This document shows positions 1-64,000 of a stretch of 64,000 nt of DNA, one piece after another (position 1 is the stretch's first letter; every line of letters begins with the position of its first letter). This DNA is from Arachnia propionica (GTDB lineage Bacteria > Actinomycetota > Actinomycetes > Propionibacteriales > Propionibacteriaceae), in assembly GCF_037055325.1 (NCBI RefSeq), contig NZ_CP146373.1, positions 1,178,001 to 1,242,000 on the forward strand, written 5' to 3'. Under the pieces are notes generated by a model. That model was not told the DNA's origin, searched no databases, and saw only the letters and a program-made list of their open reading frames with translations. The position numbers and the translations under genes were made by a program.

Positions 1-286
1 TCAGGGGCAGGTTCAGCACCAGCACCTGCGCCGAGACCGCGTCGCAGATCACCCCCGCACCCGCCCAGGCCGCCGACCACAACTGCGCATCCTCCAGCGG
101 ATCGCGGTAGCTCCCGCCCTCGGTGACGGCCCGACGCAACTCAAGCGACCTGACGCAGGCCCGTCCCAACGGCGTCGAACGGTCCAGGGCGTGCGGGTCC
201 CGGAACAGGGCGGCGGCCAGTTCCGCTAGCAGGCGGGCCGGTCCTGGCAGCCGTGCCCAGGCCAGCAGATAGCCGGGCACGCTCAC
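1..286 (-). CDS. jetD: JetD, type III Wadjet nuclease subunit (partial, runs off window)
   Basis: This is the last gene of the Wadjet operon; only its first 95 codons are inside the window. The likely GTG start overlaps the jetC stop as GTGA. Visible motifs are DPHALD and TPLGR (about residues 30-42), then GVICDAVSAQVLVLNL near residue 80-95. These match my recollection of the DUF3323 region of TIGR02679/DUF2399 proteins. JetD is the topoisomerase-VI-like (Toprim) subunit that cleaves plasmid DNA; that domain would lie beyond the window. An in-frame TGA at 305-307 prevents extension upstream. The motifs therefore sit much closer to the N-terminus than I expect for full-length members, which suggests an N-terminal or internal deletion. 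Family assignment rests on these motifs plus operon position. Confidence 0.75.
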   Translation of the reverse strand, partial: MSVPGYLLAWARLPGPARLLAELAAALFRDPHALDRSTPLGRACVRSLELRRAVTEGGSYRDPLEDAQLWSAAWAGAGVICDAVSAQVLVLNLPL

Positions 287-3200
287 AGCAGTTGGTCCTG
301 CCTCTCAGGCGCCCCGAGCGCCGGGGTTTCAATGGTCTCCAGCTGGCCGCCCGCCCACAGTTCCAGCACCAGATCGGCCCCGGGCATGGGGGCCGGTGCT
401 CTGACCACCTGGTAGATGGCTGCGACGGGAACGGCGGCGACGTTGACGATCCTCCCCGGTCCGACCAGCAGCACGTCGAGGTCGAACTCCCTGAACAACT
501 TCATCACGGTGGCGCGGTTGGCAGCGTCGAGTCCGTCGAAGGCCTCGTCCAGCCACAGCGGCCGAGGCCCGGACGGCACCTCCTCGTACATCGCAGCGAG
601 AGTGGCCACGAGCGGCATCATCAACATCACAACCCGCGCCCCGCCGGAAAGTTCCGCATAACCCCGGCTGGTCAGCGGGCCCCACCTCCCGGAACCTCGA
701 CGATGTTCCAGGTGGATGTCGTACCAGCTCCGGTAGTCCAGCCGCTCCGCCAGGCCACTTCGCCAGTCAGCCAGCCCCGCCCCCTGGGCCTCCCGTTTGA
801 CCTCGTCGACCCGGGCCCTGAGGAACTCCCTGACACGCTCCTCCACCTCGGGATTGCCCCAGCTGGAACCTCCGACGCCCTCCAGCACCTGCCGGGTGGC
901 GGCATCCTTCGGTTCGAGGACAATTCTGAGGGCGGTGCGGTCGGTGCGGGTGGCGTGTGCCTCCAATACCTTGTTGATGCGCCCGACGAGGGCCTGGGTG
1001 GCGCCTATTCGGTCCCGCAGGTGATCCATAAAGGTGGAACCGAGCAGCTGCCCGAGCGTGTCCTGCACCCGCTGGTCATAGTTCAGGGCCAGTTCCTCCT
1101 GAATGGCCCGCAGCCTCACGAGGGCCTCCGTGAGGGGCTGTCCGGTACCGTGTACATCGACCACAACAGTGACCCTCGGCAGGTCGTCGACCTCGTCGAT
1201 GCGAAGACTGCGCCCACCCATCTCGAGTTCCCCGCGAGCCTCGCTGGCGCCGGTGTGTAGCCTCCGCCAGGCGTTCTGAACCGCCTGGTCGGCATGGTCC
1301 GGGTCCTCACTCCAGTTGCGGACAATGACCTGCTGGCTGACGAACCGAACCTGAGCCCGCATCTGCACAATCGCCGTCGAATCCGGTTCGGGCAGCTCCA
1401 GGCCGAGTTCCTCCGCCAGACCGGCATCAACGAGTCGCCGGAACCAGGCAAAGGCCCGATCACGTTCAGCAGTGACCGTCCCCCGTTCCCGCTCGGCCGC
1501 CGCCAGGGCCTCCTCGGCCTTGCCCACCCGGGCGGCCAGCTGGAGCAGTTCCCGCCCCAGCCCAGCGGCCTGCGAGGCAACCTCGGCAGCCCGAACCTGC
1601 AGCATCTCCAGTTCCCGGACGATCTCCTGATCGTCGAATCCGATGGCCTTCTCGAGGGCCAGCACCCTGGACGTGGCCGATCTCAGTCGTTCCTCGGCAG
1701 CACGCGCCTCGGCACCAGCCTCGTCCCGGTATCTCTCCCCCTCCGCCGCCGCGGCGACCGCTGTCTGCCATACATCTCGAGCCAGCACTTCCCGTTCCCG
1801 GGCGTGACGCAGGACCCCCAGCGCGTTCTCGATCCGACGCAGGGCATCCTGCACCTCCATCAGTTCGACTTCCCGAACCGGCAGGTGGTGTTGTGCGGCG
1901 AAAGTCAACAGATTCGCCCGCCTGGCGTCCGCCTCCGCCCGCAGCCCTCGGGCTCGGGCTTCGTGCTGCCCCGCCATTTCCTCGGCGGCGACCGCCAGGG
2001 TTTCAGCGGTTGCAGCGTCCCGGAGCAGTCCGAAGAGTTCCCGGTCGTCGGGGGCCGATGCCATCGCCCTGTGCAGGGAGGCCAGCTCAGCAGCCGCCCA
2101 ACTGGCCTCGGCCTCACGGCCCGTCGCCTCGGTGAGGGCCTCCTCCCGGGCGCGGGTCAACTCGGCCCTGCGCCTGGCCCGGCCGGCCTCCCGGGCCTCC
2201 TCCCCCAGGTACTCGGCGTTGCCATTGGGGCAGCTGGCACGCCCCGTCATGGAACCGTTACACCAGCGCCCATCGAGAGCAATCGCGAGCCCGCTTCCCG
2301 GCAGCTCCTCTCCCGAATCGACCAGATGGACACCCGCCAGCAGCGCCTCGACCTGCTCGTTCCATGGGCCGGGAACGGCCCCCAGCACCTCCCCAATGCC
2401 TCGTTCGACAGGTTCCCCGGCGACAGCCAGGACATCATCGGCGACGACCCCCTCATCGCTCACCCAGGCATCCAACAACCCTGACGCAGCGAGCGCAGCC
2501 TCGACGGCGGCCAATTCATGTCCCGGAAGGCCCTCACGCGGGTTCACAAGCCGCCAGAGGGGTGCTCCGCCGTCGGGGCGCACACGCCGTGTCCACAGCG
2601 CAGGCGGCTGCGGTTCCGCAACCCCGGCCTGCCCCAATCCCCCGATGCGCTCGTCCAGTTCACCGATGCGTTGCCTGGCAAGCCGGCCCTGCATCTCGGA
2701 GTCCTGCAACCTCGCCTGGACCGGGGCGCACGCGGGTTCGAACCATTCCTCCCTGATGCGTTCCCTGAGCGGTCGCTGCGGGGTCCTGCCGTCGGGAAGG
2801 GCAGCCTGCCAGGCCTCGACATCTGCGTCGCCTCCGAGCTCCTCCGCCCAGATGTCGAGCCCTGCCGCCAGCGAATCGCGTTCCCGCTCGGCGGCCTCCC
2901 ACGCGGTGTCGCGCCGTTCCTCAGCCTCGATGCTTCGTTGTCGGGTCTCCGCTGCGACGTCCTCCGCGCGGCTGGCCTCCTGATCGGCCAGGACCGCCTC
3001 TCCCAGGAGCTGCTGGACGCGCTTCACGTCGCGCTGTCTGTCGCTCACCCGCTGCTCCGTCAGCACCGGATCGAAGTCGACGACATCCACCCCCGCTTCT
3101 CGCGCTGCGTAGCGGACATCGGCGAGACGCTGCGAGGCCTCCCGGCGCCGGATTTCGAGAGCGGCCTCTGCGGATTCCCGAGCATCCCCCGACCGGCGTG

Positions 3201-4389
3201 CCGACGCATCAGCTGCCTCGGCACGCCGATTGGCCTCCGCGGATACCCGTCCCATCATCTCCGCGACGGCGCGGGCGTGCGTCAGACGGGTCAGCCTTCC
3301 CTGCGCGTCCTGGTAGCGGCTGGAGGCCCGCAGCTCCTCGGCCGCCACCCGGGCACCCTCACCTGCAAGTTCCAGGGAGCGGCGTTCCTCCTCCACCACG
3401 GCCCGTCGTGCCTTCGCCTCCCCGAGTTCCCGGCGCGCATCCCGTTCCCTGCGGGTGACGTCATCGAAGGCGGTGATCGCGAATCTGCTCCTGTCCGCGG
3501 CCCTCCGCAGCACCGCCCGCACCCAGGGCCGCCAGGAGCTCACAGTGAACCCCTCCACCACATCGACGGCCTCCGCCGCACGATCCAGGTCGGCACGAAT
3601 CTCGTCCAGCTGATCCCAGCCATCAGCGAGCTGATTGATCTCGGAGCGATCGAGCTCTGGTAGGGCGTCGTGCAGACGATCGCTGATGAAGCGCACCTGG
3701 AGCTGCTCACCCAGTTTCGGGGTGCGGGTGACCCGCAGCAGCCTTCCCACCGCCTCCAGTTTTTCGGCGGTGCTGCCCAGCAGCTGGGAGGCCACTTCGC
3801 GGCGGTACGCTGCTGCGCTCTGATGCCTGGTGAATCCCTCGGCGGTCACCTCCTTAGGTAGCACCACGCGGCGGGCAACCAGCAGGTCGCAGCCCCCACG
3901 CACCCGTGCCCCACCGGAGAGGGTGCACCAGTGGAGGCGCATGTCAGCGGCAGCGCTACGGGCCTCCGCGAACAGCAACGTGGTGAAAAACTCCTCGCCC
4001 TGTTCGGTGCGGCGCCCGTACTCCACCCACAGCCAGCCGTGGTGGGTAGAAGCGGTGGCCTCGCGGCGATCGGCATCACGTCCGCTGGGTTCGACGTAGT
4101 AGCGGAACGTCTTCCCGGAACGACCCAGCGTGTCGATGTTGCTGGATGCGACATCCGCGAGCCAAGGGATGAGGGTCGTCAGCGCCATCAGTGACGACTT
4201 GCCGGTCTCGTTGCTGCCCATGAGCTGCACCCAGCCGTCCGCGTACCAGTACTCGGTGGTCTCGAACTCCCACAGGTTCACCACGCCCGCGCGCAGCGCC
4301 TGCCAGCGATCGGCCCTGACGGGGCTGGGTAGTTGACCCGCGACCATGGCGTCGCGCCACGACTTCAGGTGCTCGTCGTCAAACATCAC
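283..4389 (-). CDS. jetC: JetC, SMC-like ATPase of type III Wadjet (TIGR02680 family)
   Basis: A large SMC/SbcC/MukB-like ATPase of 1368 residues. The Walker A motif GSNETGKSS lies at about residues 58-66. A very long, Arg/Glu/Ala-rich helical region (about 290-1100) should form the coiled coil, interrupted by a globular hinge-like part near residues 560-700. The ABC signature LSGGARVVM is near residue 1246 and the Walker B/D-loop LWLDEAFDGLD near residue 1280. In Wadjet, the JetABC motor recognises and loop-extrudes circular plasmid DNA and JetD cuts it. The start overlaps the jetB stop as ATGA, and the stop overlaps the jetD start. All ATPase motifs look intact, so the motor should be functional. 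Strong family match; the function is known from other Wadjet systems. Confidence 0.92.
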   Translation of the reverse strand: MMFDDEHLKSWRDAMVAGQLPSPVRADRWQALRAGVVNLWEFETTEYWYADGWVQLMGSNETGKSSLMALTTLIPWLADVASSNIDTLGRSGKTFRYYVEPSGRDADRREATASTHHGWLWVEYGRRTEQGEEFFTTLLFAEARSAAADMRLHWCTLSGGARVRGGCDLLVARRVVLPKEVTAEGFTRHQSAAAYRREVASQLLGSTAEKLEAVGRLLRVTRTPKLGEQLQVRFISDRLHDALPELDRSEINQLADGWDQLDEIRADLDRAAEAVDVVEGFTVSSWRPWVRAVLRRAADRSRFAITAFDDVTRRERDARRELGEAKARRAVVEEERRSLELAGEGARVAAEELRASSRYQDAQGRLTRLTHARAVAEMMGRVSAEANRRAEAADASARRSGDARESAEAALEIRRREASQRLADVRYAAREAGVDVVDFDPVLTEQRVSDRQRDVKRVQQLLGEAVLADQEASRAEDVAAETRQRSIEAEERRDTAWEAAERERDSLAAGLDIWAEELGGDADVEAWQAALPDGRTPQRPLRERIREEWFEPACAPVQARLQDSEMQGRLARQRIGELDERIGGLGQAGVAEPQPPALWTRRVRPDGGAPLWRLVNPREGLPGHELAAVEAALAASGLLDAWVSDEGVVADDVLAVAGEPVERGIGEVLGAVPGPWNEQVEALLAGVHLVDSGEELPGSGLAIALDGRWCNGSMTGRASCPNGNAEYLGEEAREAGRARRRAELTRAREEALTEATGREAEASWAAAELASLHRAMASAPDDRELFGLLRDAATAETLAVAAEEMAGQHEARARGLRAEADARRANLLTFAAQHHLPVREVELMEVQDALRRIENALGVLRHAREREVLARDVWQTAVAAAAEGERYRDEAGAEARAAEERLRSATSRVLALEKAIGFDDQEIVRELEMLQVRAAEVASQAAGLGRELLQLAARVGKAEEALAAAERERGTVTAERDRAFAWFRRLVDAGLAEELGLELPEPDSTAIVQMRAQVRFVSQQVIVRNWSEDPDHADQAVQNAWRRLHTGASEARGELEMGGRSLRIDEVDDLPRVTVVVDVHGTGQPLTEALVRLRAIQEELALNYDQRVQDTLGQLLGSTFMDHLRDRIGATQALVGRINKVLEAHATRTDRTALRIVLEPKDAATRQVLEGVGGSSWGNPEVEERVREFLRARVDEVKREAQGAGLADWRSGLAERLDYRSWYDIHLEHRRGSGRWGPLTSRGYAELSGGARVVMLMMPLVATLAAMYEEVPSGPRPLWLDEAFDGLDAANRATVMKLFREFDLDVLLVGPGRIVNVAAVPVAAIYQVVRAPAPMPGADLVLELWAGGQLETIETPALGAPERQDQLL

Positions 4390-5501
4390 TCCTCCTCGCC
4401 CGAGGTCAGTTCAGCGTCGCGGTACCGTCCCACGGCCGGGGTGAGGATCCAGTCCCCGCCCTCCACCTTGAGCAGGCCGAGTTCGCTCAGCCGCCCGGCC
4501 ACTGCGTCGCGGATCACCGTGGGGGATTCCCTCAGGGCCACCGTGAGTTGTTTCTCCTTGCCGCGGTGGATGTCGACCGCGGCGGCCAGCACCCGGTCGG
4601 CAGAAACCCGATGGAACCCTGTCGCCCCCGGGCACAGCGCATCGATCATGGCCAGTGCCACCCAGTCCAGGGTGGTGGCGTCGGGGAAACCGCACACCAG
4701 CCCCTCGGGTAGTTCCCGAGAGGCCGGCATCACCAGTATGAGGGCGTCGCTGCGCACCTCGACCCGACCACCTGTCAGCTCTTCGGCCCGCTCCACCACA
4801 CGGCTGCGCTGCCGGTTCAGGTAGTCGCGGTGGGATTCGGACAGCTCCTCCGGGTAGAGGGCCTGACACTCCACCAACATCCGCAGCAGTTCCTGCTCCC
4901 GAACATCCTGGCTACTGTCGATCCTGCGGGCCAAGGCCAGGTCGACATCATCGGTATCCACCAACAGCATCAGGGCGTCCCGGTGCAACAGATAGCCCGC
5001 ACCGATCCCGGACCCGGTGCGTTCCCAGTCGTTCTGCAGCGTCCCGGAGGTGCGCTCCTCGAGCACCCCGTGGGTGGTGAGCATGCGAACGGCGGCGAGT
5101 AGCCGCTGACGGTCTGAGCGACGATTCGGGTCGTAGGGCCAACCATCGTTGATCTGTGCTAGCCGTGCCACGTCATCGGAGAGTTCCTGAAGGGTCAGCG
5201 AATCCCCGGTGCTGGCCTCCAGGCAACTGGCGGCGTACAAGACCAGGACCAGCTGACCACGAGGCGGCGGTGTTGTCGCGGGTAGGGCCACCCGGCCTTC
5301 GATGGATGGCCTGCGCAGCCGGTAGCAGCGGTTGATCCCCACCAGGAGATAACCCACCCGTTTGACCCAGACGCTGAGGGTGGTGGCGTGACGATGCACG
5401 AGCATGTGCAGTTCGGGATGCCGCCACGGTGTGACGAGAGGGTTCGCCATCAAACCGGTGAAAGCGGCCTGAATCTCGGCATGGTCGTTGCCCAGCATCA
5501 C
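4386..5501 (-). CDS. jetB: JetB, type III Wadjet subunit (DUF2398/TIGR02678)
   Basis: A 371-residue protein between jetA and jetC, overlapping both by 4 bp (ATGA), so the operon is translationally coupled. Size, composition and place match the DUF2398/TIGR02678 family, the MukE/kite-like winged-helix accessory subunit of the SMC motor. The C-terminal part (about residues 270-365) reads like a winged-helix domain, with a repeated pattern of short helices ending in AGRLSELGLLKVEGGDWILTP. No catalytic motif is expected. Assignment rests mainly on the fixed order DUF2397-DUF2398-TIGR02680-DUF2399 that defines type III Wadjet, together with recognisable family sequence. Confidence 0.88.
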   Translation of the reverse strand: MMLGNDHAEIQAAFTGLMANPLVTPWRHPELHMLVHRHATTLSVWVKRVGYLLVGINRCYRLRRPSIEGRVALPATTPPPRGQLVLVLYAASCLEASTGDSLTLQELSDDVARLAQINDGWPYDPNRRSDRQRLLAAVRMLTTHGVLEERTSGTLQNDWERTGSGIGAGYLLHRDALMLLVDTDDVDLALARRIDSSQDVREQELLRMLVECQALYPEELSESHRDYLNRQRSRVVERAEELTGGRVEVRSDALILVMPASRELPEGLVCGFPDATTLDWVALAMIDALCPGATGFHRVSADRVLAAAVDIHRGKEKQLTVALRESPTVIRDAVAGRLSELGLLKVEGGDWILTPAVGRYRDAELTSGEEE

Positions 5502-6988
5502 GATGTGAACTCCACCAGGGCGTCTGCCAGCACCAGTCGTCCCTCTTCGGTCCAGCAGACCGCAGACCTGGGAGGGTGAACAGGGGTCAGTGTCATGGTG
5601 AATCTGCCATCAGCAGTGGTGCCCATCCCGTTCGCCTCACGGGCCGAGGCGAGTAGGTCCAGAAAGAGACGACTCTCACCTGCCGTCAGGGCTGCCCAAT
5701 CGCTGAGGCGCGTTCCGGAACGGGAAACCAGGCGATGTTCGGCCTCCTGGAGTTCAGCCTGCTCGTGGGCGGCGGCCGCGCGGGCCAGTTCCCTGGCCTT
5801 AGACCGGTCCGCCACGCGAGGTGCCCTGCCGGACAGGGAACGCCGCCCCTGGGAACGCAGTCGCTTTGAGACAGGCACGGGAGGCGCATCCCACACGCTG
5901 GGAACACCCGGTACCTCCGGGGCCTCCAGGGCCAGGTGGCGGGCGGAATAGAGCCCCGTACCGGTTGCAAAAACCCGCCACGCCGCCGCGTCATCCTCGG
6001 CCCGGGCAACCGCATCAGCCAGCCGAGACAGCTCGGCTGCCCGGGAAACAGTTCCTCCGACCGCGAGCAGCGCCTGGTGTCCTCGAAGAACCGGGGTGAC
6101 GGCATCGCGCATCTGGCGCCGAAGCCGGGTGGCCTGCGGCAGTTCGCCGCTGAACCAGCGTTCCAGGACGGCGACGATGCCCGACAGCTGGTTGGTTGCG
6201 CGGGCTACCGTCTCCGGGTTGATCTCGGCGCCGAGACGCTGCAGGGTCAGGGCCCGCCAGGTGTCGGAGCCGATGTCCTTCAGATCCGGCAAGCAGGCCG
6301 TGATGCGTCCAGACCAGGCATCCACCCCAGCACCCCAGGCATCGACATAGGCGAGGATGGTTTCCAGCAGGCGTGTGATACGGGCCTGATCGGGAATCCC
6401 ACCGAGCGCCGCTGCCATCCGGGACTGCCACTGGTTGGCCTCCCGCGCCATGGCGTCCAGGGTGGTCTCGACCACAGAGAACTCCCGGGATGCGTCGCCG
6501 AGGCGCTCCCCCGCCAGCGCGTCAAGGGCAGCCCGGAGCCGATCAGCCAACACTGCCGGGGCCAACAGCACCGCCGTGGACCCGGCTCCAAGGTCCTCCT
6601 CGATGGCCCTGACAACTTGATTGAGGGCCGCCCCGGCCTCGGTGAGCTGGTAGCGGTAGCGATTCCGAAGGAATTCCTCCTCAGTGGTGGCCCGGTCCTG
6701 CCAGGCCTCGCAGGTCCCCCAGGAGACCAGCGATGCCAAGCGGTCGGAGAGGTTGAGGTCCTCCATCAACTCTGCCGCTGTCTCCTGCGGAAGCCGGGCG
6801 CGGATCAGATCGGCCAGCTCGTCGTGTCCCACCCCGGTCAGTGACACTTCCTGTCGCGCAGCCAACACGTCCACGATGAGCCGGTACTGGCGAGCATGGG
6901 AACCGATGAGATAGCTGGCGGCGCGGATCTCTCCGGGGGTAGCGAACAGGTCCCAGGACGACAGTTCCCCTGATCGCGCTTCGGTCAC
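5498..6988 (-). CDS. jetA: JetA, type III Wadjet subunit (DUF2397/TIGR02677)
   Basis: First gene of the four-gene Wadjet operon, 496 residues, mostly helical. The N-terminus (LFATPGEIRAASYLIGSHARQYRLI) and the following acidic helices are typical of DUF2397/TIGR02677, the kleisin/MukF-like subunit that bridges the JetC heads. It starts with GTG. A -10 hexamer TAGGGT lies exactly 6 nt upstream of the GTG and no Shine-Dalgarno is visible, so the mRNA is probably leaderless. The stop overlaps the jetB start by 4 bp. Family known from Doron-type Wadjet systems; the structural role is inferred from homologues. Confidence 0.88.
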   Translation of the reverse strand: MTEARSGELSSWDLFATPGEIRAASYLIGSHARQYRLIVDVLAARQEVSLTGVGHDELADLIRARLPQETAAELMEDLNLSDRLASLVSWGTCEAWQDRATTEEEFLRNRYRYQLTEAGAALNQVVRAIEEDLGAGSTAVLLAPAVLADRLRAALDALAGERLGDASREFSVVETTLDAMAREANQWQSRMAAALGGIPDQARITRLLETILAYVDAWGAGVDAWSGRITACLPDLKDIGSDTWRALTLQRLGAEINPETVARATNQLSGIVAVLERWFSGELPQATRLRRQMRDAVTPVLRGHQALLAVGGTVSRAAELSRLADAVARAEDDAAAWRVFATGTGLYSARHLALEAPEVPGVPSVWDAPPVPVSKRLRSQGRRSLSGRAPRVADRSKARELARAAAAHEQAELQEAEHRLVSRSGTRLSDWAALTAGESRLFLDLLASAREANGMGTTADGRFTMTLTPVHPPRSAVCWTEEGRLVLADALVEFTS

Positions 6989-6994
6989 GAGCCC

Positions 6995-7000
6995 ACCCTA
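6995..7000 (-). promoter_or_regulatory. -10 element for leaderless jetA transcript
   Basis: On the minus strand TAGGGT is followed by 6 nt and then the jetA GTG, which would place the transcription start on the start codon. The -35 region is weak. The same geometry recurs at several other genes here. Confidence 0.5.
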
Positions 7001-7026
7001 CCCAGCTATCCTCTTAAGGAACGGCA

Positions 7027-7053
7027 ATGGCCCCCGGAGTTCCCGGGGGCCAT
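7027..7053 (-). terminator. Hairpin terminator after first subtilase
   Basis: A perfect 11-bp stem (ATGGCCCCCGG / CCGGGGGCCAT) with a 5-nt loop lies 24 nt beyond the subtilase stop and just before the jetA promoter. There is no T tract, as is common in high-GC actinomycetes. It separates the subtilase transcript from the Wadjet operon. Confidence 0.7.
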
Positions 7054-7076
7054 TATCGTGTGTGCCGGAGGGCGGG

Positions 7077-10000
7077 TCAGCGACCTTCACCCGTCTTCGG
7101 CAGGCCGGGCTTGACCGGCGGCCTGCTGGTCGGCCGGGGCGGTGTACTCGGTTCCGGTGTCGCGGTGCCGGTCGGGGAAACCGTCGGTTCGGTTCCCTTG
7201 CCTACCTCACCTGTGATGGCCTCCGTGACGCCCTGAGCGTTATCGAAGGCAACAGCCATGTATCCCAGCGTTTTCTGGTCGGCATAGGCGGCATCGTTGC
7301 GTTCGAGATTGAAGGTCTCTGAATCGCCCCGGTTGACCGTGAAGAGCTGGCCATCGTTGAAAGGCTTGTTCGTCGGGTCATACTGCGCCCACTGCTCGAT
7401 GGTATCCGCGGTCGCTGTGTCCCTGATGTCGAAGGCATTGGCGGTGTAGCTGAACTTGCCCGTGATACCGACCTGACTGGCGGCGACCTTCAGCACCACG
7501 GTGCTGGAATCCGTCGGGGAAAGGGTCACCGAACCAGTGGGATAGACCTTTCCGTCGGAGAGATCCTCCACGAACACCTCGGCGACCCCACTGAAGAGCC
7601 GCTGCGTCTGGGCATAGCCGGAGTCCTTGCTGATGACTCGGTACTCGGCCTTACCGTCATTGTCGTTGTCGATGTCGACGCTGTATGTGACCTGAGCCGG
7701 GTTGGAGAATCGGGAGCTGGAGTTCAGCGCAAAATTCACGGTTCTGTTCGAGTCGTCACCGTAACTGGCCACTCCGACACTCGCCAGATCCTGACCGCTG
7801 TCGACCGCATCCGGGATGTCGGCCGGATCGCTCAGTCCCCACGTGTAGAGCGTGGCGTAGGCATCGAGCACACCACCCTCGTTGCTGAAAGTGACGTCAG
7901 TGCCCTTGGCCGTGACCGTGTTGGTCGCCTTCACGTTGGACAGGGAACGGGGAACCAGCAGGTATGGCATGGTCAGGGTCTTGCCGTTGGAACCGGCGAA
8001 CTTCAGGTTCCCGGAGGCCTCGTAGAACCATGGCGAGTTCGGGCTGTTGACGCCGTTGGGCACATCGGAGGCCGACATGGTGATCGTGACGTCAACATCC
8101 ACGCTGCCTCCCGCAGGAACCGTGACCTGTTCCTGACTGAAGGAAATGCTGGCCTTCTTCGATTTCTCGGCCGGCTGCGAGCTGGCAGTGATCCGCTCCG
8201 CCTCGGCACCCTTGTTGACGAGGGTGACCTTACGGGTTGCCTCGAAGGTGGTGGTCGATTCCGCGTACCCAAAGCTGAGCCCTGCCTCACGCACCGTGGT
8301 ACCGTCGATATCCGAGGAGTCACCGTAGGCGACGACAGATGTGCCGACCACCTCGGCGGGATCGATCAGGCCACCCGCAAGAGTGGGATCGTATCCACCG
8401 ACCTTCTCAGGGTCGGCTGTGTTGACCAGCGACGCCGCGATTTCCTGGGCGTCCCAGTCCGGATGGGCCTGGACTGCCAGAGCCGCGACACCGGCGACAT
8501 GCGGAGCAGCCATGGACGTTCCCGATTCGATGCGACCGAGGTTTCCGGAACCGACATCCGCCGACAGGACCGAGAAACCCGGGGCGGTCACGTTCGGGCG
8601 CACGGCCGAGTCCCCACTGCGCGGGCCCGCGGAGCTGAACTTGGCAAGCTCGCCGTGGTTCTCGTTGGGGATGTTATTGGCGTTCAGCGTGACCTGCTCG
8701 CCGTCCGCAGCAATGATGGCCTCGCCGTCGGAGGACCTTACCCCGAGCAGCAGACCGGTGTCCCTCTTCAGGTCTTCGTCCACGGGATTGTCGGCGATCG
8801 CACCAACGTAGGGTGGGAGGTCATCGCTATCGTTGATCATGATGACTCCTGCCAGCCCCCAGTGCCGGGCATTCACGGCCTTCCGCAGGTCACCGCAGTC
8901 ACCGCTTCTGGTGACCACGATCGATCCTTGTGGAACGCTGGCGTACTCGTTGAGGTCGCAGCCTGTCGAGAGCTCATCGCCGGTTCTGAGGACATGGAGT
9001 CTCGCGCTCTGGGGAATTTCGGCGGCGTTGACATCGATGGCCTGGATGGTCCTGCCATCAACGGTGAACTGCGCACCCGGATGGTTCTCCAGGGCGTCGC
9101 TGGCAGCAACGGAGACTACCCCGGCACCGGTTCCTGGCGACCCGGTCAGATATGGCCGGGAACCGTCGTTGCCAGAGGCCGCGACCACCACAGTCCCCGC
9201 GGCCACGGCATTGGAGACGGCGACGGCATCGGGGTCAGTGACCCTGCCGAAAGCTGTGCCCAACGACAGGTTGATGACATCCATGTGGTTCTTGACGGCC
9301 CAGTCGACGGCATCGACTGCGAGATTGGTCGATCCCTCGCACCCGAAGATCTTCAATGCGTACAGATCGGCCTCGGGAGCCACACCGGGGCCGACCCGGA
9401 ATTTGTTGTTGTAGGTGGTGGAGTCATAGGGACCCTTGTAGATGTCGCCATCAGCGGTCACACCCGCCCCGGCGGCGGTGGCCGCCACATGTGTCCCGTG
9501 GCCGAACTTCTCGCAGTCGACGGGGTTGTTGTCCGGCTGTGGGGTGTTCTGCCCGGTGTAGAGGTCGCCGGCGAAGTCATACCCACCTTTGACGCGTGAA
9601 CCGTAATAGGGAGTCGGATCCGTGGCCGCGGTGGCCGCATTGAAGGCGTCCGGGGTGCCCTTCCCACCGAAGGTGGCGTGGGTGTAGTCAATCCCACTGT
9701 CGATGATGGCAATCTTGACGCCTTTGCCCGTGTAGCCGGTTCCACCAGCTCCCTGCCAGGCGTTCGGGGACCCGATATAAGGAACGCCTGTGGTGTTGCT
9801 GCGTGCATGCACGGGAATGGTCTGCACGCTCTTGACCCCGTCGATGCCCTCGACGTCGGCCAGCTGAGCGCTATCTATCGTCACTCGCAGGCCGTTGTAG
9901 GCGGACTGCAGGCGGTTTTCAACCGCGCCTCCTAAGGAGGTCACCTGCGCGGCCACTTTGTCCTGGGAGTTGGAGAGTTTTTCCTGTATCTGCTTCTCTT

Positions 10001-10256
10001 CCCCCTCACTCAAGGACCCGCCCTTGTTCGCTTTGACGACCGCGACGGGATCCTCGGCGAGCTCCACCATGACAGTGACCGGCCCCTTCTGCGGAAGGAT
10101 CTCCTTCGCGGCGTCGGCGGGAACCTTCGTTGTGGGAGCCGGTTGGATCAGGTCGGACATGTTGTGAGGGTCCGTCGTCTCGTCAGCCGATGTGGTTGCC
10201 ACGGGGGTGAGGAGAGATAACACCCCCACCATGGCCACTAATTTGTTACGTCGCAC
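7077..10256 (-). CDS. Secreted S8 family serine peptidase (subtilase) with C-terminal LPKTG
   Basis: A subtilisin-like protease of about 1059 residues. Order: signal peptide (RRNKL then a hydrophobic stretch ending near ATTSADE), an I9-type propeptide (about 50-140), and the S8 catalytic domain with Asp in IIDSGIDYTH (about 184), His in GHGTHVAAT (about 254) and Ser in GTSMAAPH (about 577). A PA-like insert (about 400-520) sits between His and Ser, followed by Fn3-like beta domains. The C-terminus is proline/threonine-rich and ends VKPGLPKTGEGR, an LPxTG motif with no hydrophobic helix or basic tail after it. I chose GTG at 10256 because AAAGGCAGAAC before it is conserved before the paralogue at 17078-20296; ATG at 10271 is the alternative. 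The role is probably extracellular protein degradation. Confidence 0.9.
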   Translation of the reverse strand: MRRNKLVAMVGVLSLLTPVATTSADETTDPHNMSDLIQPAPTTKVPADAAKEILPQKGPVTVMVELAEDPVAVVKANKGGSLSEGEEKQIQEKLSNSQDKVAAQVTSLGGAVENRLQSAYNGLRVTIDSAQLADVEGIDGVKSVQTIPVHARSNTTGVPYIGSPNAWQGAGGTGYTGKGVKIAIIDSGIDYTHATFGGKGTPDAFNAATAATDPTPYYGSRVKGGYDFAGDLYTGQNTPQPDNNPVDCEKFGHGTHVAATAAGAGVTADGDIYKGPYDSTTYNNKFRVGPGVAPEADLYALKIFGCEGSTNLAVDAVDWAVKNHMDVINLSLGTAFGRVTDPDAVAVSNAVAAGTVVVAASGNDGSRPYLTGSPGTGAGVVSVAASDALENHPGAQFTVDGRTIQAIDVNAAEIPQSARLHVLRTGDELSTGCDLNEYASVPQGSIVVTRSGDCGDLRKAVNARHWGLAGVIMINDSDDLPPYVGAIADNPVDEDLKRDTGLLLGVRSSDGEAIIAADGEQVTLNANNIPNENHGELAKFSSAGPRSGDSAVRPNVTAPGFSVLSADVGSGNLGRIESGTSMAAPHVAGVAALAVQAHPDWDAQEIAASLVNTADPEKVGGYDPTLAGGLIDPAEVVGTSVVAYGDSSDIDGTTVREAGLSFGYAESTTTFEATRKVTLVNKGAEAERITASSQPAEKSKKASISFSQEQVTVPAGGSVDVDVTITMSASDVPNGVNSPNSPWFYEASGNLKFAGSNGKTLTMPYLLVPRSLSNVKATNTVTAKGTDVTFSNEGGVLDAYATLYTWGLSDPADIPDAVDSGQDLASVGVASYGDDSNRTVNFALNSSSRFSNPAQVTYSVDIDNDNDGKAEYRVISKDSGYAQTQRLFSGVAEVFVEDLSDGKVYPTGSVTLSPTDSSTVVLKVAASQVGITGKFSYTANAFDIRDTATADTIEQWAQYDPTNKPFNDGQLFTVNRGDSETFNLERNDAAYADQKTLGYMAVAFDNAQGVTEAITGEVGKGTEPTVSPTGTATPEPSTPPRPTSRPPVKPGLPKTGEGR

Positions 10257-10337
10257 AGTTCTGCCTTTCATAATCGAGAGTGCGACCCCGTCCGGGGCCG
10301 CTGGAGTATCAGCGCGCCGTCCAGGTATTTTCGGCAA

Positions 10338-10366
10338 ACCTTAATTACTGCCCCCTGTTTTGTGAA
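10338..10366 (-). promoter_or_regulatory. Predicted promoter for first subtilase
   Basis: On the minus strand, TTCACA (10361-10366) and TAAGGT (10338-10343) are separated by exactly 17 nt. The predicted start of transcription leaves a leader of about 75 nt to the GTG at 10256. Confidence 0.5.
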
Positions 10367-10425
10367 CCCCCTGCATTGAAAATGGTCGTGCCAGGAAGTC
10401 CCCGCATAACTCCTGCTAATGTTCC

Positions 10426-10503
10426 AAGACGCCGGGGTGCCCCACCGCAAGGGGCTGAGATCAAACTCGTCGAACCTGATGCAGTTCGCACTGACGAAGG
10501 GAG
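10426..10503 (+). ncRNA. TPP riboswitch (THI element) upstream of thiM
   Basis: The conserved thi-box parts are present in order: GCCGGGGTGCC, then GGGGCTGAGAT, then GAACCTGATGCAG, then GACGAAGGGA just before the thiM RBS and ATG. It senses thiamine pyrophosphate and should repress thiM-thiE-thiD-tenA when thiamine is plentiful. The GGGA end overlaps the ribosome-binding site, which suggests control at translation initiation. Confidence 0.93.
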
Positions 10504-10507
10504 CGCC

Positions 10508-11305
10508 ATGAATGTCGCGTCCGTCCTTGCCCATCTCCGCGCCACGACCCCTCTGGTTCATTGTCTGACCAACACCGTGGTGCCGCAGATCACAGCCAAC
10601 GTCCTGCTGGCCGCCGGCGCCGCACCCGCAATGATTGACCTTCCCGAAGAGGCGGAAATCTTCGCCGGGATCGCCTCGGCAGTGCTGATCAACGTCGGCA
10701 ACGGCTCCTCGGAGCAGCACGCGGCGCAGCGTGCTGCCGCGAGCGTCGCCCACGAGGCCGGCACTCCCTGGGTGCTCGATCCTGTCGCGGTCGGTGCACT
10801 GCCGGTACGGACCGCCCTGGCCCGAGAACTGCTGGCTCTGTCGCCCGCCGCGATCCGGGGCAATGCATCCGAGATCCTGGGCCTGACGGGCGCCAGCACC
10901 GGAGGTCGGGGGGTGGACTCCACCGACCCCGTTGAGGCCGCGGTAGAGGCGGCAAGAGACCTAGCCACCAAGCACAACACCGTCGTAGCGATCTCCGGAG
11001 AGGTCGACGTGGTGGTCAGCACGTCACGAACCACGCGCGTCCACGGTGGCGACCCGCTGATGCCGCTGGTGATCGGCACGGGCTGCTCGCTCGGCGCACT
11101 GGTTGCGGCGACGCTCGGCGCCACCCGGGAGCGCCCCTGCCCACACGATGCGGTCGTCGCCGCCCACGCCCTGTTCGCGGCCGCGGGCACCGTGGCGGGC
11201 CGCGATGCGAAGGGCCCGGCCAGTTTCGAGATCGCCTGGCGCGACGCCCTGTACGCGCTGACCCCCGATGAGGTCGCTTCCCTGGTCACCGTCGAGGAGG
11301 CCTGA
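10508..11305 (+). CDS. thiM: Hydroxyethylthiazole kinase ThiM
   Basis: A 265-residue ribokinase-like enzyme that phosphorylates 4-methyl-5-hydroxyethylthiazole, the thiazole salvage step of thiamine synthesis. Family signatures are LVHCLTNTVV near the N-terminus with ANVLLAAGAAPAM next, WVLDPVAVGALPVR, IRGNASEILGL, and the anion-hole region GTGCSLGALVAA near residue 200. The ATG is chosen because it directly follows the TPP riboswitch and a GGGAG ribosome-binding site, and it gives the usual family length. The stop overlaps the thiE start (TGATG). It is the first gene of a four-gene salvage operon. Confidence 0.95.
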   Translation: MNVASVLAHLRATTPLVHCLTNTVVPQITANVLLAAGAAPAMIDLPEEAEIFAGIASAVLINVGNGSSEQHAAQRAAASVAHEAGTPWVLDPVAVGALPVRTALARELLALSPAAIRGNASEILGLTGASTGGRGVDSTDPVEAAVEAARDLATKHNTVVAISGEVDVVVSTSRTTRVHGGDPLMPLVIGTGCSLGALVAATLGATRERPCPHDAVVAAHALFAAAGTVAGRDAKGPASFEIAWRDALYALTPDEVASLVTVEEA

Positions 11306-11958
11306 TGCGGATTGACTGGCGGCTCTACTACGTCACCGACCCCGACCTGTCCGGCGGTCGCGACCACGTGGCCCACACCGTGGAACAAGCCGTGCTGGGT
11401 GGGGCCACGGTGGTCCAGTTCCGCGACAAGAACGCCGACGACGACACCTTCCGGACAGGCGTGCTCGCCTGCCGGGAGGCCATCGAGTCCGCCGTGGCCA
11501 TGGGTGCAGCTGGGGCGGAGTTGTTCGTCAATGACCGTCTGGGGATCGCGGTGGAGCTGGGAACGCACCTGCACATCGGGCAGTCCGACGGCGATCCCGC
11601 GGTGGTCCGCGAAGCTCTCGGGCCGGACCGGTTGCTGGGGGTATCTGTCAGTTCCCGGGGCGAGTTGGATGCCATCGCGGCAATCGGGTGTGCCGATGTG
11701 ATCGGTCTGTCCCCGGTGTGGAGCACCAGCACCAAGACCGACACCGCCCCGGCGTTGGGCCTGGACGGGATCCGGGAATTGCTCGCCGCCCGGCCCGTGG
11801 GCCTGCCCGCAGTAGCCATCGGTGGGATCAACGCCACCAACGCCGCTGAGGTCATCGCAACCGGGGTGGACGGCATCTGCGTGGTGTCCGCGATCGCAGC
11901 GGCCACCCGCCCCCGCGAAGCCGCATCACACTTGAGAGAACTCTGGGAGACACCATGA
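11305..11958 (+). CDS. thiE: Thiamine-phosphate synthase ThiE
   Basis: A 217-residue TIM-barrel enzyme that joins HMP pyrophosphate to thiazole phosphate to form thiamine monophosphate. Visible signatures: LYYVTDPDL at the N-terminus, VVQFRDKNADDD for substrate binding, LFVNDRLGIAVELG, HIGQSDGD, GLSPVWSTSTKTDTAPALG near the phosphate loop, and PAVAIGGINATNAAEV near the C-terminus. It overlaps thiM by one base and thiD by ATGA, so the three are translationally coupled under the same TPP riboswitch. Confidence 0.95.
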   Translation: MRIDWRLYYVTDPDLSGGRDHVAHTVEQAVLGGATVVQFRDKNADDDTFRTGVLACREAIESAVAMGAAGAELFVNDRLGIAVELGTHLHIGQSDGDPAVVREALGPDRLLGVSVSSRGELDAIAAIGCADVIGLSPVWSTSTKTDTAPALGLDGIRELLAARPVGLPAVAIGGINATNAAEVIATGVDGICVVSAIAAATRPREAASHLRELWETP

Positions 11959-12803
11959 CACCAAGAACCGCACTTTCCATAGCGGGCTCCGACCCGAGCG
12001 GTGGCGCCGGAATCCAGGCCGACCTGAAGACTTTCGCCGCTCTTGGGGTGCACGGCATGGCCGCACTGGCGGGCCTGACGGTTCAAAACACCCAAGGAGT
12101 GCGAGCCGCTTGCCCCGTGGATCCGGAATTCGTCGTCGCACAGGTGGAAGCTGTCCTCGACGACATCGAGGTGCACGCCACCAAGCTCGGGATGCTCACG
12201 AACGCGAGGATCGCGGAGGCGGTGGCGGACCTGATCGCCGCGCGCCGGACAGATTTCGGTTTCCTGGTCCTCGATCCCGTGATGGTGGCGACCTCGGGAG
12301 ACAGGCTCCTGGCGGACGAAGCGGTCGATGTGGTTCGCACCCGATTGTTGCCGCTGGCCGACCTGATCACCCCGAACGTCCCGGAGACCGCAGTTCTGAC
12401 CGGTTCCTCACCTGCGGGTGACAGCTCCGAGCTCCAGGCACAGGCGGAGGCCCTCGTCGCGGCGGGCGCCCACGCGGTGCTGGCAAAGGGCGGTCACCTG
12501 ACCGGCGAGGAGCTGACCGATCTCCTGGTCACGCCGAACGGAACCGCACGGTTCACCGGCGCTCGCGTGAACACCCGCAATACCCATGGCACCGGATGCA
12601 CCCTTAGTTCCGCGATCGCCGCCGCCGCGGCGCGCGCCGGAATTGCGCCAGGCGGCACCGTCCCGGGACACGTGGTGGCGGAGGCCCGTGATTTCCTGCA
12701 CCGCGCCATCCTTGCGGGGGCCGATTGGCAACTCAGTCGCTCCCCTGGGTCCGGACACGGCCCGGTGAACCACGTGATCAACCTGAAAGGAGCGCAGGCA
12801 TGA
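11955..12803 (+). CDS. thiD: Bifunctional HMP / HMP-phosphate kinase ThiD
   Basis: A 282-residue ribokinase-family enzyme that phosphorylates hydroxymethylpyrimidine twice to give HMP-PP for ThiE. Signatures: ALSIAGSDPSGGAGIQADLKTF at the N-terminus, GLTVQNTQGV, VLDPVMVATSGDRLL, TPNVPETAVLTG, and the catalytic anion hole NTHGTGCTLSSAIAA near residue 215. The length is normal for single-domain ThiD. It overlaps thiE (ATGA) and tenA (ATGA). With ThiM, ThiE and TenA but no ThiC or ThiG in view, the operon is built for salvage; de novo genes could lie elsewhere. Confidence 0.95.
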   Translation: MTPRTALSIAGSDPSGGAGIQADLKTFAALGVHGMAALAGLTVQNTQGVRAACPVDPEFVVAQVEAVLDDIEVHATKLGMLTNARIAEAVADLIAARRTDFGFLVLDPVMVATSGDRLLADEAVDVVRTRLLPLADLITPNVPETAVLTGSSPAGDSSELQAQAEALVAAGAHAVLAKGGHLTGEELTDLLVTPNGTARFTGARVNTRNTHGTGCTLSSAIAAAAARAGIAPGGTVPGHVVAEARDFLHRAILAGADWQLSRSPGSGHGPVNHVINLKGAQA

Positions 12804-13480
12804 CCTGGCGCACACGGGAGTTCAGCACTTCGGCCTGGGAACACATCGCCGGGATCCGCGAACGCATCGACCGGCTGCCGCTGCTGACCCAGCTAGCCGA
12901 CGGCACCCTGGAGCCGCGTCGCTTCGTCGAGTACATCGTCCAGGATGACTTCTACCTGCGCGGCTATTCCCGGGCCCTGGCGCTGCTAGCCGCCCGGGCC
13001 CCGCACGCCAAAGCCCGATCCTTCTGGGCACAGAGCGCCGGAAAGGCCGTCGCAGCCGAAAACCTGATGCACGACGCCCTCCTCAACGACCCCCTGCTGC
13101 ACTCCGCCCCGCACGCGACCGCCCCCTCCCCCACAACCCGCGGCTATGTGAACTTCATCCAGACCGCAGTCGCCTACGATCCCTACCCGGTGGGAGTGGC
13201 GGCGGTGCTGCCCTGCTACTGGGTCTACGCGCAGGTGGGCCTGGACCTGGCCGAACGGGCCCAAGCGGTGGAGAACCATCCCTACGGAACCTGGGTGGCG
13301 ACCTACGCAGACCCGGCTTTCCAGGAAACCACCGCCACCGCCATCGAGCTGCTCGACGAGGCGGCCGAGGCCGCCGACGAAGCGACGAGAACTGTCATGC
13401 TCGACACCTTCACCGACGCCACCCGCTACGAGGAGCTGTTCTGGGAGCGCAGCCACTCCTTGGAGGCCTGGACCCTGTAA
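12800..13480 (+). CDS. tenA: TenA family aminopyrimidine aminohydrolase (thiaminase II)
   Basis: A 226-residue all-helical TenA/THI-4 protein. It hydrolyses degraded thiamine bases such as aminomethyl-HMP to HMP, feeding ThiD. The family nucleophile Cys is present in AVLPCYWVYAQVG (about residue 135). The N-terminal pattern, aromatic residues around YIVQDDFYLRGYSRALALL and the acidic C-terminal helix ending ELFWERS are all typical. Start ATG overlaps the thiD stop as ATGA; an upstream in-frame start exists inside thiD but is not needed. It closes the thiamine salvage operon. Confidence 0.93.
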   Translation: MTWRTREFSTSAWEHIAGIRERIDRLPLLTQLADGTLEPRRFVEYIVQDDFYLRGYSRALALLAARAPHAKARSFWAQSAGKAVAAENLMHDALLNDPLLHSAPHATAPSPTTRGYVNFIQTAVAYDPYPVGVAAVLPCYWVYAQVGLDLAERAQAVENHPYGTWVATYADPAFQETTATAIELLDEAAEAADEATRTVMLDTFTDATRYEELFWERSHSLEAWTL

Positions 13481-13614
13481 CCGGCCATGACGTTCAGCGC
13501 CCGCCGTGCCCCCACTGAAGGATGAGATTCCTACAGGCAGAGGCACTCAAACCGATGGAACTGGGCTGCACTGAAGAGGCTCGGGACACTTCTTCAGTAT
13601 CCGAAACTCGTGAA

Positions 13615-13656
13615 AAAGGTGTGTCCCGGCCCTTGACGGAACCGGGACACACCTTT
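13615..13656 (-). terminator. Strong terminator for ppdK, possibly bidirectional
   Basis: A perfect 15-bp stem (AAAGGTGTGTCCCGG / CCGGGACACACCTTT) with a 12-nt loop lies between the convergent tenA and ppdK genes. On the minus strand it ends in a TTTTT run, so it should stop ppdK transcription; the stem may also stop tenA readthrough. Confidence 0.85.
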
Positions 13657-13665
13657 GCGAAAAGG

Positions 13666-16320
13666 TCAGTCCTCGCGCTGTTTCAGCACCGCCTTGGCAG
13701 CCGCGAAACGGGCAATGGGTACCCGGTACGGGGAGCAGGAGACGTAGTCCAGGCCGACGGACTGGAAGAACTCCACGGAATCCGGGTCACCGCCGTGCTC
13801 ACCACAGACACCGGCCTTCAGGCGCGGTTTAACGGAACGCCCCTTCGCGACACCGATCTCGACCAACTGCCCCACACCGTCCACATCGATGGATTCGAAC
13901 GGGTTACGTTCCAACACCTTACTCGTGACGTACTGGGTGAGGAAGCCATTCTCGGCATCGTCACGGCTGATACCAACGCCGGTCTGGGTGAGATCATTGG
14001 TGCCGAAGCTGAAAAAGTCGGCATACTCGGCGATCTGATCCGCCACCAAGGCAGCGCGCGGCAGCTCGATCATGGTGCCGACCGTCACCTTCAGTTCTTT
14101 GCCGGCAGCCTTCAGCTCTTCGGCAACCGTCCTCTCCACGATCTCGCGCTGGATCTCCAATTCCTTCGACAGCGCCACGAGGGGGATCATGATCTCCACG
14201 CCGACCGTCTCGCCCTCACGTTCCAGCACCGCCAAGGCAGCACGAACAATGGCGCGGGTCTGCATGGCCGGAATCTCCTGGTAGAGCATCGCCAAACGAC
14301 AGCCGCGAGTACCGAGCATCGGGTTGAGTTCGTGGAGACGCTTGACCTGAGCGAGAGTGGCGCGGGCAGCCTCCAGCTCGGATGCATCGCCGCCCGTCAA
14401 CTCAAGACGCTGCACCAACAGCGACTGCTCCACCAGATTCGGCAGGAACTCGTGGAGCGGCGGATCGAGGAGCCGGACGGTGACGGGAAGCCCCTTCATC
14501 GCGGCGAAGATGCCCTCGAAGTCGGCCTGCTGCATCGGCAGGATCTCGTCGAGCGCATCCGCACGGGCCTCGTGGGTCTCCGCCAGAATCATTCGACGCA
14601 CCGCGGGCAGCCGGTCGGCGGCCATGAACATGTGCTCGGTGCGACACAGCCCGATGCCCTCGGCACCCAGTTCACGAGCCTTGGATGCGTCCTCGAAGTT
14701 GTCGGCGTTCGCGCGCACCCCGAGTTCACGGACCTCGTCGGCCCACGTGACCACGCGCTGGAAGTCCTCGTTGATGCGCGGCGGGATCAGCTTGATCTCC
14801 TGCGCGAACACATCACCCGTGGAACCGTCGAGGGTGATGACCTCACCCTCCTTGATGATCCGGTCGCCGACGGTGAGTGTGCGGCCTTTGGCGTCGATGT
14901 GGATGCCGGAGGCACCTGCAACGCACGGCTTGCCCATGCCACGCGCTACCACTGCAGCATGGGAGGTCATGCCTCCGTGGGCGGTGAGCACACCCTGTGC
15001 GACGATCACGCCGTGGATGTCGTCGGGGGTGGTTTCGTAGCGCACCAGCACCACTGCTTCACCACGCCCGCCGCGCTCGGCGGCGGTGTCGGCATCGAAG
15101 ACCACCTCGCCGACCGCGGCCCCCGGGGACGCGGGGAGGCCCTTCGTGATGGGTTTCTGGCCATGTGACGGATCGATGGCGGGGTGCAGCAGCTGATCCA
15201 GCTGGTCCGGTTCGATGCGCAGCAGCGCCTCCTCCTTGGTGATGACGCCCTCGTCCACCAGGTCGGAGGCCACCTTCAACGCGGCGGCTGCGGTGCGTTT
15301 GCCGTTGCGGGTCTGCAGCAGGAACAGCTTGCCGTTCTCGACGGTGAACTCCATATCCTGCATGTCGCGGTAGTGGGCCTCCATGCGCCGCATCATGTCG
15401 ATGAGTTCGTCGTAGGCCTCGGGCAGCACATCGCGCATCTCAGCGAGCGGTCGTGGGGTGCGGATGCCTGCCACCACGTCCTCGCCCTGAGCGTTGACGA
15501 GGAACTCGCCGTAAAGTTCATTCGCACCCGTCGAGGGGTTGCGGGTGAAACACACGCCGGTGGCGGAGTCTTCGCCACGGTTTCCGAAGACCATCTGCAT
15601 GACGTTGACGGCGGTGCCGAGGTCGGAGGGAATGTTGTTGGCGCGGCGGTACACCTCGGCACGAGGGTTCTGCCAGGAACGGAACACCGCATTCACGGCC
15701 CGGTGGAGCTGTTCGACAGGGTCGGAGGTCCACTCGCCACCCAAGTGTTCGTTGCTGATCTCCTTGAAGGTTGCCACCAGCTCCTTCAGGTCCGCAGGCC
15801 CCAGGTCGGTGTCGAGTTCGACGCCGCGCTTGCGTTTCAGCTCGGTCAGTGCATCTTCGTAGGCGTAGGCCGGAACACCCTCGACCACTTCGCCATACAT
15901 CTGGATGAAGCGGCGGTAGCAGTCCCACGCGAAACGTTCGTTACCGGACTCCTCGGCGATGGCCGCCACGGACTCGTCGGAGACACCAAGGTTGAGGATG
16001 GTGTCCATCATTCCGGGCATGGAGAACACTGCGCCGGAACGCACCGAGACCAGCAGCGGACTCTCGGAGCCGCCGAGTTTGCGTCCCGTGCGTTCCTCCA
16101 GCCGAGCCAGACCCGCGTTGATCTCATCCGCCAAACCGTCGGGCCACTCTCCGCCCCGGTTCATGGTTTCCACACAGGCTGTCGTGGTGACTGTGAAGGC
16201 ATCGGGGACAGGGACCCCGATCCGGGCCATCTCGGCGACGCCCGCGCCCTTTCCCCCGAGTAGGTTACGCATGGTCGCGTCACCCTCCGAGAGGTCGTAG
16301 ATGTAGCGCTTCTCGCTCAT
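13666..16320 (-). CDS. ppdK: Pyruvate, phosphate dikinase
   Basis: An 884-residue cytoplasmic enzyme interconverting pyruvate, ATP and Pi with PEP, AMP and PPi. Domains: N-terminal ATP-grasp (LLGGKGAGVAEM at the start), central phosphohistidine domain with the active His in GGMTSHAAVVARG (about 452), and a C-terminal PEP/pyruvate barrel with the catalytic Cys in GVCGEHGGDP (about 838). Length is standard. AAGGGAG lies about 9 nt before ATG. The Thr next to the active His in GGMTSHA is the residue that a PPDK regulatory protein would phosphorylate, and such a protein is encoded at 41613-42491. In propionic-acid bacteria this enzyme links PEP and pyruvate, with PPi as a by-product or driver. 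Confidence 0.97.
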   Translation of the reverse strand: MSEKRYIYDLSEGDATMRNLLGGKGAGVAEMARIGVPVPDAFTVTTTACVETMNRGGEWPDGLADEINAGLARLEERTGRKLGGSESPLLVSVRSGAVFSMPGMMDTILNLGVSDESVAAIAEESGNERFAWDCYRRFIQMYGEVVEGVPAYAYEDALTELKRKRGVELDTDLGPADLKELVATFKEISNEHLGGEWTSDPVEQLHRAVNAVFRSWQNPRAEVYRRANNIPSDLGTAVNVMQMVFGNRGEDSATGVCFTRNPSTGANELYGEFLVNAQGEDVVAGIRTPRPLAEMRDVLPEAYDELIDMMRRMEAHYRDMQDMEFTVENGKLFLLQTRNGKRTAAAALKVASDLVDEGVITKEEALLRIEPDQLDQLLHPAIDPSHGQKPITKGLPASPGAAVGEVVFDADTAAERGGRGEAVVLVRYETTPDDIHGVIVAQGVLTAHGGMTSHAAVVARGMGKPCVAGASGIHIDAKGRTLTVGDRIIKEGEVITLDGSTGDVFAQEIKLIPPRINEDFQRVVTWADEVRELGVRANADNFEDASKARELGAEGIGLCRTEHMFMAADRLPAVRRMILAETHEARADALDEILPMQQADFEGIFAAMKGLPVTVRLLDPPLHEFLPNLVEQSLLVQRLELTGGDASELEAARATLAQVKRLHELNPMLGTRGCRLAMLYQEIPAMQTRAIVRAALAVLEREGETVGVEIMIPLVALSKELEIQREIVERTVAEELKAAGKELKVTVGTMIELPRAALVADQIAEYADFFSFGTNDLTQTGVGISRDDAENGFLTQYVTSKVLERNPFESIDVDGVGQLVEIGVAKGRSVKPRLKAGVCGEHGGDPDSVEFFQSVGLDYVSCSPYRVPIARFAAAKAVLKQRED

Positions 16321-16447
16321 TCGCGTTTATCTCCCTTGATTGTTGCGACGGGTCTACCTCGTCAGCCCTCAACTTTAGCGGCTTCCCGCGGGGACCTGCC
16401 GCAGTGTGCAGATTGCCTCATCGGCTGGACATGTGATATGGCAACCA

Positions 16448-16476
16448 TTGACCATTGTCAGTTCCCCGAGTAAACT
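16448..16476 (+). promoter_or_regulatory. Sigma-A-type promoter giving a leaderless mRNA
   Basis: TTGACC, 17 nt, TAAACT, then 6 nt to the ATG at 16483. There is no Shine-Dalgarno, so transcription should begin at or next to the start codon. Confidence 0.8.
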
Positions 16477-16482
16477 CGGGAC

Positions 16483-16956
16483 ATGTTGAAACCACTGGCC
16501 GGAATTGCTGGCATGTTGCTGACCGTTTCCTTGGTCGCATGTGCCGTAGACGCCACAGCTGATCCCGGCGATCCGGGAACCGAGGAGTCCCCAGTCGGTC
16601 TTCCTCAACTCATCGCTCCCGCCCCCACGTTCTCACCCAGCAGTGAGATCACGGCGGAGGCCCCCGAAACTCACATGGAGGCCATCCGGGCCGACCTGAA
16701 CGAACGCGGCGTCGCCGGTTCCGAGGCGACCTTGGTGGAAGCTCACAAGAAAATGTGGAGGACAGGTGCGCTGGGCTGTCCGATCCCCGGGGCCACCTAC
16801 ACCCAGGCCCTGGTGGACGGCTGGCAGATCGTGGTGAAAGTCGGGGACACGACCTACGACTACCGCTTCGGGACGACCCCCTCCCCAGTGTTGTGCGAGA
16901 ACAATGGTCTGCCGACCCTCGACGGTGGCCCTTCCATCGATCCCACCGACATCTGA
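16483..16956 (+). CDS. Small secreted lipoprotein of unknown function
   Basis: A 157-residue protein with a lipoprotein signal peptide: a hydrophobic stretch (GIAGMLLTVSLVAC) ending in the lipobox LVAC, so Cys20 should be lipidated and the protein anchored outside the membrane. After an acidic/proline-rich linker it has one small folded region with two cysteines (GALGCPIPGATYTQALVDGW and SPVLCENNGLPTLDGG) that could form a disulfide. I do not recognise a family. It is expressed from its own leaderless promoter and sits between the ppdK promoter region and the end of the second subtilase. Confidence 0.8.
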   Translation: MLKPLAGIAGMLLTVSLVACAVDATADPGDPGTEESPVGLPQLIAPAPTFSPSSEITAEAPETHMEAIRADLNERGVAGSEATLVEAHKKMWRTGALGCPIPGATYTQALVDGWQIVVKVGDTTYDYRFGTTPSPVLCENNGLPTLDGGPSIDPTDI

Positions 16957-17015
16957 GATCCGGAAGATCACGAGCACCTCTCGAGGACCCTCCAGTCGGA
17001 ATCCGCTGGAGACCG

Positions 17016-17054
17016 AACAACGATGGCCCCGCGATCAGCGGGGCCATCGTTGTT
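17016..17054 (+). terminator. Bidirectional terminator between lipoprotein and second subtilase
   Basis: A perfect stem (AACAACGATGGCCCCGC with its complement) and a 5-nt loop, followed on the plus strand by TTTT. It lies between two convergent genes and can serve both. Confidence 0.85.
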
Positions 17055-17077
17055 TTCGCAGGTTCCGGTTCAAACCG

Positions 17078-20000
17078 TCATCCGAGATCTCCCGTCTTGG
17101 GCAGACCCGGCTTGACCGGAGTCCGGCTCGGGTTGCTGGCCGGGGTGGGCGAGGCCGGGGTGCCCGGATCACCCTGGGAGGACGACGCGGAGGGGCTCGG
17201 CTCCGTCGAGGTGGTTCCACCACCGGTCAGCGCGCCCGTGACCGCCTCAGGAGTTCCCTGGTCGTTGTCGAACACCACAGCCATCCATCCCAAGGACTTC
17301 TGGTCCTCAGCCGCGGATCTGTTGTACGAGATGGACACGTCACTCGTGCCATCGGCCGCCACCTGGAACGCCTGACCGTCGTTGAAGGGTCGATTGTCAG
17401 GATCATAGGTTGCATGGCTGTCGACGCTGTCCTTCACGTCGTTGGTGCTCTGGGTTTCAACCCAGTACTGGAACTTTCCCGCCACACCGACGTCAGAGGC
17501 CTTGACCACGAGGATCACCGTGCTGGAATCGCTGGGAGCCAGGGCGTACGTGCCCGCCGATTTGGCCTTGCCGTTGGACTGGTCAGTAATGAACACCTCG
17601 GGACGACCGTCGTAGATTTTCTGACGCGCATACCCGGAATCCACGCTGGCCACGATGTATTCGGCCGTGCCGTCGCCGTTGGTGTCGACCGAGATCCTGT
17701 AGGCGTTACTGGCCGCATTCGAGTGCCGTGAATGGCTGTTGACCGCGAACGCCAAGGCCTTCTCACCGTCGATCGTGGTGGTCTGGACACCAACGTTAGC
17801 GATGTCGGCGCCTTCGCTCACGTCGGCGTCAGCCCCGCTGGAAAGGTCACCCTTCGGATCGGTGATGCCCCAGTCGAACAGGAAGCCCCTGGCGTCATAG
17901 GTGCCGCCCTGATTCTGGAAGCTGATCTTGGAGGCATCGGAGCTGGCCTCACCGGTCACCTTGGTCGTGGAACGGGGAACCATCAGATAGGGAACGCTCA
18001 GTGTCCTGTCCCCGGAGGTGAACTGCACGTTGCCCGAGGCCTCGTAGTAGTCCGGGGAGTTGGCGGTCTTGATGCTGCTCGGGACATCGGACGCCTTGAG
18101 ACTCAGGGTCACCGTGACATCGGCCGTGCTGCCCGCAGGAACGGTGACCTGCCTGTCGCTGAGCGTGACCTGTGCGGGCAGGCTCTGGTCCGAGGCTTTG
18201 GTCTCCCCGGTGAAGGTGACCTCCGAGTTGCCCTTGTTCACGAGGGTTATCTTCTTGCTTCCCTCGAAGGAACCATTGGACTCCTGGTAGTCGAAGCTGA
18301 CCGTTGCGTCTCGGAGGGTCTTGCCATCCACCTCCGTGGAGTCACCGAAAGCGAAGACCTGGGTCGACGTGGAGTCCGCGGGATCCACCAGTCCACCACC
18401 ACGGGTGGGTCCATATCCGGATACCTTGGATGCATCGGCCGTCGAGACGATGGCCGCGGAGAGCTCCTGGGAGTTCCACGTTGGATGGGCCTGCTTGGTG
18501 AGAGCCACGACACCCGCAGCGTGCGGAGCAGCCATGGATGTCCCCGACAAGGTGCTGGCCTCGGTCCCGGAACCCACCCGGGCGGAGTTGATGGACACGC
18601 CGGGAGCGGCCACGCTGGGACGCAGGGCGGAATCACCGCTGCGTGGGCCGGCTGAGGTGAAAGAGCCGTAGCCGGTGAAACCCGAGTTGGAAATCGTGTT
18701 CGCGGTGAAGGTCATCTGCTTGCCGTCAGCAGCCGCTAGGGATGTGCCGTCGGAGCTCTTGACACTGATGAAGGGGATCGTCACGTCCAGCTGCTCGCCG
18801 GTGGTCGAGCTACCGGTAATCACACCCTCGTAGCCGGAGTACTCGTCACTGGAGTTGATCATGACCACGGCAGCCGCCTTGTGCTTCTGCCCGAAAACGG
18901 CCCGATCGACCCGGGGGCAGGAGCCGCGTGCCGTGATTACGACGGAGCCTTCCGGCACATCGGCGTAATCGGACTCGGCGCATCCGAGGGAGACGTTGCC
19001 CGATGCATCCTTCAACACGTGAATGGGTGCGCCGGTGGGAAGTTCCGCACCGTTGGCGTTCATCGCCTGGATCGCTGTGCCATCAACGGTAAGCTGAGCA
19101 CCCGGATAGTTCTCGGCAGGATCAACTGCGGCGACGGAGATGGTCCCGGCACCAGCTGCGGGAGAACCCGTCAGGTACGGCTGTGAACCGTAGTTGCCGG
19201 CGGAGGACAGCACCACGATACCCGCGGCAACGGCATTCGACGCAGCGATCGAGGTGGCATCGGTGACCTTGCCGTACGGCGAACCGAGCGACATGTTGAT
19301 CACGTCCATGTGATTCTTCACGGCCCAGTCGATGGCTTCCGTGGTGACGTTCGTGGTCCCCGTGCAACCGAAGACACGGACAGCGTAGAGCTCGGCACCG
19401 GGTGCGACGCCGGGACCCACCTTGAACTGGTTGTCATGGGTCTTCTTGTCATAGGTGCCGGTGTAGGTCCGCCCGTCGGAGAGGACGCCGGCTCCGCCAA
19501 CCGTGGCCGCAACGTGGGTGCCGTGGCCGGCTCGAAGACAATCGATGGGGTTGTCATCGGGCTGAGGGGTGTTCGTGCCGTTGTAGTCGTCACCGACGAG
19601 GTCGATCCCGCCCTTGACGTGCGGGGCGTCGGGGCCGTACCAGGCCGGATTGGGGGTGGTGGCCGTGGACTGTTCATTGAACGATTCGCCGGTTCCCGGA
19701 CCACCGAAGGTGGCGTGGGTGTAGTCGACACCGGTGTCGATCACCGCGACCTTGACACCTTTACCGGTATATCCGGTGGCTCCGCCTGAGCCTTCCCACA
19801 CCTTCGGGGCCCCTATCATCGGAACACCATGGACGTTGGTGCGTTCGTGAACGGGAACGGAGCGGATCGACTTAACCTCAGGAAGAGCCTCGAGAGCCTC
19901 CAATTCACTGCTGTCGATGCTCACACGCATGCCGTTGAAGGCGGACTGCATCCTGCTCTCGACGGCACCCCCCTTGGCCTCAATGCTCGCAGCAACCTGG

Positions 20001-20296
20001 TTCTGAACTCCCGACAGCTCGTTCTCGACCTTCCTTTCCTCACTCGGATCAAGCTCACCTCCCTTCTTCGCCTTAACCACGGCAACGGGATCGTCCTTGA
20101 GCTCCACCATGATGGTGATCTTGGCCCTGGCGTCGAGGATGTCCTGGGCCGCCCCAGACCTGATCTCCCCGGACGGGGCTCTGGCGATCAAGCTGGCTAG
20201 GCCATCTCCGCCACCCGGTTCGTCCGCGGTGGCGACGGACACCGGGAGGATGAGCGCCAAGACACCCGCAGCAGCTAGTAGCTTTCTACTTCGCAA
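17078..20296 (-). CDS. Secreted S8 family serine peptidase, paralogue, with C-terminal LPKTG
   Basis: A 1072-residue subtilase, clearly paralogous to the one at 7077-10256. Signal peptide (RSRKLLAAAGVLALILP), I9-like propeptide, then catalytic Asp in VIDTGVDYTH (about 185), His in GHGTHVAAT (about 259) and Ser in GTSMAAPHAAG (about 584), with a PA-like insert and Fn3-like beta domains after it. It also ends in a Ser/Pro-rich linker and VKPGLPKTGDLG, an LPxTG motif only three residues from the C-terminus. The start is TTG, supported by GGAAAGG and by the same AAAGGCAGAAC leader found before the other subtilase. Catalytic residues are intact. Likely an extracellular protease; how it is retained is unclear. 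Confidence 0.9.
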   Translation of the reverse strand: MRSRKLLAAAGVLALILPVSVATADEPGGGDGLASLIARAPSGEIRSGAAQDILDARAKITIMVELKDDPVAVVKAKKGGELDPSEERKVENELSGVQNQVAASIEAKGGAVESRMQSAFNGMRVSIDSSELEALEALPEVKSIRSVPVHERTNVHGVPMIGAPKVWEGSGGATGYTGKGVKVAVIDTGVDYTHATFGGPGTGESFNEQSTATTPNPAWYGPDAPHVKGGIDLVGDDYNGTNTPQPDDNPIDCLRAGHGTHVAATVGGAGVLSDGRTYTGTYDKKTHDNQFKVGPGVAPGAELYAVRVFGCTGTTNVTTEAIDWAVKNHMDVINMSLGSPYGKVTDATSIAASNAVAAGIVVLSSAGNYGSQPYLTGSPAAGAGTISVAAVDPAENYPGAQLTVDGTAIQAMNANGAELPTGAPIHVLKDASGNVSLGCAESDYADVPEGSVVITARGSCPRVDRAVFGQKHKAAAVVMINSSDEYSGYEGVITGSSTTGEQLDVTIPFISVKSSDGTSLAAADGKQMTFTANTISNSGFTGYGSFTSAGPRSGDSALRPSVAAPGVSINSARVGSGTEASTLSGTSMAAPHAAGVVALTKQAHPTWNSQELSAAIVSTADASKVSGYGPTRGGGLVDPADSTSTQVFAFGDSTEVDGKTLRDATVSFDYQESNGSFEGSKKITLVNKGNSEVTFTGETKASDQSLPAQVTLSDRQVTVPAGSTADVTVTLSLKASDVPSSIKTANSPDYYEASGNVQFTSGDRTLSVPYLMVPRSTTKVTGEASSDASKISFQNQGGTYDARGFLFDWGITDPKGDLSSGADADVSEGADIANVGVQTTTIDGEKALAFAVNSHSRHSNAASNAYRISVDTNGDGTAEYIVASVDSGYARQKIYDGRPEVFITDQSNGKAKSAGTYALAPSDSSTVILVVKASDVGVAGKFQYWVETQSTNDVKDSVDSHATYDPDNRPFNDGQAFQVAADGTSDVSISYNRSAAEDQKSLGWMAVVFDNDQGTPEAVTGALTGGGTTSTEPSPSASSSQGDPGTPASPTPASNPSRTPVKPGLPKTGDLG

Positions 20297-20480
20297 GGTT
20301 CTGCCTTTCCACGTGCGAAGGACCCGTCAGGGTCCGCAAAAGCCTTCGTTTCTCTTCCCCTTCTCAGATCTCCACTCCGAGTGGAAACGACGACCGACTG
20401 CACATTAGTCCGCCATAAGATCACCACCAAACCCCAGCGCTATTCCTGAGACAGCCGAAAAGATTGATTCACGAAAAGAA

Positions 20481-20512
20481 GTGAGGCCTCCGGGGTATCC
20501 CGGAGGCCTCAC
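20481..20512 (-). terminator. Terminator of the PTS operon
   Basis: A perfect 14-bp stem (GTGAGGCCTCCGGG / CCCGGAGGCCTCAC) with a GTAT loop lies 13 nt past the PTS permease stop and is followed on the minus strand by TTCTTTTCG. Confidence 0.88.
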
Positions 20513-20524
20513 GGCACAGGAGAA

Positions 20525-22297
20525 TCAGCTGGCGCTAGAAGCCACTCGTCGCCGCATTCCCTCTGCGTACTGCACGGCTTCCAACCCAGCGATGAGATGC
20601 CAGACCCCTTCGCCGACCTTGACAGCCGCGGTCAGTCCGGCCCGTTTCAAGGCATCGACATCAACCTTGGAGTCATCGGTGACCTCGACCCGAACCCGGG
20701 TCTCAGCGATGGCCTCGACGGAACGCACATTGCCCTCTCCACCGAGTGCGGTGACCCATTGCTTGGCCTGGTTGGTCTCGACGTCACCGACGACGATCAC
20801 CCGTGGTTCAGCGGCCTCGGCAGGCTCGGCGGCGCGGCGAGCGGCGGCCTTCTCCTCGGGGGTGCGGTAATCGAAGCTGAGGACCAGGGAGAAGGTGGTG
20901 AAGAATGCTGCCGCGATGGCGATGACGTACAGCAGGGTGGGGGTAAAGATACCGATGGTCAGCAATGAGGTGAACGCGAATCCGCTGGCCTTAAGTCCTC
21001 CACCGAAGCCTATGATGAGGCCACCAATCGCACAGCCTGCGAGGATTCTCGGGTAGATCCGCTTGAACCGCAGATGGATACCGTAGAGGGACGGCTCGGT
21101 GATCCCTCCCAGCAGACCTGCGACGAGCGCACCGGAGGCGGTCTGACGCATCTGCTGATCACGATCCCGCATCGCCAGGACCATGACACCGGCCGTGGCC
21201 CCGAAACAGGCGAAATTCCAGGCACCCATCGGACCCTGGATGTAGTCGTAGCCCAGACCGCCTTGGGCGGGGGGGGTGAGGTTGAGGAGCATGATTGCGT
21301 TGATCGGCCAGTGCAGACCGAGCGGCACCATGAAGGGGTAGGCCAGCGGGATGAGGATGGCGAACACGAAGGGCCACTGGTTGATCCACTGCAGCGCACC
21401 CGCCAGTCCAGCACCCGCGTACACGCCGATGGGGCCAATCAGGAAGGCGGTGAGGGGAAGCATGATGATGAACGACAGGAAAGGCACAAAGATCAGCTGC
21501 AGGTTCTCCGGGATCAGCTTCTTGAAGAGCTTGTAGAGCGGACCCAGTAGCCCCGCCATGAGCAGCGGCGGAAACACCTGGGATCCGTAGTCGAAGATCG
21601 TCAGCGGAACCCCGAAGACATCGATCAGCTTGACGCTGCTGCCGAACACGACGGCGTCATAGGCAGCCGCATCCTTCCCCAGGTCGGCAAACCCGGGGAG
21701 CAGCACCAGGGCCATAATCGAGAAACCGACCCACGGGTCGGCACCAAGCTTCTTCGACGCGTTGTAGGCCACCATCAGGGGAATGAAGTAGAAGACCGCC
21801 CTCCACATCAGATTGACGAAAGCCCAGCTGGGCGGCAGCACCACGCGCGAGTCGGCCCAGTTCCCGATGATCCCGAGCGTCGCCATCAGCGACATGAAGG
21901 TGATGATCAGCGATGCCCCGAGCAGGGCACCAAGGATCGGTCGGAAGGAGTCGGAGAGGAACTCGAAGAATGAATCCACCCAGGCGAACCTGCCCCGAAC
22001 CCCACCGGCCCGTGCCGCGGCCTTGATCTCCTCGTCGGTGAGCTGGCGCCTGTTGGACATCTCCGGCAGCTCGTTGATCTCGTTGTAGACAGTCTGAACA
22101 CCACCGCCGATGATGACCTGGTAACGATCTCCCGACTGAGGAACCGCCCCCATTACCCCGTTGATGGATTCCACCGTGGCGGTGTCCACGACGGACCCAT
22201 CAACCAGCTGGAAACGCAGCCGCGTGGCGCAGTGGGTCAGGGACTGGATGTTCTCGGGTCCGCCGACGGCGGCCACGATCTCGGATGCAGTACTCAT
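20525..22297 (-). CDS. PTS sugar permease, IIB-IIC with a second, Cys-less IIB-like domain
   Basis: A 590-residue PTS permease of the glucose/beta-glucoside group. The N-terminal IIB carries the phosphorylated Cys23 in LTHCATRLRF. A linker leads to a IIC domain (about 110-480) with roughly ten membrane segments and the GGITEPSLYGIHLRFKR loop typical of the family. The last 90 residues (from about 500) look like another IIB fold, with QWVTALGGEGNVRSVE and TRVRVEVTD, but the Cys position is not conserved, so it cannot carry phosphate the usual way. The IIA part is supplied by the next gene. RBS GAGAGG precedes the ATG, 9 nt after the upstream stop. The substrate is not evident; a beta-glucoside, trehalose or sucrose-like sugar is possible. 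Confidence 0.9.
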   Translation of the reverse strand: MSTASEIVAAVGGPENIQSLTHCATRLRFQLVDGSVVDTATVESINGVMGAVPQSGDRYQVIIGGGVQTVYNEINELPEMSNRRQLTDEEIKAAARAGGVRGRFAWVDSFFEFLSDSFRPILGALLGASLIITFMSLMATLGIIGNWADSRVVLPPSWAFVNLMWRAVFYFIPLMVAYNASKKLGADPWVGFSIMALVLLPGFADLGKDAAAYDAVVFGSSVKLIDVFGVPLTIFDYGSQVFPPLLMAGLLGPLYKLFKKLIPENLQLIFVPFLSFIIMLPLTAFLIGPIGVYAGAGLAGALQWINQWPFVFAILIPLAYPFMVPLGLHWPINAIMLLNLTPPAQGGLGYDYIQGPMGAWNFACFGATAGVMVLAMRDRDQQMRQTASGALVAGLLGGITEPSLYGIHLRFKRIYPRILAGCAIGGLIIGFGGGLKASGFAFTSLLTIGIFTPTLLYVIAIAAAFFTTFSLVLSFDYRTPEEKAAARRAAEPAEAAEPRVIVVGDVETNQAKQWVTALGGEGNVRSVEAIAETRVRVEVTDDSKVDVDALKRAGLTAAVKVGEGVWHLIAGLEAVQYAEGMRRRVASSAS

Positions 22298-22306
22298 CTC
22301 GGCCTC

Positions 22307-24892
22307 TCAGAATTCGTCGACGGGAACCAGGGCCCGGACCTCGGCGGGGGTGGCACAGGTGACGGCTTTCTCCGCCAGTGCACGACAGGTGGACAGGTCA
22401 TAGGCACGCACGGCGGCCTTAACCGCAGGAATCGCAGGAATGGAACAACTCAGTTCGTCGACCCCGAGGCCGATGAGGATCGGCACCGCCTGCGGGTCGG
22501 AGGCGACGCCCCCACACACCCCCAGCCACTTCCCGCGTTCGTGGAGGGCCTCGGCGGCTTGCCCGATGAGGGCCAGCACAGCCGGGTTGCAGGGGTCGAC
22601 CTGGCTGGCCAGTTTGGGATGGCCCCGGTCCATGGCGAGGGTGTAACTGGTCAGGTCGTTGGTGCCGACGCTGAAGAAGTCGCAGCCGTCCTCGGCCGCG
22701 AACTGCCTAGCCATGACCGCGACAGAGGGAACCTCCATCATGATCCCGACGCTCACCCGATCCCACGCGGCCACCTTGGAGCACTCCTCGTCGAAGATCT
22801 GTTTTGCCCGGCGCCAGTCGTCGATGGTGGCAATCATGGGGAACATCACGTGCAGCTTGGCCCCGGCGTCCGAGGATGCCAGGACAGCGCGGATCTGAAT
22901 GCGGAGCACCTCAGGTTGGTCCAGACCCACCCTGATGCCGCGTACACCGAGGAAGGGGTTCTCCTCAGCGGGGATGGGCAGGTACGCCAAGGGTTTGTCG
23001 CCACCGACATCGAGGGTCCGGATCACCAGGGGCTGCCCAGGTTTCAGGGCTTTTGCGCAGTCGGTGTAGATCTGGGTTTGCTCCTCCTCGGTGGGGGCGG
23101 TGGAGCGCCCCATGAACACGAACTCGCTACGCAGCAGACCGACACCCTCCGCACCCTTATCCATGGACGCGACGGCATCGTCGACACCACCGATGTTGGC
23201 CACCACGGTGATCCGGTGACCGTCGGTGGTGACGGCGGGTTCGTCCTTGGCGGCCTCCTCGACGGCCTTGCGTTCGGCCATTCGGGCCTGCTTCTCCCGA
23301 AGCTGGGCCACTTCCTCGTCGGCGACCCCCATGCGCAGGGTGCCCTTCGAACCGTCGAGCACCACGAGAGTACCGTCGGCGATGTCGAGGGCCCTGGCCT
23401 CGATACCCGCAACAGCAGGGATGTCGAGAGAGCGGGCAATGATCGCCACGTGTGAGGAAGCGCCACCCCCGGTGGTCGCGAAGCCGACCACGCGACTGCG
23501 GTCCAGCTGCGCCGTGTCGGAGGGGGTGAGTTCCTCGGCGATGAGGATGGTGTTCTCGGGCAACTCGCCCTTCTCGGAACGCTGGCCGGTTAGTTCTTCG
23601 AGCACCCGTTGCCCGACGTCGCGCACGTCGTTGGCGCGGCCCGCGAGGATCTCATTCTTCAGCGCCGCGAGCTGGTCTGCGAAGGCGTTGAAGGCGGCAC
23701 GCCAGGCGAAGGCCGCCGATTTGCCCTTGTCAATGGCCGAGGCGGCCAGGTCGAGCAGCTCGGGGTCGCCCAGGATCTCCTGGTGAGCAGCGAAGATCGC
23801 CGCCTTCTCCTCGGAGGCCTCCTCCGACATCCGTTTTTGCAGGGCGGACAGATCCAGCAGGGCCCGGTCGATAGCGGAGTTCAGCTTGCGCCGTTCCTTG
23901 TGCCGGTCCTCGGCGAGTTCCTCCACCACGATGTCCTCGTGGTGAAGCTGCACCACACAACCGATGCCGAGCCCTGGGGACGCGGAGGCGCCCAGCAGCA
24001 CATTCCAGTCGCCCGACCGTGGCCCGACGCTCTCGGCGACCGGTTCCACGATGGTAGGTATCGGTGTGGTGTCCTCCGTGCCGACGACACCACCACTTGG
24101 CAAGGTCGGGCAGTCCTCCCCGAGACCCTCTCGAATGCCCTGGGAAATCGCGGCAACGGCTTCTTTCGCATCGGTTCCGTGCGCGGTGACCACGACCTTC
24201 TCGCCGCAAGCAACCGCGAGACTCATGATCGCGACGATGGACTTGGCATTGGCGGAATCGTCGCCGCGGCGCAACTGGATGTCGGAACGGTACTGCTTCG
24301 CGAGCGCCACGAGCGTGGCGGTGGGGCGGGCATGAAGCCCGGTCGGGTTCGGCACCATGAGGGCATCTGATGCGGCATCGACAGCGGCTCCCGCATCCTG
24401 AGTTGATTCTTCCAATGATTTGAGCTCAGCCACGGCGGCCTCGTCGATTCCGCCGCTGACCAGGCCCGTGGCCGGAGTGATGGCGGAGAGCAGCTCTGTA
24501 TTGGTGACCACCACCTGAGTCAGCAGCGACTTGGCCTTGCGGCCAACCTCGTCAAGGTCGAAATCGATCAGCAGATCACCGGCATCGACCCGCTGCCCCT
24601 CAGAGACGTGAGCGCGGAAACCCTCACCACCCAATCTGACTGTGTCTAGGCCTATGTGCATCAGGACCTCGAGTCCCTCGGCGCTGCGCACTGTGATGGC
24701 GTGGCGGGAGGGCTGGAGATCCACCACTTCTCCGGAGACCGGCGATGTCAGCCGCCCTTCCAGTGGATCCACGGAGAACCCATCCCCGACCATTTTTCTG
24801 GCGAAGACTGGGTCCGGCACGTCTTCGATGGGGACCATGACGCCGGTCAAGGGCGCCCTGAGACTCACCCGCGCGGTCGACTCTGCACTCAC
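22307..24892 (-). CDS. Fused PTS phosphotransferase: IIA(Glc type)-HPr-Enzyme I
   Basis: An 861-residue three-domain protein. Residues about 1-150 are a Crr-type IIA with active His79 in VLMHIGLDTV; 175-265 are HPr with His187 in NPTGLHARP; the rest is Enzyme I with active His near 480 in GGGASSHVAIIA and a PEP-binding barrel ending in GVCGGVASD. It takes phosphate from PEP and passes it EI to HPr to IIA within one chain, then to the IIB of the neighbouring permease. GTG at 24892 is chosen because GGAAAGGA lies 9 nt upstream and the IIA homology begins right after; a longer in-frame start has no RBS. A KSIVAIMSL stretch near the HPr regulatory Ser region is present. Confidence 0.93.
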   Translation of the reverse strand: MSAESTARVSLRAPLTGVMVPIEDVPDPVFARKMVGDGFSVDPLEGRLTSPVSGEVVDLQPSRHAITVRSAEGLEVLMHIGLDTVRLGGEGFRAHVSEGQRVDAGDLLIDFDLDEVGRKAKSLLTQVVVTNTELLSAITPATGLVSGGIDEAAVAELKSLEESTQDAGAAVDAASDALMVPNPTGLHARPTATLVALAKQYRSDIQLRRGDDSANAKSIVAIMSLAVACGEKVVVTAHGTDAKEAVAAISQGIREGLGEDCPTLPSGGVVGTEDTTPIPTIVEPVAESVGPRSGDWNVLLGASASPGLGIGCVVQLHHEDIVVEELAEDRHKERRKLNSAIDRALLDLSALQKRMSEEASEEKAAIFAAHQEILGDPELLDLAASAIDKGKSAAFAWRAAFNAFADQLAALKNEILAGRANDVRDVGQRVLEELTGQRSEKGELPENTILIAEELTPSDTAQLDRSRVVGFATTGGGASSHVAIIARSLDIPAVAGIEARALDIADGTLVVLDGSKGTLRMGVADEEVAQLREKQARMAERKAVEEAAKDEPAVTTDGHRITVVANIGGVDDAVASMDKGAEGVGLLRSEFVFMGRSTAPTEEEQTQIYTDCAKALKPGQPLVIRTLDVGGDKPLAYLPIPAEENPFLGVRGIRVGLDQPEVLRIQIRAVLASSDAGAKLHVMFPMIATIDDWRRAKQIFDEECSKVAAWDRVSVGIMMEVPSVAVMARQFAAEDGCDFFSVGTNDLTSYTLAMDRGHPKLASQVDPCNPAVLALIGQAAEALHERGKWLGVCGGVASDPQAVPILIGLGVDELSCSIPAIPAVKAAVRAYDLSTCRALAEKAVTCATPAEVRALVPVDEF

Positions 24893-24964
24893 AACGGCAC
24901 TTCCTTTCCGGAGGGGAGGTGTCGCTCGGATTCGCACCTGCTCCCCGTGTCCCAAGCAGCCTAG

Positions 24965-24980
24965 TTGGATTCTGGTCCAA
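24965..24980. promoter_or_regulatory. Inverted repeat, putative operator for the PTS operon
   Basis: TTGGATTCTGGTCCAA (5-bp arms, 6-nt centre) lies about 75 nt upstream of the PTS GTG and overlaps the spacer of a weak candidate promoter (-10 TAGGCT on the minus strand). A sugar-responsive repressor could bind here; none is encoded nearby. Confidence 0.35.
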
Positions 24981-25388
24981 GAGGAACACTTTTTCTTCGA
25001 TTCGACGGGATCCGGCGAATTCAGCAGAACACCAGCCCGGGTTCAGGGTGCCGGGAAGGTGTAGTCAGGAAGATTTCGACGCGTTCCCATCCCGAGATCC
25101 ACTGATCGGTTCACCCGGTTTCGGACAAGCCCCATCGCATCGAATCACGTGCGCTTCAGAAAGCAGCGCGTTCCGGCACAGCTCAGGAAACCCAGAAGCA
25201 CACCCACACACCGCCGGCTCCTGCAGAACACATGGAGATTAATTTTTGGTTAACTCCGCACGCACACCGCCTAGAAGGAGTTGACTTCTTGGACAACGCG
25301 AAGACGCGGAGAACTCCTCGCCTCCATCAAGGACCAGATGCAGGCCGATCTCTCCTGCTCCTTCGAGAACAACGAAAGGGACAATGAC
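24981..25388. other. Divergent intergenic region between PTS and Tad-like operons
   Basis: About 400 bases without a convincing gene. An AT-rich patch (25233-25255) and an AGAAGGAG ribosome-binding-like site at 25273-25280 suggest the Tad-like locus promoter and leader lie at the right end. A 51-codon reading frame (25232-25387, ATG) ends next to the SAF gene, but its composition is not convincing. I see no structured RNA. Confidence 0.4.
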
Positions 25389-25991
25389 GTGACCGAACCC
25401 TCCGCCACCCGCCCCGAGGGGGTCCAACTGCGTGCACGACGCAACCCGCGCCTGATCGCCCTAGGGGTGCTTCTCATCGTGCTGGGCGCCCTGGGAGCGG
25501 CTGCCTTGTACACGACCGCGACTCGCCACCGACAAGCAGTCGCGATGGCGAATGACGTGACCCGCGGCAGGGAAATCCGCCCCTCTGATCTGACCGTGCG
25601 TGAGTTGCCCAGCGACCAGGAGGAAGGAATCGACCCGCAGAAGATGAACGACCTGATCGGAAAACGAGCTCTGTTCGATCTGCCAGCTGGCAGCTTCCCC
25701 ACCGAGCAACGCTTGGGGGATCAGTCCTTTCCCCCGGAAAACGTCACTTTGGGTTTGAAACTCGGTCCCGGAAAAATGCCCAATGCTCCCCTGGTTCCGG
25801 GGCAGAAAATCCAGCTGATCGGTCTCACAGAGAAGACCACGACAACCGCTGTGGTCGCTGCTCTTCCGGAAAAACTGGCCGACGGAGCCACGTGGTTGCT
25901 GGATGTGAGCCTTCCCGCCGAGGAGGCATCCACCGTAGCGGTGCTCGCGTCCGTGGATCAGCTGGTCCTCATCACCCTCCAGGAGTCCTGA
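25389..25991 (+). CDS. SAF domain membrane protein (CpaB/RcpC-like)
   Basis: A 200-residue protein with a short cytoplasmic tail, one membrane helix (about residues 21-42) and an extracytoplasmic SAF domain (about 50-115: VTRGREIRPSDLTVRELP through LIGKRALFDLPAG). In Flp/Tad pilus loci such proteins (CpaB/RcpC) sit outside the membrane, in Gram-negatives together with the secretin; in a Gram-positive the role is unclear. GTG at 25389 is chosen because AAAGGG lies 8 nt before it; ATG at 25338 is possible. It overlaps the next gene by one base (TGATG) and opens the Tad-like operon. Confidence 0.8.
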   Translation: MTEPSATRPEGVQLRARRNPRLIALGVLLIVLGALGAAALYTTATRHRQAVAMANDVTRGREIRPSDLTVRELPSDQEEGIDPQKMNDLIGKRALFDLPAGSFPTEQRLGDQSFPPENVTLGLKLGPGKMPNAPLVPGQKIQLIGLTEKTTTTAVVAALPEKLADGATWLLDVSLPAEEASTVAVLASVDQLVLITLQES

Positions 25992-26794
25992 TGTCAGTGA
26001 TCGTCCTGACCGGCGGCCCAGGTGCCCCCGGCATCACCACGACCTCCCTCGGTCTCACTCTCTGCTGGCCCGGCGACGTGATGCTCTCCGACTGCGACCG
26101 CGACCCGGCGCAGGCCATCCCTGCCGGATACCTCCGCGGCCTCGACCTCGGAGGCAGAGGGCTGGCTGTCCTGGCACGCCTGCATCGCGAAGCCCGGGGA
26201 ATCGGCCCGGAACTGATCAAACAGACCATCGCTTTGACCTGTGAGGAAACCACCAACAGACGTTTCCTTCCCGGTTTCGCCCAGCCGGGGGCGGTGCGGT
26301 TGTTCGATCACATCTGGCCGGAACTCGCGGAGGCCTTCACCACCCTAGGCACTCAAGGCATCGACGTCATCGTCGACGCAGGGAGACTGGGGCACGACGG
26401 ATTGCCCACCGCGCTGCTGGAGGTCGCCGACGCCATCGGGTTCGTGCTGCAGAGCAACCTAAAATCCCTTGCCGCGTCGCGTCTGTACCTTCCCCTGCTG
26501 GTGGAGCAGGTCCATGAACTTCCCACGGATCGCCCACTGGGTCTGCTGCTCGTGGGGCCGGGACGCCCCTATTCAGCCCATGAGATCACTGCGCAGTTCG
26601 GGGTCGACTGCTGGAGTCGGATTCCGTGGGATCCGCGTCCAGCCGGGGTGCTGAGTCACGGGTTGACACCCCCTAAAAGGTTCAATAATTCACCTCTTCT
26701 CGGCTCGTACCGAGTGGCCGCGCTGCGTCTCACACAAAAACTCGAGCACGCCAGGGCTCTCAGACGTGAACTGCTCCAAGGGGGCACCCTGTGA
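25991..26794 (+). CDS. MinD/CpaE-like protein with a degenerate P-loop
   Basis: A 267-residue protein placed where Tad loci carry the MinD-like CpaE/TadZ. The N-terminus VIVLTGGPGAPGITTTSLGL aligns with the deviant Walker A region (normally KGGVGKTT) but lacks both the signature Lys and the GK-T Lys, while keeping the Thr-rich end. A switch-like DCDRDPAQ follows the next strand, and IDVIVDAGRL matches the D-x-A-G region. It is probably a MinD-fold protein that no longer hydrolyses ATP and acts as a scaffold for the CpaF motor. It ends with a GTGA overlap into cpaF. Confidence 0.7.
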   Translation: MSVIVLTGGPGAPGITTTSLGLTLCWPGDVMLSDCDRDPAQAIPAGYLRGLDLGGRGLAVLARLHREARGIGPELIKQTIALTCEETTNRRFLPGFAQPGAVRLFDHIWPELAEAFTTLGTQGIDVIVDAGRLGHDGLPTALLEVADAIGFVLQSNLKSLAASRLYLPLLVEQVHELPTDRPLGLLLVGPGRPYSAHEITAQFGVDCWSRIPWDPRPAGVLSHGLTPPKRFNNSPLLGSYRVAALRLTQKLEHARALRRELLQGGTL

Positions 26795-28221
26795 CCAGCG
26801 ACGCATCGAAACCACCCGCCCTGTCCGGGGCATTCGCCGCCCTCGCAACCTCCGATTGGCACCCCCAGGCCGCGGCACCCCGTCACCAGTTCCTGGAGGA
26901 GGAAGACCAGCCGAATCACGACGTCGACTGGCAGCTCGTGGTGTCGCTTCGCAGACAGGCCGCCGAGCAGATCGGTCAGGCCAGTGAACGCTGGTTGGCC
27001 GAGCACGGCACGGTGATGCCCGAGGATGATAGGAAGGCCCAGGGCAGGGCAATCATCCGCGCCGTCGTCCACGCCCACGCTGAAAAGCTCAGCGATGAGG
27101 GAGCGGCATTGTGGTCCAGGGAACTGGAGACCAGTTATGCCGATGCCGTGGCGCAGGCCATCTTCGGGTACGGACGCCTGAGCCCGGTTCTGAGCATCCC
27201 GGAGGCCGAGAACATCGAGATCACAGGCTGGGACTCGGTGATGATCCAGTACGGCGACGGGCACCGAGAGCCCCATCCGCCCGTGGCGGACTCCGACGAA
27301 GAATTGATCGAGGCCATCCGGTTTCTCGGCGAAACCGCAAATCCACCACGCCCCTTCGATGACGCCCACCCGACGATGACCCTCGCACTCGGTAGCCGTT
27401 TCCGCCTGCACGCCATCGGGTTTGGGTTGAGCCACCGGCCCTCCGTGATCATCCGCCAGCACACACTGACTTCAGTGACGTTGAAGGAGCTGGCCGACGG
27501 CGGCATGCTACCTCTGCCCGTGGCTCGCCTCCTCGCCCAGGCCGTGCTGGGCCGCAAGTCGATCGTGATCTCCGGTGACCAGGGGGCGGGGAAGACCACC
27601 CTGCTGCGCGCCTTGATCGCGGAAATCCCACCGAACGAACGGTTCGGAACCCTGGAGACCGATTACGAGCTGTTAACCCATCTGCAACCCGGGCGACGTA
27701 ACATGCTGGCGCTCCAGGCGAAAGTGGGTCTCGGGGAACAACAGGGTGACCGACACGTCGGGGAATGGAGTGTGGCCGATCTCATTCCCGAGGCCCTGCG
27801 GCAGAACCTGTCCCGGTTGGTCGTCGGAGAGGTCCGTGGAGCCGAGGCCGGCGCCATGTTCGAGGCGATGCAGGCCGGCGCCGGCACCCTGTCAACCACC
27901 CATTCACATTCCGCCACCTCCACCATCGACCGCTTGGCGGCTCGTGTCGCGCTGGGCGGGGTCCTCAGCATCGGGGAAGCGATGCGGCAGATCGCCCACA
28001 ACATCAACTTCATCGTCCACGTGACCCTGCGCGACGACACCTGGCGCGGCGGTCTCAGACGACGTTTTGTCAGTGAAGTACGGCAGCTGACCAGGGTCAT
28101 CGAGAACGAACGCCCGACCACCCACCTCGTCTATCGTTCCGACCCGACCCCCCTGTTCCAACCGGAAGCGATGATGTCGGCCGAACTCTCGGCGTTTCGG
28201 GAGGCGTCATGGGAGCGTTGA
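26791..28221 (+). CDS. cpaF: CpaF/TadA family secretion ATPase
   Basis: A 476-residue type II/IV secretion ATPase of the CpaF/TadA class. The N-terminal helical domain is followed by the ATPase core: Walker A GDQGAGKTT (about 261-269), Asp box LETDYELLTHL, Walker B-like SRLVVGEVRGAEAG (about 340) and His box with TLSTTHSHSA (about 370). All residues needed for ATP hydrolysis are visible. It would power assembly or extrusion through the TadB/TadC platform encoded next. It starts GTG, overlapping the previous stop by 4 bp, and overlaps tadB by 13 bp. Confidence 0.93.
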   Translation: MTSDASKPPALSGAFAALATSDWHPQAAAPRHQFLEEEDQPNHDVDWQLVVSLRRQAAEQIGQASERWLAEHGTVMPEDDRKAQGRAIIRAVVHAHAEKLSDEGAALWSRELETSYADAVAQAIFGYGRLSPVLSIPEAENIEITGWDSVMIQYGDGHREPHPPVADSDEELIEAIRFLGETANPPRPFDDAHPTMTLALGSRFRLHAIGFGLSHRPSVIIRQHTLTSVTLKELADGGMLPLPVARLLAQAVLGRKSIVISGDQGAGKTTLLRALIAEIPPNERFGTLETDYELLTHLQPGRRNMLALQAKVGLGEQQGDRHVGEWSVADLIPEALRQNLSRLVVGEVRGAEAGAMFEAMQAGAGTLSTTHSHSATSTIDRLAARVALGGVLSIGEAMRQIAHNINFIVHVTLRDDTWRGGLRRRFVSEVRQLTRVIENERPTTHLVYRSDPTPLFQPEAMMSAELSAFREASWER

Positions 28222-29066
28222 TCGCCGCAGGAAGCGGCGCGCTGCTGGTCGCAGGGGTGATTCTCGTAGTGACGGGAGTACAACATCAGGCTCCGGTCGC
28301 GCCGTCATCCACACCACTGTCGACACGGTTGATGGCTCGTTGGAAAGCGTTGAAAGCACGACGTCGCATCTGGGTCGTTTCCTGTCTGATCGCTGGTGTC
28401 GTAATCGGGACCTGGACCGGATGGTTGGCCGCCGTGATCCTGATTCCGGTAGCGCTGTTGGGTTTACCCCACCTGCTGAGCGAACCGCCGAATCCGGAAG
28501 TGGAGATCCTCGCCGCCCTGGACCGTTGGCTGCGTTTCCTCGGACCCTCGATAGCCACGGGGAAATCAATTCGAGATGCGATTATCGCAACCCGCTCCCA
28601 GGTTCCTCCGGTACTGACGACCCCGGTGGCCCGGGTTGTCGCACGACTCGACCTGGGGTGGACCACCCGGAACGCACTGATCGCGATGGCGGACGAGCTC
28701 AATTCCGCTGACGCCGATGGGATACTGGCTGCCTTGGCGATCGCCTCTTCACGAGGCGGGGTCGGTGCTCGCCCCATGCTCTCCGCGCTGGCCGAGAACA
28801 CCCAGATGCGATTGCGCGCCATGCGCGAAATCGCCGCGGAACGAGCCAAACCCCGGGCCGTGGTGCGCCAAGTCGTTGGCATCACACTCGCGATCCTGGT
28901 CGTGGTCTGGTTACTGTCGCCCGGATATTTCGGTCCCTATGGAACGCCAACCGGGCAGCTGCTGGCGTTGACATTGACCGCTTTCTACGTGGGGGCATTG
29001 CTGATACTGCGCCGCAGGACCCTTCCGAAACCGGCTGCCCGTTTCCTCAGAGGGGAACCGAGATGA
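28209..29066 (+). CDS. tadB: TadB-like type II secretion F platform protein
   Basis: A 285-residue inner-membrane platform protein of the T2SSF family. Hydrophobic segments at about 3-22 and 55-90, then a cytoplasmic helical domain (SIRDAIIATRS, AALAIASSRGGVGARPML) and two C-terminal membrane segments (about 222-275). This is the usual TadB layout and pairs with TadC. It overlaps both cpaF (13 bp) and tadC (ATGA). Confidence 0.88.
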   Translation: MGALIAAGSGALLVAGVILVVTGVQHQAPVAPSSTPLSTRLMARWKALKARRRIWVVSCLIAGVVIGTWTGWLAAVILIPVALLGLPHLLSEPPNPEVEILAALDRWLRFLGPSIATGKSIRDAIIATRSQVPPVLTTPVARVVARLDLGWTTRNALIAMADELNSADADGILAALAIASSRGGVGARPMLSALAENTQMRLRAMREIAAERAKPRAVVRQVVGITLAILVVVWLLSPGYFGPYGTPTGQLLALTLTAFYVGALLILRRRTLPKPAARFLRGEPR

Positions 29067-29947
29067 ACATCCTGGGTCCCTTCATGGTGGCAGGAATGGT
29101 AGTCGGCGCCGGTGCTCTGCTGATCATCATGGGCACCCTGCGATCCCCCATACGTCTCACGGATGCCTTCGCAGCCCTGGAAGGTTCCGTTCCCGAAACG
29201 CAGGAGACACGCTCGGAACACAGAGGCCTGGAAGCGCTCGGAGATTGGTTACACGCTACCCACAAGCTACCGCTCACCCACAACCAGCAGCGTCTCCTTC
29301 TGTTGTCAGGACGAAGCGTCGCCGATTTCTTCGCTGAAAAACTGGTGCTGGCCACAACGGGGTTGCTTCTACCTGCAATCTGGTTCGTCATACAGACGGT
29401 CCTCGGAAACCCGACGACGCCTGTCCCCCTGCTCCTGGGTCCTGTCCTCGGAATCGGCGGATATTTCCTGGCAGATCTGAGATTGGCGAGAACATCCCGC
29501 CGGGTGAGCAGAAGCACTTCGGAGGCGGTTCACACCTTCTTCGATCTCGTCGCCCTTGAACGTCTGGCGAATGCCTCTGCAACCCAGGCCGTCACCCAAG
29601 CGGCCACCATTTCCGGCGCACCACTATTCCGTCGCATGACGACCGGTCTGGAGCGGTGTCGGCTGGAACAAACCACGCCGTGGCGGGAACTGCACCGGAT
29701 CGCCGAAGAGTGGGACATGCCGGAATTGAGCGATTTCGCCGACATCATGCGCCTCGAGGAGCAAGGAGCAGCACTCGCTGAAACCTTGCAGGCCAGGGTC
29801 CGGGAGCTCCGGGAAGGGCATCTGGCGCAGCAACGCTCCCGTGCCCAGGAGGACACCGAGTCCCTCACCATCTGGATGACCCTGCCAGCTCTGTTCCTCG
29901 GCCTGGGCTTCATCATCCCACCGCTGTTCACCCTCATCGGTTTGTGA
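29063..29947 (+). CDS. tadC: TadC-like type II secretion F platform protein
   Basis: A 294-residue partner of TadB. One N-terminal helix (LGPFMVAGMVVGAGALLIIMG), a central pair of helices near residues 94-135, the cytoplasmic T2SSF helical bundle (HTFFDLVALERLANASATQAV, DFADIMRLEEQGAALAETL) and a C-terminal helix (MTLPALFLGLGFIIPPLF). Start overlaps tadB by ATGA. Followed after 85 nt by the small pilin-like gene. Confidence 0.88.
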   Translation: MNILGPFMVAGMVVGAGALLIIMGTLRSPIRLTDAFAALEGSVPETQETRSEHRGLEALGDWLHATHKLPLTHNQQRLLLLSGRSVADFFAEKLVLATTGLLLPAIWFVIQTVLGNPTTPVPLLLGPVLGIGGYFLADLRLARTSRRVSRSTSEAVHTFFDLVALERLANASATQAVTQAATISGAPLFRRMTTGLERCRLEQTTPWRELHRIAEEWDMPELSDFADIMRLEEQGAALAETLQARVRELREGHLAQQRSRAQEDTESLTIWMTLPALFLGLGFIIPPLFTLIGL

Positions 29948-30032
29948 GAACCGGCATGAAAAAGATCTGTGGAAAACGGAGACCACACCAGTCGACCACC
30001 CAAAGTGAAAACCAGATAGGGAAGAAGGAACC

Positions 30033-30212
30033 ATGTCCCCCTTGTTGAATCTCCTCCAGCAGTACCTGACCCTGCTCATCCCGCCCCGCCGCGACGAGCG
30101 CGGATTATCGCAGTCGACGGAAAACGCCATTCTCCTGGCAGGAGCCGTGACCATCGCTCTACTCGTGGTCAGCGTCATCACGAAATTCGTGGAGGCAAAA
30201 CTTCCCAAGTGA
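30033..30212 (+). CDS. Flp/Tad pilin-like small membrane peptide
   Basis: A 59-residue peptide with an excellent ribosome-binding site (GGGAAGAAGGA, ending 2 nt before ATG). It has an amphipathic N-terminus, a charged PPRRDERG segment, then LSQSTENAILLAGAV running into a membrane helix and a short basic tail ending KLPK. The Gly followed by a small/hydrophobic residue and a Glu six positions later resembles a class III signal peptide and pilin N-terminus, where Glu is normally at +5. In this position, after TadC, actinomycete Tad loci usually carry the pilin. The stop overlaps the next gene as GTGA. No TadE/TadF gene follows. Confidence 0.7.
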   Translation: MSPLLNLLQQYLTLLIPPRRDERGLSQSTENAILLAGAVTIALLVVSVITKFVEAKLPK

Positions 30213-32830
30213 ACCGACGAATGGAACCGCCCGGAAGGAATCCCAGCGTGAGACGAGTTGCGAAAGCCACCGGCGCCGCTGTTCTGCTCGCCGTCCTGCT
30301 GTTGGGCGTGCCCTGGGCACTGCTCTGCTGGGGCCGGCTGGCTGACCTGGCGACGGTCGACTGGGGAAACGCCCTACTACGTCCCGACGACGGTCGCATC
30401 ATCCTAGGAGTGCTGTCGTTGCTTGGCTGGCTGGCCTGGGGATTACTCGCCCTGACCACCATCGGCGAGCTGCTGCACGCTACTTCACGAGGTCGGATCA
30501 GATTCCACGTACCCGGCGCGGGCTGGCTCCGTCCCGTCGTCGCTTTGCTGGTGGCTGCCGCGCTGTCACCACTGCTGGCGGCGAATGCTTCCTCACCCCT
30601 GCTCGATACTCCCGCAGCAGTTGCAGCACTGACAGAGGTCACTCCCACCGACCCCACCGATACGGCGTCCCACACCACTCGGCAGGAACCCATCACATGG
30701 CGGGAGTACAAGGTGCAGCCAGGTGACGAGCTGTGGGATATCGCCGAACACGAACTCGGTGCAGGGGAAAGATGGCGCCAGCTGATTGCCGCAAACCCGG
30801 GGATCGACGTGGATCATCCCCCTCCTCCGGGAACGATCCTGCGGCTGCCCATGACGGTGACCGTGGAGTCAGGAGATTCCCTCTGGCACCTGGCTGAGCA
30901 GCACCTCGGGGATCCCGAGCGCTGGCCCGAGCTCCACGATGCCAACCGGGACCGTATCACCGACCCCGACGAGATCGACACCGGTTGGGTGCTCACCCTG
31001 CCCGGGGCGGACGTTGCCGCCCTGGGCACACCGTCACATCCCGCCCCGCCCACCGCCAGCGAGCCAGTCCCCACACCCACTCCCTCACCGGAAACGACTC
31101 CCACGCCCTCACCCCTCCCATCCCCGACTGAAAGCCCTGGCCCAGCATCCGAGACCTCTTCCGTGGAGGAACACCCCGACCTGTCGGGTTACCTCGGCCC
31201 GATCGGGGGTCTCCTGGCGGCGGGGGTCATCACAGGCCTTTCGCTGCGCCGTCGAAGCGCCCTACAAACCCGTCCCCTCGGACGCCGCTCCATATCCGTC
31301 CCATCCCCTCTGGAACATTTCTGGACGGCCCTGGGACGCCGAGGAACACAACCCCGACCCAATGACCCCGTCAACCCCTCCCCCACCTCCGTGCTGTTGG
31401 GCTGGCGCGGAGAGGAGGAAGTCTGGATCACTCTGGAGGAGAGTCGTTGCCTCTGGCTCTCCGGTCCCCACCCAGAGGTCCTAGGCATGACCGCCAGCAC
31501 CTGGACAAGTCTGCTGTGCGCGCAGTGGTCATCCGAGGTCGATGTGGTTGCAGCCAACCCCCGGGAAGCCTGGGCCGAAGCCATCGACGATCCTCGCCTC
31601 GTGGTCATGCCATCCACCGACGACGCCCTGACACACCTGGAACAACTCTGCGCTGGTCGCCGCGTGGCGCTCGGTTCGGCTTCGCTCACAGCAGTGCGTT
31701 CGGATCCGGACCGGACCACCGGATTCGCCCCCACGGTATTCATCCTCTGCGATCCACTGACCCACCAGCAGGTGATCCGCGTCGCCCAGGCACTCGAACT
31801 CGGCCAGGTCGGGGTCAGCGTGATAGCCCCAACTCGGCAACGCCCCTCCGCTCCAGGAAACCATCTGGAGTTGCAGGATGCTCGGACCGCGAGGCTGGAC
31901 TCCGGAGAGGAGTTCGAGCCCCAGCTCATCCCGGGACCTGCCCGTCACGCGTTGGTCGAGTTGTTCACGTCCTCGATCGCACCGGAGTCGGAGCCTGCCC
32001 CCTGGTGGTGCGATGACCCTCTTCCCCCCAAAGAAACCCCGCTGCCCGGCAGCGGCCCCGTCAAGGAACCACCCATGGCCGCCGAACCTCACTCACCGAC
32101 GCTGCTTCTCCTGGGGGAGGTGGACCTGGTGGCCTGCGACGGCTCGCGACCGGCCCGGGCCACCGGGCGCTGCCTCGAATGCTGCGCCTGGCTGCTGTCC
32201 AATCCGGGAGCAACCCCCACCCAGATGCGGGAATCACTGATGGTCGCCGAGAGCACCAGGCGCTCGAACATGTCCAGGCTGCGTGGCTGGTTGGGAAAGG
32301 GACCGGAGGGAGAACACCTGCCCGATGCCTATTCCGGACGCATCCGGCTCGCTGCCTCCGTTTCGAGTGACTGGGAGAGATTCCAGTCACTGCTCGCAGG
32401 CGGGGTCAACCGGGCCGGCGAAACATCACTGGCCGAGGCACTCGCGCTGGTCCGAGGAACACCACTAGGAAGTTTCGAATTCCAGTGGAGCTGGGCAGAA
32501 CAACTGCGCAGCGACATGGTGAACATGATCATTGACGCCGCGGCGGTGCTGGCGGATCGTTGCACGGCCCGCGGGGAACATGCACTAGCCGACTGGGCCA
32601 TCTCCCAAGGAATCCGCGCCGCAGGGGACGTGGAGCCCTTGGTCGTACGGCGGATTCGCTCGCTCGCCCAGCGCGGCGACCGGGCTGGAGTGGACCAGCA
32701 GGTGCTGCTGCTCACACGTGAGGCGCGCGCCTCAGGACGAGACCTCGGGCCAGATTCGGTACGCATGATCCAAGAGGCCCTCCACACTTGCCGCCGAGGG
32801 ACCCACCGCGAACGATCCGACGCCGGGTAA
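30209..32830 (+). CDS. Membrane protein with two LysM domains and a C-terminal BTAD-like domain
   Basis: An 873-residue multidomain protein. It has N-terminal membrane helices (about 18-37, 65-92 and 110-130) and two LysM peptidoglycan-binding repeats (about 165-213, YKVQPGDELWDIAEHEL; and 215-265, VTVESGDSLWHLAEQHL). A Pro/Thr/Ser linker follows, then one further helix (about 328-348), a large cytoplasmic region, and finally a winged-helix plus BTAD region (from about 630; LLGEVDLVACDGS, NMSRLRGWLG, ALALVRGTPLGSFEFQWSWAEQLR). BTAD domains occur in SARP-type activators. A protein that touches the cell wall and carries a DNA-binding-like domain could sense envelope state; here it closes the Tad-like operon (GTGA overlap with the pilin-like gene). 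The function is inferred only. Confidence 0.85.
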   Translation: MNRRMEPPGRNPSVRRVAKATGAAVLLAVLLLGVPWALLCWGRLADLATVDWGNALLRPDDGRIILGVLSLLGWLAWGLLALTTIGELLHATSRGRIRFHVPGAGWLRPVVALLVAAALSPLLAANASSPLLDTPAAVAALTEVTPTDPTDTASHTTRQEPITWREYKVQPGDELWDIAEHELGAGERWRQLIAANPGIDVDHPPPPGTILRLPMTVTVESGDSLWHLAEQHLGDPERWPELHDANRDRITDPDEIDTGWVLTLPGADVAALGTPSHPAPPTASEPVPTPTPSPETTPTPSPLPSPTESPGPASETSSVEEHPDLSGYLGPIGGLLAAGVITGLSLRRRSALQTRPLGRRSISVPSPLEHFWTALGRRGTQPRPNDPVNPSPTSVLLGWRGEEEVWITLEESRCLWLSGPHPEVLGMTASTWTSLLCAQWSSEVDVVAANPREAWAEAIDDPRLVVMPSTDDALTHLEQLCAGRRVALGSASLTAVRSDPDRTTGFAPTVFILCDPLTHQQVIRVAQALELGQVGVSVIAPTRQRPSAPGNHLELQDARTARLDSGEEFEPQLIPGPARHALVELFTSSIAPESEPAPWWCDDPLPPKETPLPGSGPVKEPPMAAEPHSPTLLLLGEVDLVACDGSRPARATGRCLECCAWLLSNPGATPTQMRESLMVAESTRRSNMSRLRGWLGKGPEGEHLPDAYSGRIRLAASVSSDWERFQSLLAGGVNRAGETSLAEALALVRGTPLGSFEFQWSWAEQLRSDMVNMIIDAAAVLADRCTARGEHALADWAISQGIRAAGDVEPLVVRRIRSLAQRGDRAGVDQQVLLLTREARASGRDLGPDSVRMIQEALHTCRRGTHRERSDAG

Positions 32831-32846
32831 CCGCCCCCGAACAGGG

Positions 32847-35060
32847 TCAGATGAGCGCTCCGAGCAGATGAGGCAGGATGGCCAGCGAAGCGGCGATCAC
32901 CACCAGCACGGTGTCCTCGCGAGTCCATGCGGCTTCCCCCAACCAGGTTCTGGGGCCCGGGGCGGAGTAACCGCGCGAGTCCATGGCGATCGTCAACCGC
33001 CCAGCTTGCCTGACTGAAGCCACCAGCAACGCAAGACACAGCGCCCCCCACTCACGCGCCTTGCTGAGCGGGGAACGACCAGCACCGACACCACGGACCC
33101 GTCGTGCCCGCGAGATCTCCTGCCACAGTTCAGCGAACCCATCGAGCCGGCGGAGGGCCGCAACCACTGCCAAGACAAGACGCGACGGTAAGCGCAACCG
33201 GCCCCCGAGATGGTCCCCGAGGGCGGTGGGTTCCAGGAAGGAAGCCGCCACCACACCGGGCAGCACGATGAATGCCACCCGCAGGGCGGCCACGAGCGCG
33301 GGTTCAATGGCACGGGGGTCGGAGAGCAGCCAGTTGGACCATGCGATGGATGCAATAGCGATACCAGGGGCCACCAGCCGTCCGAGTGGGAACCGAAACC
33401 GCAACAGCACCATTCCCACCGCAACCAGGGCCGCCACCCCAATCGTCAGCGGCAGCAAACCCCCTGCGATGACACCAGATGCGGTGAAGAAAACCGCACC
33501 GAGCAGCAGGGAGAGCGGCCCACTCCTCCCCAGCAACCCCCTGGCTCCTACCTCTTCCTGCGCGATCGGAGAACGCTCCTCCTCAGCCGTGGGCGGGGAG
33601 GGCAGGCCAATCCGCCGGTCGGCCAGGCGCGTCAAAGCGGCATCGTGGGTAGCAACTAACACCCCGATTCCGGCCTCCCGGGCCGAGAGCAGGACACCCG
33701 CCACAGCAGCCCAGGTCACCCGGTCCAATCCCACGGTGGGTTCGTCCGCCAGGAGGACACCAGGTGTGTGGAGCACTGAGGAGACAACGGCCAGGCGTCG
33801 CTGTTCACCGCCCGACAGGCTCAACGGATGACGATCCTCCATGTCGCCGAGTCCCACCGCCGCCAGGAGCCGCCGGGCCCGGGCCTTCACATCCTCCCGG
33901 TCGCCTCCCAACACCAGGGCGGTGGCAGTCAGGGAGGACAATACGGTGTCCCCCACAACCAGGCCCTCCGCGAATTGCGGAACCCAGCCTGCTCTCGCCG
34001 CGAGCTGTCGTGAGGTGAGGCGTGCTGGATCGTCACCCCCGATCCTCACCTCGCCTGATGTCACGGGCAGCGTTCCCAGGAGAGCGGCCAGCAGGGTGGA
34101 CTTACCCGCCCCGCTGTCGCCGTTAAGGGCCACCAGTTCTCCTTGCCGCAGCTCCACGTCGACGTCACACAGCACCCGCCGCGGCTTTGCTTCCCGGGTG
34201 CTCTTCAGGGTGAGCGGTGGCCTCCGGTCAACCGTGATTCCCCGGGCCTGGGCCATGACATCCCTCATGTCCCGGGACGCGTTTCTTCCGAGGTCGACAG
34301 CGACAGGTTCCGGGTCGGGCGCCCCCGGAACCCAGAGCCCCAGCTCGAGGAGGCGGGCACCCATGGTCTCCACAACCTCCTCGAAGGGACCATCTGCGAG
34401 AACACGTCCTGCATCGATCACCACCAGCCGCTCCACGATCCCGTTCCACCCAGCGATGTCGTGATCAGCGACTACCAGGGTGGCACCGGTGCTGACGACC
34501 ACGTCGTTCACTGCATCCCGCAGCCGAGCGGCCGAGGGAGCATCGAGCATCGCCCCCGGCTCATCAAGGAGAAGCACGTCGGGTTTCATGGCCAGTGCTC
34601 CCGCCAGCGCCAGCCGCTGGGCCTGCCCACCCGACAACGCCGCCGTCGGATGTCCGGGAAGGAAGGGAAAATCGACCAGCTCCAACGCCTCGGCGATCCG
34701 GTCGTGAATCTCCGTGACCGGCAGGCCGAGGTTCTCCGGCCCGAAGGCGACGTCACGCTCCACAGTCTCGGCGACGATCGAGTCGAAAGGTTGTTGACCG
34801 GTCAGGACGACATCACCGCGACCCGCGACCGCCGGAAGACCCCCAACCGTCACCTCACCCGAAAGCTGCCCCGGGGTGTGATCCTCCAGCACTCCTGCGA
34901 AGGCCCGCAGCAGGGTGGATTTACCCGCCCCACTGACACCAGCCAACAGGACTCTCTGCCCCGCCCCGATCTCGATGTTCACGTCATCCAGGAGCGGATG
35001 ATCTGTTCCCAGGGGCTGCCAGGTGAGAGCAACCGCCCGCAATGCCCCCCGTTCAGCCAC
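32847..35060 (-). CDS. ykoD: ECF transporter energising subunits fused: two ATPases plus EcfT (YkoD-YkoC type)
   Basis: About 737 residues joining both ECF ATPases and the transmembrane coupling protein. First ATPase: Walker A GVSGAGKSTLL, signature LSGGQAQRLALA, Walker B VLLLDEPGAML. Second: Walker A GDSGAGKSTLL, signature LSGGEQRRLAVV, Walker B VLLADEPTVGLD. The last 240 residues form the EcfT membrane domain, with the ARRVRGVGAGR coupling-helix motif and a second motif AMDSRGYSAPGPRTW. GTG at 35060 overlaps the ykoE stop by 8 bp and suits the ATPase start; ATG at 35096 is an alternative. With YkoE and a TPP riboswitch it should import a thiamine precursor, probably HMP. Confidence 0.9.
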   Translation of the reverse strand: MAERGALRAVALTWQPLGTDHPLLDDVNIEIGAGQRVLLAGVSGAGKSTLLRAFAGVLEDHTPGQLSGEVTVGGLPAVAGRGDVVLTGQQPFDSIVAETVERDVAFGPENLGLPVTEIHDRIAEALELVDFPFLPGHPTAALSGGQAQRLALAGALAMKPDVLLLDEPGAMLDAPSAARLRDAVNDVVVSTGATLVVADHDIAGWNGIVERLVVIDAGRVLADGPFEEVVETMGARLLELGLWVPGAPDPEPVAVDLGRNASRDMRDVMAQARGITVDRRPPLTLKSTREAKPRRVLCDVDVELRQGELVALNGDSGAGKSTLLAALLGTLPVTSGEVRIGGDDPARLTSRQLAARAGWVPQFAEGLVVGDTVLSSLTATALVLGGDREDVKARARRLLAAVGLGDMEDRHPLSLSGGEQRRLAVVSSVLHTPGVLLADEPTVGLDRVTWAAVAGVLLSAREAGIGVLVATHDAALTRLADRRIGLPSPPTAEEERSPIAQEEVGARGLLGRSGPLSLLLGAVFFTASGVIAGGLLPLTIGVAALVAVGMVLLRFRFPLGRLVAPGIAIASIAWSNWLLSDPRAIEPALVAALRVAFIVLPGVVAASFLEPTALGDHLGGRLRLPSRLVLAVVAALRRLDGFAELWQEISRARRVRGVGAGRSPLSKAREWGALCLALLVASVRQAGRLTIAMDSRGYSAPGPRTWLGEAAWTREDTVLVVIAASLAILPHLLGALI

Positions 35061-35694
35061 GCCGGACCAGGTGCTCCCGACCTGCGGGGAAGGCATTCAA
35101 CGCCCCAGTCGCGGCCATCGCCCTGACCAGGCCCCAACCTCCGGGACCGGAGATCGCACTGCAGGAAACGACTGCGCAGCCGAGGGCCACCAGCTTCATG
35201 CTGAAGGTGTACTCACCCTGGTAGACCCACCATTCCCAGCAACACAATTCGAGGATGGCGGAGAGCGCACCTGCCAACACCGCCACCCCGAGACGGAATC
35301 CCCTCCACACAAAGACCGCGAGGATGATCTCAACCCCGAGCGCCTGCAAAGCGCCCGAGATCATCACGTTCAGCCCCCACTGATTTCCCAACAGCGCCTC
35401 GACAGTGGCGGCCACGATCTCGCAGAGCAGGGCAGCCCCGGGACGGCGCACCACGAACCCACCCACAACCGCGGGCAACACCCACACTCCGAGAGTCAGA
35501 CTCGCCAGGGGCGGGAAGGCGGTGTTGAGCAGCGCCGACACCGCGGGGTAGAGCAGCAGATCCCATCCCCAAAAGGCGACGCCCAGCGCGACGCCGAGAA
35601 TGGCGGTGGTCACAAGATCCACGGAACGCCACGCGAGGGGTCCCCCCACCGCGAGCTGTGTCCTCGGGGTCGTTGTGCTGGCGGTTGCAGTCAT
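35053..35694 (-). CDS. ykoE: ECF transporter S component, YkoE family (thiamine precursor)
   Basis: A 213-residue integral membrane protein with about six helices. The pattern VDLVTTAILGVALGVAFWGWD, LGVWVLPAVVGGFVVRRPGAALLCE and NQWGLNVMISGALQALG is characteristic of YkoE, the substrate-binding component for hydroxymethylpyrimidine. ATG at 35694 is chosen because GGGAG lies 6 nt upstream; the in-frame ATG at 35706 is less well placed. It is the first gene after a TPP riboswitch and is coupled to the YkoDC fusion. Confidence 0.92.
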   Translation of the reverse strand: MTATASTTTPRTQLAVGGPLAWRSVDLVTTAILGVALGVAFWGWDLLLYPAVSALLNTAFPPLASLTLGVWVLPAVVGGFVVRRPGAALLCEIVAATVEALLGNQWGLNVMISGALQALGVEIILAVFVWRGFRLGVAVLAGALSAILELCCWEWWVYQGEYTFSMKLVALGCAVVSCSAISGPGGWGLVRAMAATGALNAFPAGREHLVRRG

Positions 35695-35778
35695 GTCAAC
35701 TCCCATGGTTCGCCGGATGTCCCGGTTTCCTCAGGGAGGTCGCGGCGAGCGCACCCGTCGCGACCGGAGATTCCCGAC

Positions 35779-35856
35779 TCCCTACGCCGGTGCTAACCGG
35801 TTCAGGTTCGAGGGTCTGCGGTTACCCGCACTCTCAGCGCAGCTGCGCTCCCCTGT
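35779..35856 (-). ncRNA. TPP riboswitch upstream of ykoE
   Basis: On the minus strand the thi-box elements read GGGGAGC, GCGCTGAGAGTGCGGGTAAC, GACCCTCGAACCTGAACCGG, GCACCGGCGTAGGGA. It lies about 85 nt upstream of ykoE and should switch off precursor import when TPP is high, in parallel with the thiM riboswitch. Confidence 0.95.
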
Positions 35857-35935
35857 CGTATCGAAACGAACTCTAGTTGCTGCGCTTCACCGGCGCATCT
35901 CGACCACGCCCTCCCGATTGGACGGAACCTCCTAT

Positions 35936-35941
35936 TACGAT
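35936..35941 (+). promoter_or_regulatory. -10 element for leaderless DUF6049 gene
   Basis: TACGAT is followed by exactly 6 nt and the GTG at 35948. No ribosome-binding site is present. The -35 is weak. Confidence 0.5.
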
Positions 35942-35947
35942 GGCCCG

Positions 35948-37873
35948 GTGACGAGAAGGCTGATGACCTGGATGCTGCTGCTGGCGGCCATCGCCGTCGG
36001 CATCGTCGCCACCCCTTCCCGGGCTAACGAGCCCGTCGACGTGAGCATCGAGTCCCTCACCCCTCAAATGTTGGACCGTTCGCAACCGGACCAGCTCATC
36101 ACCATCACCGGGATGGTGCGCAACACCACTGATCAGGTCGTCGAAAATGCCAGCGTTCACTTCTGGCACTCGACCAAGCCGATCACGGAACACGCCGAGC
36201 TCGAACAAGTTCTCACCCCCGGCGCGACGCAACCCCAGGGGAGCCGGGTCACGAATTCCAAGGAGAACTACCAGGATCTCGGCGAGCTGTCCCCGGGGGC
36301 CTCCGTGAAGTTCACGGTGAGCGCGACCACGAAGGATCTGGCCCTGTCCTCGAAGACGGATGCCGTCTACCTTTTCGGGGCGCTGGTCCGCTCCAACTCG
36401 TCCACTCAGGGCCCCATGAACGTGGGACGTGGCAGGGCGTTCGCCGTCGCCACAAAGAAGCCTTTGCAGGTCTCGACCATCGTGAAGCTCACCGCCCGCC
36501 CCACCCTGCTCGACAACACCGATTTCCAAGACAACTCCCTCGAATCCCGGCTCGTGGGAGAACTGTCCAAGCTGTTGGAGGCGGCTGAAAAACCCGAAAC
36601 CTACACGCTGCTGGACCCTTCCCTGCTCGTCGAGGCCCAGGTATTGGCCGGGGAACACACCGTCGCTGGCCAGGCCGCTGCGCCGAGCGAGACCGCCAGC
36701 AATTTCGTAAGCCGCATCAAGAGTTTGATCAGTACAGGTCGAGTAATGCGGCTGCCATTCGGAAACCCCAACCTAGCGCGTCTGCACGCTGCCGGGGACC
36801 TGTCCGGTTTCGAGGCCGCATTGGGATGGTCCGAGACCGCTTTACAGGCATCGGGGCTTGAACAGACCATCAGCAACGCACCCCTCGTCGCCGACCTGAA
36901 TGAGAACGACTCCCAGGACCTGGCGTTGACGCTGGCCCTCCACGGCTTCCAGAAGGTTTTCGGAAACAACTTCATATCCAGCGGCGAGATAAGCACCACG
37001 AACCACGACCTCAAGGCTCACGCCCTACGCATCTCCCCCATGGACCTGCCTGGGATAAGTCCTGGAAACACCTTCACGGGCGCACAGATCTCAGGACGTC
37101 GCCTGGCCGAGGGACTGCTGGGAGGAAACCCGACGATCCACATGATCCGAGAGGCCAAGGACATCACTCGTGCAGAGCTCCTGGCAGGCTCCGAAACCCC
37201 CGCCCCTCTCCCTGAACCCAGCGGCCAGGCCCGCTACGAAGTACCAAAGGAGCAGACCACATCGTGGCCCAAGCTGCGTTCCCAGGTGCAGGGCATCTTT
37301 GACTCCACCCAGCTTCTGGAAGAGTTGACAGGAACCGACCGCACGGCCCTGAACGCAACCATTGCTGCTCGGGCCTTCAACAGCGCTTTCCAATCCGAGC
37401 AGGAGGCGATGGATTTCGTCAGCGCAACCCCGAGCGAGAAACTGGCCCCGTCCGCTATCCGATTGAGCGCCGCCAGCCAGTTCGTGATGGGATCCGAGAC
37501 CAACAACTTCCCTGTCACGATCAGCAATCCGCTCCCCATCACAGTGAAAGTGCGAGTGCAGTTCGTCAGCGACTCCCCCAACCGGATCCGGGTCGCCCCC
37601 TCCGACCTGGTGACCCTGGGACCTGGCGAGCACCGAACGGTGAGCATCTCCCCGTCCACCACATCCAACGGTGTAGTGACGGTGCGGGCCCAACTCACGA
37701 CGGAGCAGGGAACGGCATTCGGTTCAGTGGTGCCGGTGGAGATCACGGCCACCGGCCTTGGGCGAGTCGGCTGGATCATCATCGTCATCTCGGGTGCAGT
37801 AGTGGGCGGAGGCACATTCCTGCGTATCAGGGCAGTGCAGAGGGAACGAGCCAGGGAGAGTCGTGAGCAGTAG
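35948..37873 (+). CDS. DUF6049 family secreted/membrane-anchored protein upstream of murJ
   Basis: A 641-residue protein with a signal peptide (RRLMTWMLLLAAIAVGIV, cut near SRA-NEP), a long extracytoplasmic region rich in beta strands at both ends, and one C-terminal membrane helix (VGWIIIVISGAVVGGGTF) with a basic tail. DUF6049 proteins are found next to murJ/mviN in many actinomycetes (Rv3909 beside Rv3910 in M. tuberculosis). The role is unknown but probably linked to cell-wall synthesis. I chose the GTG at 35948 because it gives a proper signal peptide and fits a leaderless promoter; longer in-frame extensions overlap the ykoE riboswitch. It overlaps murJ by 11 bp. Confidence 0.82.
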   Translation: MTRRLMTWMLLLAAIAVGIVATPSRANEPVDVSIESLTPQMLDRSQPDQLITITGMVRNTTDQVVENASVHFWHSTKPITEHAELEQVLTPGATQPQGSRVTNSKENYQDLGELSPGASVKFTVSATTKDLALSSKTDAVYLFGALVRSNSSTQGPMNVGRGRAFAVATKKPLQVSTIVKLTARPTLLDNTDFQDNSLESRLVGELSKLLEAAEKPETYTLLDPSLLVEAQVLAGEHTVAGQAAAPSETASNFVSRIKSLISTGRVMRLPFGNPNLARLHAAGDLSGFEAALGWSETALQASGLEQTISNAPLVADLNENDSQDLALTLALHGFQKVFGNNFISSGEISTTNHDLKAHALRISPMDLPGISPGNTFTGAQISGRRLAEGLLGGNPTIHMIREAKDITRAELLAGSETPAPLPEPSGQARYEVPKEQTTSWPKLRSQVQGIFDSTQLLEELTGTDRTALNATIAARAFNSAFQSEQEAMDFVSATPSEKLAPSAIRLSAASQFVMGSETNNFPVTISNPLPITVKVRVQFVSDSPNRIRVAPSDLVTLGPGEHRTVSISPSTTSNGVVTVRAQLTTEQGTAFGSVVPVEITATGLGRVGWIIIVISGAVVGGGTFLRIRAVQRERARESREQ

Positions 37874-40800
37874 TGCCGGTAGCGGTGTGAGCAACACCCG
37901 CAAATTGCTTTCCGCGAGCGCCCTGATGGCCGCCGGGACGCTCGTTTCCCGGGGTCTCGGAATCCTGAGGACGATGCTGGTGGCCTTCATCCTCGGCAAC
38001 GGCACCCGACAGGCCGACATCCTGTCGTTGGCGAGCACGATCTCCAATGGCATGTACATCCTGTTCGTGGGTGGCGCGGTCAACACTGTTCTGGTACCGC
38101 AGATCGTGCGCGCCATCCGTCATGACGAGGACGGCGGCGAAGCGTTCACGAACCGGATCATGACCGCTTTCATGTTGGCCATCAGCGTGGTAACGGTGGT
38201 CCTGACCCTCCTGGCCCCTCTGATCACGTTCCTCTACTCGTCGGATGCCTACCGCACCCCAGACCTCGAGTCCCAGTACGCCTCGATGGTGGCGCTGACC
38301 TACTGTACCCTGCCTCAGATTTTCTTCTACGGCGCCTACACGATGCTGGGGCAAATCCTCAATGCGCGCGACCAGTTCGGTCCCATGATGTGGGCGCCAA
38401 TCGCCAACAACGTCATCTCGATCCTCGTGCTGGGTTTCTACCTGGTGATCTGGGGCGCCGGAGGGGACCATTCGGGTGCGTTCACCACGGAGCAGATACT
38501 GTTGCTAGGTATCGGCTCCACACTGGGGATCGCGGCCCAGGCCCTCGTGCTGATCCCGTTCGTGAAAAAAATCGGCTTCCGGTTCAGGCCACGTTTCGAC
38601 CTTCGGGGAGCAGGGCTGGGCAAGACCTTCCAACTGGCCAAGTGGACCTTGGGTTTCGTGCTCATCAACCAGGCCGTGCTGATGCTGGTCAACCGTCTGG
38701 CCACCTCCGCGACGGCCGCCGGATCTGGTGGAGGCTCCAACGTCTACGGAAACGCCAGCCTGATCTGGATGATGCCGCATTCCCTGATCACAGTCTCCTT
38801 GGCAACCGCAATGTTGCCCAACGCATCCCGGCTGGCCGCCGAGGGGGACCTCGAGGGCGTCGCGGCCGAGGCTCGCAAAACAATGCGACTGTCGCTGGTG
38901 GCGCTGGTGCCCGCCTCGATGGTTTTCCTGGCACTCTCCGACCCCATGGCCATCCTGTTGTTCGGCCATGGCCAGGGCAGCCGCGACGCCAACCTGATCG
39001 CCTGGGCTCTTGGGGCCTTCGCCCTGGGCACGGTTCCGTTCACCGTGCAGTTCATCTGCCTTCGTACCTTCTACGCCCTGGAGGACACCCGCACCCCGTT
39101 CCGGCTGCAGCTCGTGATAGGAGGCGTGAACGCAGTAGGCGCCCTGCTGCTAGTCCATCTGATCAATGATCCCTCGTGGACAGCGGCGGCACTCGCAGGA
39201 GCCTATTCGTTGGCCTACCTGGTGGGGGTCCAGCTCAGCTGGCGCCAACTCAAGCGGAAAATACCCCACCTGAACGGTCGGGATCTCATGATGCACGTCG
39301 CCCGCTTGGGTATCGGCGCAGGCAGCGGCGCCCTAGTAGCGTGGTTCCTATCCAACCTGATCCTGGATGCACTCCCCGGCGGAATTCTCGGCCCCCTGCT
39401 GGCGCTGTGTCTGGGAGGCGGCATCATCGGGGCCGGTTTCCTGGTGGTGGGCAAGGCGCTGAAAGTCCGGGAGCTCGCGAGCCTCGGCGACATGATCCGT
39501 TCCCGGCTCGGACGGGGCACGCCCTCCGCTCCCACTGAGGACGAGAAACCGCAGAAAGAACCGTCCCTGCCACACATCCCCACCATTGGTGCGGAACCCG
39601 CCACCGCGGCCGCTCTGGTGGATGACCTTATGCCGACAGGCCTGCACACAATCATCGCCGACGGCACTTTCAACGGTTGGAACGCGGCACGCATACCGGA
39701 GGAGTCCATGGCTGCAGCTCTCGAACTACCAAGCCTGGTGGGCAAACTCACCCCGGATCCTGCAGACGTCGATCCGGATTCCACCGATGACCTCGTGGCC
39801 ACCCGGATAACCCCCGCCGTGCAGAACACCCCGGCTCCCGAACCCTCGGTCTCGCCGGTCGAGACAAGCATGCAGGCGCAGATCATCGGCCCGGACGAGC
39901 CCTCCATGTTCGAGGGAGTCGACGAAATCACCTCGGGCCAGCGCTTGATGAGCACTGGCGACCTGCTCTCCACACGATTCCGCATCGAGGAACTAATCAC
40001 GGTACGGGACGGCATTGAAACGTGGCGCTCCCACGACCTGGTGCTTTCCCGCGATGTCATGGCGCACATCATCCCGGAGGGCAGTCCCCACACCACCAAC
40101 CTGCTGCAGGCGGCCCGCAAGGGAGCAATCGCCACCGATTCCCGTTTCCTGCGGGTGCTGGATGCCGTCAGCCTGGACAACGATCCGCGCGAGATCGGCG
40201 GCTACATCGTCTGTGAGTACGCGCATGGCAGTTCACTTGCCAACTTGCTGAAACACGGCCCACTCAGCACGCTGGAAGCAGCCTGGGTCGTCCGGGAACT
40301 GGCGGATGCCCTCACCTCGTTGCACGGACAGGGACTGTTTCACGAGCAGCTGACCCCCAACAACATCGTGATCACGACCCTCGGCGCCGTGAAACTGGCC
40401 GGTTTCGGGGTCGAGGCCGGGTTCCATCCGAACACATCCGTGAAGTGGAGCGACCGTGAGGCGGCCGATGTGCGAGGGCTCGCCAGTCTGCTGTACGCAA
40501 TGCTGGTGCTGCACTGGCCGGGTGGGGACATGTTGGGTCTTCCCGCTGCCCCGCTCGTCAACGGAGAGATCGCCTTGATGAGCTCCGTGACCCCCGGTAT
40601 CTCCCCCGCCTTGGATCGCATCTGTGCAGCAGCCCTGGCGGGACAGGAGTTGGCACCAGATCAGCGGATCACAACGGCCTCCCAATTGGCCTCGGAACTC
40701 GCCACGGTGCTGGGAACAGCAGATGCCTCCCCGGACCTGGAAGCCCGGGTCAGGCAGCCGCAGAACCCCATCCCGACCCACCTGCGGCCCACCCCACTGG

Positions 40801-41567
40801 ACTCGATGCCGACACCCGTGGTTCCCGACTCCACCGCGACGCAGGTGCAGCCGGCAGTGGCCCGGCAATCCCGCCAACGGGTGGTGGAGACCAGTGCAGT
40901 GGAGGAGGTGAAATCCGCCAAGCCCACCTACGAGGGCAGGCCCCTGTTGTGGGTGGTTCTGGTGGCAGCGATCGCCACTCTCGTGATCTCCTTGATCGTG
41001 GTCGCGATCAACAGCATCGGCAGGCCCGAGGCCCCCGGGTCCAGCTCCCCCACGCCCACGGCCAGCGAGTCACAGGAGGCACCAGCCACCGGCACCGTCA
41101 TCCCCGTGGCCACTGTCACCGACTTCGATCCCCGGGCCGACAATGGCAACGGGCAGGAACATCCGGACCAGGTGAACAACGCAATCGACGGCGACCCCAG
41201 CACGGGCTGGTCCACCATGCAGTACCTGGACAACCCCAAGCTGGGTGGTTTGAAACCGGGTGTCGGGCTGGTGCTCGATCTGGGAAAGCCAGTCAAGCTA
41301 GGAGAGATCGAGGTGACCTTTGCCGCGGCCGGCGAAACAGTCGAGCTGCGGGTCCCGGAAAAGGAGGCCACGGACAAAGCCCCCATGGACCGTCAGGCCC
41401 AGTGGAGGACTGTAGCCACAGCCGAGGACACCTCGGAGCAGACCGTCCTCACACCCACTGAAGAGGTCACCAGCCGCTATGTGCTGATTTACCTCACCAA
41501 ACTGCCGGAGGTCTCGTCGGGACGCTACGTGGGGACCGTGAACGAGATCGTCGTCAAACAGGGGTGA
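37863..41567 (+). CDS. murJ: MurJ/MviN lipid II flippase fused to a pseudokinase and an extracellular binding domain
   Basis: A 1234-residue protein. Residues 1-540 form a MurJ flippase with about 14 membrane segments (ASALMAAGTLVSRGLGILRT start). After a cytoplasmic linker, residues 700-950 form a protein-kinase fold whose catalytic motifs are lost: the HRD loop reads HEQLTPNN and the DFG reads AGFG. A single membrane helix follows (about 1028-1053), then an extracellular F5/8-type-C-like domain (about 1083-1230) with VNNAIDGDPSTGWST. The layout equals mycobacterial MviN (Rv3910), where the pseudokinase, phosphorylated by PknB, recruits FhaA. It should flip lipid II for peptidoglycan synthesis, with wall-state control. 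GTG start overlaps the DUF6049 gene. Confidence 0.95.
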   Translation: MSSSAGSGVSNTRKLLSASALMAAGTLVSRGLGILRTMLVAFILGNGTRQADILSLASTISNGMYILFVGGAVNTVLVPQIVRAIRHDEDGGEAFTNRIMTAFMLAISVVTVVLTLLAPLITFLYSSDAYRTPDLESQYASMVALTYCTLPQIFFYGAYTMLGQILNARDQFGPMMWAPIANNVISILVLGFYLVIWGAGGDHSGAFTTEQILLLGIGSTLGIAAQALVLIPFVKKIGFRFRPRFDLRGAGLGKTFQLAKWTLGFVLINQAVLMLVNRLATSATAAGSGGGSNVYGNASLIWMMPHSLITVSLATAMLPNASRLAAEGDLEGVAAEARKTMRLSLVALVPASMVFLALSDPMAILLFGHGQGSRDANLIAWALGAFALGTVPFTVQFICLRTFYALEDTRTPFRLQLVIGGVNAVGALLLVHLINDPSWTAAALAGAYSLAYLVGVQLSWRQLKRKIPHLNGRDLMMHVARLGIGAGSGALVAWFLSNLILDALPGGILGPLLALCLGGGIIGAGFLVVGKALKVRELASLGDMIRSRLGRGTPSAPTEDEKPQKEPSLPHIPTIGAEPATAAALVDDLMPTGLHTIIADGTFNGWNAARIPEESMAAALELPSLVGKLTPDPADVDPDSTDDLVATRITPAVQNTPAPEPSVSPVETSMQAQIIGPDEPSMFEGVDEITSGQRLMSTGDLLSTRFRIEELITVRDGIETWRSHDLVLSRDVMAHIIPEGSPHTTNLLQAARKGAIATDSRFLRVLDAVSLDNDPREIGGYIVCEYAHGSSLANLLKHGPLSTLEAAWVVRELADALTSLHGQGLFHEQLTPNNIVITTLGAVKLAGFGVEAGFHPNTSVKWSDREAADVRGLASLLYAMLVLHWPGGDMLGLPAAPLVNGEIALMSSVTPGISPALDRICAAALAGQELAPDQRITTASQLASELATVLGTADASPDLEARVRQPQNPIPTHLRPTPLDSMPTPVVPDSTATQVQPAVARQSRQRVVETSAVEEVKSAKPTYEGRPLLWVVLVAAIATLVISLIVVAINSIGRPEAPGSSSPTPTASESQEAPATGTVIPVATVTDFDPRADNGNGQEHPDQVNNAIDGDPSTGWSTMQYLDNPKLGGLKPGVGLVLDLGKPVKLGEIEVTFAAAGETVELRVPEKEATDKAPMDRQAQWRTVATAEDTSEQTVLTPTEEVTSRYVLIYLTKLPEVSSGRYVGTVNEIVVKQG

Positions 41568-41600
41568 GGGACGTCGTGGGCGCGGCCCCGACCGGTCCGC

Positions 41601-41606
41601 TACGGT
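41601..41606 (+). promoter_or_regulatory. -10 element for leaderless PPDK regulatory protein gene
   Basis: TACGGT, 6 nt, then ATG at 41613, with no Shine-Dalgarno in between. Confidence 0.5.
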
Positions 41607-41612
41607 TTCTCC

Positions 41613-42491
41613 ATGACCGACGGTGACCTGGAGATCCATGTGCTGGCCGACTCAACCGGTGAGACAGCTGTGCGGTTGGCCCGAGCAGCCCGCGCCCAGT
41701 TCCCGGATGCGCACTTCGAGATCATCAGGCACCCCCGACTGGGAAAACTGGACGCCATGATGAAGGCCTTGGGCACCTTGAAGGAACGGGCAGGCCGCCC
41801 GATGGCCGTGTTCTTCACGTTGGTGAACGCCGAGATGCGGAGCCTGGTGATCAACGCCTGTGAAGATCTCGCGATCCCCTACACCGACCTGATGGGCGAT
41901 GCCCTGGGCGCTCTGGAGAGAATCTCCGGTCACACCGCCGACGAGGTTCCCATGCGCCCCGTGGGTGTGGAGGCCGACTACTTCGTGCGGATCGCCGCGA
42001 TGGAGTTCGCGATCCGCAACGACGACGGAGCCATACCGGCTGCGCTCCGGGAATGCGACATCTGCCTGATCGGGGCCTCACGTTCCGGCAAGACCCCGCT
42101 GTCGATCTACTTGGGATATCTGGGTTACAAGACGGTCAACATTCCTCTGATTCCCGGTATCCGACCGCCCGAAGAGCTTTTCGGTATCGACCGCTGGCGC
42201 ATCGTCGGATTGACGATAGACGCCGAACGCCTGCTGCAGATCAGGTCGCGCCGTGTGCAGGGGCTGGGGGGGTTCGGCACCCACGACGGCTACGCGGACC
42301 TGGGACAGATCCTCAATGAACTGGACGAAGTAAGCGCCATTCAGCGACGGCTGGGCGCGCCCATCGTCGACACCACTGGCCTCGCCCTGGAAGAGGCCGC
42401 GGCGCGGATCATCGACATCGTCGACGAACGCGCCCGGAGGGCGGACTCCCATCTCCGCCGGCCTGCAGGACAATTGCGCATCGCCCCCTGA
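41613..42491 (+). CDS. ppsR: Pyruvate, phosphate dikinase regulatory protein (DUF299 kinase/pyrophosphorylase)
   Basis: A 292-residue bifunctional regulator. It inactivates PPDK (or PEP synthase) by ADP-dependent phosphorylation of a Thr beside the catalytic His and reactivates it by Pi-dependent dephosphorylation. Family features: HVLADSTGETA at the N-terminus, the P-loop GASRSGKTPLSIYL near residue 154, and NIPLIPGIRPPEELF after it. Because a complete ppdK lies at 13666-16320 with Thr next to its active His, PPDK rather than PEP synthase is the likely partner here. It is monocistronic and probably leaderless. Confidence 0.95.
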   Translation: MTDGDLEIHVLADSTGETAVRLARAARAQFPDAHFEIIRHPRLGKLDAMMKALGTLKERAGRPMAVFFTLVNAEMRSLVINACEDLAIPYTDLMGDALGALERISGHTADEVPMRPVGVEADYFVRIAAMEFAIRNDDGAIPAALRECDICLIGASRSGKTPLSIYLGYLGYKTVNIPLIPGIRPPEELFGIDRWRIVGLTIDAERLLQIRSRRVQGLGGFGTHDGYADLGQILNELDEVSAIQRRLGAPIVDTTGLALEEAAARIIDIVDERARRADSHLRRPAGQLRIAP

Positions 42492-42560
42492 TCGCTTCGC
42501 GACCACCGCCCCTCCAGGCAGTCCTTCGGACAGGTCCGGAGCGGCTGCGGGATGGCTCGG

Positions 42561-43478
42561 TCACATGCCCTCGTGGGCGTAGCTGCGAGGATCGTTGATG
42601 GGCTCGATGTGCCCGGTGACGTTCATCCGCGGAAACTCGGCGACGATCTCATCGGAGAGGTCCTCCAGGAAATCGTGACCCTGTTTGACACTCCAGTCAT
42701 CCGGGACAAGCAGGTGGAAATCCATGAACTGCCGGGCCCCGGAGACCCGGGTGCGCATCTGGTGGAAGGCGATCCCGGCACCGGCCCTACGGGTGAGTAT
42801 CATGCGCAGCCGTTCGTTGTCCCGCTCCGGAAGGGACGCATCCATCAGTCCCTCGGTCGATTCCTTCACCAGACCATAGCCGGTAAACAGGATGTTGATT
42901 CCCACTGCGATGGCAATCACCGGATCGAGCCAGCTCCATCCGCTCATCCACACCAGCACGATCCCCACCAACACTCCGACCGAGGTCCACACGTCGGTCA
43001 TCAGGTGCTTGCCGTCAGCTGTGAGTGTGATGGAGTGGTGGCGTTTCCCGGCCCTGAGCAGCACGAGTGCCACGGCTCCGTTGAGTACGGAAGCAATCAT
43101 GGAGATCATCAATCCAATCCCCAGCGATTCGATGGGCTGGGGGAAGACAAGCCGCTGGAGCGCGAACACGACGATGGAGATCGCGGCAACGAAGATCATC
43201 ACGCCTTCCACGGCCGCCGAGAAGTATTCGGCCTTGGTGTGGCCGAAGTTGTGATTCGCATCTGCGGGCCTCGCAGCCACCTTCAGCACGATCAACGCCA
43301 CAGCGGCGGCGACGAGGTTCACCAGGGACTCGGCTGCGTCGGCCAACAGCCCGACGGAACCGGTGACCAGCCAAGCCCCCGCTTTCAGCAGGATGGTGGC
43401 GAAGGCCGCGGCCACGGCCAACCAGCCGTAGCGACTCAGGTCCAGGGGCTCGGAGGATCGTTGAGGGTTTGGCGACAC
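42561..43478 (-). CDS. Cation diffusion facilitator family transporter
   Basis: A 305-residue CDF protein exporting divalent metal ions (Zn, Fe, Mn or Co) in exchange for protons. Six membrane helices; helix 2 has LLADAAESLVNLVAAA with the metal-site Asp, and helix 5 has HLMTDVWTSVGVLVG with a paired His-Asp site. A cytoplasmic C-terminal domain follows (from about 210; MRTRVSGARQFMDFHLLVP, DFLEDLSDEI). GTG at 43478 gives the usual family length; longer forms would overlap the upstream gene and lack an RBS. Metal specificity cannot be read from the sequence. Confidence 0.92.
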   Translation of the reverse strand: MSPNPQRSSEPLDLSRYGWLAVAAAFATILLKAGAWLVTGSVGLLADAAESLVNLVAAAVALIVLKVAARPADANHNFGHTKAEYFSAAVEGVMIFVAAISIVVFALQRLVFPQPIESLGIGLMISMIASVLNGAVALVLLRAGKRHHSITLTADGKHLMTDVWTSVGVLVGIVLVWMSGWSWLDPVIAIAVGINILFTGYGLVKESTEGLMDASLPERDNERLRMILTRRAGAGIAFHQMRTRVSGARQFMDFHLLVPDDWSVKQGHDFLEDLSDEIVAEFPRMNVTGHIEPINDPRSYAHEGM

Positions 43479-43534
43479 ATTCTCATGCTCGGTGTCTGGC
43501 GAGACGGAATCAACCCCTGGAAGGCTCGACTTCC

Positions 43535-44158
43535 CTATGTCGTACCCACCAGGGGCGGATGGGGTTCGATCCAGGTGCGGGCGCCATCGGTGACCCATCG
43601 GGTGGCATGCCCGAGGTGCTCGGCCGGCAGATATCCGGCCCTCAGGTCCGCAACCGACACCGGCGACGCCCCGGTCAGGTCCGCGACCTCCGGGATCAGG
43701 TCGGTGATCACGGCTGCCAACGGCATGGCCAGGCTCTTCCGGTTGGCAACCAGCGTTGCCAGCACCTCATCATCCATCCCTCGGGTCACCACCACGAGCG
43801 GTCGGTACAAGGCGATGGGGATCATCAACTCCCGCACGCTCACCCCGGTGCCCTCGATGACGAGCACGTGCGCGTCCTCAAGGTCGACACGACCGTTTAC
43901 GTCGGCGAAACCCGGGTCGGCGAGTCCGATCTCCAGCCGTTCCCCTTTCGGCTCCTTCCTGAGGAGCGACCGTTTGACGCCCGGAGCGGGTAGATCGTCG
44001 ATCTCCGACTGGGTCAGGTACCCGGGAGCCTCCTCAGTCGTGTCCCGCGCGGGCTTCCCCTCCACCTGACGTCGCCGTCGCACATCTAGGTAGACAGCCA
44101 GAATCAGCAACGGTAGTCCAATGGCCAACACCCACAACAACCCGCCCAGTTCGCCCAT
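43535..44158 (-). CDS. Hypothetical membrane-anchored protein
   Basis: A 207-residue protein with one N-terminal membrane helix (LGGLLWVLAIGLPLLILAVYL) followed by a basic stop-transfer (DVRRRRQ) and a cytoplasmic soluble domain. The soluble part has alternating strands and helices (DAHVLVIEGTGVSV, RPLVVVTRGMDDEVLATLVANR) but I do not recognise the family. It lies between the cation transporter, transcribed in the same direction, and a divergent tRNA gene. Codon use is like its neighbours. Confidence 0.75.
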   Translation of the reverse strand: MGELGGLLWVLAIGLPLLILAVYLDVRRRRQVEGKPARDTTEEAPGYLTQSEIDDLPAPGVKRSLLRKEPKGERLEIGLADPGFADVNGRVDLEDAHVLVIEGTGVSVRELMIPIALYRPLVVVTRGMDDEVLATLVANRKSLAMPLAAVITDLIPEVADLTGASPVSVADLRAGYLPAEHLGHATRWVTDGARTWIEPHPPLVGTT

Positions 44159-44176
44159 GCCCCCAAGACTGCCATG

Positions 44177-44206
44177 TGGACCGGGCAGAGGCAGTGTGGC
44201 TAGACT
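44177..44206 (+). promoter_or_regulatory. Promoter of tRNA-Lys
   Basis: TGGACC, 18 nt, TAGACT, then 6 nt to the first base of the tRNA. Confidence 0.65.
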
Positions 44207-44212
44207 GTGTCC

Positions 44213-44285
44213 GCCCCTATAGCTCAGTTGGCAGAGCAGTGGACTTTTAATCCATGGGTCGCGGGTTCGATCCCCGCTGGGGGCA
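44213..44285 (+). tRNA. tRNA-Lys (anticodon TTT)
   Basis: A 73-nt cloverleaf: acceptor GCCCCTA/TGGGGGC, D arm AGCTCAGTTGGCAGAGC, anticodon loop CTTTTAA with anticodon TTT, T arm GCGGGTTCGATCCCCGC. CCA is not encoded. Confidence 0.97.
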
Positions 44286-44382
44286 CGAGGAAACCAGACA
44301 GGACAGCACCGGCCCCGCGCCTACAGTTCCGATGTTCTCCGCTTTGCACAGGCCGTCACGCTCGGCGTCGCACCCCGACGAT

Positions 44383-45078
44383 TCAGCGCGATGATGTCCC
44401 CAGGATCGGCTCGAATCTCCTGGTACGCAGCCTGAGGACACTGAACCCCCATGCCGCCAGGGAGCACAGCACCATGGTGACGACGAAATGCCCGAGCCCG
44501 TCGGACAGGCTGTTGGCGATGGGTGTGTCGAGGGCGTAACCGGTCAACTCGCGGGTAGACCACAAAGGCATAAGCCCGGCGTAGGAGCTGTCGGGGTCGA
44601 CGAGCAGCTGAACGGCCATCAAGGCCAACAACGCAAGGGCTCCCTCGAGCTCCCTGACGATCACCAGGCTCACCACCGCACCCAGCGGCGCCCCGATGAG
44701 CACGGTCACGACCAGCAGCAGCAACACCGACCACACCCGGGGTAGGTCGTCCAGGGTGAGGGCGACGACCCCGAAGTAGATCACGGCCAGGCCCAGCCCG
44801 ACGGTGAGCACGGCCGCCAGCCGTCCGGCGAAGAGGGACGAAGGCGAGGCACCCGCTACCACCAGTCGCCTGTCCAGGTCGCGCGCAGCAATGAAGGTGA
44901 ACAGCGACAGCGTCGCCACGGCCCAGCCGATCCCGATCGACAGGAACCGGATCGCCTGCCAGTGCACATCGATGCGTACCAGGTAGAAGGCCAGCGGGAG
45001 CAGCAGGATGAACACCAGGGCCGTGATGCGCCGACTCATTTCCTGCAGACTGGTGACGAGCACGGCCCGGATCATCAC
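44383..45078 (-). CDS. ABC exporter permease
   Basis: A 231-residue membrane protein with about six helices, forming the permease of the exporter whose ATPase is encoded just upstream. Hydrophobic segments begin at ITALVFILLLPLAFYL and IRFLSIGIGWAVATLSLFTF. The GTG start overlaps the ATPase stop as GTGA; the adjacent ATG at 45075 is an alternative. The cargo is unknown; PadR-controlled two-gene exporters of this kind often handle drugs or peptides. Confidence 0.85.
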   Translation of the reverse strand: MMIRAVLVTSLQEMSRRITALVFILLLPLAFYLVRIDVHWQAIRFLSIGIGWAVATLSLFTFIAARDLDRRLVVAGASPSSLFAGRLAAVLTVGLGLAVIYFGVVALTLDDLPRVWSVLLLLVVTVLIGAPLGAVVSLVIVRELEGALALLALMAVQLLVDPDSSYAGLMPLWSTRELTGYALDTPIANSLSDGLGHFVVTMVLCSLAAWGFSVLRLRTRRFEPILGTSSR

Positions 45079-45899
45079 ACGCCCTCCCCCGGGTGAAGCT
45101 CAATGACGTGGTCGATGTCATCGAAGTCGTGCAGCATGTGCGTGATCATGAGGATCCCGGCCCCGCGGTCGCGCCAGCGCAGCAGTTGGCTGCGGAAGAT
45201 CAGGTAGGAGTCCTCGTCGAATCCCTGGTAGGGCTCATCGAGCAGGATGAGATCGGGGCAATCCAGCTCGGCCAGCACCACGTTGAGTTTCTGCCGAGTG
45301 CCACCCGACAGGCGCGAGGCCACGATGTCGCGACGCGGTCGCCAGCCGAGCAGGGACGCGAGCCTGCGTCCCGTCCCCTGGGCTTTCCGGACCCCCATGC
45401 GGGTGGCGGCCCCGAAGAGACGGAAGTGTTCGTCCGGGGTCAACAGCGGGGCAACCCCGCCTAGTTGCGGGGCGTAACCGATGCGCGGGACCCGCTGGAC
45501 CACACCTGCCGAAGGGCGAATCAGGCCGGCGCAGATCCCGAGCAGCGTGGACTTCCCGGAGCCGTTCGCACCCACCACGGCGGCAATCTCGCCAGCCCGC
45601 AGCTCCAGATCGATGCCGCGGAAAATCTCACGCCTCCCGTAACTCTTCGAAACGGATTGCAGCCGCAGCACGACCTCTCCCCCGCCACGGCTCGCGCCGA
45701 GCGCTCCGGTCTCGGCCACGTGAAGGGTCCTGACCAAGGTGGAGGCGTAGGCGACAGCAGGCCCGTACAGTTCCTGCGGATCGCGGCTCGCATCCCGGGC
45801 CTCCTCCGCCGCGTCGCGCGCCAGTCCGTCCGCCTCAGCGCGACCCAGACCGGCCTCGACGAGCTGTCCGACCAGCGTCCGTTCCCATTCCCCAGTCAT
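45075..45899 (-). CDS. ABC exporter ATP-binding protein with N-terminal helical domain
   Basis: A 274-residue ATPase. The first 65 residues are an extra helical region (GQLVEAGLGRAEADGLARDAAEEA) resembling the small HAAS-type domains seen in PadR-linked exporters. Then the ABC domain: Walker A GANGSGKSTLL, Q-loop APQLGG, signature RLSGGTRQKL, Walker B LILLDEPYQGFD and switch His in MITHMLHD. It pairs with the downstream permease. Start overlaps the padR stop (ATGA). Confidence 0.9.
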   Translation of the reverse strand: MTGEWERTLVGQLVEAGLGRAEADGLARDAAEEARDASRDPQELYGPAVAYASTLVRTLHVAETGALGASRGGGEVVLRLQSVSKSYGRREIFRGIDLELRAGEIAAVVGANGSGKSTLLGICAGLIRPSAGVVQRVPRIGYAPQLGGVAPLLTPDEHFRLFGAATRMGVRKAQGTGRRLASLLGWRPRRDIVASRLSGGTRQKLNVVLAELDCPDLILLDEPYQGFDEDSYLIFRSQLLRWRDRGAGILMITHMLHDFDDIDHVIELHPGEGV

Positions 45900-46258
45900 C
45901 GATTCGACTCCTCACCGCCGGCATCCGCCGCTGCCTCGGAGACGACCCGTTCGACGGCGTCGCGGAAGCTCCGCCATTCAGCCCGGCGCCGCGACGCCTC
46001 CTCCGCTCCGAGGGGTGTCAGTTCGTAGTACTTGCGCACTGGGCCCAGCGTGCTCGGCACCCGAGTCACTCGAACGAATCCTTGTTTCTCCAGACGCAGC
46101 AGGGCCGGATAGAGCGTCCCACCGGGAATCTCCCCGAATCCCGCCTCAGCCAGTCCCGCAGCCAGCCCGCGCCCGTACTCGCGTCCCCGGGCGAGCATGC
46201 CGAGCAGACAGAGGTCGAGGAAACCGTGGATCCACTGCTGTCGGAAGCCATCGAACAT
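45896..46258 (-). CDS. PadR family transcriptional regulator
   Basis: A 120-residue winged-helix regulator: FLDLCLLGMLARGREYG, then GGTLYPALLRLEKQGFV as the recognition helix and wing, and KYYELTPLG. It heads the exporter operon and probably represses it until a ligand binds. I chose ATG at 46258 because a near-perfect promoter (TTGACT-17-TAGGTT) ends 7 nt before it, giving a leaderless mRNA; a TTG three codons upstream would lie inside the -10 element. Confidence 0.92.
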   Translation of the reverse strand: MFDGFRQQWIHGFLDLCLLGMLARGREYGRGLAAGLAEAGFGEIPGGTLYPALLRLEKQGFVRVTRVPSTLGPVRKYYELTPLGAEEASRRRAEWRSFRDAVERVVSEAAADAGGEESNR

Positions 46259-46265
46259 GGTTGTC

Positions 46266-46294
46266 AACCTAACTAGCTACTGGTAGTAAGTCAA
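46266..46294 (-). promoter_or_regulatory. Promoter with internal palindrome for padR operon
   Basis: On the minus strand: TTGACT (46289-46294), 17-nt spacer, TAGGTT (46266-46271). The spacer contains TACTACCAGTA, an inverted repeat (TACT/AGTA) that could be the PadR operator; binding would block RNA polymerase and give autoregulation. Confidence 0.8.
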
Positions 46295-46316
46295 CCTGAC
46301 TACCGGGTTCTGCACC

Positions 46317-47495
46317 TCACTCCTCACACACCGGGGCGAACTGATCCAACCAGTTCAGCACCGTCCGCACAGCGAGGCCCAGGTTCCCGAGCTGGCAGTG
46401 ATTGCTGGCGGATTCAGCCGGAGTGAAGATTCGGGCACTCAGGGAGCGCACCCCAGTGAGGGTGGTTATCTGATCGTGAAGGTGTTCAATCGGGACATAG
46501 TGGTCTGTGGTTCCGGCCATGAGCAGCACGTCCTGGGTCAGGCGATGGCTGTAGCGGGCGGTCTGGAATCGGAGGGTGGCGCGGATGAAATCGAAAGGAT
46601 CTTCCGCTCCCATGACCAGCATCCCCTGCTGGATCCCCCAGGCAACCAAAGGATCCCTCGTAGCGATCCTGTTCATCACTGAGTTGACGGCCCGTCTGCC
46701 GATGCCCAGCGGGACCATTCGCCGGAGCAGTTCCTGCACCGGAGCAGGCGCAATCCCGGCGAGGGAGCCAAAGAGGTCGGGCAGCACGTCACAACAGATG
46801 ACCCGCGCGATCCTGGGCTCGAAAGCGGCGGCCCGCACCGCCAACCCACCACCGAGTGAGAACCCGAGGACGGTCACGTCATCGAGCCCGAAGTGATCCA
46901 GGACGGCAGCTGTCGGACGTTCCCACTCGGGGATCATCGGAGCCCGACTGGTTTCCAGCACCTCCCCCTGTCCCGGTCCGTCAAAGGCGATGACCTCGAA
47001 TCCCGCGCCACACAGGACCAGCATCAGGCGGGTGAATTCTTCCAGGTAACCATCGAATCCATTCATCAGCACGACAGTTCCCCGACTCCTCCCCTCGAGG
47101 AGGAACCGGAGGGCCGGAATGTCGACGCCGCCGAACGGAATCACGTGCCGGACCTCCGGGCCAATGCCGTACCAGGCGTTGGAGAGATCGCGGAACCGCT
47201 TCCACCAGGCATGCCGATGAGGGTCCGACGCGGGGGTCACGAACGCGGCACCCCGGTAGCACATGGCAGCTCGCAAGAGCTCCCCGTCCTCCTCCGCCCG
47301 CTCGGCCAGGGGAATGAGCCCGGCAACCAGAGACGTGAAATCACGAATGCCCGGCGCCGCTTTCCGGAGCTGGGTGAGCAGCACCGGGTCGCCGGAGAAG
47401 TGGTAGAGGCGGTTGAGCTGGAAATTGATGCTCGGCTCGGGGTGAATCTGCTCGAAGCCGAGCGGGAAGTCATTCACGGTCCAGGTGCGTTGCAC
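46317..47495 (-). CDS. Alpha/beta hydrolase with N-terminal helical domain
   Basis: A 392-residue hydrolase. The N-terminal 130 residues are helical; the alpha/beta core has the nucleophile elbow LGFSLGGGLAV (Ser near residue 212), an acid in MAGTTDHYVP and a His in ASNHCQLGNLG near the C-terminus. The layout resembles the FrsA/dihydropseudooxynicotine hydrolase group. The substrate is unknown. GTG at 47495 is chosen for the RBS AGAAGGGAG; a longer in-frame extension would run into the divergent tetR gene. The divergent TetR regulator probably controls it. Confidence 0.85.
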   Translation of the reverse strand: MQRTWTVNDFPLGFEQIHPEPSINFQLNRLYHFSGDPVLLTQLRKAAPGIRDFTSLVAGLIPLAERAEEDGELLRAAMCYRGAAFVTPASDPHRHAWWKRFRDLSNAWYGIGPEVRHVIPFGGVDIPALRFLLEGRSRGTVVLMNGFDGYLEEFTRLMLVLCGAGFEVIAFDGPGQGEVLETSRAPMIPEWERPTAAVLDHFGLDDVTVLGFSLGGGLAVRAAAFEPRIARVICCDVLPDLFGSLAGIAPAPVQELLRRMVPLGIGRRAVNSVMNRIATRDPLVAWGIQQGMLVMGAEDPFDFIRATLRFQTARYSHRLTQDVLLMAGTTDHYVPIEHLHDQITTLTGVRSLSARIFTPAESASNHCQLGNLGLAVRTVLNWLDQFAPVCEE

Positions 47496-47604
47496 GAGCC
47501 GCTCCCTTCTCAAACAAAAACGATTATTTTTATTTAAGGGTATGCGGGTGCGCGTCGTGCCACAAACACGACCCCGATCATGGGTCCTGTGACAAGGTGG
47601 AGAC
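47496..47604. promoter_or_regulatory. Divergent control region between hydrolase and tetR
   Basis: It contains an AT-rich block (47511-47537), unusual in this GC-rich DNA and likely to hold -10 elements, and an inverted repeat TCGTG-N7-CACGA (47555-47571) that could be the TetR operator. Confidence 0.4.
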
Positions 47605-48231
47605 ATGCCTCGTGTAACCCAGGCCTTCCGCGACCGGCAGCGAGCACGCATCTGCGTTGCGGCAGCCCGCTGCTTCGCCCGCATCGGTTTCCACGCCACA
47701 TCAATGGATGACGTCATCGGCGAGACCGGCATGTCCTCCGCGACGGTGTACCGCCACTTCCCCGGCGGCAAGCAGGAGATCATCCACGAGGTGCGCGCCC
47801 TGAGGATCGGGCGGCTGGTGGAACACCTTGACCGACTGACCGAGACCACGCCCATCCCGGGAGTGGCCGAGGCGTTCACCTCGGTCCTGGGAATCCTGCA
47901 CGACAGCGAGACCGGCACTGACTTCCACACCACCGCGAGGATCGCCGTGAACGCCTGGTCAGAGATGCCGCGCGACCCCGAGTTCCGCGAAGAGATACGG
48001 AACCTCTACCTCACCATCAGGACCCACCTGCTGGCCCTGGCAACCCGCTGGTCACGGGAGGGAATCGTCAGCTGCCCCCCAGATATAACCGCCGAGATCT
48101 TCCTGCGCATGACGCTAGGATTGCTCGCGGAGGAGGCCATCTTCGGCAGCGTCGACACCTCGGGAGCCGGAGACAGGCTGCAGCACGTGCTGAAGCTGCT
48201 TCCCCCCGAGAGCCCCGCCCCACCGCGATGA
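47605..48231 (+). CDS. TetR/AcrR family transcriptional regulator
   Basis: A 208-residue regulator. Residues 10-60 form the TetR helix-turn-helix (ICVAAARCFARIGFHATSMDDV, then GMSSATVYRHFPGGKQE), and the rest is a helical ligand-binding domain. GGTGGAG precedes the ATG. It is divergent from the alpha/beta hydrolase gene and most likely represses that gene and itself. The stop overlaps a small ORF (ATGA). Confidence 0.93.
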   Translation: MPRVTQAFRDRQRARICVAAARCFARIGFHATSMDDVIGETGMSSATVYRHFPGGKQEIIHEVRALRIGRLVEHLDRLTETTPIPGVAEAFTSVLGILHDSETGTDFHTTARIAVNAWSEMPRDPEFREEIRNLYLTIRTHLLALATRWSREGIVSCPPDITAEIFLRMTLGLLAEEAIFGSVDTSGAGDRLQHVLKLLPPESPAPPR

Positions 48232-48377
48232 AACGATCTCGTGCGACGTTATCGGCCAGATGCGCCTTGCATTGGGTCGACAAGGGCTGCCCAGAGGAGG
48301 ACCGGTGGGCCCTCATCGACGCCGCTCTCAGTGCGCTGGGGGAGATCTCGGTGACCGAGCCGCGGTCCCGGTCCTAG
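48228..48377 (+). CDS. Possible 49-residue small protein coupled to tetR
   Basis: A short reading frame whose ATG overlaps the tetR stop (ATGA), the same coupling seen throughout the window. It has a basic N-terminus and an acidic helical part (CPEEDRWALIDAALSALGEI). It also overlaps the 3' end of the convergent hutH-like gene by 4 bases. It could be a real small protein or the relic of a larger gene; I do not recognise it. Confidence 0.35.
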   Translation: MKRSRATLSARCALHWVDKGCPEEDRWALIDAALSALGEISVTEPRSRS

Positions 48378-50023
48378 TCCTCCAGCAGGTCGTGGACCAC
48401 GACCGAGAACTCTCCCCTGCCGATCGCCTCCGTCAGCGCGTCAACCTCCGGGGTCAGGACCCGGTCCTCGCCCAGCGGCGTGATCCGCGCCCGGAGCTGC
48501 TCGTGAATACGCGCCGATCCCGTCCCCAGCGGCAGTCCTCGCATTCGTTCCTCCAGCAGGTGGATGCCCTGCCCACTGATGACGAACAGGACCGCCAGGA
48601 GCTGATCGAAACGACGGCTGTTGGCCCGCAGACCGTTGACTGCGGCCATCGCCATGGTGTGGAAGTCCTCCTGGCCGCCCTTGAGGGGGAAGGACAGGGC
48701 ACCGACGGGGTTCGCGAGCAGCTGGATCTCGGGGATCAGCGCAGCTGCGCTGGTGTGCAGCAGGAGCATGCCGGAATTGATCCCGGGTTCTCCTCCGCTC
48801 AGTCCGGCGGGAAGTCCGTGGCTCCAGCCGTCGTGCAGCAGCCGGGCCGCCAGGTCCTTGGTGAGCACCGCCAGCCGAGCCAGGCAGCTGTTCACCGACT
48901 GCGCCGCGTGCCCCAGAATCGTCGCATCCCAGTTGCCACCGGAGAGGAACTCGCGGCTCTCGCCCGTGTAGTCCGGGATCAGCAGCGGGTTGCAGGTCGA
49001 CGAGTTCGCCTCGCGGGTGACGTCCTCCCTGGCCCGTTCCAGTTCGCGCAGGATGATGCCGATCTGGTGCGGCACCGACCGGATCGAGGTTGAATCCTGG
49101 ATGCGCGGGGCAGTCTCTCCCGCACGGCGCCGGCCCTCGTTCGTCGTCCACTGGCTGTCGCCGATGAGTCGCAGGATCAGGTCGTTGGCCTGCATCTCCC
49201 AGGGCATGTGACGTTCGGCGTGGATCCGCGGGTCAAAGGCGTTTCGTTCCACCCGCGCCGCCTCGCAGAACAACGCGAACGCACCCAGGAAGGTCTCGAC
49301 CTGCCGGTAGACCTCCTCGACGGCCAACGCCAGGTGGGCCGTCAGCACTGCCGACCCCGAGATCAACGCGATCGCCTCCCCCGGGGCCAGCTGGAACTCG
49401 ACGTCTCGCCCCATGGCCGCCCACGCCTGCGGCGCGCACCGTTCCTCGCCGTCGTCGCCGCGCACCCTTCCCGCGACGTCCCCGGTCAGCGCCAGCCCGG
49501 CGGCCGCCATGGGTTGGAGGTCACCGGTGCCCATCGAACCGGTTCCGGGTATCACCGGGATGAGCCCCAGGTTGACGGCGTCGTTCATTCGCTCGACCAG
49601 TTCGGGACGGGCCCCGGAAGTGCCCCTGGCGAGGCAGTTCGCACGGATGATCAGGGCCAGTCGCGACACCCGGCGCGGCAACACCTCACCCAGGCCGGTG
49701 CTGTGCGAACGCAGCACGTTGACCTGGAACCGGAGTTGCTCCTCGGGTTCCAGCCGCCGGTCCTTGAACGGCCCGAGCGCCTGGTTCCAGCCGTAGACCC
49801 TCTTCCCGGGGTCCGATTCCAGGATCTCTAATCCCGCCGCCCGGGCGCTCCGCATATGGCCGCGGGAGACAGGGTCCAGCGCGACCTCCACGCGTTCGGC
49901 CTTCAGAGCCGCGGCCAGGTCACACCATGTCAGGGAGGCGCCGTTGAGGGTCAGTCGGAGCGGTTCGTTCCTAGTCCGGAACCGTTCCTCGGAGTTCTCA
50001 CGCCTGTGCACGGATTCCGCCAT
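48374..50023 (-). CDS. HutH-fold aromatic amino acid lyase-like protein lacking the MIO triad
   Basis: A 549-residue protein that aligns along its length with histidine/phenylalanine ammonia-lyases. Matching blocks include LRSHSTGLGEVLP, IIRANCLARGTSGARPELVERM, LAPGEAIALISGS, EANSSTCNPLL and FLSGGNW. The MIO-forming region, normally GSxGASGDLAPL, reads GSMGTGDLQPM here: Ala-Ser-Gly is gone and the loop is one residue shorter. The catalytic Tyr of QDxYSxRC is also replaced (QDSTSIRS), and YGWNQALG stands where YGVNTGFG is usual. It is therefore not a standard HutH. It is the last gene of the Liv-UroD-HutU-DUF917 operon and overlaps the DUF917 gene by 26 bp. It may be a lyase that needs no MIO, or a non-catalytic relative. 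Confidence 0.85.
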   Translation of the reverse strand: MAESVHRRENSEERFRTRNEPLRLTLNGASLTWCDLAAALKAERVEVALDPVSRGHMRSARAAGLEILESDPGKRVYGWNQALGPFKDRRLEPEEQLRFQVNVLRSHSTGLGEVLPRRVSRLALIIRANCLARGTSGARPELVERMNDAVNLGLIPVIPGTGSMGTGDLQPMAAAGLALTGDVAGRVRGDDGEERCAPQAWAAMGRDVEFQLAPGEAIALISGSAVLTAHLALAVEEVYRQVETFLGAFALFCEAARVERNAFDPRIHAERHMPWEMQANDLILRLIGDSQWTTNEGRRRAGETAPRIQDSTSIRSVPHQIGIILRELERAREDVTREANSSTCNPLLIPDYTGESREFLSGGNWDATILGHAAQSVNSCLARLAVLTKDLAARLLHDGWSHGLPAGLSGGEPGINSGMLLLHTSAAALIPEIQLLANPVGALSFPLKGGQEDFHTMAMAAVNGLRANSRRFDQLLAVLFVISGQGIHLLEERMRGLPLGTGSARIHEQLRARITPLGEDRVLTPEVDALTEAIGRGEFSVVVHDLLED

Positions 50024-51119
50024 CCGGGGTTTCCCGGCGTTCCGGAAGATATTTCAGAAACTCGATGCCCATGATCTCCTCACACTCCCCAACGGCGACA
50101 CGGTCCACCGCCGACGATGACAGCGGCAGTTTCGTGGCATCCACCTTCACCAGGACCACATCACGCCCCTCGGTGGCGTCCTTCACGGCCAGCGGCAGCC
50201 CGTTGTCCTTCCGGAGGATGAAGATGGTGTCCGGGTAGGTGGCCACACGCCCGGAGGGGCCGTCGATGGCCATGTACTCGTTGAGGTAAGGGACGGTGTG
50301 TTCGCCGATCCGGAAGGTGCCGTGATCCCAGCCTCCTCTGGTGACCAGGTCGACCTCGTGGGTGAGTGGTCCTTCGTCGACGATCTCGCCGCCGAGGAGA
50401 TCCACCACCGTTCCGGTGACGCGTTTCCCGGCGCGGGATCTGCCCGCCCCGGCCTCCTCCATGGCTCTGCCCAGGTCGAGGGCCAGGGAGATCACGCCCA
50501 GCGCGGCGTGTTCCTTCACCCAGCTCAGTTCAACGGGATTGCGGGCCGAAGCGATGAATCCTCCGGAGCGCACCGAGATGTCTCGCAGCACGTCGTCGCA
50601 GGTGTCGACGCGACCGATGTTGATGCTCAGGAGGTGCCCGTGGCGGGCCCGGTTGCCGCCCGAGACCACCTGGATGGTTTCGTATCCCTCTCGGGTGGTG
50701 AGCCCGAGGGACCCGAGTTTCCCGGTGGGGTGGGCACGCACATCGCCAGCCGCGTCCAGGACCTTCACGCCGAGCGCCGACGACTGGATCCAGCCGTTGA
50801 GGGTGGTGGAGTAGCCGTTCTGCCCGGTGATGACGGCGGCGATGGGGTGAGGGGACAGTTCGATCAGTTTCCGCAGCGCGTCGACGTAGTCGATGGGCCG
50901 GATCTCCCAGTCGGGGGCGGCCGGGGCGCCGATCGCGGTGACGGTTGCCACCCAGGAGTCCTCCGGCAGCTCGTCGACGCCGGCCAGCACGGGACGGTTG
51001 AGGGTGGTGGCCATCCGTCCCATCAGTTCGCCGTGGTCCTGCCAGCCCCCGCCGCCGCAGGCGAAGACCCCCCCGCCGAGAACGGCCCAGCGGGCATCGT
51101 CCATGGTCAGTTCACGCAT
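49998..51119 (-). CDS. DUF917 family protein
   Basis: A 373-residue protein of the DUF917 family. The N-terminal glycine-rich VLGGGVFACGGGGW and the block VISGGNRARHGHLLSINIGRVD are typical, as I recall the family. DUF917 proteins often sit beside hydantoinase/oxoprolinase genes and have no firmly known chemistry. Here it lies between urocanate hydratase-like and HutH-like genes, which suggests action on a ring-containing or imidazolone-like intermediate. This is inference. It begins 27 nt after the hutU stop. Confidence 0.85.
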   Translation of the reverse strand: MRELTMDDARWAVLGGGVFACGGGGWQDHGELMGRMATTLNRPVLAGVDELPEDSWVATVTAIGAPAAPDWEIRPIDYVDALRKLIELSPHPIAAVITGQNGYSTTLNGWIQSSALGVKVLDAAGDVRAHPTGKLGSLGLTTREGYETIQVVSGGNRARHGHLLSINIGRVDTCDDVLRDISVRSGGFIASARNPVELSWVKEHAALGVISLALDLGRAMEEAGAGRSRAGKRVTGTVVDLLGGEIVDEGPLTHEVDLVTRGGWDHGTFRIGEHTVPYLNEYMAIDGPSGRVATYPDTIFILRKDNGLPLAVKDATEGRDVVLVKVDATKLPLSSSAVDRVAVGECEEIMGIEFLKYLPERRETPDGGIRAQA

Positions 51120-51146
51120 GTCAGTTTCCTTCCGGATCGGTCCGGG

Positions 51147-52823
51147 TCAGTTTCGGATCAGGTTGAGGGGTGCGCCGTGCGCGCCGGGTTCGTGGGATCG
51201 TTGCACCGCGTCGAGGGCGTCCTCGTAGCCCGCGGTGGCGTGGCGGACGACCCCGAGTCCGGAGTCGAGGTCGAGGGCCTGGCGAATCCTGGTGGCCGCT
51301 GCCCCGGTGCCGTCGGCGACGACGGTGACCCCCGCCGACTGCATCCATCCGGAGTAGCCGCCGCCCCCGGAGTGCACCGCCACCAGGTCGGCCCCGCCGC
51401 TGGCCAGCAGCATGGCGTCGAGGATGGGCCAGTCCGTCACGCCGTCGGAGTCGTCGCGCATGCCCTCGGTGCCGATCCTGGGGTGGGTCATACCGGCCGC
51501 ATCCAGGTGGTCGCGGCTGAAGGCGACCGGTGCGCTGATCCTCCCGTCGGTGACGGCCTCGTTGACCGCGAGGGCCAGTGCCGAGCGTTCCCCGTATCCG
51601 AGCCAGCAGGACCGGGCGGGCAGGCCCTGGGCGGGGATGTGGCGGCGCGCCAGGTCGATCCACCGGGCGATCTCGGGGCGTTCGGGGAACATCGTCGCCG
51701 CCAGATCGTCGACCACCGCGAGGTCGTTGTCGTCGCCGGAGAGAATCATCCACCGGAAGGGGCCGATGCCGCGGCTGAACAGCGGTCGCAGGTAGCCCTC
51801 CATGAAACCGGGGATCTCCGCGAAAACCCGCTGTTTCTCGGCCTCGCTGAGGATGTGGGAGGCCTGCACCCTGAGGTTGTTGCCGTTCTCAAACACCACC
51901 GATCCGCGCTGCCTCAGGGCAAGCATGGCCCGCACCTGGGTGGCCATGGAGACGCGGGCATCGCGTTCCACCCGTTCCGGGTCGGTTGCACGGGCCTCGG
52001 CCCACGACTCGAGGGTGTACCCGGAGGGCAGATAGCCGTAGCGGGCATCGTGGGCAGCGGTTTGGTCGGTCACGATGTCGGGACGTGCACCGCTGGCTGC
52101 CACGGCGGGGAACACGTCGGCGGCGTTGCCCAGCAGCCCGACGGCGACGGGACGCCGTTCGGCAGTCGCCGCGGAAATCGTCGCGAGGGCGTCGTCGAGG
52201 TCGTCGAGCACCAGGTCGATGCCGCCGGCGGCCTCAAGTTTCGCGAGTTTCGCGGGATCGGCCTCCACCACCAGGGTGGACAGCTCCAGCATCCGCGCCG
52301 AGATAGGCTGGGAGGACCCCATGCCGCCGAGCCCCGCGGTGAGAACCCAGCGGCGCGGGGCGCTAGGCTCCCGAAAGTGTTTTTCCAGGGCGGCGCGCAG
52401 CAGCTCGTAGGTGCCTCCCAGCACACCCTGCCTGCCGATGTACTGCCAAGCCGCAGCCGTCAGCCCGCCCCAGATCGTCTTGTGTTCCGCCAGTCGGGAG
52501 TAGAACCTCTCCTCGGTGGCCCAGTTCCCCACGGTGTTGTTCACCGCCGAGACCACCATCGGGGCGGCGGCGTGGGTGTTCAGCACCGCCACGGGTCTTC
52601 CGGTCTGAAGCACCAGGGTCTGGTCCTCCTCAAGGTGTTGCAGGGAATCGACGATCCGCTGGTAGGCGTCCCAGTCCTTGACGGCCTTCCCGATGGACGC
52701 GTAGACCACCAGCTCTTCGGGTCTCTCCCCCACCTCGAGAACGTTCTCCAGCAGCCGGAGCAGCGCCTCGGCCCGCCAGTTCCGACAGCGCAGCTCGGTT
52801 CCCCTGCGGGCCGTGACGGTCAT
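51147..52823 (-). CDS. hutU: Urocanate hydratase-like protein, divergent at the active site
   Basis: A 558-residue urocanase-family enzyme. Conserved parts: the N-terminal NWRAEALLRLLENVL, EELVVYASIGKAVKDW, NAD-binding TAGLGGMGSSQP, LLGNAADVFP, VTDQTAAHDARYGYLP, and the catalytic-Cys block SCWLGYGER (Cys near residue 404) followed by FSRDHLDAAG and DSDGVTDWPILDA. The strongly conserved HHGGGVGMG loop of canonical HutU is changed to HSGGGGYSG, and the early ETGYLD block is lost. It probably hydrates a urocanate analogue using bound NAD+. No HutI, HutG or HutF gene is near. Its operon partners are UroD, DUF917 and a HutH-like protein. Confidence 0.9.
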   Translation of the reverse strand: MTVTARRGTELRCRNWRAEALLRLLENVLEVGERPEELVVYASIGKAVKDWDAYQRIVDSLQHLEEDQTLVLQTGRPVAVLNTHAAAPMVVSAVNNTVGNWATEERFYSRLAEHKTIWGGLTAAAWQYIGRQGVLGGTYELLRAALEKHFREPSAPRRWVLTAGLGGMGSSQPISARMLELSTLVVEADPAKLAKLEAAGGIDLVLDDLDDALATISAATAERRPVAVGLLGNAADVFPAVAASGARPDIVTDQTAAHDARYGYLPSGYTLESWAEARATDPERVERDARVSMATQVRAMLALRQRGSVVFENGNNLRVQASHILSEAEKQRVFAEIPGFMEGYLRPLFSRGIGPFRWMILSGDDNDLAVVDDLAATMFPERPEIARWIDLARRHIPAQGLPARSCWLGYGERSALALAVNEAVTDGRISAPVAFSRDHLDAAGMTHPRIGTEGMRDDSDGVTDWPILDAMLLASGGADLVAVHSGGGGYSGWMQSAGVTVVADGTGAAATRIRQALDLDSGLGVVRHATAGYEDALDAVQRSHEPGAHGAPLNLIRN

Positions 52824-52838
52824 TGCTGTTCCTTTCGT

Positions 52839-53780
52839 TCAGTAGGTGAGGGCCACGTCCACACCTCTCCTGAGACCGACGAGGGTCAGGGGATTGATGT
52901 CGGAGTGGAGGGTGCAGTTGGGTGCCACGATCAGGCGGTCGCCCGCGGCGCGGCGCGCCTGGATGACGTGCGCGACCGCCTCACTGGGTGTCCAGTAGAG
53001 GCTGGTGAGCTCGTCGATCCCGACCATCGGTACCCAACCGTAGTGGCTCGCGGCCTCAGGGATGGTTGGTGCCGATGCTTTGTCGGACCAGCTCAGTACC
53101 TCGACAGGGTAGTCGGCGATCAGCTCCGGATCGGCATCCTCGCCGTGCAGGTGCGCGATCCGCACAAGCGACGGGGCGGCAGCCAGCACCTGGATGTCGT
53201 AGGGGGCGACCCAGTCGCGGAACTGTTCGGGGGTCAGTCCGAAGCTGGTGGCGTCCCTGCTGGCCCCGTTGACGGCGACGAACAATGCATCGACTCCGAA
53301 CCCCTCCAGCCCGGCCGCGTAGCGCGCCAGGGCGTCGGCGACCCGGGAGATGGTGCGGTGCGCGAGAGCCGGATCCACCTTGAAGTACTCGATGACGCTG
53401 CCGCCGAGGGCCCTGACGAGGGCCTGGGTGGGCGAGAATACCGTCTCGATGACGGCGGCCTCGGGGGCGGCGGTGCGGATAAGGTCCAGCACCTCGTGTT
53501 GCTTGGCATGGCTGTCGAGCGACACCCCGGGATCGGCCAGGATGTCGTCGAGCTGCGCGGGGTCGGTGATCTCCTCGAGCCCTTCGGGCAGGTCGATGCG
53601 GTAGTCGTGCATGACCTTGATGAAGTCCCAGTCGTAGTCGCGGTAGAACCTCAGGTGGGCCTCGGCCACCTGCTGCGGGCTCCATGTCGCCGACCCGTAG
53701 TGCACCCAGGCCCCGACCGGGGGCCGATCGGTGGTTCCGCCCCGGGCTGCGGTCAGGAATCGGTCACGTTTGGTCGTCAT
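52839..53780 (-). CDS. Uroporphyrinogen decarboxylase (URO-D) family protein, possible methyltransferase
   Basis: A 313-residue TIM-barrel protein of the UroD/MtaA superfamily. N-terminal KRDRFLTAARG, TDRPPVGAWVHYG and WDFIKVMHDY match the family. Its context is not haem synthesis. The C-terminal half has HLHGED (about 218-223) and APNCTLHSDINPLTL, a His/Cys arrangement like the zinc site of cobalamin-dependent methyltransferases such as MtaA/CmuA. In this operon it may demethylate the imported compound or transfer its methyl group; no corrinoid protein is encoded in view. It overlaps the livF-like gene by 17 bp. Confidence 0.85.
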   Translation of the reverse strand: MTTKRDRFLTAARGGTTDRPPVGAWVHYGSATWSPQQVAEAHLRFYRDYDWDFIKVMHDYRIDLPEGLEEITDPAQLDDILADPGVSLDSHAKQHEVLDLIRTAAPEAAVIETVFSPTQALVRALGGSVIEYFKVDPALAHRTISRVADALARYAAGLEGFGVDALFVAVNGASRDATSFGLTPEQFRDWVAPYDIQVLAAAPSLVRIAHLHGEDADPELIADYPVEVLSWSDKASAPTIPEAASHYGWVPMVGIDELTSLYWTPSEAVAHVIQARRAAGDRLIVAPNCTLHSDINPLTLVGLRRGVDVALTY

Positions 53781-54519
53781 CGTCGTCTCCGTTTCGTGTG
53801 GTGCGCCCCAGGTAGGCCTCCTGGACGCGCGGGTTGTCCAACAGCTCGCCGGCCGGTCCCTCGAGCACGAGGTTCCCGGTGGCCAGCACGTAGCCGTGGT
53901 GGGCGATGCTGAGGGCCAGCTCCGCCTGCTGTTCGACCATGAGCACGGCCAGCCCCAGGTCAGTGTTCAACGCGGCAATGGTTTCGAGTACCTCGTCGAC
54001 GAGACGAGGCGACAGACCCATGGTCGGTTCGTCCATGCAGATCAGCCGGGGACGGCTCATGAGGGCCCGGGCGAAAGCGAGCATCTGCTGTTCCCCTCCC
54101 GACATGGTCCCGGCCGCCTGGCGCCGCCGCTGCCCCAGGCGGGGGAAACGGTCGTACTGGGCGATGAGATCCTCACGAACACCCGCTTTGTCGCGCCGCG
54201 TGTAGGCGCCCATGAGGAGGTTCTCCTCCACGGTCATGGGCGCGAAGATGCGGCGCGCCTCCGGTACCGACGCGATGCCCGAGGCCACCCTGCGCGAGGT
54301 CGGCCAGGTGGTGATGTCCTTGCCGTCCAGCAGCACCCTTCCCGCGTCGGGGCGCACGAGCCCCAGGATGGTTTTCATGGTGGTGGACTTGCCCGATGCG
54401 TTGCCGCCGAGCAGCGAGACGATCCGTCCCTCCGGAACCGTCAGGTTCACACCGTTCAGGGCCCTGGCCTGCCCGTAACTGACCTCCACTTCCTGCATTT
54501 CCAGAAGCGTCTCAGTCAT
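53764..54519 (-). CDS. livF: Branched-chain-amino-acid-type ABC transporter ATPase (LivF-like)
   Basis: A 251-residue ATPase of the HAAT (Liv) group. Walker A GGNASGKSTT, the LivF hallmark SVPEARRIFAPMTVEENL, signature MSGGEQQMLAFARAL, Walker B LICMDEPTMGLSP and a C-terminal tail ending PRVQEAYLG. It pairs with LivG and the fused permease. ATG at 54519 overlaps the livG stop by 8 bp. An Asp-rich tail (DDDDD) overlaps the UroD start. Confidence 0.92.
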   Translation of the reverse strand: MTETLLEMQEVEVSYGQARALNGVNLTVPEGRIVSLLGGNASGKSTTMKTILGLVRPDAGRVLLDGKDITTWPTSRRVASGIASVPEARRIFAPMTVEENLLMGAYTRRDKAGVREDLIAQYDRFPRLGQRRRQAAGTMSGGEQQMLAFARALMSRPRLICMDEPTMGLSPRLVDEVLETIAALNTDLGLAVLMVEQQAELALSIAHHGYVLATGNLVLEGPAGELLDNPRVQEAYLGRTTRNGDDDDDQT

Positions 54520-55432
54520 CGTCCTCTCCTTCCCGGTGCTTCCGAGCCCACTCCTCGCGGGCACTGCGACGGGCATCCTCAGCCCTGCCGAGGTAGGCCT
54601 CGATGACGGCCGGATCGTTCCTGACCTGTTCGGGTGATCCCGAGGCGATCACGTGGCCGTCGTCCATCACCAGCACGTGGTCGGACAGCGTCATGACCAG
54701 GTCGAGTTTGTGTTCCACCAGCAGGATCGACTGCCCCGCAGCTTTCAGGCGGAGGAGTTGCTCCAGCATCTCGGCGGTCTCCGACTGGTTCATTCCTGCG
54801 GTCGGTTCGTCGAGGACCAGCAGGGTTGGTTCTCCCGCGAGGGAGCGGGCAATCTCGGTGCGTCGCCGGTTCGCGTAGCTGAGCGTGTATGCGAGATCCT
54901 CGGCGCGATTGCCGAGGCGTTCCGGGAACCTGTCGATTTCGGCCGCCACGCGCCGCCTGATTGTTTCGCGCTCTTTTCCAACTCCGGGCAGGGGCAGCAG
55001 TGCCGCCAGCACCTCTCCGAGCAGCGGCACCCAGCCCAGGAACCACCGCAGGACGGGGATCTCCGCCAGGCGTTTCAGGGGTCGGTGGGCCCTCAGTTCG
55101 CGGTGCAGTCCGATGGAGATGTTCTCCGCGACGGTCAGGTTCCCGAAGACGCGGCCGTTCTGGAAGGTCCGCAGCACCCCGCCCGTCGCGACCTGCTCAG
55201 GATGGCGGGCCGCCACCACGTGGCCGCGGATCGCGATTTTCCCGGAGTTCGGCCGCAGCACCCCTGTCACTAGGTTGAGGGTGGTGGTCTTGCCGGAGCC
55301 GTTGGGGCCGATGATCGCCACTGTCTGTCCCGGAGCCACCTCCAGGTCGACACCGGCGACGGCGTGCACCCCTTCGAAGTGGCGGTGCAGACCGGTTGCC
55401 TTCAGCACGGGCGTGGTTGGTGTGGTCATCAT
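54512..55432 (-). CDS. livG: Branched-chain-amino-acid-type ABC transporter ATPase (LivG-like)
   Basis: A 306-residue ATPase. Walker A GPNGSGKTTTLN, FQNGRVFGNLTVAENI, a long linker typical of LivG (about 105-165), the signature-equivalent LSYANRRRTEIARSL and Walker B LLVLDEPTAGMN. The usual LSGGQ is replaced by LSYANRR, as in many LivG proteins. ATG overlaps the permease stop (ATGA) behind AGGAGAG. Confidence 0.92.
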   Translation of the reverse strand: MMTTPTTPVLKATGLHRHFEGVHAVAGVDLEVAPGQTVAIIGPNGSGKTTTLNLVTGVLRPNSGKIAIRGHVVAARHPEQVATGGVLRTFQNGRVFGNLTVAENISIGLHRELRAHRPLKRLAEIPVLRWFLGWVPLLGEVLAALLPLPGVGKERETIRRRVAAEIDRFPERLGNRAEDLAYTLSYANRRRTEIARSLAGEPTLLVLDEPTAGMNQSETAEMLEQLLRLKAAGQSILLVEHKLDLVMTLSDHVLVMDDGHVIASGSPEQVRNDPAVIEAYLGRAEDARRSAREEWARKHREGEDDD

Positions 55433-57246
55433 GCTCTCCTCGTCCACAGGCCCTGAGGCAGGAAACGGATGATCGCGATCACGACGATCCCGTACAGCAG
55501 GATGCGCACGTCGGGGGCAAGGCGCAGCGCCTCGGGCAACCCGACCAGGGCCAGGGAACCGAGCACCGCCCCGAAGGGAGAGTTGATTCCGCCCAACACA
55601 ACGATCGTGAGCACCAGCACGGACATCTGGACGGTGAACACCGTTGGGTCGAGGTAGTTGTACTGGTGCGCCAGCAACGCCCCCGCCATCCCGGCGAAGA
55701 AGGCGGCCAGCGCGTAGGCGAGCGCCTTGTAGCCGCGGGTGCGCAACCCCAGGGAACGCGACGCGATCTCGTCGGAGCCGACGGCCGCCAGCACATTGCC
55801 CAGGTGCGAGGAGCGGATCCTGAACACCACGAACAACGTGATCGCCAGCACCACCAGGTCGAGTTGGTAGTGGTCCTCGGCAACCAGCAGCCGCAGCCCG
55901 AGGATCTCCGGGGCGGGGATGCCGGAGAGCCCGTAGGCGCCCTTGGTGACCGCGTCCCAGCCGCGGATCACCGACAGCACGATGTAGCCGAGGGCCAGGG
56001 TCGCCATGGACACGTAGTGACCGCCGAGTCTCCAGATCGGCAGGGTCACCAGGGTGGCCAGCACCGCCGCGATCACCCCGGCCAGCAGCAGGGCCACCAG
56101 AAAGGGCAGGTTCAGGCGCATCACCAGCAGCGCCGAGGCGTAGGCACCGATGGCCACGGGCGCGGCCTGTCCCAGGGAGACCTGCCCGGTCGATCCGGCC
56201 AGCAGCGTCATGGGGACCGCGATGATGGCGTAGATCGCCACCTGGGTACCGACGGAGCTGAGCACCGGACCGCCCAGCAACGGCACCGCTAGGCCTGCGA
56301 CCAGGGCGAGCAGCACCCAGTGCCACCACACCAGCCTGGGTGGGCGGCCAGCCCCAAGGAAGGTGCCGGTCATGGGTTCGGATGAGACGGCGTGCCGGGA
56401 ACCGAACAGTCCGTGGGGTCGCAACAGCAGCACCAGCAGGAAGGCGCCGAAGATGAACAGGTCCCGGAAGCTGCCACCGAACTGGTAAATGCCGAGCGCC
56501 TCCAGCAGGCCGATCACGAAGCCACCGGCCACGGCGCCGACGATGGATCCCAGGCCGCCGACCGCGGCGGCGATGAACCCGACGGTTCCGGTGAAGGAGG
56601 CCGAATAGGGCGAGATGACGCCGGCATACATGCCGAAGAAGATTCCTCCCACCCCACCGAGGCAAGAAGCCAGTAGGAAGGACAGGTTCTGGACCCTCGT
56701 CACGGGAATCCCCATCTGGCGGGCGGCGTCCGGGTCCGCCGCGGTGGCCCGCACAGCCAGACCGTCACGCCCGAACCGCAGCCACGCCCACAGGCCGAGC
56801 ATCGCAGCAATGGTGAAACCAAGGGCGACCGCGTCGGAGGTGCCGAGCCTGACCCCGCCGACGGGCAGGTCGTCGGTCGGCAGCGGTGCCGGGTATTCGC
56901 GGGTATCTGCCCCGAACAGGATCTGGCTCAGGTTGTCGAGCACCATGGAGGCCGCGAAGGTGGCGAGCAGCGCTGCGATCGGAGGCGCCTTGATCAGCGG
57001 ACGCACCGTCGTGAGGTTGATGATCCAACCGATCAGGGCACTGGAAGCGGCCACGGCCAGCAGCGCCAGCCACCACGGCCACCCACACACGCCAATAAAC
57101 CACCAGCCGAGCATCGCACCGAACCCGACGATGGAGCCCTGGGCGAAGTTGACCACACCCGTGACGCCGAAGATCAGGGAAATACCGACAGCGACCAGCG
57201 CGTAGACGTTGCCGTGGACGAGCCCCGAGACGATCGTGTCGATCAT
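55429..57246 (-). CDS. Fused Liv-type ABC permease (LivH-LivM)
   Basis: A 605-residue fusion of both HAAT permeases. Residues 1-290 match LivH (LVHGNVYALVAVGISLIFGV, VNFAQGSIVGFGAMLG, VGGLGSIVGAVAGGFVIGL). Residues 310-605 match LivM (YAIIAVPMTLLAGSTGQVSLG, GGHYVSMATLALGYIVLSVIRGW, LAAFFAGMAGALLAHQYNYLDP). Each half has the EAA-like loop needed to contact the ATPases. One protein thus supplies the complete channel. It overlaps the SBP gene and livG by 4 bp each. Confidence 0.93.
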   Translation of the reverse strand: MIDTIVSGLVHGNVYALVAVGISLIFGVTGVVNFAQGSIVGFGAMLGWWFIGVCGWPWWLALLAVAASSALIGWIINLTTVRPLIKAPPIAALLATFAASMVLDNLSQILFGADTREYPAPLPTDDLPVGGVRLGTSDAVALGFTIAAMLGLWAWLRFGRDGLAVRATAADPDAARQMGIPVTRVQNLSFLLASCLGGVGGIFFGMYAGVISPYSASFTGTVGFIAAAVGGLGSIVGAVAGGFVIGLLEALGIYQFGGSFRDLFIFGAFLLVLLLRPHGLFGSRHAVSSEPMTGTFLGAGRPPRLVWWHWVLLALVAGLAVPLLGGPVLSSVGTQVAIYAIIAVPMTLLAGSTGQVSLGQAAPVAIGAYASALLVMRLNLPFLVALLLAGVIAAVLATLVTLPIWRLGGHYVSMATLALGYIVLSVIRGWDAVTKGAYGLSGIPAPEILGLRLLVAEDHYQLDLVVLAITLFVVFRIRSSHLGNVLAAVGSDEIASRSLGLRTRGYKALAYALAAFFAGMAGALLAHQYNYLDPTVFTVQMSVLVLTIVVLGGINSPFGAVLGSLALVGLPEALRLAPDVRILLYGIVVIAIIRFLPQGLWTRRA

Positions 57247-58412
57247 GAGGCCTCCGCCGGCACGTAGACTCCGTTCCTGACGGTGACGGGCAGGAGTGTG
57301 ACGTCACCGGGGCGACGGTCCGCGGAGAACTCGAACTCCCCGAACTGCACGGTCTTCCACCTGCCACCCTCGGAGAGGGCCTTGAAAATCCCCTCACGGG
57401 TCGCGCCGCCACGGCGGACCGCCTCGACCAGCACGTTGAGGGCGTCGTAGGCATAGGCGGAGAAGGTACTGGGCTCGTGCCCGAACCTGTCCTTGAACCG
57501 TTTGTTGAAGTCGACCACCGCCGGTGAGTCATTGCCAATCAGGAAGTTCTCGATGATGATCGTTCCCTCTGCCGAGGTTCCTGCGGCCTCCAGGAACTGC
57601 GGGGTGTTCTGGCCGCCGAAGAACTGGCCCGTGAACCCGATCTCCCGCAGCTGCCGCACGACGCGTGCACCGTCGGGTCCGTAGCCGAGGTGGACGACGG
57701 CCTGCGGTCCGGCGTCGCGGGCCTTGATCAGGACGGGCCGGTAGTCCTCGGAGTCGGGTTGGATGGGTGACTCGTATGCGATCTCCAGTCCGGCCTCCGC
57801 CGCGGCCGCCTTGAAGATGTCGAAGGAGTTCTTGCCCCAGTCGCTCTCGAGGTAGACCACGGAGATCCTCTGGTAGCTGCCCGCGATCCACCGGGCGGCG
57901 CGAGTCTGGTAGAACTCCTGGGTCAATGATGTGGACCACATGTGGTCGCCGCCCTTGGTGAAGTCGGGGTTGGAGTTGGTGAAACCGAACTGCACGAGCC
58001 CCGCCTGCTGATAGGTGACCGAGGCCGCCATCGAGGCTCCGGAAGAGAAGTCCCCCAGCTCCGCAATGACAGTGGCATCTGCGACGAACTTCTGCGCAAT
58101 CGGCACCGATTGTTTCGGATCGGACTGGGAGTCCTCCCATTTCAGTTCCACCGTGCGACCGTCCACTCCCCCGGCGGCGTTCAGTTCTTCGAGGGCCAGA
58201 TCGAAGCCCTCCTGCCAGTACTGGCCGTACTCGGCACTGGCCCCGGTTCTCGGTCCCGAGACCCCGAAGACGATGGGTCCTCCCTGATCGGCGGAACCGC
58301 TCCCAGAGGCGCCGGCGCGGGAAAGAGCGCTGCAAGCACTCAACGCAACACACGCGGGAATGGCCCCGACAAAGGCGCGGCGAGAAAGGTTTTTGGGCAT
58401 GGCAATACTCAT
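57243..58412 (-). CDS. Liv-type ABC transporter substrate-binding lipoprotein, Tat-type signal
   Basis: A 389-residue periplasmic-binding protein of the LivK/type 1 fold. The signal peptide has a twin-arginine motif (LSRRAFVGAI) and a lipobox (LSAC), so it is probably a Tat-exported lipoprotein. Domain signatures: FGVSGPRTGASAEYG, LEELNAAGGVDGR, YLESDWGKNSFDIFKAA and AYAYDALNVLVEA. It is the first gene of the eight-gene operon and defines the imported substrate, which is unknown; the downstream genes point to an imidazole-containing amino acid derivative. ATG at 58412 is chosen; ATG at 58400 is also possible. Confidence 0.92.
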   Translation of the reverse strand: MSIAMPKNLSRRAFVGAIPACVALSACSALSRAGASGSGSADQGGPIVFGVSGPRTGASAEYGQYWQEGFDLALEELNAAGGVDGRTVELKWEDSQSDPKQSVPIAQKFVADATVIAELGDFSSGASMAASVTYQQAGLVQFGFTNSNPDFTKGGDHMWSTSLTQEFYQTRAARWIAGSYQRISVVYLESDWGKNSFDIFKAAAAEAGLEIAYESPIQPDSEDYRPVLIKARDAGPQAVVHLGYGPDGARVVRQLREIGFTGQFFGGQNTPQFLEAAGTSAEGTIIIENFLIGNDSPAVVDFNKRFKDRFGHEPSTFSAYAYDALNVLVEAVRRGGATREGIFKALSEGGRWKTVQFGEFEFSADRRPGDVTLLPVTVRNGVYVPAEAS

Positions 58413-58683
58413 TTCTGGGCAGGACTGAAAACCGCCGGAAATGGACGGCGACTTGGAAAGCAATAAGTGAACGGCGAACCGTTTCAGGAGGATTGATTCA
58501 GCCACCCCGGACATCGGGGAGGGGCGACGAGCCGACCGCGTTCAAGCGGCCTTCAGGCTCAAGAAGCCTGGCTGGCGAGGATCAGCAGGGACAACAACAC
58601 ATGCGGGCAAGACGAGGCGTGACCCGGCTGGTCAGGATCGCTGCGTGCTGCATGGTTGCTCCCGTGATCGATGGACTGTTTCC

Positions 58684-58712
58684 AACCTATGTCCTTGATG
58701 ACCCAGTGTCAA
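58684..58712 (-). promoter_or_regulatory. Strong promoter of the Liv-Hut-like operon
   Basis: On the minus strand TTGACA (58707-58712), a 17-nt spacer and TAGGTT (58684-58689). The predicted start is near 58677, leaving an untranslated leader of about 265 nt before the substrate-binding-protein gene (58413-58677), in which I see no known riboswitch. Confidence 0.8.
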
Positions 58713-58819
58713 TTCATTCCAGAGTCTGAGAAATCACACCAGTATTGGTTGCTCCACCCCGGATTCCGTCATGTCATTACTGATCAAGAATGCCTCGCGC
58801 AACGCTGATGGCAATGGTC

Positions 58820-59148
58820 TTACAGCGTCAGCCCGACCACCTTGCGAGCGAATGCGCACGCCTCCTCCACTCCGAGTGGTTCGACGAGGATGGCGGCGCG
58901 GTAGACGAGCCCGCCGATGACGGCGTCCGCCACAACCTCCGGGTCGATCGGAGTCGCGGATCTCCCCTCCTGTGCATCACACCCTCCAGGAGGGTGATGC
59001 GCAGGGAGCGAATGGAATCGATGATGCGCCGGCAATAGGCCGGGATTCCCGGGCTCCGGGGCCCGAGGCCGACCGCTGGGTCTGGGGTGTGCTGGATGTG
59101 GAGCCGCTGCATTCGCATATAGGAGCGGACCAGCTCAGCCAGCTTCAC
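58820..59148 (-). pseudogene. Frameshifted remnant of a TetR-family regulator
   Basis: Two overlapping minus-strand frames together read like the C-terminal half of a TetR protein. One frame gives MRMQRLHIQ through SLRITLLEGVMHRRGD; the other continues with IDPEVVADAVIGGLVYRAAIL and ends VVGLTL before a stop. A single frameshift near 58960-58990 would join them. The N-terminal helix-turn-helix is missing: the fragment begins right after the amylosucrase stop. It looks like a decayed regulator, perhaps once linked to the Liv operon. Confidence 0.6.
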
Positions 59149-59160
59149 GGGGGGTGTTGA

Positions 59161-61047
59161 TCATTCCTCCTGGCCCTCGGCCGCCACGAACCACCGCACC
59201 TGATAGGGATCCAGGCTGAAATCGGCAGGGCCAAGATCCCAGGTCACGTCGTCGAGGAGCTCCTTGGCGCTGCTGCCGTAGGGGGTACGCAGCAGCCCCA
59301 TGGGAATGCTGACCCTGTGTTCGGAGAGGTTGTAGAGCTGGTACATGGGACCGATCGGGTGGTCGCGGCGGATCGCCAGCACCCTGTGGTCGCCGACGTC
59401 GAGGATGCGCGACTCGTAACCGGCGTGCAGCTGCGGTGTGGCGCGGCGCACATCGAGCACGTGCCGCAGCCACGCGTTGACGCGCGCCTGCGCGGAGTCG
59501 GGGTTCTCGGCCAGCGCGGCCACGGCATCCCAGTCCATGACGGGGCGGTGCACCCAGCGGTTGTCCTCGGCGTGCGCGGGATCGTCGCCGTAGTGATAGT
59601 CGTTGAGCATCGCCAGTTCATCGCCCATGTAGATCAGCGGCACCCCGCCGAACCCGCAGATCACGGCGTGCAGCATGTTGATGCGACCCACCGCCAGGTC
59701 GATGGCTTCTCGGTCCTTCGACTCGAGGGCCGTCTCGAGCCCGGCCAGGGACGCCAGGGTGCCGGAAATACGCCGGTCGCCGGTGGCGGGGTTGGCCTGG
59801 AACACCAGGCCGCGGGCGAACGACTTCGGGAACTCGCCGGAGTAGAAATCAGACAGGAATCTGCGATGCTCTGCCCCGTTGATGCCGACCGCAGCGGCGT
59901 CGCGGTCGTCAACGGCCCAGCCGATGTCGTCGTGGCAGCGCACGTAGGTGCCCCAGGTGGCCGTCGGGGGTTTCGCGGGGAACCGTTCGAGGGCGTAGCG
60001 CAGCAGCGTCACGTCGCGACTGGCCAGCGCTGACCACAGCTGGGCCATCAGAGAATTGTGGTAGGCCAGATCGGAGAGTTTCCCGTAGTGACGCCCCTGA
60101 CCGAAGTAGGCGATCAGGTCGCGCGGACCAACGATGGCCTCGGCCTTAAACACCACCGCCGGGGCCGCAATCCGCACCGCGGCCCGCAGCGCCTCCGCGA
60201 GTTCGTGGACGGGGGGTTCGTTCTGGCAATCCGTGCCCATTTGTTTCCAAATGAAGGCAATGGCATCCAGCCGCAGCACCTCGACGCCGTGGTTGGCGAG
60301 GTTGCAGATGATCTCCAGGTATTCGCAGAAGACATCGGGGTTCGCCCAGTTCACGTCCCACTGGTAGTCGTTGAAGGTGGTCCACACCCATCCGGAGAGC
60401 TCCTCGTCCCAGGTGAAGTTCCCGGGAGCGAAGTCCGGGAACACCTCAGGCAGGGTCTGTTCGTACTGATCCGGGACGGTGCGATCCGGGTAGATCATGA
60501 AGTAGTCGCGGTACTTCTGCTCGCCCGCCCGGGCGCGCCGGGCCCATTCGTGTTCCTTGGCGACATGGTTGAGCACCAGGTCGACCACCAGCGAGATGCC
60601 GCGTTCCCGCAGTCCCTTCGCCACATCCGCGAGATCGTCCATGGTTCCGAGGTCGCTGCGGATGGAACGGTAGTCGGCCACCGCGTAGCCGCCGTCGTTG
60701 GCGCCCTCACGGGGTTGCAGCAGCGGCATCAGGTGCAGGTAGGTGACCCCGAGGTCGCGCAGGTAGTCGAGATGTCCGAGGATTCCGTTCAAGGTGCCCG
60801 CGAACCGATCCGTGTAACAGACATAGCCCGTCATACCGGGTTGCTGCAGCCAGTCGGGACGCAGCAGGCGTGCCTCGTCGAGCCTACGCAGATCGGCGGG
60901 ACGACTCTCAAGCGTCTTCGTCACGATGGCACGCACCCGCTCCACCAGAGCGTCGGTCTTGTCTCCGTAGACGTTGCGCAGCGCCGTTGTCAGTTCATCC
61001 GCGTAGCGGTTCCACCGCAGTTCCAGGACGTCGTCAATGTCACCCAT
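59161..61047 (-). CDS. GH13 amylosucrase-type alpha-glucan synthesising enzyme
   Basis: A 628-residue glycoside hydrolase family 13 protein closest in pattern to amylosucrase, which transfers glucose from sucrose to an alpha-1,4 glucan. An N-terminal helical domain precedes the barrel. Catalytic residues are visible: nucleophile Asp in [12 protein letters not shown] (about 258), acid/base Glu in VFKAEAIVG (about 302) and Asp in [10 protein letters not shown] (about 373). [22 protein letters not shown] is the classic amylosucrase/sucrose-enzyme entry. ATG at 61047 fits a TATGCT -10 element 7 nt upstream (leaderless); ATG at 61059 is an alternative. Sucrose or trehalose synthase-like activity cannot be excluded. 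Confidence 0.88.
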
Positions 61048-61112
61048 GGCGGTCAGCATAGCCGGAAGGTTGGGCGTTGTTACGTGGCAAAAATAATTCC
61101 TCCCGGAAAAGA

Positions 61113-62564
61113 TCACCCCTCCACCCATCGCGGCTCGACGCCGGGCTTCCTCGGGTGTTCCTCGAATCGGGCCCAACACTGATCCACACCCTCGGGCAGC
61201 AGATGTTTCTGACAGCGGGCCATGGCGTCGCGCAACTCCAGTTTCGCGCTCTGGAGCTCCAGTAGAGCACGTCGGTTGGCGAGGTCATCCAGCCAGGCTT
61301 CCTCTCGTCGCAGGCAACGAATCCGCAGCGAGGTGACCCGACTCAGCCGCTGCTGCTCCACCTCATCGACCCCCTGCACGACCGCAGCTGCGCGGGACCA
61401 ACCGTGGTCGCGGTGGATGCGAATCAGGCCGGGATGAACTGTCATGGCCTCGTGCACCTCGACGTCCGGAGCGATGACGACCGCACCGGTCGACAACGCA
61501 TAAGCGGTTTCATCCCGTCCGGATTCGTCCATGAGGATCTCGGTGGCTCGCATCACGACCTGGAAGACGTCGGCCTGGGCCATCGACTGCCGTCGTGGCA
61601 CCCCGTCGGTCTGCGACGAGACCACATACGTTCGACCAGCCTGCAGGTGCCCGATCGCCATCTCCGCGGGTAGGTTCTCCCGGGCTCCACCGTCGACGTA
61701 GGTCTCCGCCCCGACCGGAACCGGCTTGAACACCCCGGGAATGGCACAGGACGCGAGCACCCCGCGAGTCAGATTGTGCGGGCCCGTGTCGATCTCCCGG
61801 TCCTCGCGATTGACCAAGGCGCCGTCCTCGCGCATGAAGTGCAGCTCCCCCGTTTCCAGGGCCACCATCGCCATCCGCAGCTGCATTCCGGAGGTGGACA
61901 CCCGGGCGGGGTCGAAAACGTCCGGGTGAAGCAGCTTCGCCAGCACGGGCCCCGGGCGGTACAGCGATCGCGACTGCTCCAGTCCCGCTTTGACCGCCAT
62001 CAGGTCGCTCCCCAGCTTCGGGAGCCGCCCCAGGGCACCCGCCAGCTGAGCCATGAACCCCAGGGAGAAGTCCGATTGCAATTCCTCGTCAGGGGTGAGC
62101 GCCTCCTCCACGGGGTCCTCCGGGGTGTCGGTCCCAGGCGGTTCGGGACGGCGACGCCGCAACGACAGCCAGGAGGAGCGCGACGGGGCATCCGCCGATT
62201 TGATCCCCGGGCCCACGAGTTCGAGCCAGGCCGGGGCCTCCTCCAGCAACCGGGATAACCAGGGGCGAGGAATGAACATGTCCTCAGGGCCCGTCATAGA
62301 ACACCAGAGTTCATCGATGCTCTCCAGGAAACCGATCTGTTCCTGACGGCTGGGGTACTGGGCCAGCCCCGCAGCCAAAATGGCCCCAGCCGACGCACCG
62401 ACGAAGATCGTGGGGGTGAAGCCGGGATCATTCGCATACAGGTAGTCGAGGGCGCCGATTTGAAAACTGGCCCGCGATCCGCCGCCCGAGAGCACGCAGG
62501 CAGTGGTACTCGGCTCGGCGCGGGAATCGAAGAGCGGGAGTCCCAACCAACCTCTACGAGCCAT
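61113..62564 (-). CDS. Patatin-like phospholipase
   Basis: A 483-residue protein. The patatin domain has the oxyanion motif [10 protein letters not shown] (27-35), nucleophile Ser58 in [12 protein letters not shown], and the dyad Asp in [11 protein letters not shown] (about 290). So the Ser-Asp dyad is complete, although Arg replaces the usual Lys/Arg-Gly pattern after GGG. The C-terminal 120 residues are helical and basic. No signal peptide. It probably hydrolyses phospholipids or lipid esters in the cell. A TACACT hexamer 6 nt before ATG suggests a leaderless mRNA. It is followed by the amylosucrase gene 53 nt after its stop. Confidence 0.9.
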
Positions 62565-62570
62565 GGATGA

Positions 62571-62576
62571 AGTGTA
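62571..62576 (-). promoter_or_regulatory. -10 element for leaderless patatin gene
   Basis: TACACT, 6 nt, then ATG at 62564 on the minus strand. The -35 is weak. Confidence 0.5.
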
Positions 62577-62785
62577 AAGGCCACCTCAACGGAAACTGCC
62601 CGGAAAAGGATTCCCCCACAGCTCACCGACCTGTTCAGAAGGAGCGCATCACAGGATTCGTGAACGCCTCCCGCTCCCGATGACGTTGTCACTTTCAACC
62701 TCAACCTCAACCACCTGAACCTGAACTGGCAGTTGAGGTGAATTCTCAGCCTCGGCTTCAGACTTCTCTCAGAAATCGCACAGAA

Positions 62786-62801
62786 TATCTATTGATAGAT
62801 A
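62786..62801. promoter_or_regulatory. Perfect AT-rich palindrome in the SH3-protein upstream region
   Basis: TATCTATTGATAGATA (7-bp arms, 2-nt centre) stands in an AT-rich patch about 240 nt upstream of the SH3 gene. It is a candidate operator. The rest of the 477-bp gap (62565-63041) has short CAACCT repeats at 62694-62712 and a structured leader near its right end. Confidence 0.45.
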
Positions 62802-62966
62802 AACCAAAGTCACAACGCCTAGTCACAGCCACTTTGTCCCTCCGTCTTCCATGTAAAAACACACCGATGTCATTTTCAGAAACCCGACGCAAAGACAGCT
62901 CACACGTCTTTCGCACGTCACCATCCGAGCTTGTGGGAAGCCTTCCTTCCTCCTTACTGTCAGATC

Positions 62967-63013
62967 GGCCGACACGGCTGGGACCAAGGTCCCGGGGAAG
63001 AGTCGTGTCGGCC
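62967..63013 (+). promoter_or_regulatory. Structured 5' leader element upstream of the SH3 gene
   Basis: A perfect 10-bp outer stem (GGCCGACACG / CGTGTCGGCC) encloses a 6-bp hairpin GGGACC-AA-GGTCCC. It ends 28 nt before the GTG start, close to the ribosome-binding site. There is no U tract, so a regulatory RNA element is more likely than a terminator. I cannot assign it to a known riboswitch class. Confidence 0.5.
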
Positions 63014-63041
63014 CGAGACCTTGAGAAATTCCGGAGGAAAC

Positions 63042-64000
63042 GTGAACCGAAAGATGCGAACCGTGCGGGGAGGGCTGGCCGCTCTGGTGGTGGCCGGGCT
63101 CGTTCAGTCGGTCGGCTCACTCGCTCTGGTGACCAGCGCCGATGCAGCGGGCACCTCGATGCGGGCAACCACAGCCGTCAACGTGCGTTCGGGACCGGGA
63201 ACCGGCCACTCCCGAATCGGCCTGCTCTACCCCGGGGACAACGTGCAGGCCCTGAGCACCAGCAACGGCTGGACAAAGGTGTCCTACAAGGGTCGCACCG
63301 GCTATGTCGCATCCGCCTACCTGACCTCATCGTCGAGCGGCGGAGGCGGTGGGTCGTCCTCGGGTGCTTCCGGGGATGCCTACACGACCACGGCACTGAA
63401 TCTGCGCACCGGGCCCAGCCTGAGTTCCTCGGTGAAAACGGTCGCGTCGAAGGGCACGAAGGTGACGCTCACCGGCACCGTGAAGGGCGAGTTCTCGCAG
63501 GTGACCTGGAGCGGTCAGACGCTCTGGGCCGCGACACGCTACCTGTCGCAGTCTGCGGGTTCCCCCAGCCAGGACCTTCCCACCGCCACGAAGAAACTGC
63601 GGGCCACCACCGAACTGATGATCCGCACTGCGCCGGGAAGCGGCTACCGTTCCCTGGGTGATGTGCCACGCGGCACAATCCTCGACTGCACGGACGTGGT
63701 GACCAGCGGAATGGCGCAGTGCATCTGGCAGGGCAACGTCCGCTGGTTCAACAACAAGTACCTGAAGGCGGCAGGTGATTCCGCCAGCCCGGGCGGAGGC
63801 AGCCTGCCCTCCACCACCACCCAGTACGCGACGGCCAACCTGAACATCTGGCACTCGGCCACCGGGTCCTCCCACACCGGCGAGATCCCGAAGGGCAGCG
63901 AGGTGGCCGTGACCGGCACCGTCCAGTCGGGACGCGCGCAGATCGTCCACAACGGCGCAATCCGCTGGGTGACGGCCCGCTACCTGAGCTCGTCGACCCC
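63042..64000 (+). CDS. Secreted multi-SH3b protein (partial, runs off window)
   Basis: An open frame from GTG at 63042 (RBS GGAGGAAAC directly upstream) to the window end, at least 319 residues. Signal peptide: basic NRKMRTVRG, hydrophobic stretch, cleavage near SADA-AGT. Then four bacterial SH3 repeats of about 70 residues, with hallmark NVRSGPGT, NLRTGPS, MIRTAPGS and NIWHSATGS, each ending GYVASAYL, LWAATRYL, RWFNNKYL or RWVTARYL. Gly/Ser-rich linkers separate them. Such repeats bind peptidoglycan or anchor cell-wall hydrolases; a catalytic domain could follow beyond the window. Confidence 0.92.
   Translation, partial: MNRKMRTVRGGLAALVVAGLVQSVGSLALVTSADAAGTSMRATTAVNVRSGPGTGHSRIGLLYPGDNVQALSTSNGWTKVSYKGRTGYVASAYLTSSSSGGGGGSSSGASGDAYTTTALNLRTGPSLSSSVKTVASKGTKVTLTGTVKGEFSQVTWSGQTLWAATRYLSQSAGSPSQDLPTATKKLRATTELMIRTAPGSGYRSLGDVPRGTILDCTDVVTSGMAQCIWQGNVRWFNNKYLKAAGDSASPGGGSLPSTTTQYATANLNIWHSATGSSHTGEIPKGSEVAVTGTVQSGRAQIVHNGAIRWVTARYLSSST

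Follow-up and report, generated by a model that had tools for sequence, protein, structure and literature searches.

The seven-gene locus at positions 25389-32830 of the analysed window (a 64,000-nucleotide stretch of Arachnia propionica DNA) probably encodes the core of a dispersed actinobacterial Tad (Flp) pilus machine, in which the TadE/TadF minor pilins and the prepilin peptidase are unlinked to the operon. The window corresponds to G000:C1:1178001-1242000 of a single-contig genome of 3.31 Mb, and the locus consists of seven co-directional, tightly packed open reading frames on the plus strand, encoding a SAF-domain protein, a MinD-like protein, CpaF, TadB, TadC, a 59-residue pilin and an 873-residue LysM protein. 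All seven are present where an earlier note had placed them, and that note was also right that no TadE, TadF or peptidase gene adjoins them: a genome-wide search found none within the window and located all three elsewhere. A TadE and TadF pair (TadE above cut-off) lies at 458,319-459,129 of the genome, 0.75 Mb from the operon, and no other TadE-like gene was detected genome-wide at an E threshold of 0.001. A type IV prepilin peptidase (Peptidase_A24, above cut-off) lies at 2,100,579-2,101,160, 0.9 Mb from the operon. The suggestion of a reduced, minimal envelope machine made from the operon itself is thus not supported, the parts that seemed to be lacking being encoded at other sites of the same genome.

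The core Tad proteins were assigned gene by gene. The first gene (25389-25991, with a GTG start at 25389 read in the sequence) encodes a CpaB/RcpC-like SAF-domain protein with one N-terminal transmembrane helix, which scores 24.2 bits with Pfam SAF (cut-off 21) and matches the CpaB model at E 8e-4, below the curated cut-off of that model. The next (25991-26794) occupies the TadZ/CpaE position and encodes a MinD/ParA-like protein, recognised from its conserved position, from its P-loop alignment and from a family profile that matches ParA/Soj (1wcv) at E 8e-5; its P-loop reads SPGVTT and has lost the lysine, so that the earlier description of a degenerate MinD-like protein was accurate. The motor ATPase CpaF/TadA (26791-28221) has an intact Walker A motif (GDQGAGKTT) and passes the Pfam T2SSE cut-off with 69.6 bits, while its match to the TadA-family model (E 3e-42) falls below the curated cut-off of that model. 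The platform proteins are TadB (28209-29066; Pfam T2SSF 30.6 bits, above cut-off) and TadC (29063-29947), the latter identified by its conserved position and neighbours and by its transmembrane pattern. The small gene at 30033-30212 encodes a 59-residue Flp-like prepilin with a near-invariant ERG/LSQSTENAILLAGAV motif, and overlaps the LysM gene (30209-32830), the conserved final gene of the locus, by 4 nt. Searched singly against Pfam and NCBIfam, the TadC, pilin and MinD-like proteins of the window gave no match.

The arrangement is conserved well beyond the genome under study. Among 245 genomes of the order searched (counts taken by hand from the table), a CpaF of the window's type (hereafter W-type, at least 60% identity) was found in 85 of the 100 that belong to the window's family, and no listed genome from another family has one; the next matches drop to 46% and ~40%. 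Within the genus, CpaF is ~70-93% identical, and TadC is 35-87% identical across W-type loci. The order SAF, MinD-like, CpaF, TadB, TadC, pilin, LysM gene recurs in more than 50 Propionibacteriaceae loci, and because it is kept in so many relatives the operon is not a chance arrangement; the exceptions are cuts at contig ends, interrupted cpaF genes and some loci of 40-45% identity in genera g15 and g25. By its LysM protein, the closest named relative among the matches listed is [Pseudopropionibacterium] massiliense (82% identity), followed by two Tessaracoccus species. The pairing of the LysM protein with CpaF, TadB and TadC, which the earlier note had proposed to look for, proved stable across these loci. 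Since some related Tad loci of g15 and g25 (L046, L048, L050, L053 and L065) have no LysM gene after TadC or TadE/F, the protein is not universally required. ComEC, considered as a possible sign of DNA uptake, is present in all 30 genomes tested, with or without W-type CpaF, and is therefore not discriminating.

The position of the minor pilin genes differs between the genus and its relatives. Scanning the gap between the pilin and LysM genes with TadE and TadF profiles revealed both genes there in almost every W-type locus of the other genera, and neither in the loci of the window's genus (L004, L005 and L066-L071) nor in L099 (genome G133). The ordinary arrangement with adjacent TadE/F therefore exists in relatives from other genera, which speaks against the minimal machine that the earlier note had proposed. 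In L096 (genome G116), pilin, TadE and TadF lie upstream of SAF. In L099, TadE/TadF are not adjacent to the locus, and TadE matches occur elsewhere in G133. Unlinked TadF is kept in 33 of the 34 genomes of the genus, and the exception (G059) also has no W-type CpaF. All but five (G059, G074, G192, G229 and G233) of the 108 family genomes contain TadE (PF07811), and these five belong to a group of six whose sole CpaF relatives are of a distant, canonical type (E 1e-23 to 1e-28); the sixth (G207) retains one TadE. TadE being missing only among genomes that have canonical-type CpaF alone, it tracks the SAF-type Tad loci and not the canonical ones.

How the unlinked pairs arose can be read in two ways. 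The unlinked pair shares the start GLSxSVQ with locus-linked TadE of other genera. In a quick TadE/F tree (140 columns; key branches at 82, unstarred), the unlinked pairs of the genus form clades of their own, apart from the W-linked TadE/F, and group with the TadE/F genes of the genus's second Tad loci (L059 and L062); this separation from the linked genes means that they may have replaced the original pair instead of being that pair moved elsewhere. Judged from these sequences, relocation and replacement would both be compatible with the data.

The same observations bear on two other readings of the locus. It could be a truly minimal Tad machine able to function with no TadE/F, or one whose product is not a pilus but, for instance, a secretion device or a short pseudopilus that spans the wall; an operon free of TadE/F throughout the genus and in L099 would fit, but an unlinked pair is present in 33 of the 34 genomes of the genus, the one exception lacking W-type CpaF as well, and G133 carries TadE matches away from L099, which makes this quite improbable. 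Alternatively, the unlinked TadE/F might serve another Tad system and the window locus be a decaying remnant, as the clustering of the genus pairs with the second loci L059/L062 and the interruption of cpaF in several relatives could suggest. We consider this very improbable, given that the seven window reading frames are all intact and conserved, that CpaF is so similar across the genus, and that TadE is missing only where canonical-type TadA is all that remains. The core of a dispersed pilus machine is thus the reading that we favour, with some points against it: the prepilin (G/LSQSTEN, its ERG/LSQSTEN start near-invariant in most W-type loci) carries its glutamate at +6, and not at +5 followed by tyrosine as in G/XXXXEY; no pilus has been seen in Arachnia propionica; the unlinked TadE/F pairs of the genus branch apart from the locus-linked ones of other genera; the LysM protein is missing from some related Tad loci; and the peptidase could also be used by a second, canonical CpaE-TadA-TadB-TadC set (G000:C1:1597436-1601128, outside the window) and by DUF4244 pilins, encoded from 1,587,876 onward on the other strand, ~9 kb from that set.

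The cpaF gene itself appears to be a target for integration. In at least six relatives (G056, G104, G107, G156, G135 and T. coleopterorum; loci L102-L104, L142, L143/L144 and L006) the reading frame is broken near codon 360-370, with the second half 15-50 kb away in four of the six and on another contig in G135. Large serine integrases lie at the cpaF junction in L102, L104, L142 and L006, of which the L102 and L104 enzymes match integrases of phages. Three elements also encode phage proteins, namely head, capsid and tail proteins in G056 (L145), tail proteins in G156 (L104) and, in G104 (L103), an endolysin. Several of the large-serine-integrase elements that interrupt cpaF are prophages, and this gene for the Tad motor seems to serve as an attachment site for them; a literature search on prophage insertion in tadA gave nothing specific. 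In L105 (G152), cpaF is broken near Walker A by ~2.2 kb carrying another serine recombinase.

The final protein of the locus combines several kinds of domain. Predicted N-terminal transmembrane helices precede two LysM repeats (residues 167-266, 30707-31006; Pfam LysM E 1.6e-12, two stretches) that are predicted to lie outside the membrane, and another, weaker hydrophobic segment ending in RRR was read at residues 328-346. From the positive charges that flank the inner sides, the LysM repeats would face the wall and the remainder would be cytosolic. The cytosolic half was modelled from a 3-sequence alignment (pLDDT 58.5). In this model, residues 385-582 (31361-31954) adopt an FtsK/EccC fold (Foldseek E 9e-6 to FtsK/EccC; VIA-align Z 15.5 to FtsK and 15.3 to EccCb1-D2). 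The likeness to these ATPases is one of fold, whereas a Walker A GK[ST] at the P-loop is absent in all 27 homologues checked, so that the domain is probably not an ATPase.

Residues 628-860 (32090-32788) are read as a divergent winged-helix and BTAD/TPR-like tail, as judged from the model and from an aligned Streptomyces plasmid homologue. The label LysM/BTAD given earlier holds firmly for its LysM half (two domains), and more weakly for BTAD: the window protein has no match to Pfam BTAD, whose cut-off is passed only by the Streptomyces homologue (23.0 vs 22.1 bits), which aligns with the LysM-protein family over nearly its whole length (hhalign 100%). A BTAD search of the whole genome matched one protein, which is not the LysM protein of the window. 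The C-terminal half of the tail is modelled as helical and TPR-like (pLDDT 70-89), while the winged-helix part has pLDDT <50; winged-helix/HTH domains are weakly matched in homologues, and the segment VAExTRRSNMSRLRxWLG is strongly conserved within the W clade.

These features suggest several roles. There is about an even chance that the LysM protein anchors the machine in the wall. As proposed earlier, it might form the wall-crossing part or couple wall contact to gene expression. The protein might instead be a membrane-tethered transcription regulator, the outer LysM repeats sensing the state of the wall or pilus and the winged-helix/BTAD-like tail binding DNA to control the locus. The winged-helix/HTH and BTAD traces in homologues, the strongly conserved segment and the presence of EmbR and AfsR among the Foldseek matches of the tail are consistent with regulation, but those Foldseek matches are all weak (E > 0.06), the winged-helix part is modelled at low confidence, Pfam BTAD gives no match in the window protein and the FtsK/EccC-like domain stands between membrane and tail; altogether, we regard this as rather unlikely. 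A more elaborate version, in which a single chain links wall to gene (LysM sensing the wall or the growing pilus, the dead FtsK/EccC domain docking on the pilus motor, and the winged-helix/BTAD-like tail switching transcription), appears distinctly unlikely.

Comparison with known systems supports the dispersed pilus reading. The locus type is already known, both across Propionibacteriaceae and on published Cutibacterium acnes plasmids. The tad locus of plasmid pIMPLE-HL096PA1 (L136; PAGK_2360-2370) has the same order (SAF, TadZ-like, CpaF/TadA, TadB, TadC, a small protein at the pilin position and a gene annotated 'LysM, BTAD') (PMC3666418). It differs in being plasmid-borne and in carrying TadE and two more TadE/TadG-like genes between its pilin and LysM genes, and its LysM protein is ~30% identical to that of the window. 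In tad-positive C. acnes strains, appendages have been observed by electron microscopy (PMC5696575). The same gene set is found on a Streptomyces plasmid (L137). The Flp pili of Micrococcus luteus depend on two loci that lie 1.2 Mb from each other, and on a separate, unlinked tadV gene (PMC4322843); this competence pilus (tad-1/tad-2) resembles the system proposed here in being an actinobacterial Flp pilus built from distant loci with an unlinked prepilin peptidase. The two differ in that each M. luteus locus contains TadE/F-like genes, and LysM is not mentioned in the text of that paper. The published LysM, BTAD locus of C. acnes and the distant loci of M. luteus thus lead us to conclude that the window carries a dispersed actinobacterial Tad locus and not a new machine. 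The second set in the genome (1.597-1.601 Mb; CpaE-like, TadA, TadB and TadC) is of the canonical actinobacterial TadA kind exemplified by Rv3660c-Rv3654c; it differs from the window locus in having no SAF or LysM gene and in the distance of its DUF4244 pilins.

A working scheme can be proposed from these parts. The unlinked peptidase would cleave the prepilin as well as TadE and TadF, and a hexameric CpaF motor with the TadB-TadC platform would pull the pilin out of the membrane to extend (and perhaps retract) the pilus. The MinD/ParA-like protein may position the machine, and the SAF protein may form a ring or conduit above the membrane; RcpC acts as a conduit in P. aeruginosa (PMC12307814). 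For the LysM protein, we infer a topology in which the LysM repeats would bind peptidoglycan and hold the machine in the wall, while the FtsK/EccC-fold pseudo-ATPase and the TPR-like tail would dock on the cytosolic side.

These findings dispose of the proposed minimal envelope machine and indicate that pilus loci can be misread when their minor pilins and peptidase are unlinked. They add two pieces of new knowledge: the Tad motor gene appears to be hit recurrently by temperate-phage integration, and in the LysM protein an FtsK/EccC-like fold devoid of Walker A precedes a divergent tail of helix-turn-helix/BTAD-like character. The LysM/pseudo-FtsK/BTAD-like protein emerges as a conserved, uncharacterised component of a Tad type that is widespread in Actinobacteria, and wall anchor and tethered regulator compete as its possible roles. 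Should the single-chain sensor prove true, the assembly state of the pilus would directly control gene expression across Actinobacteria.
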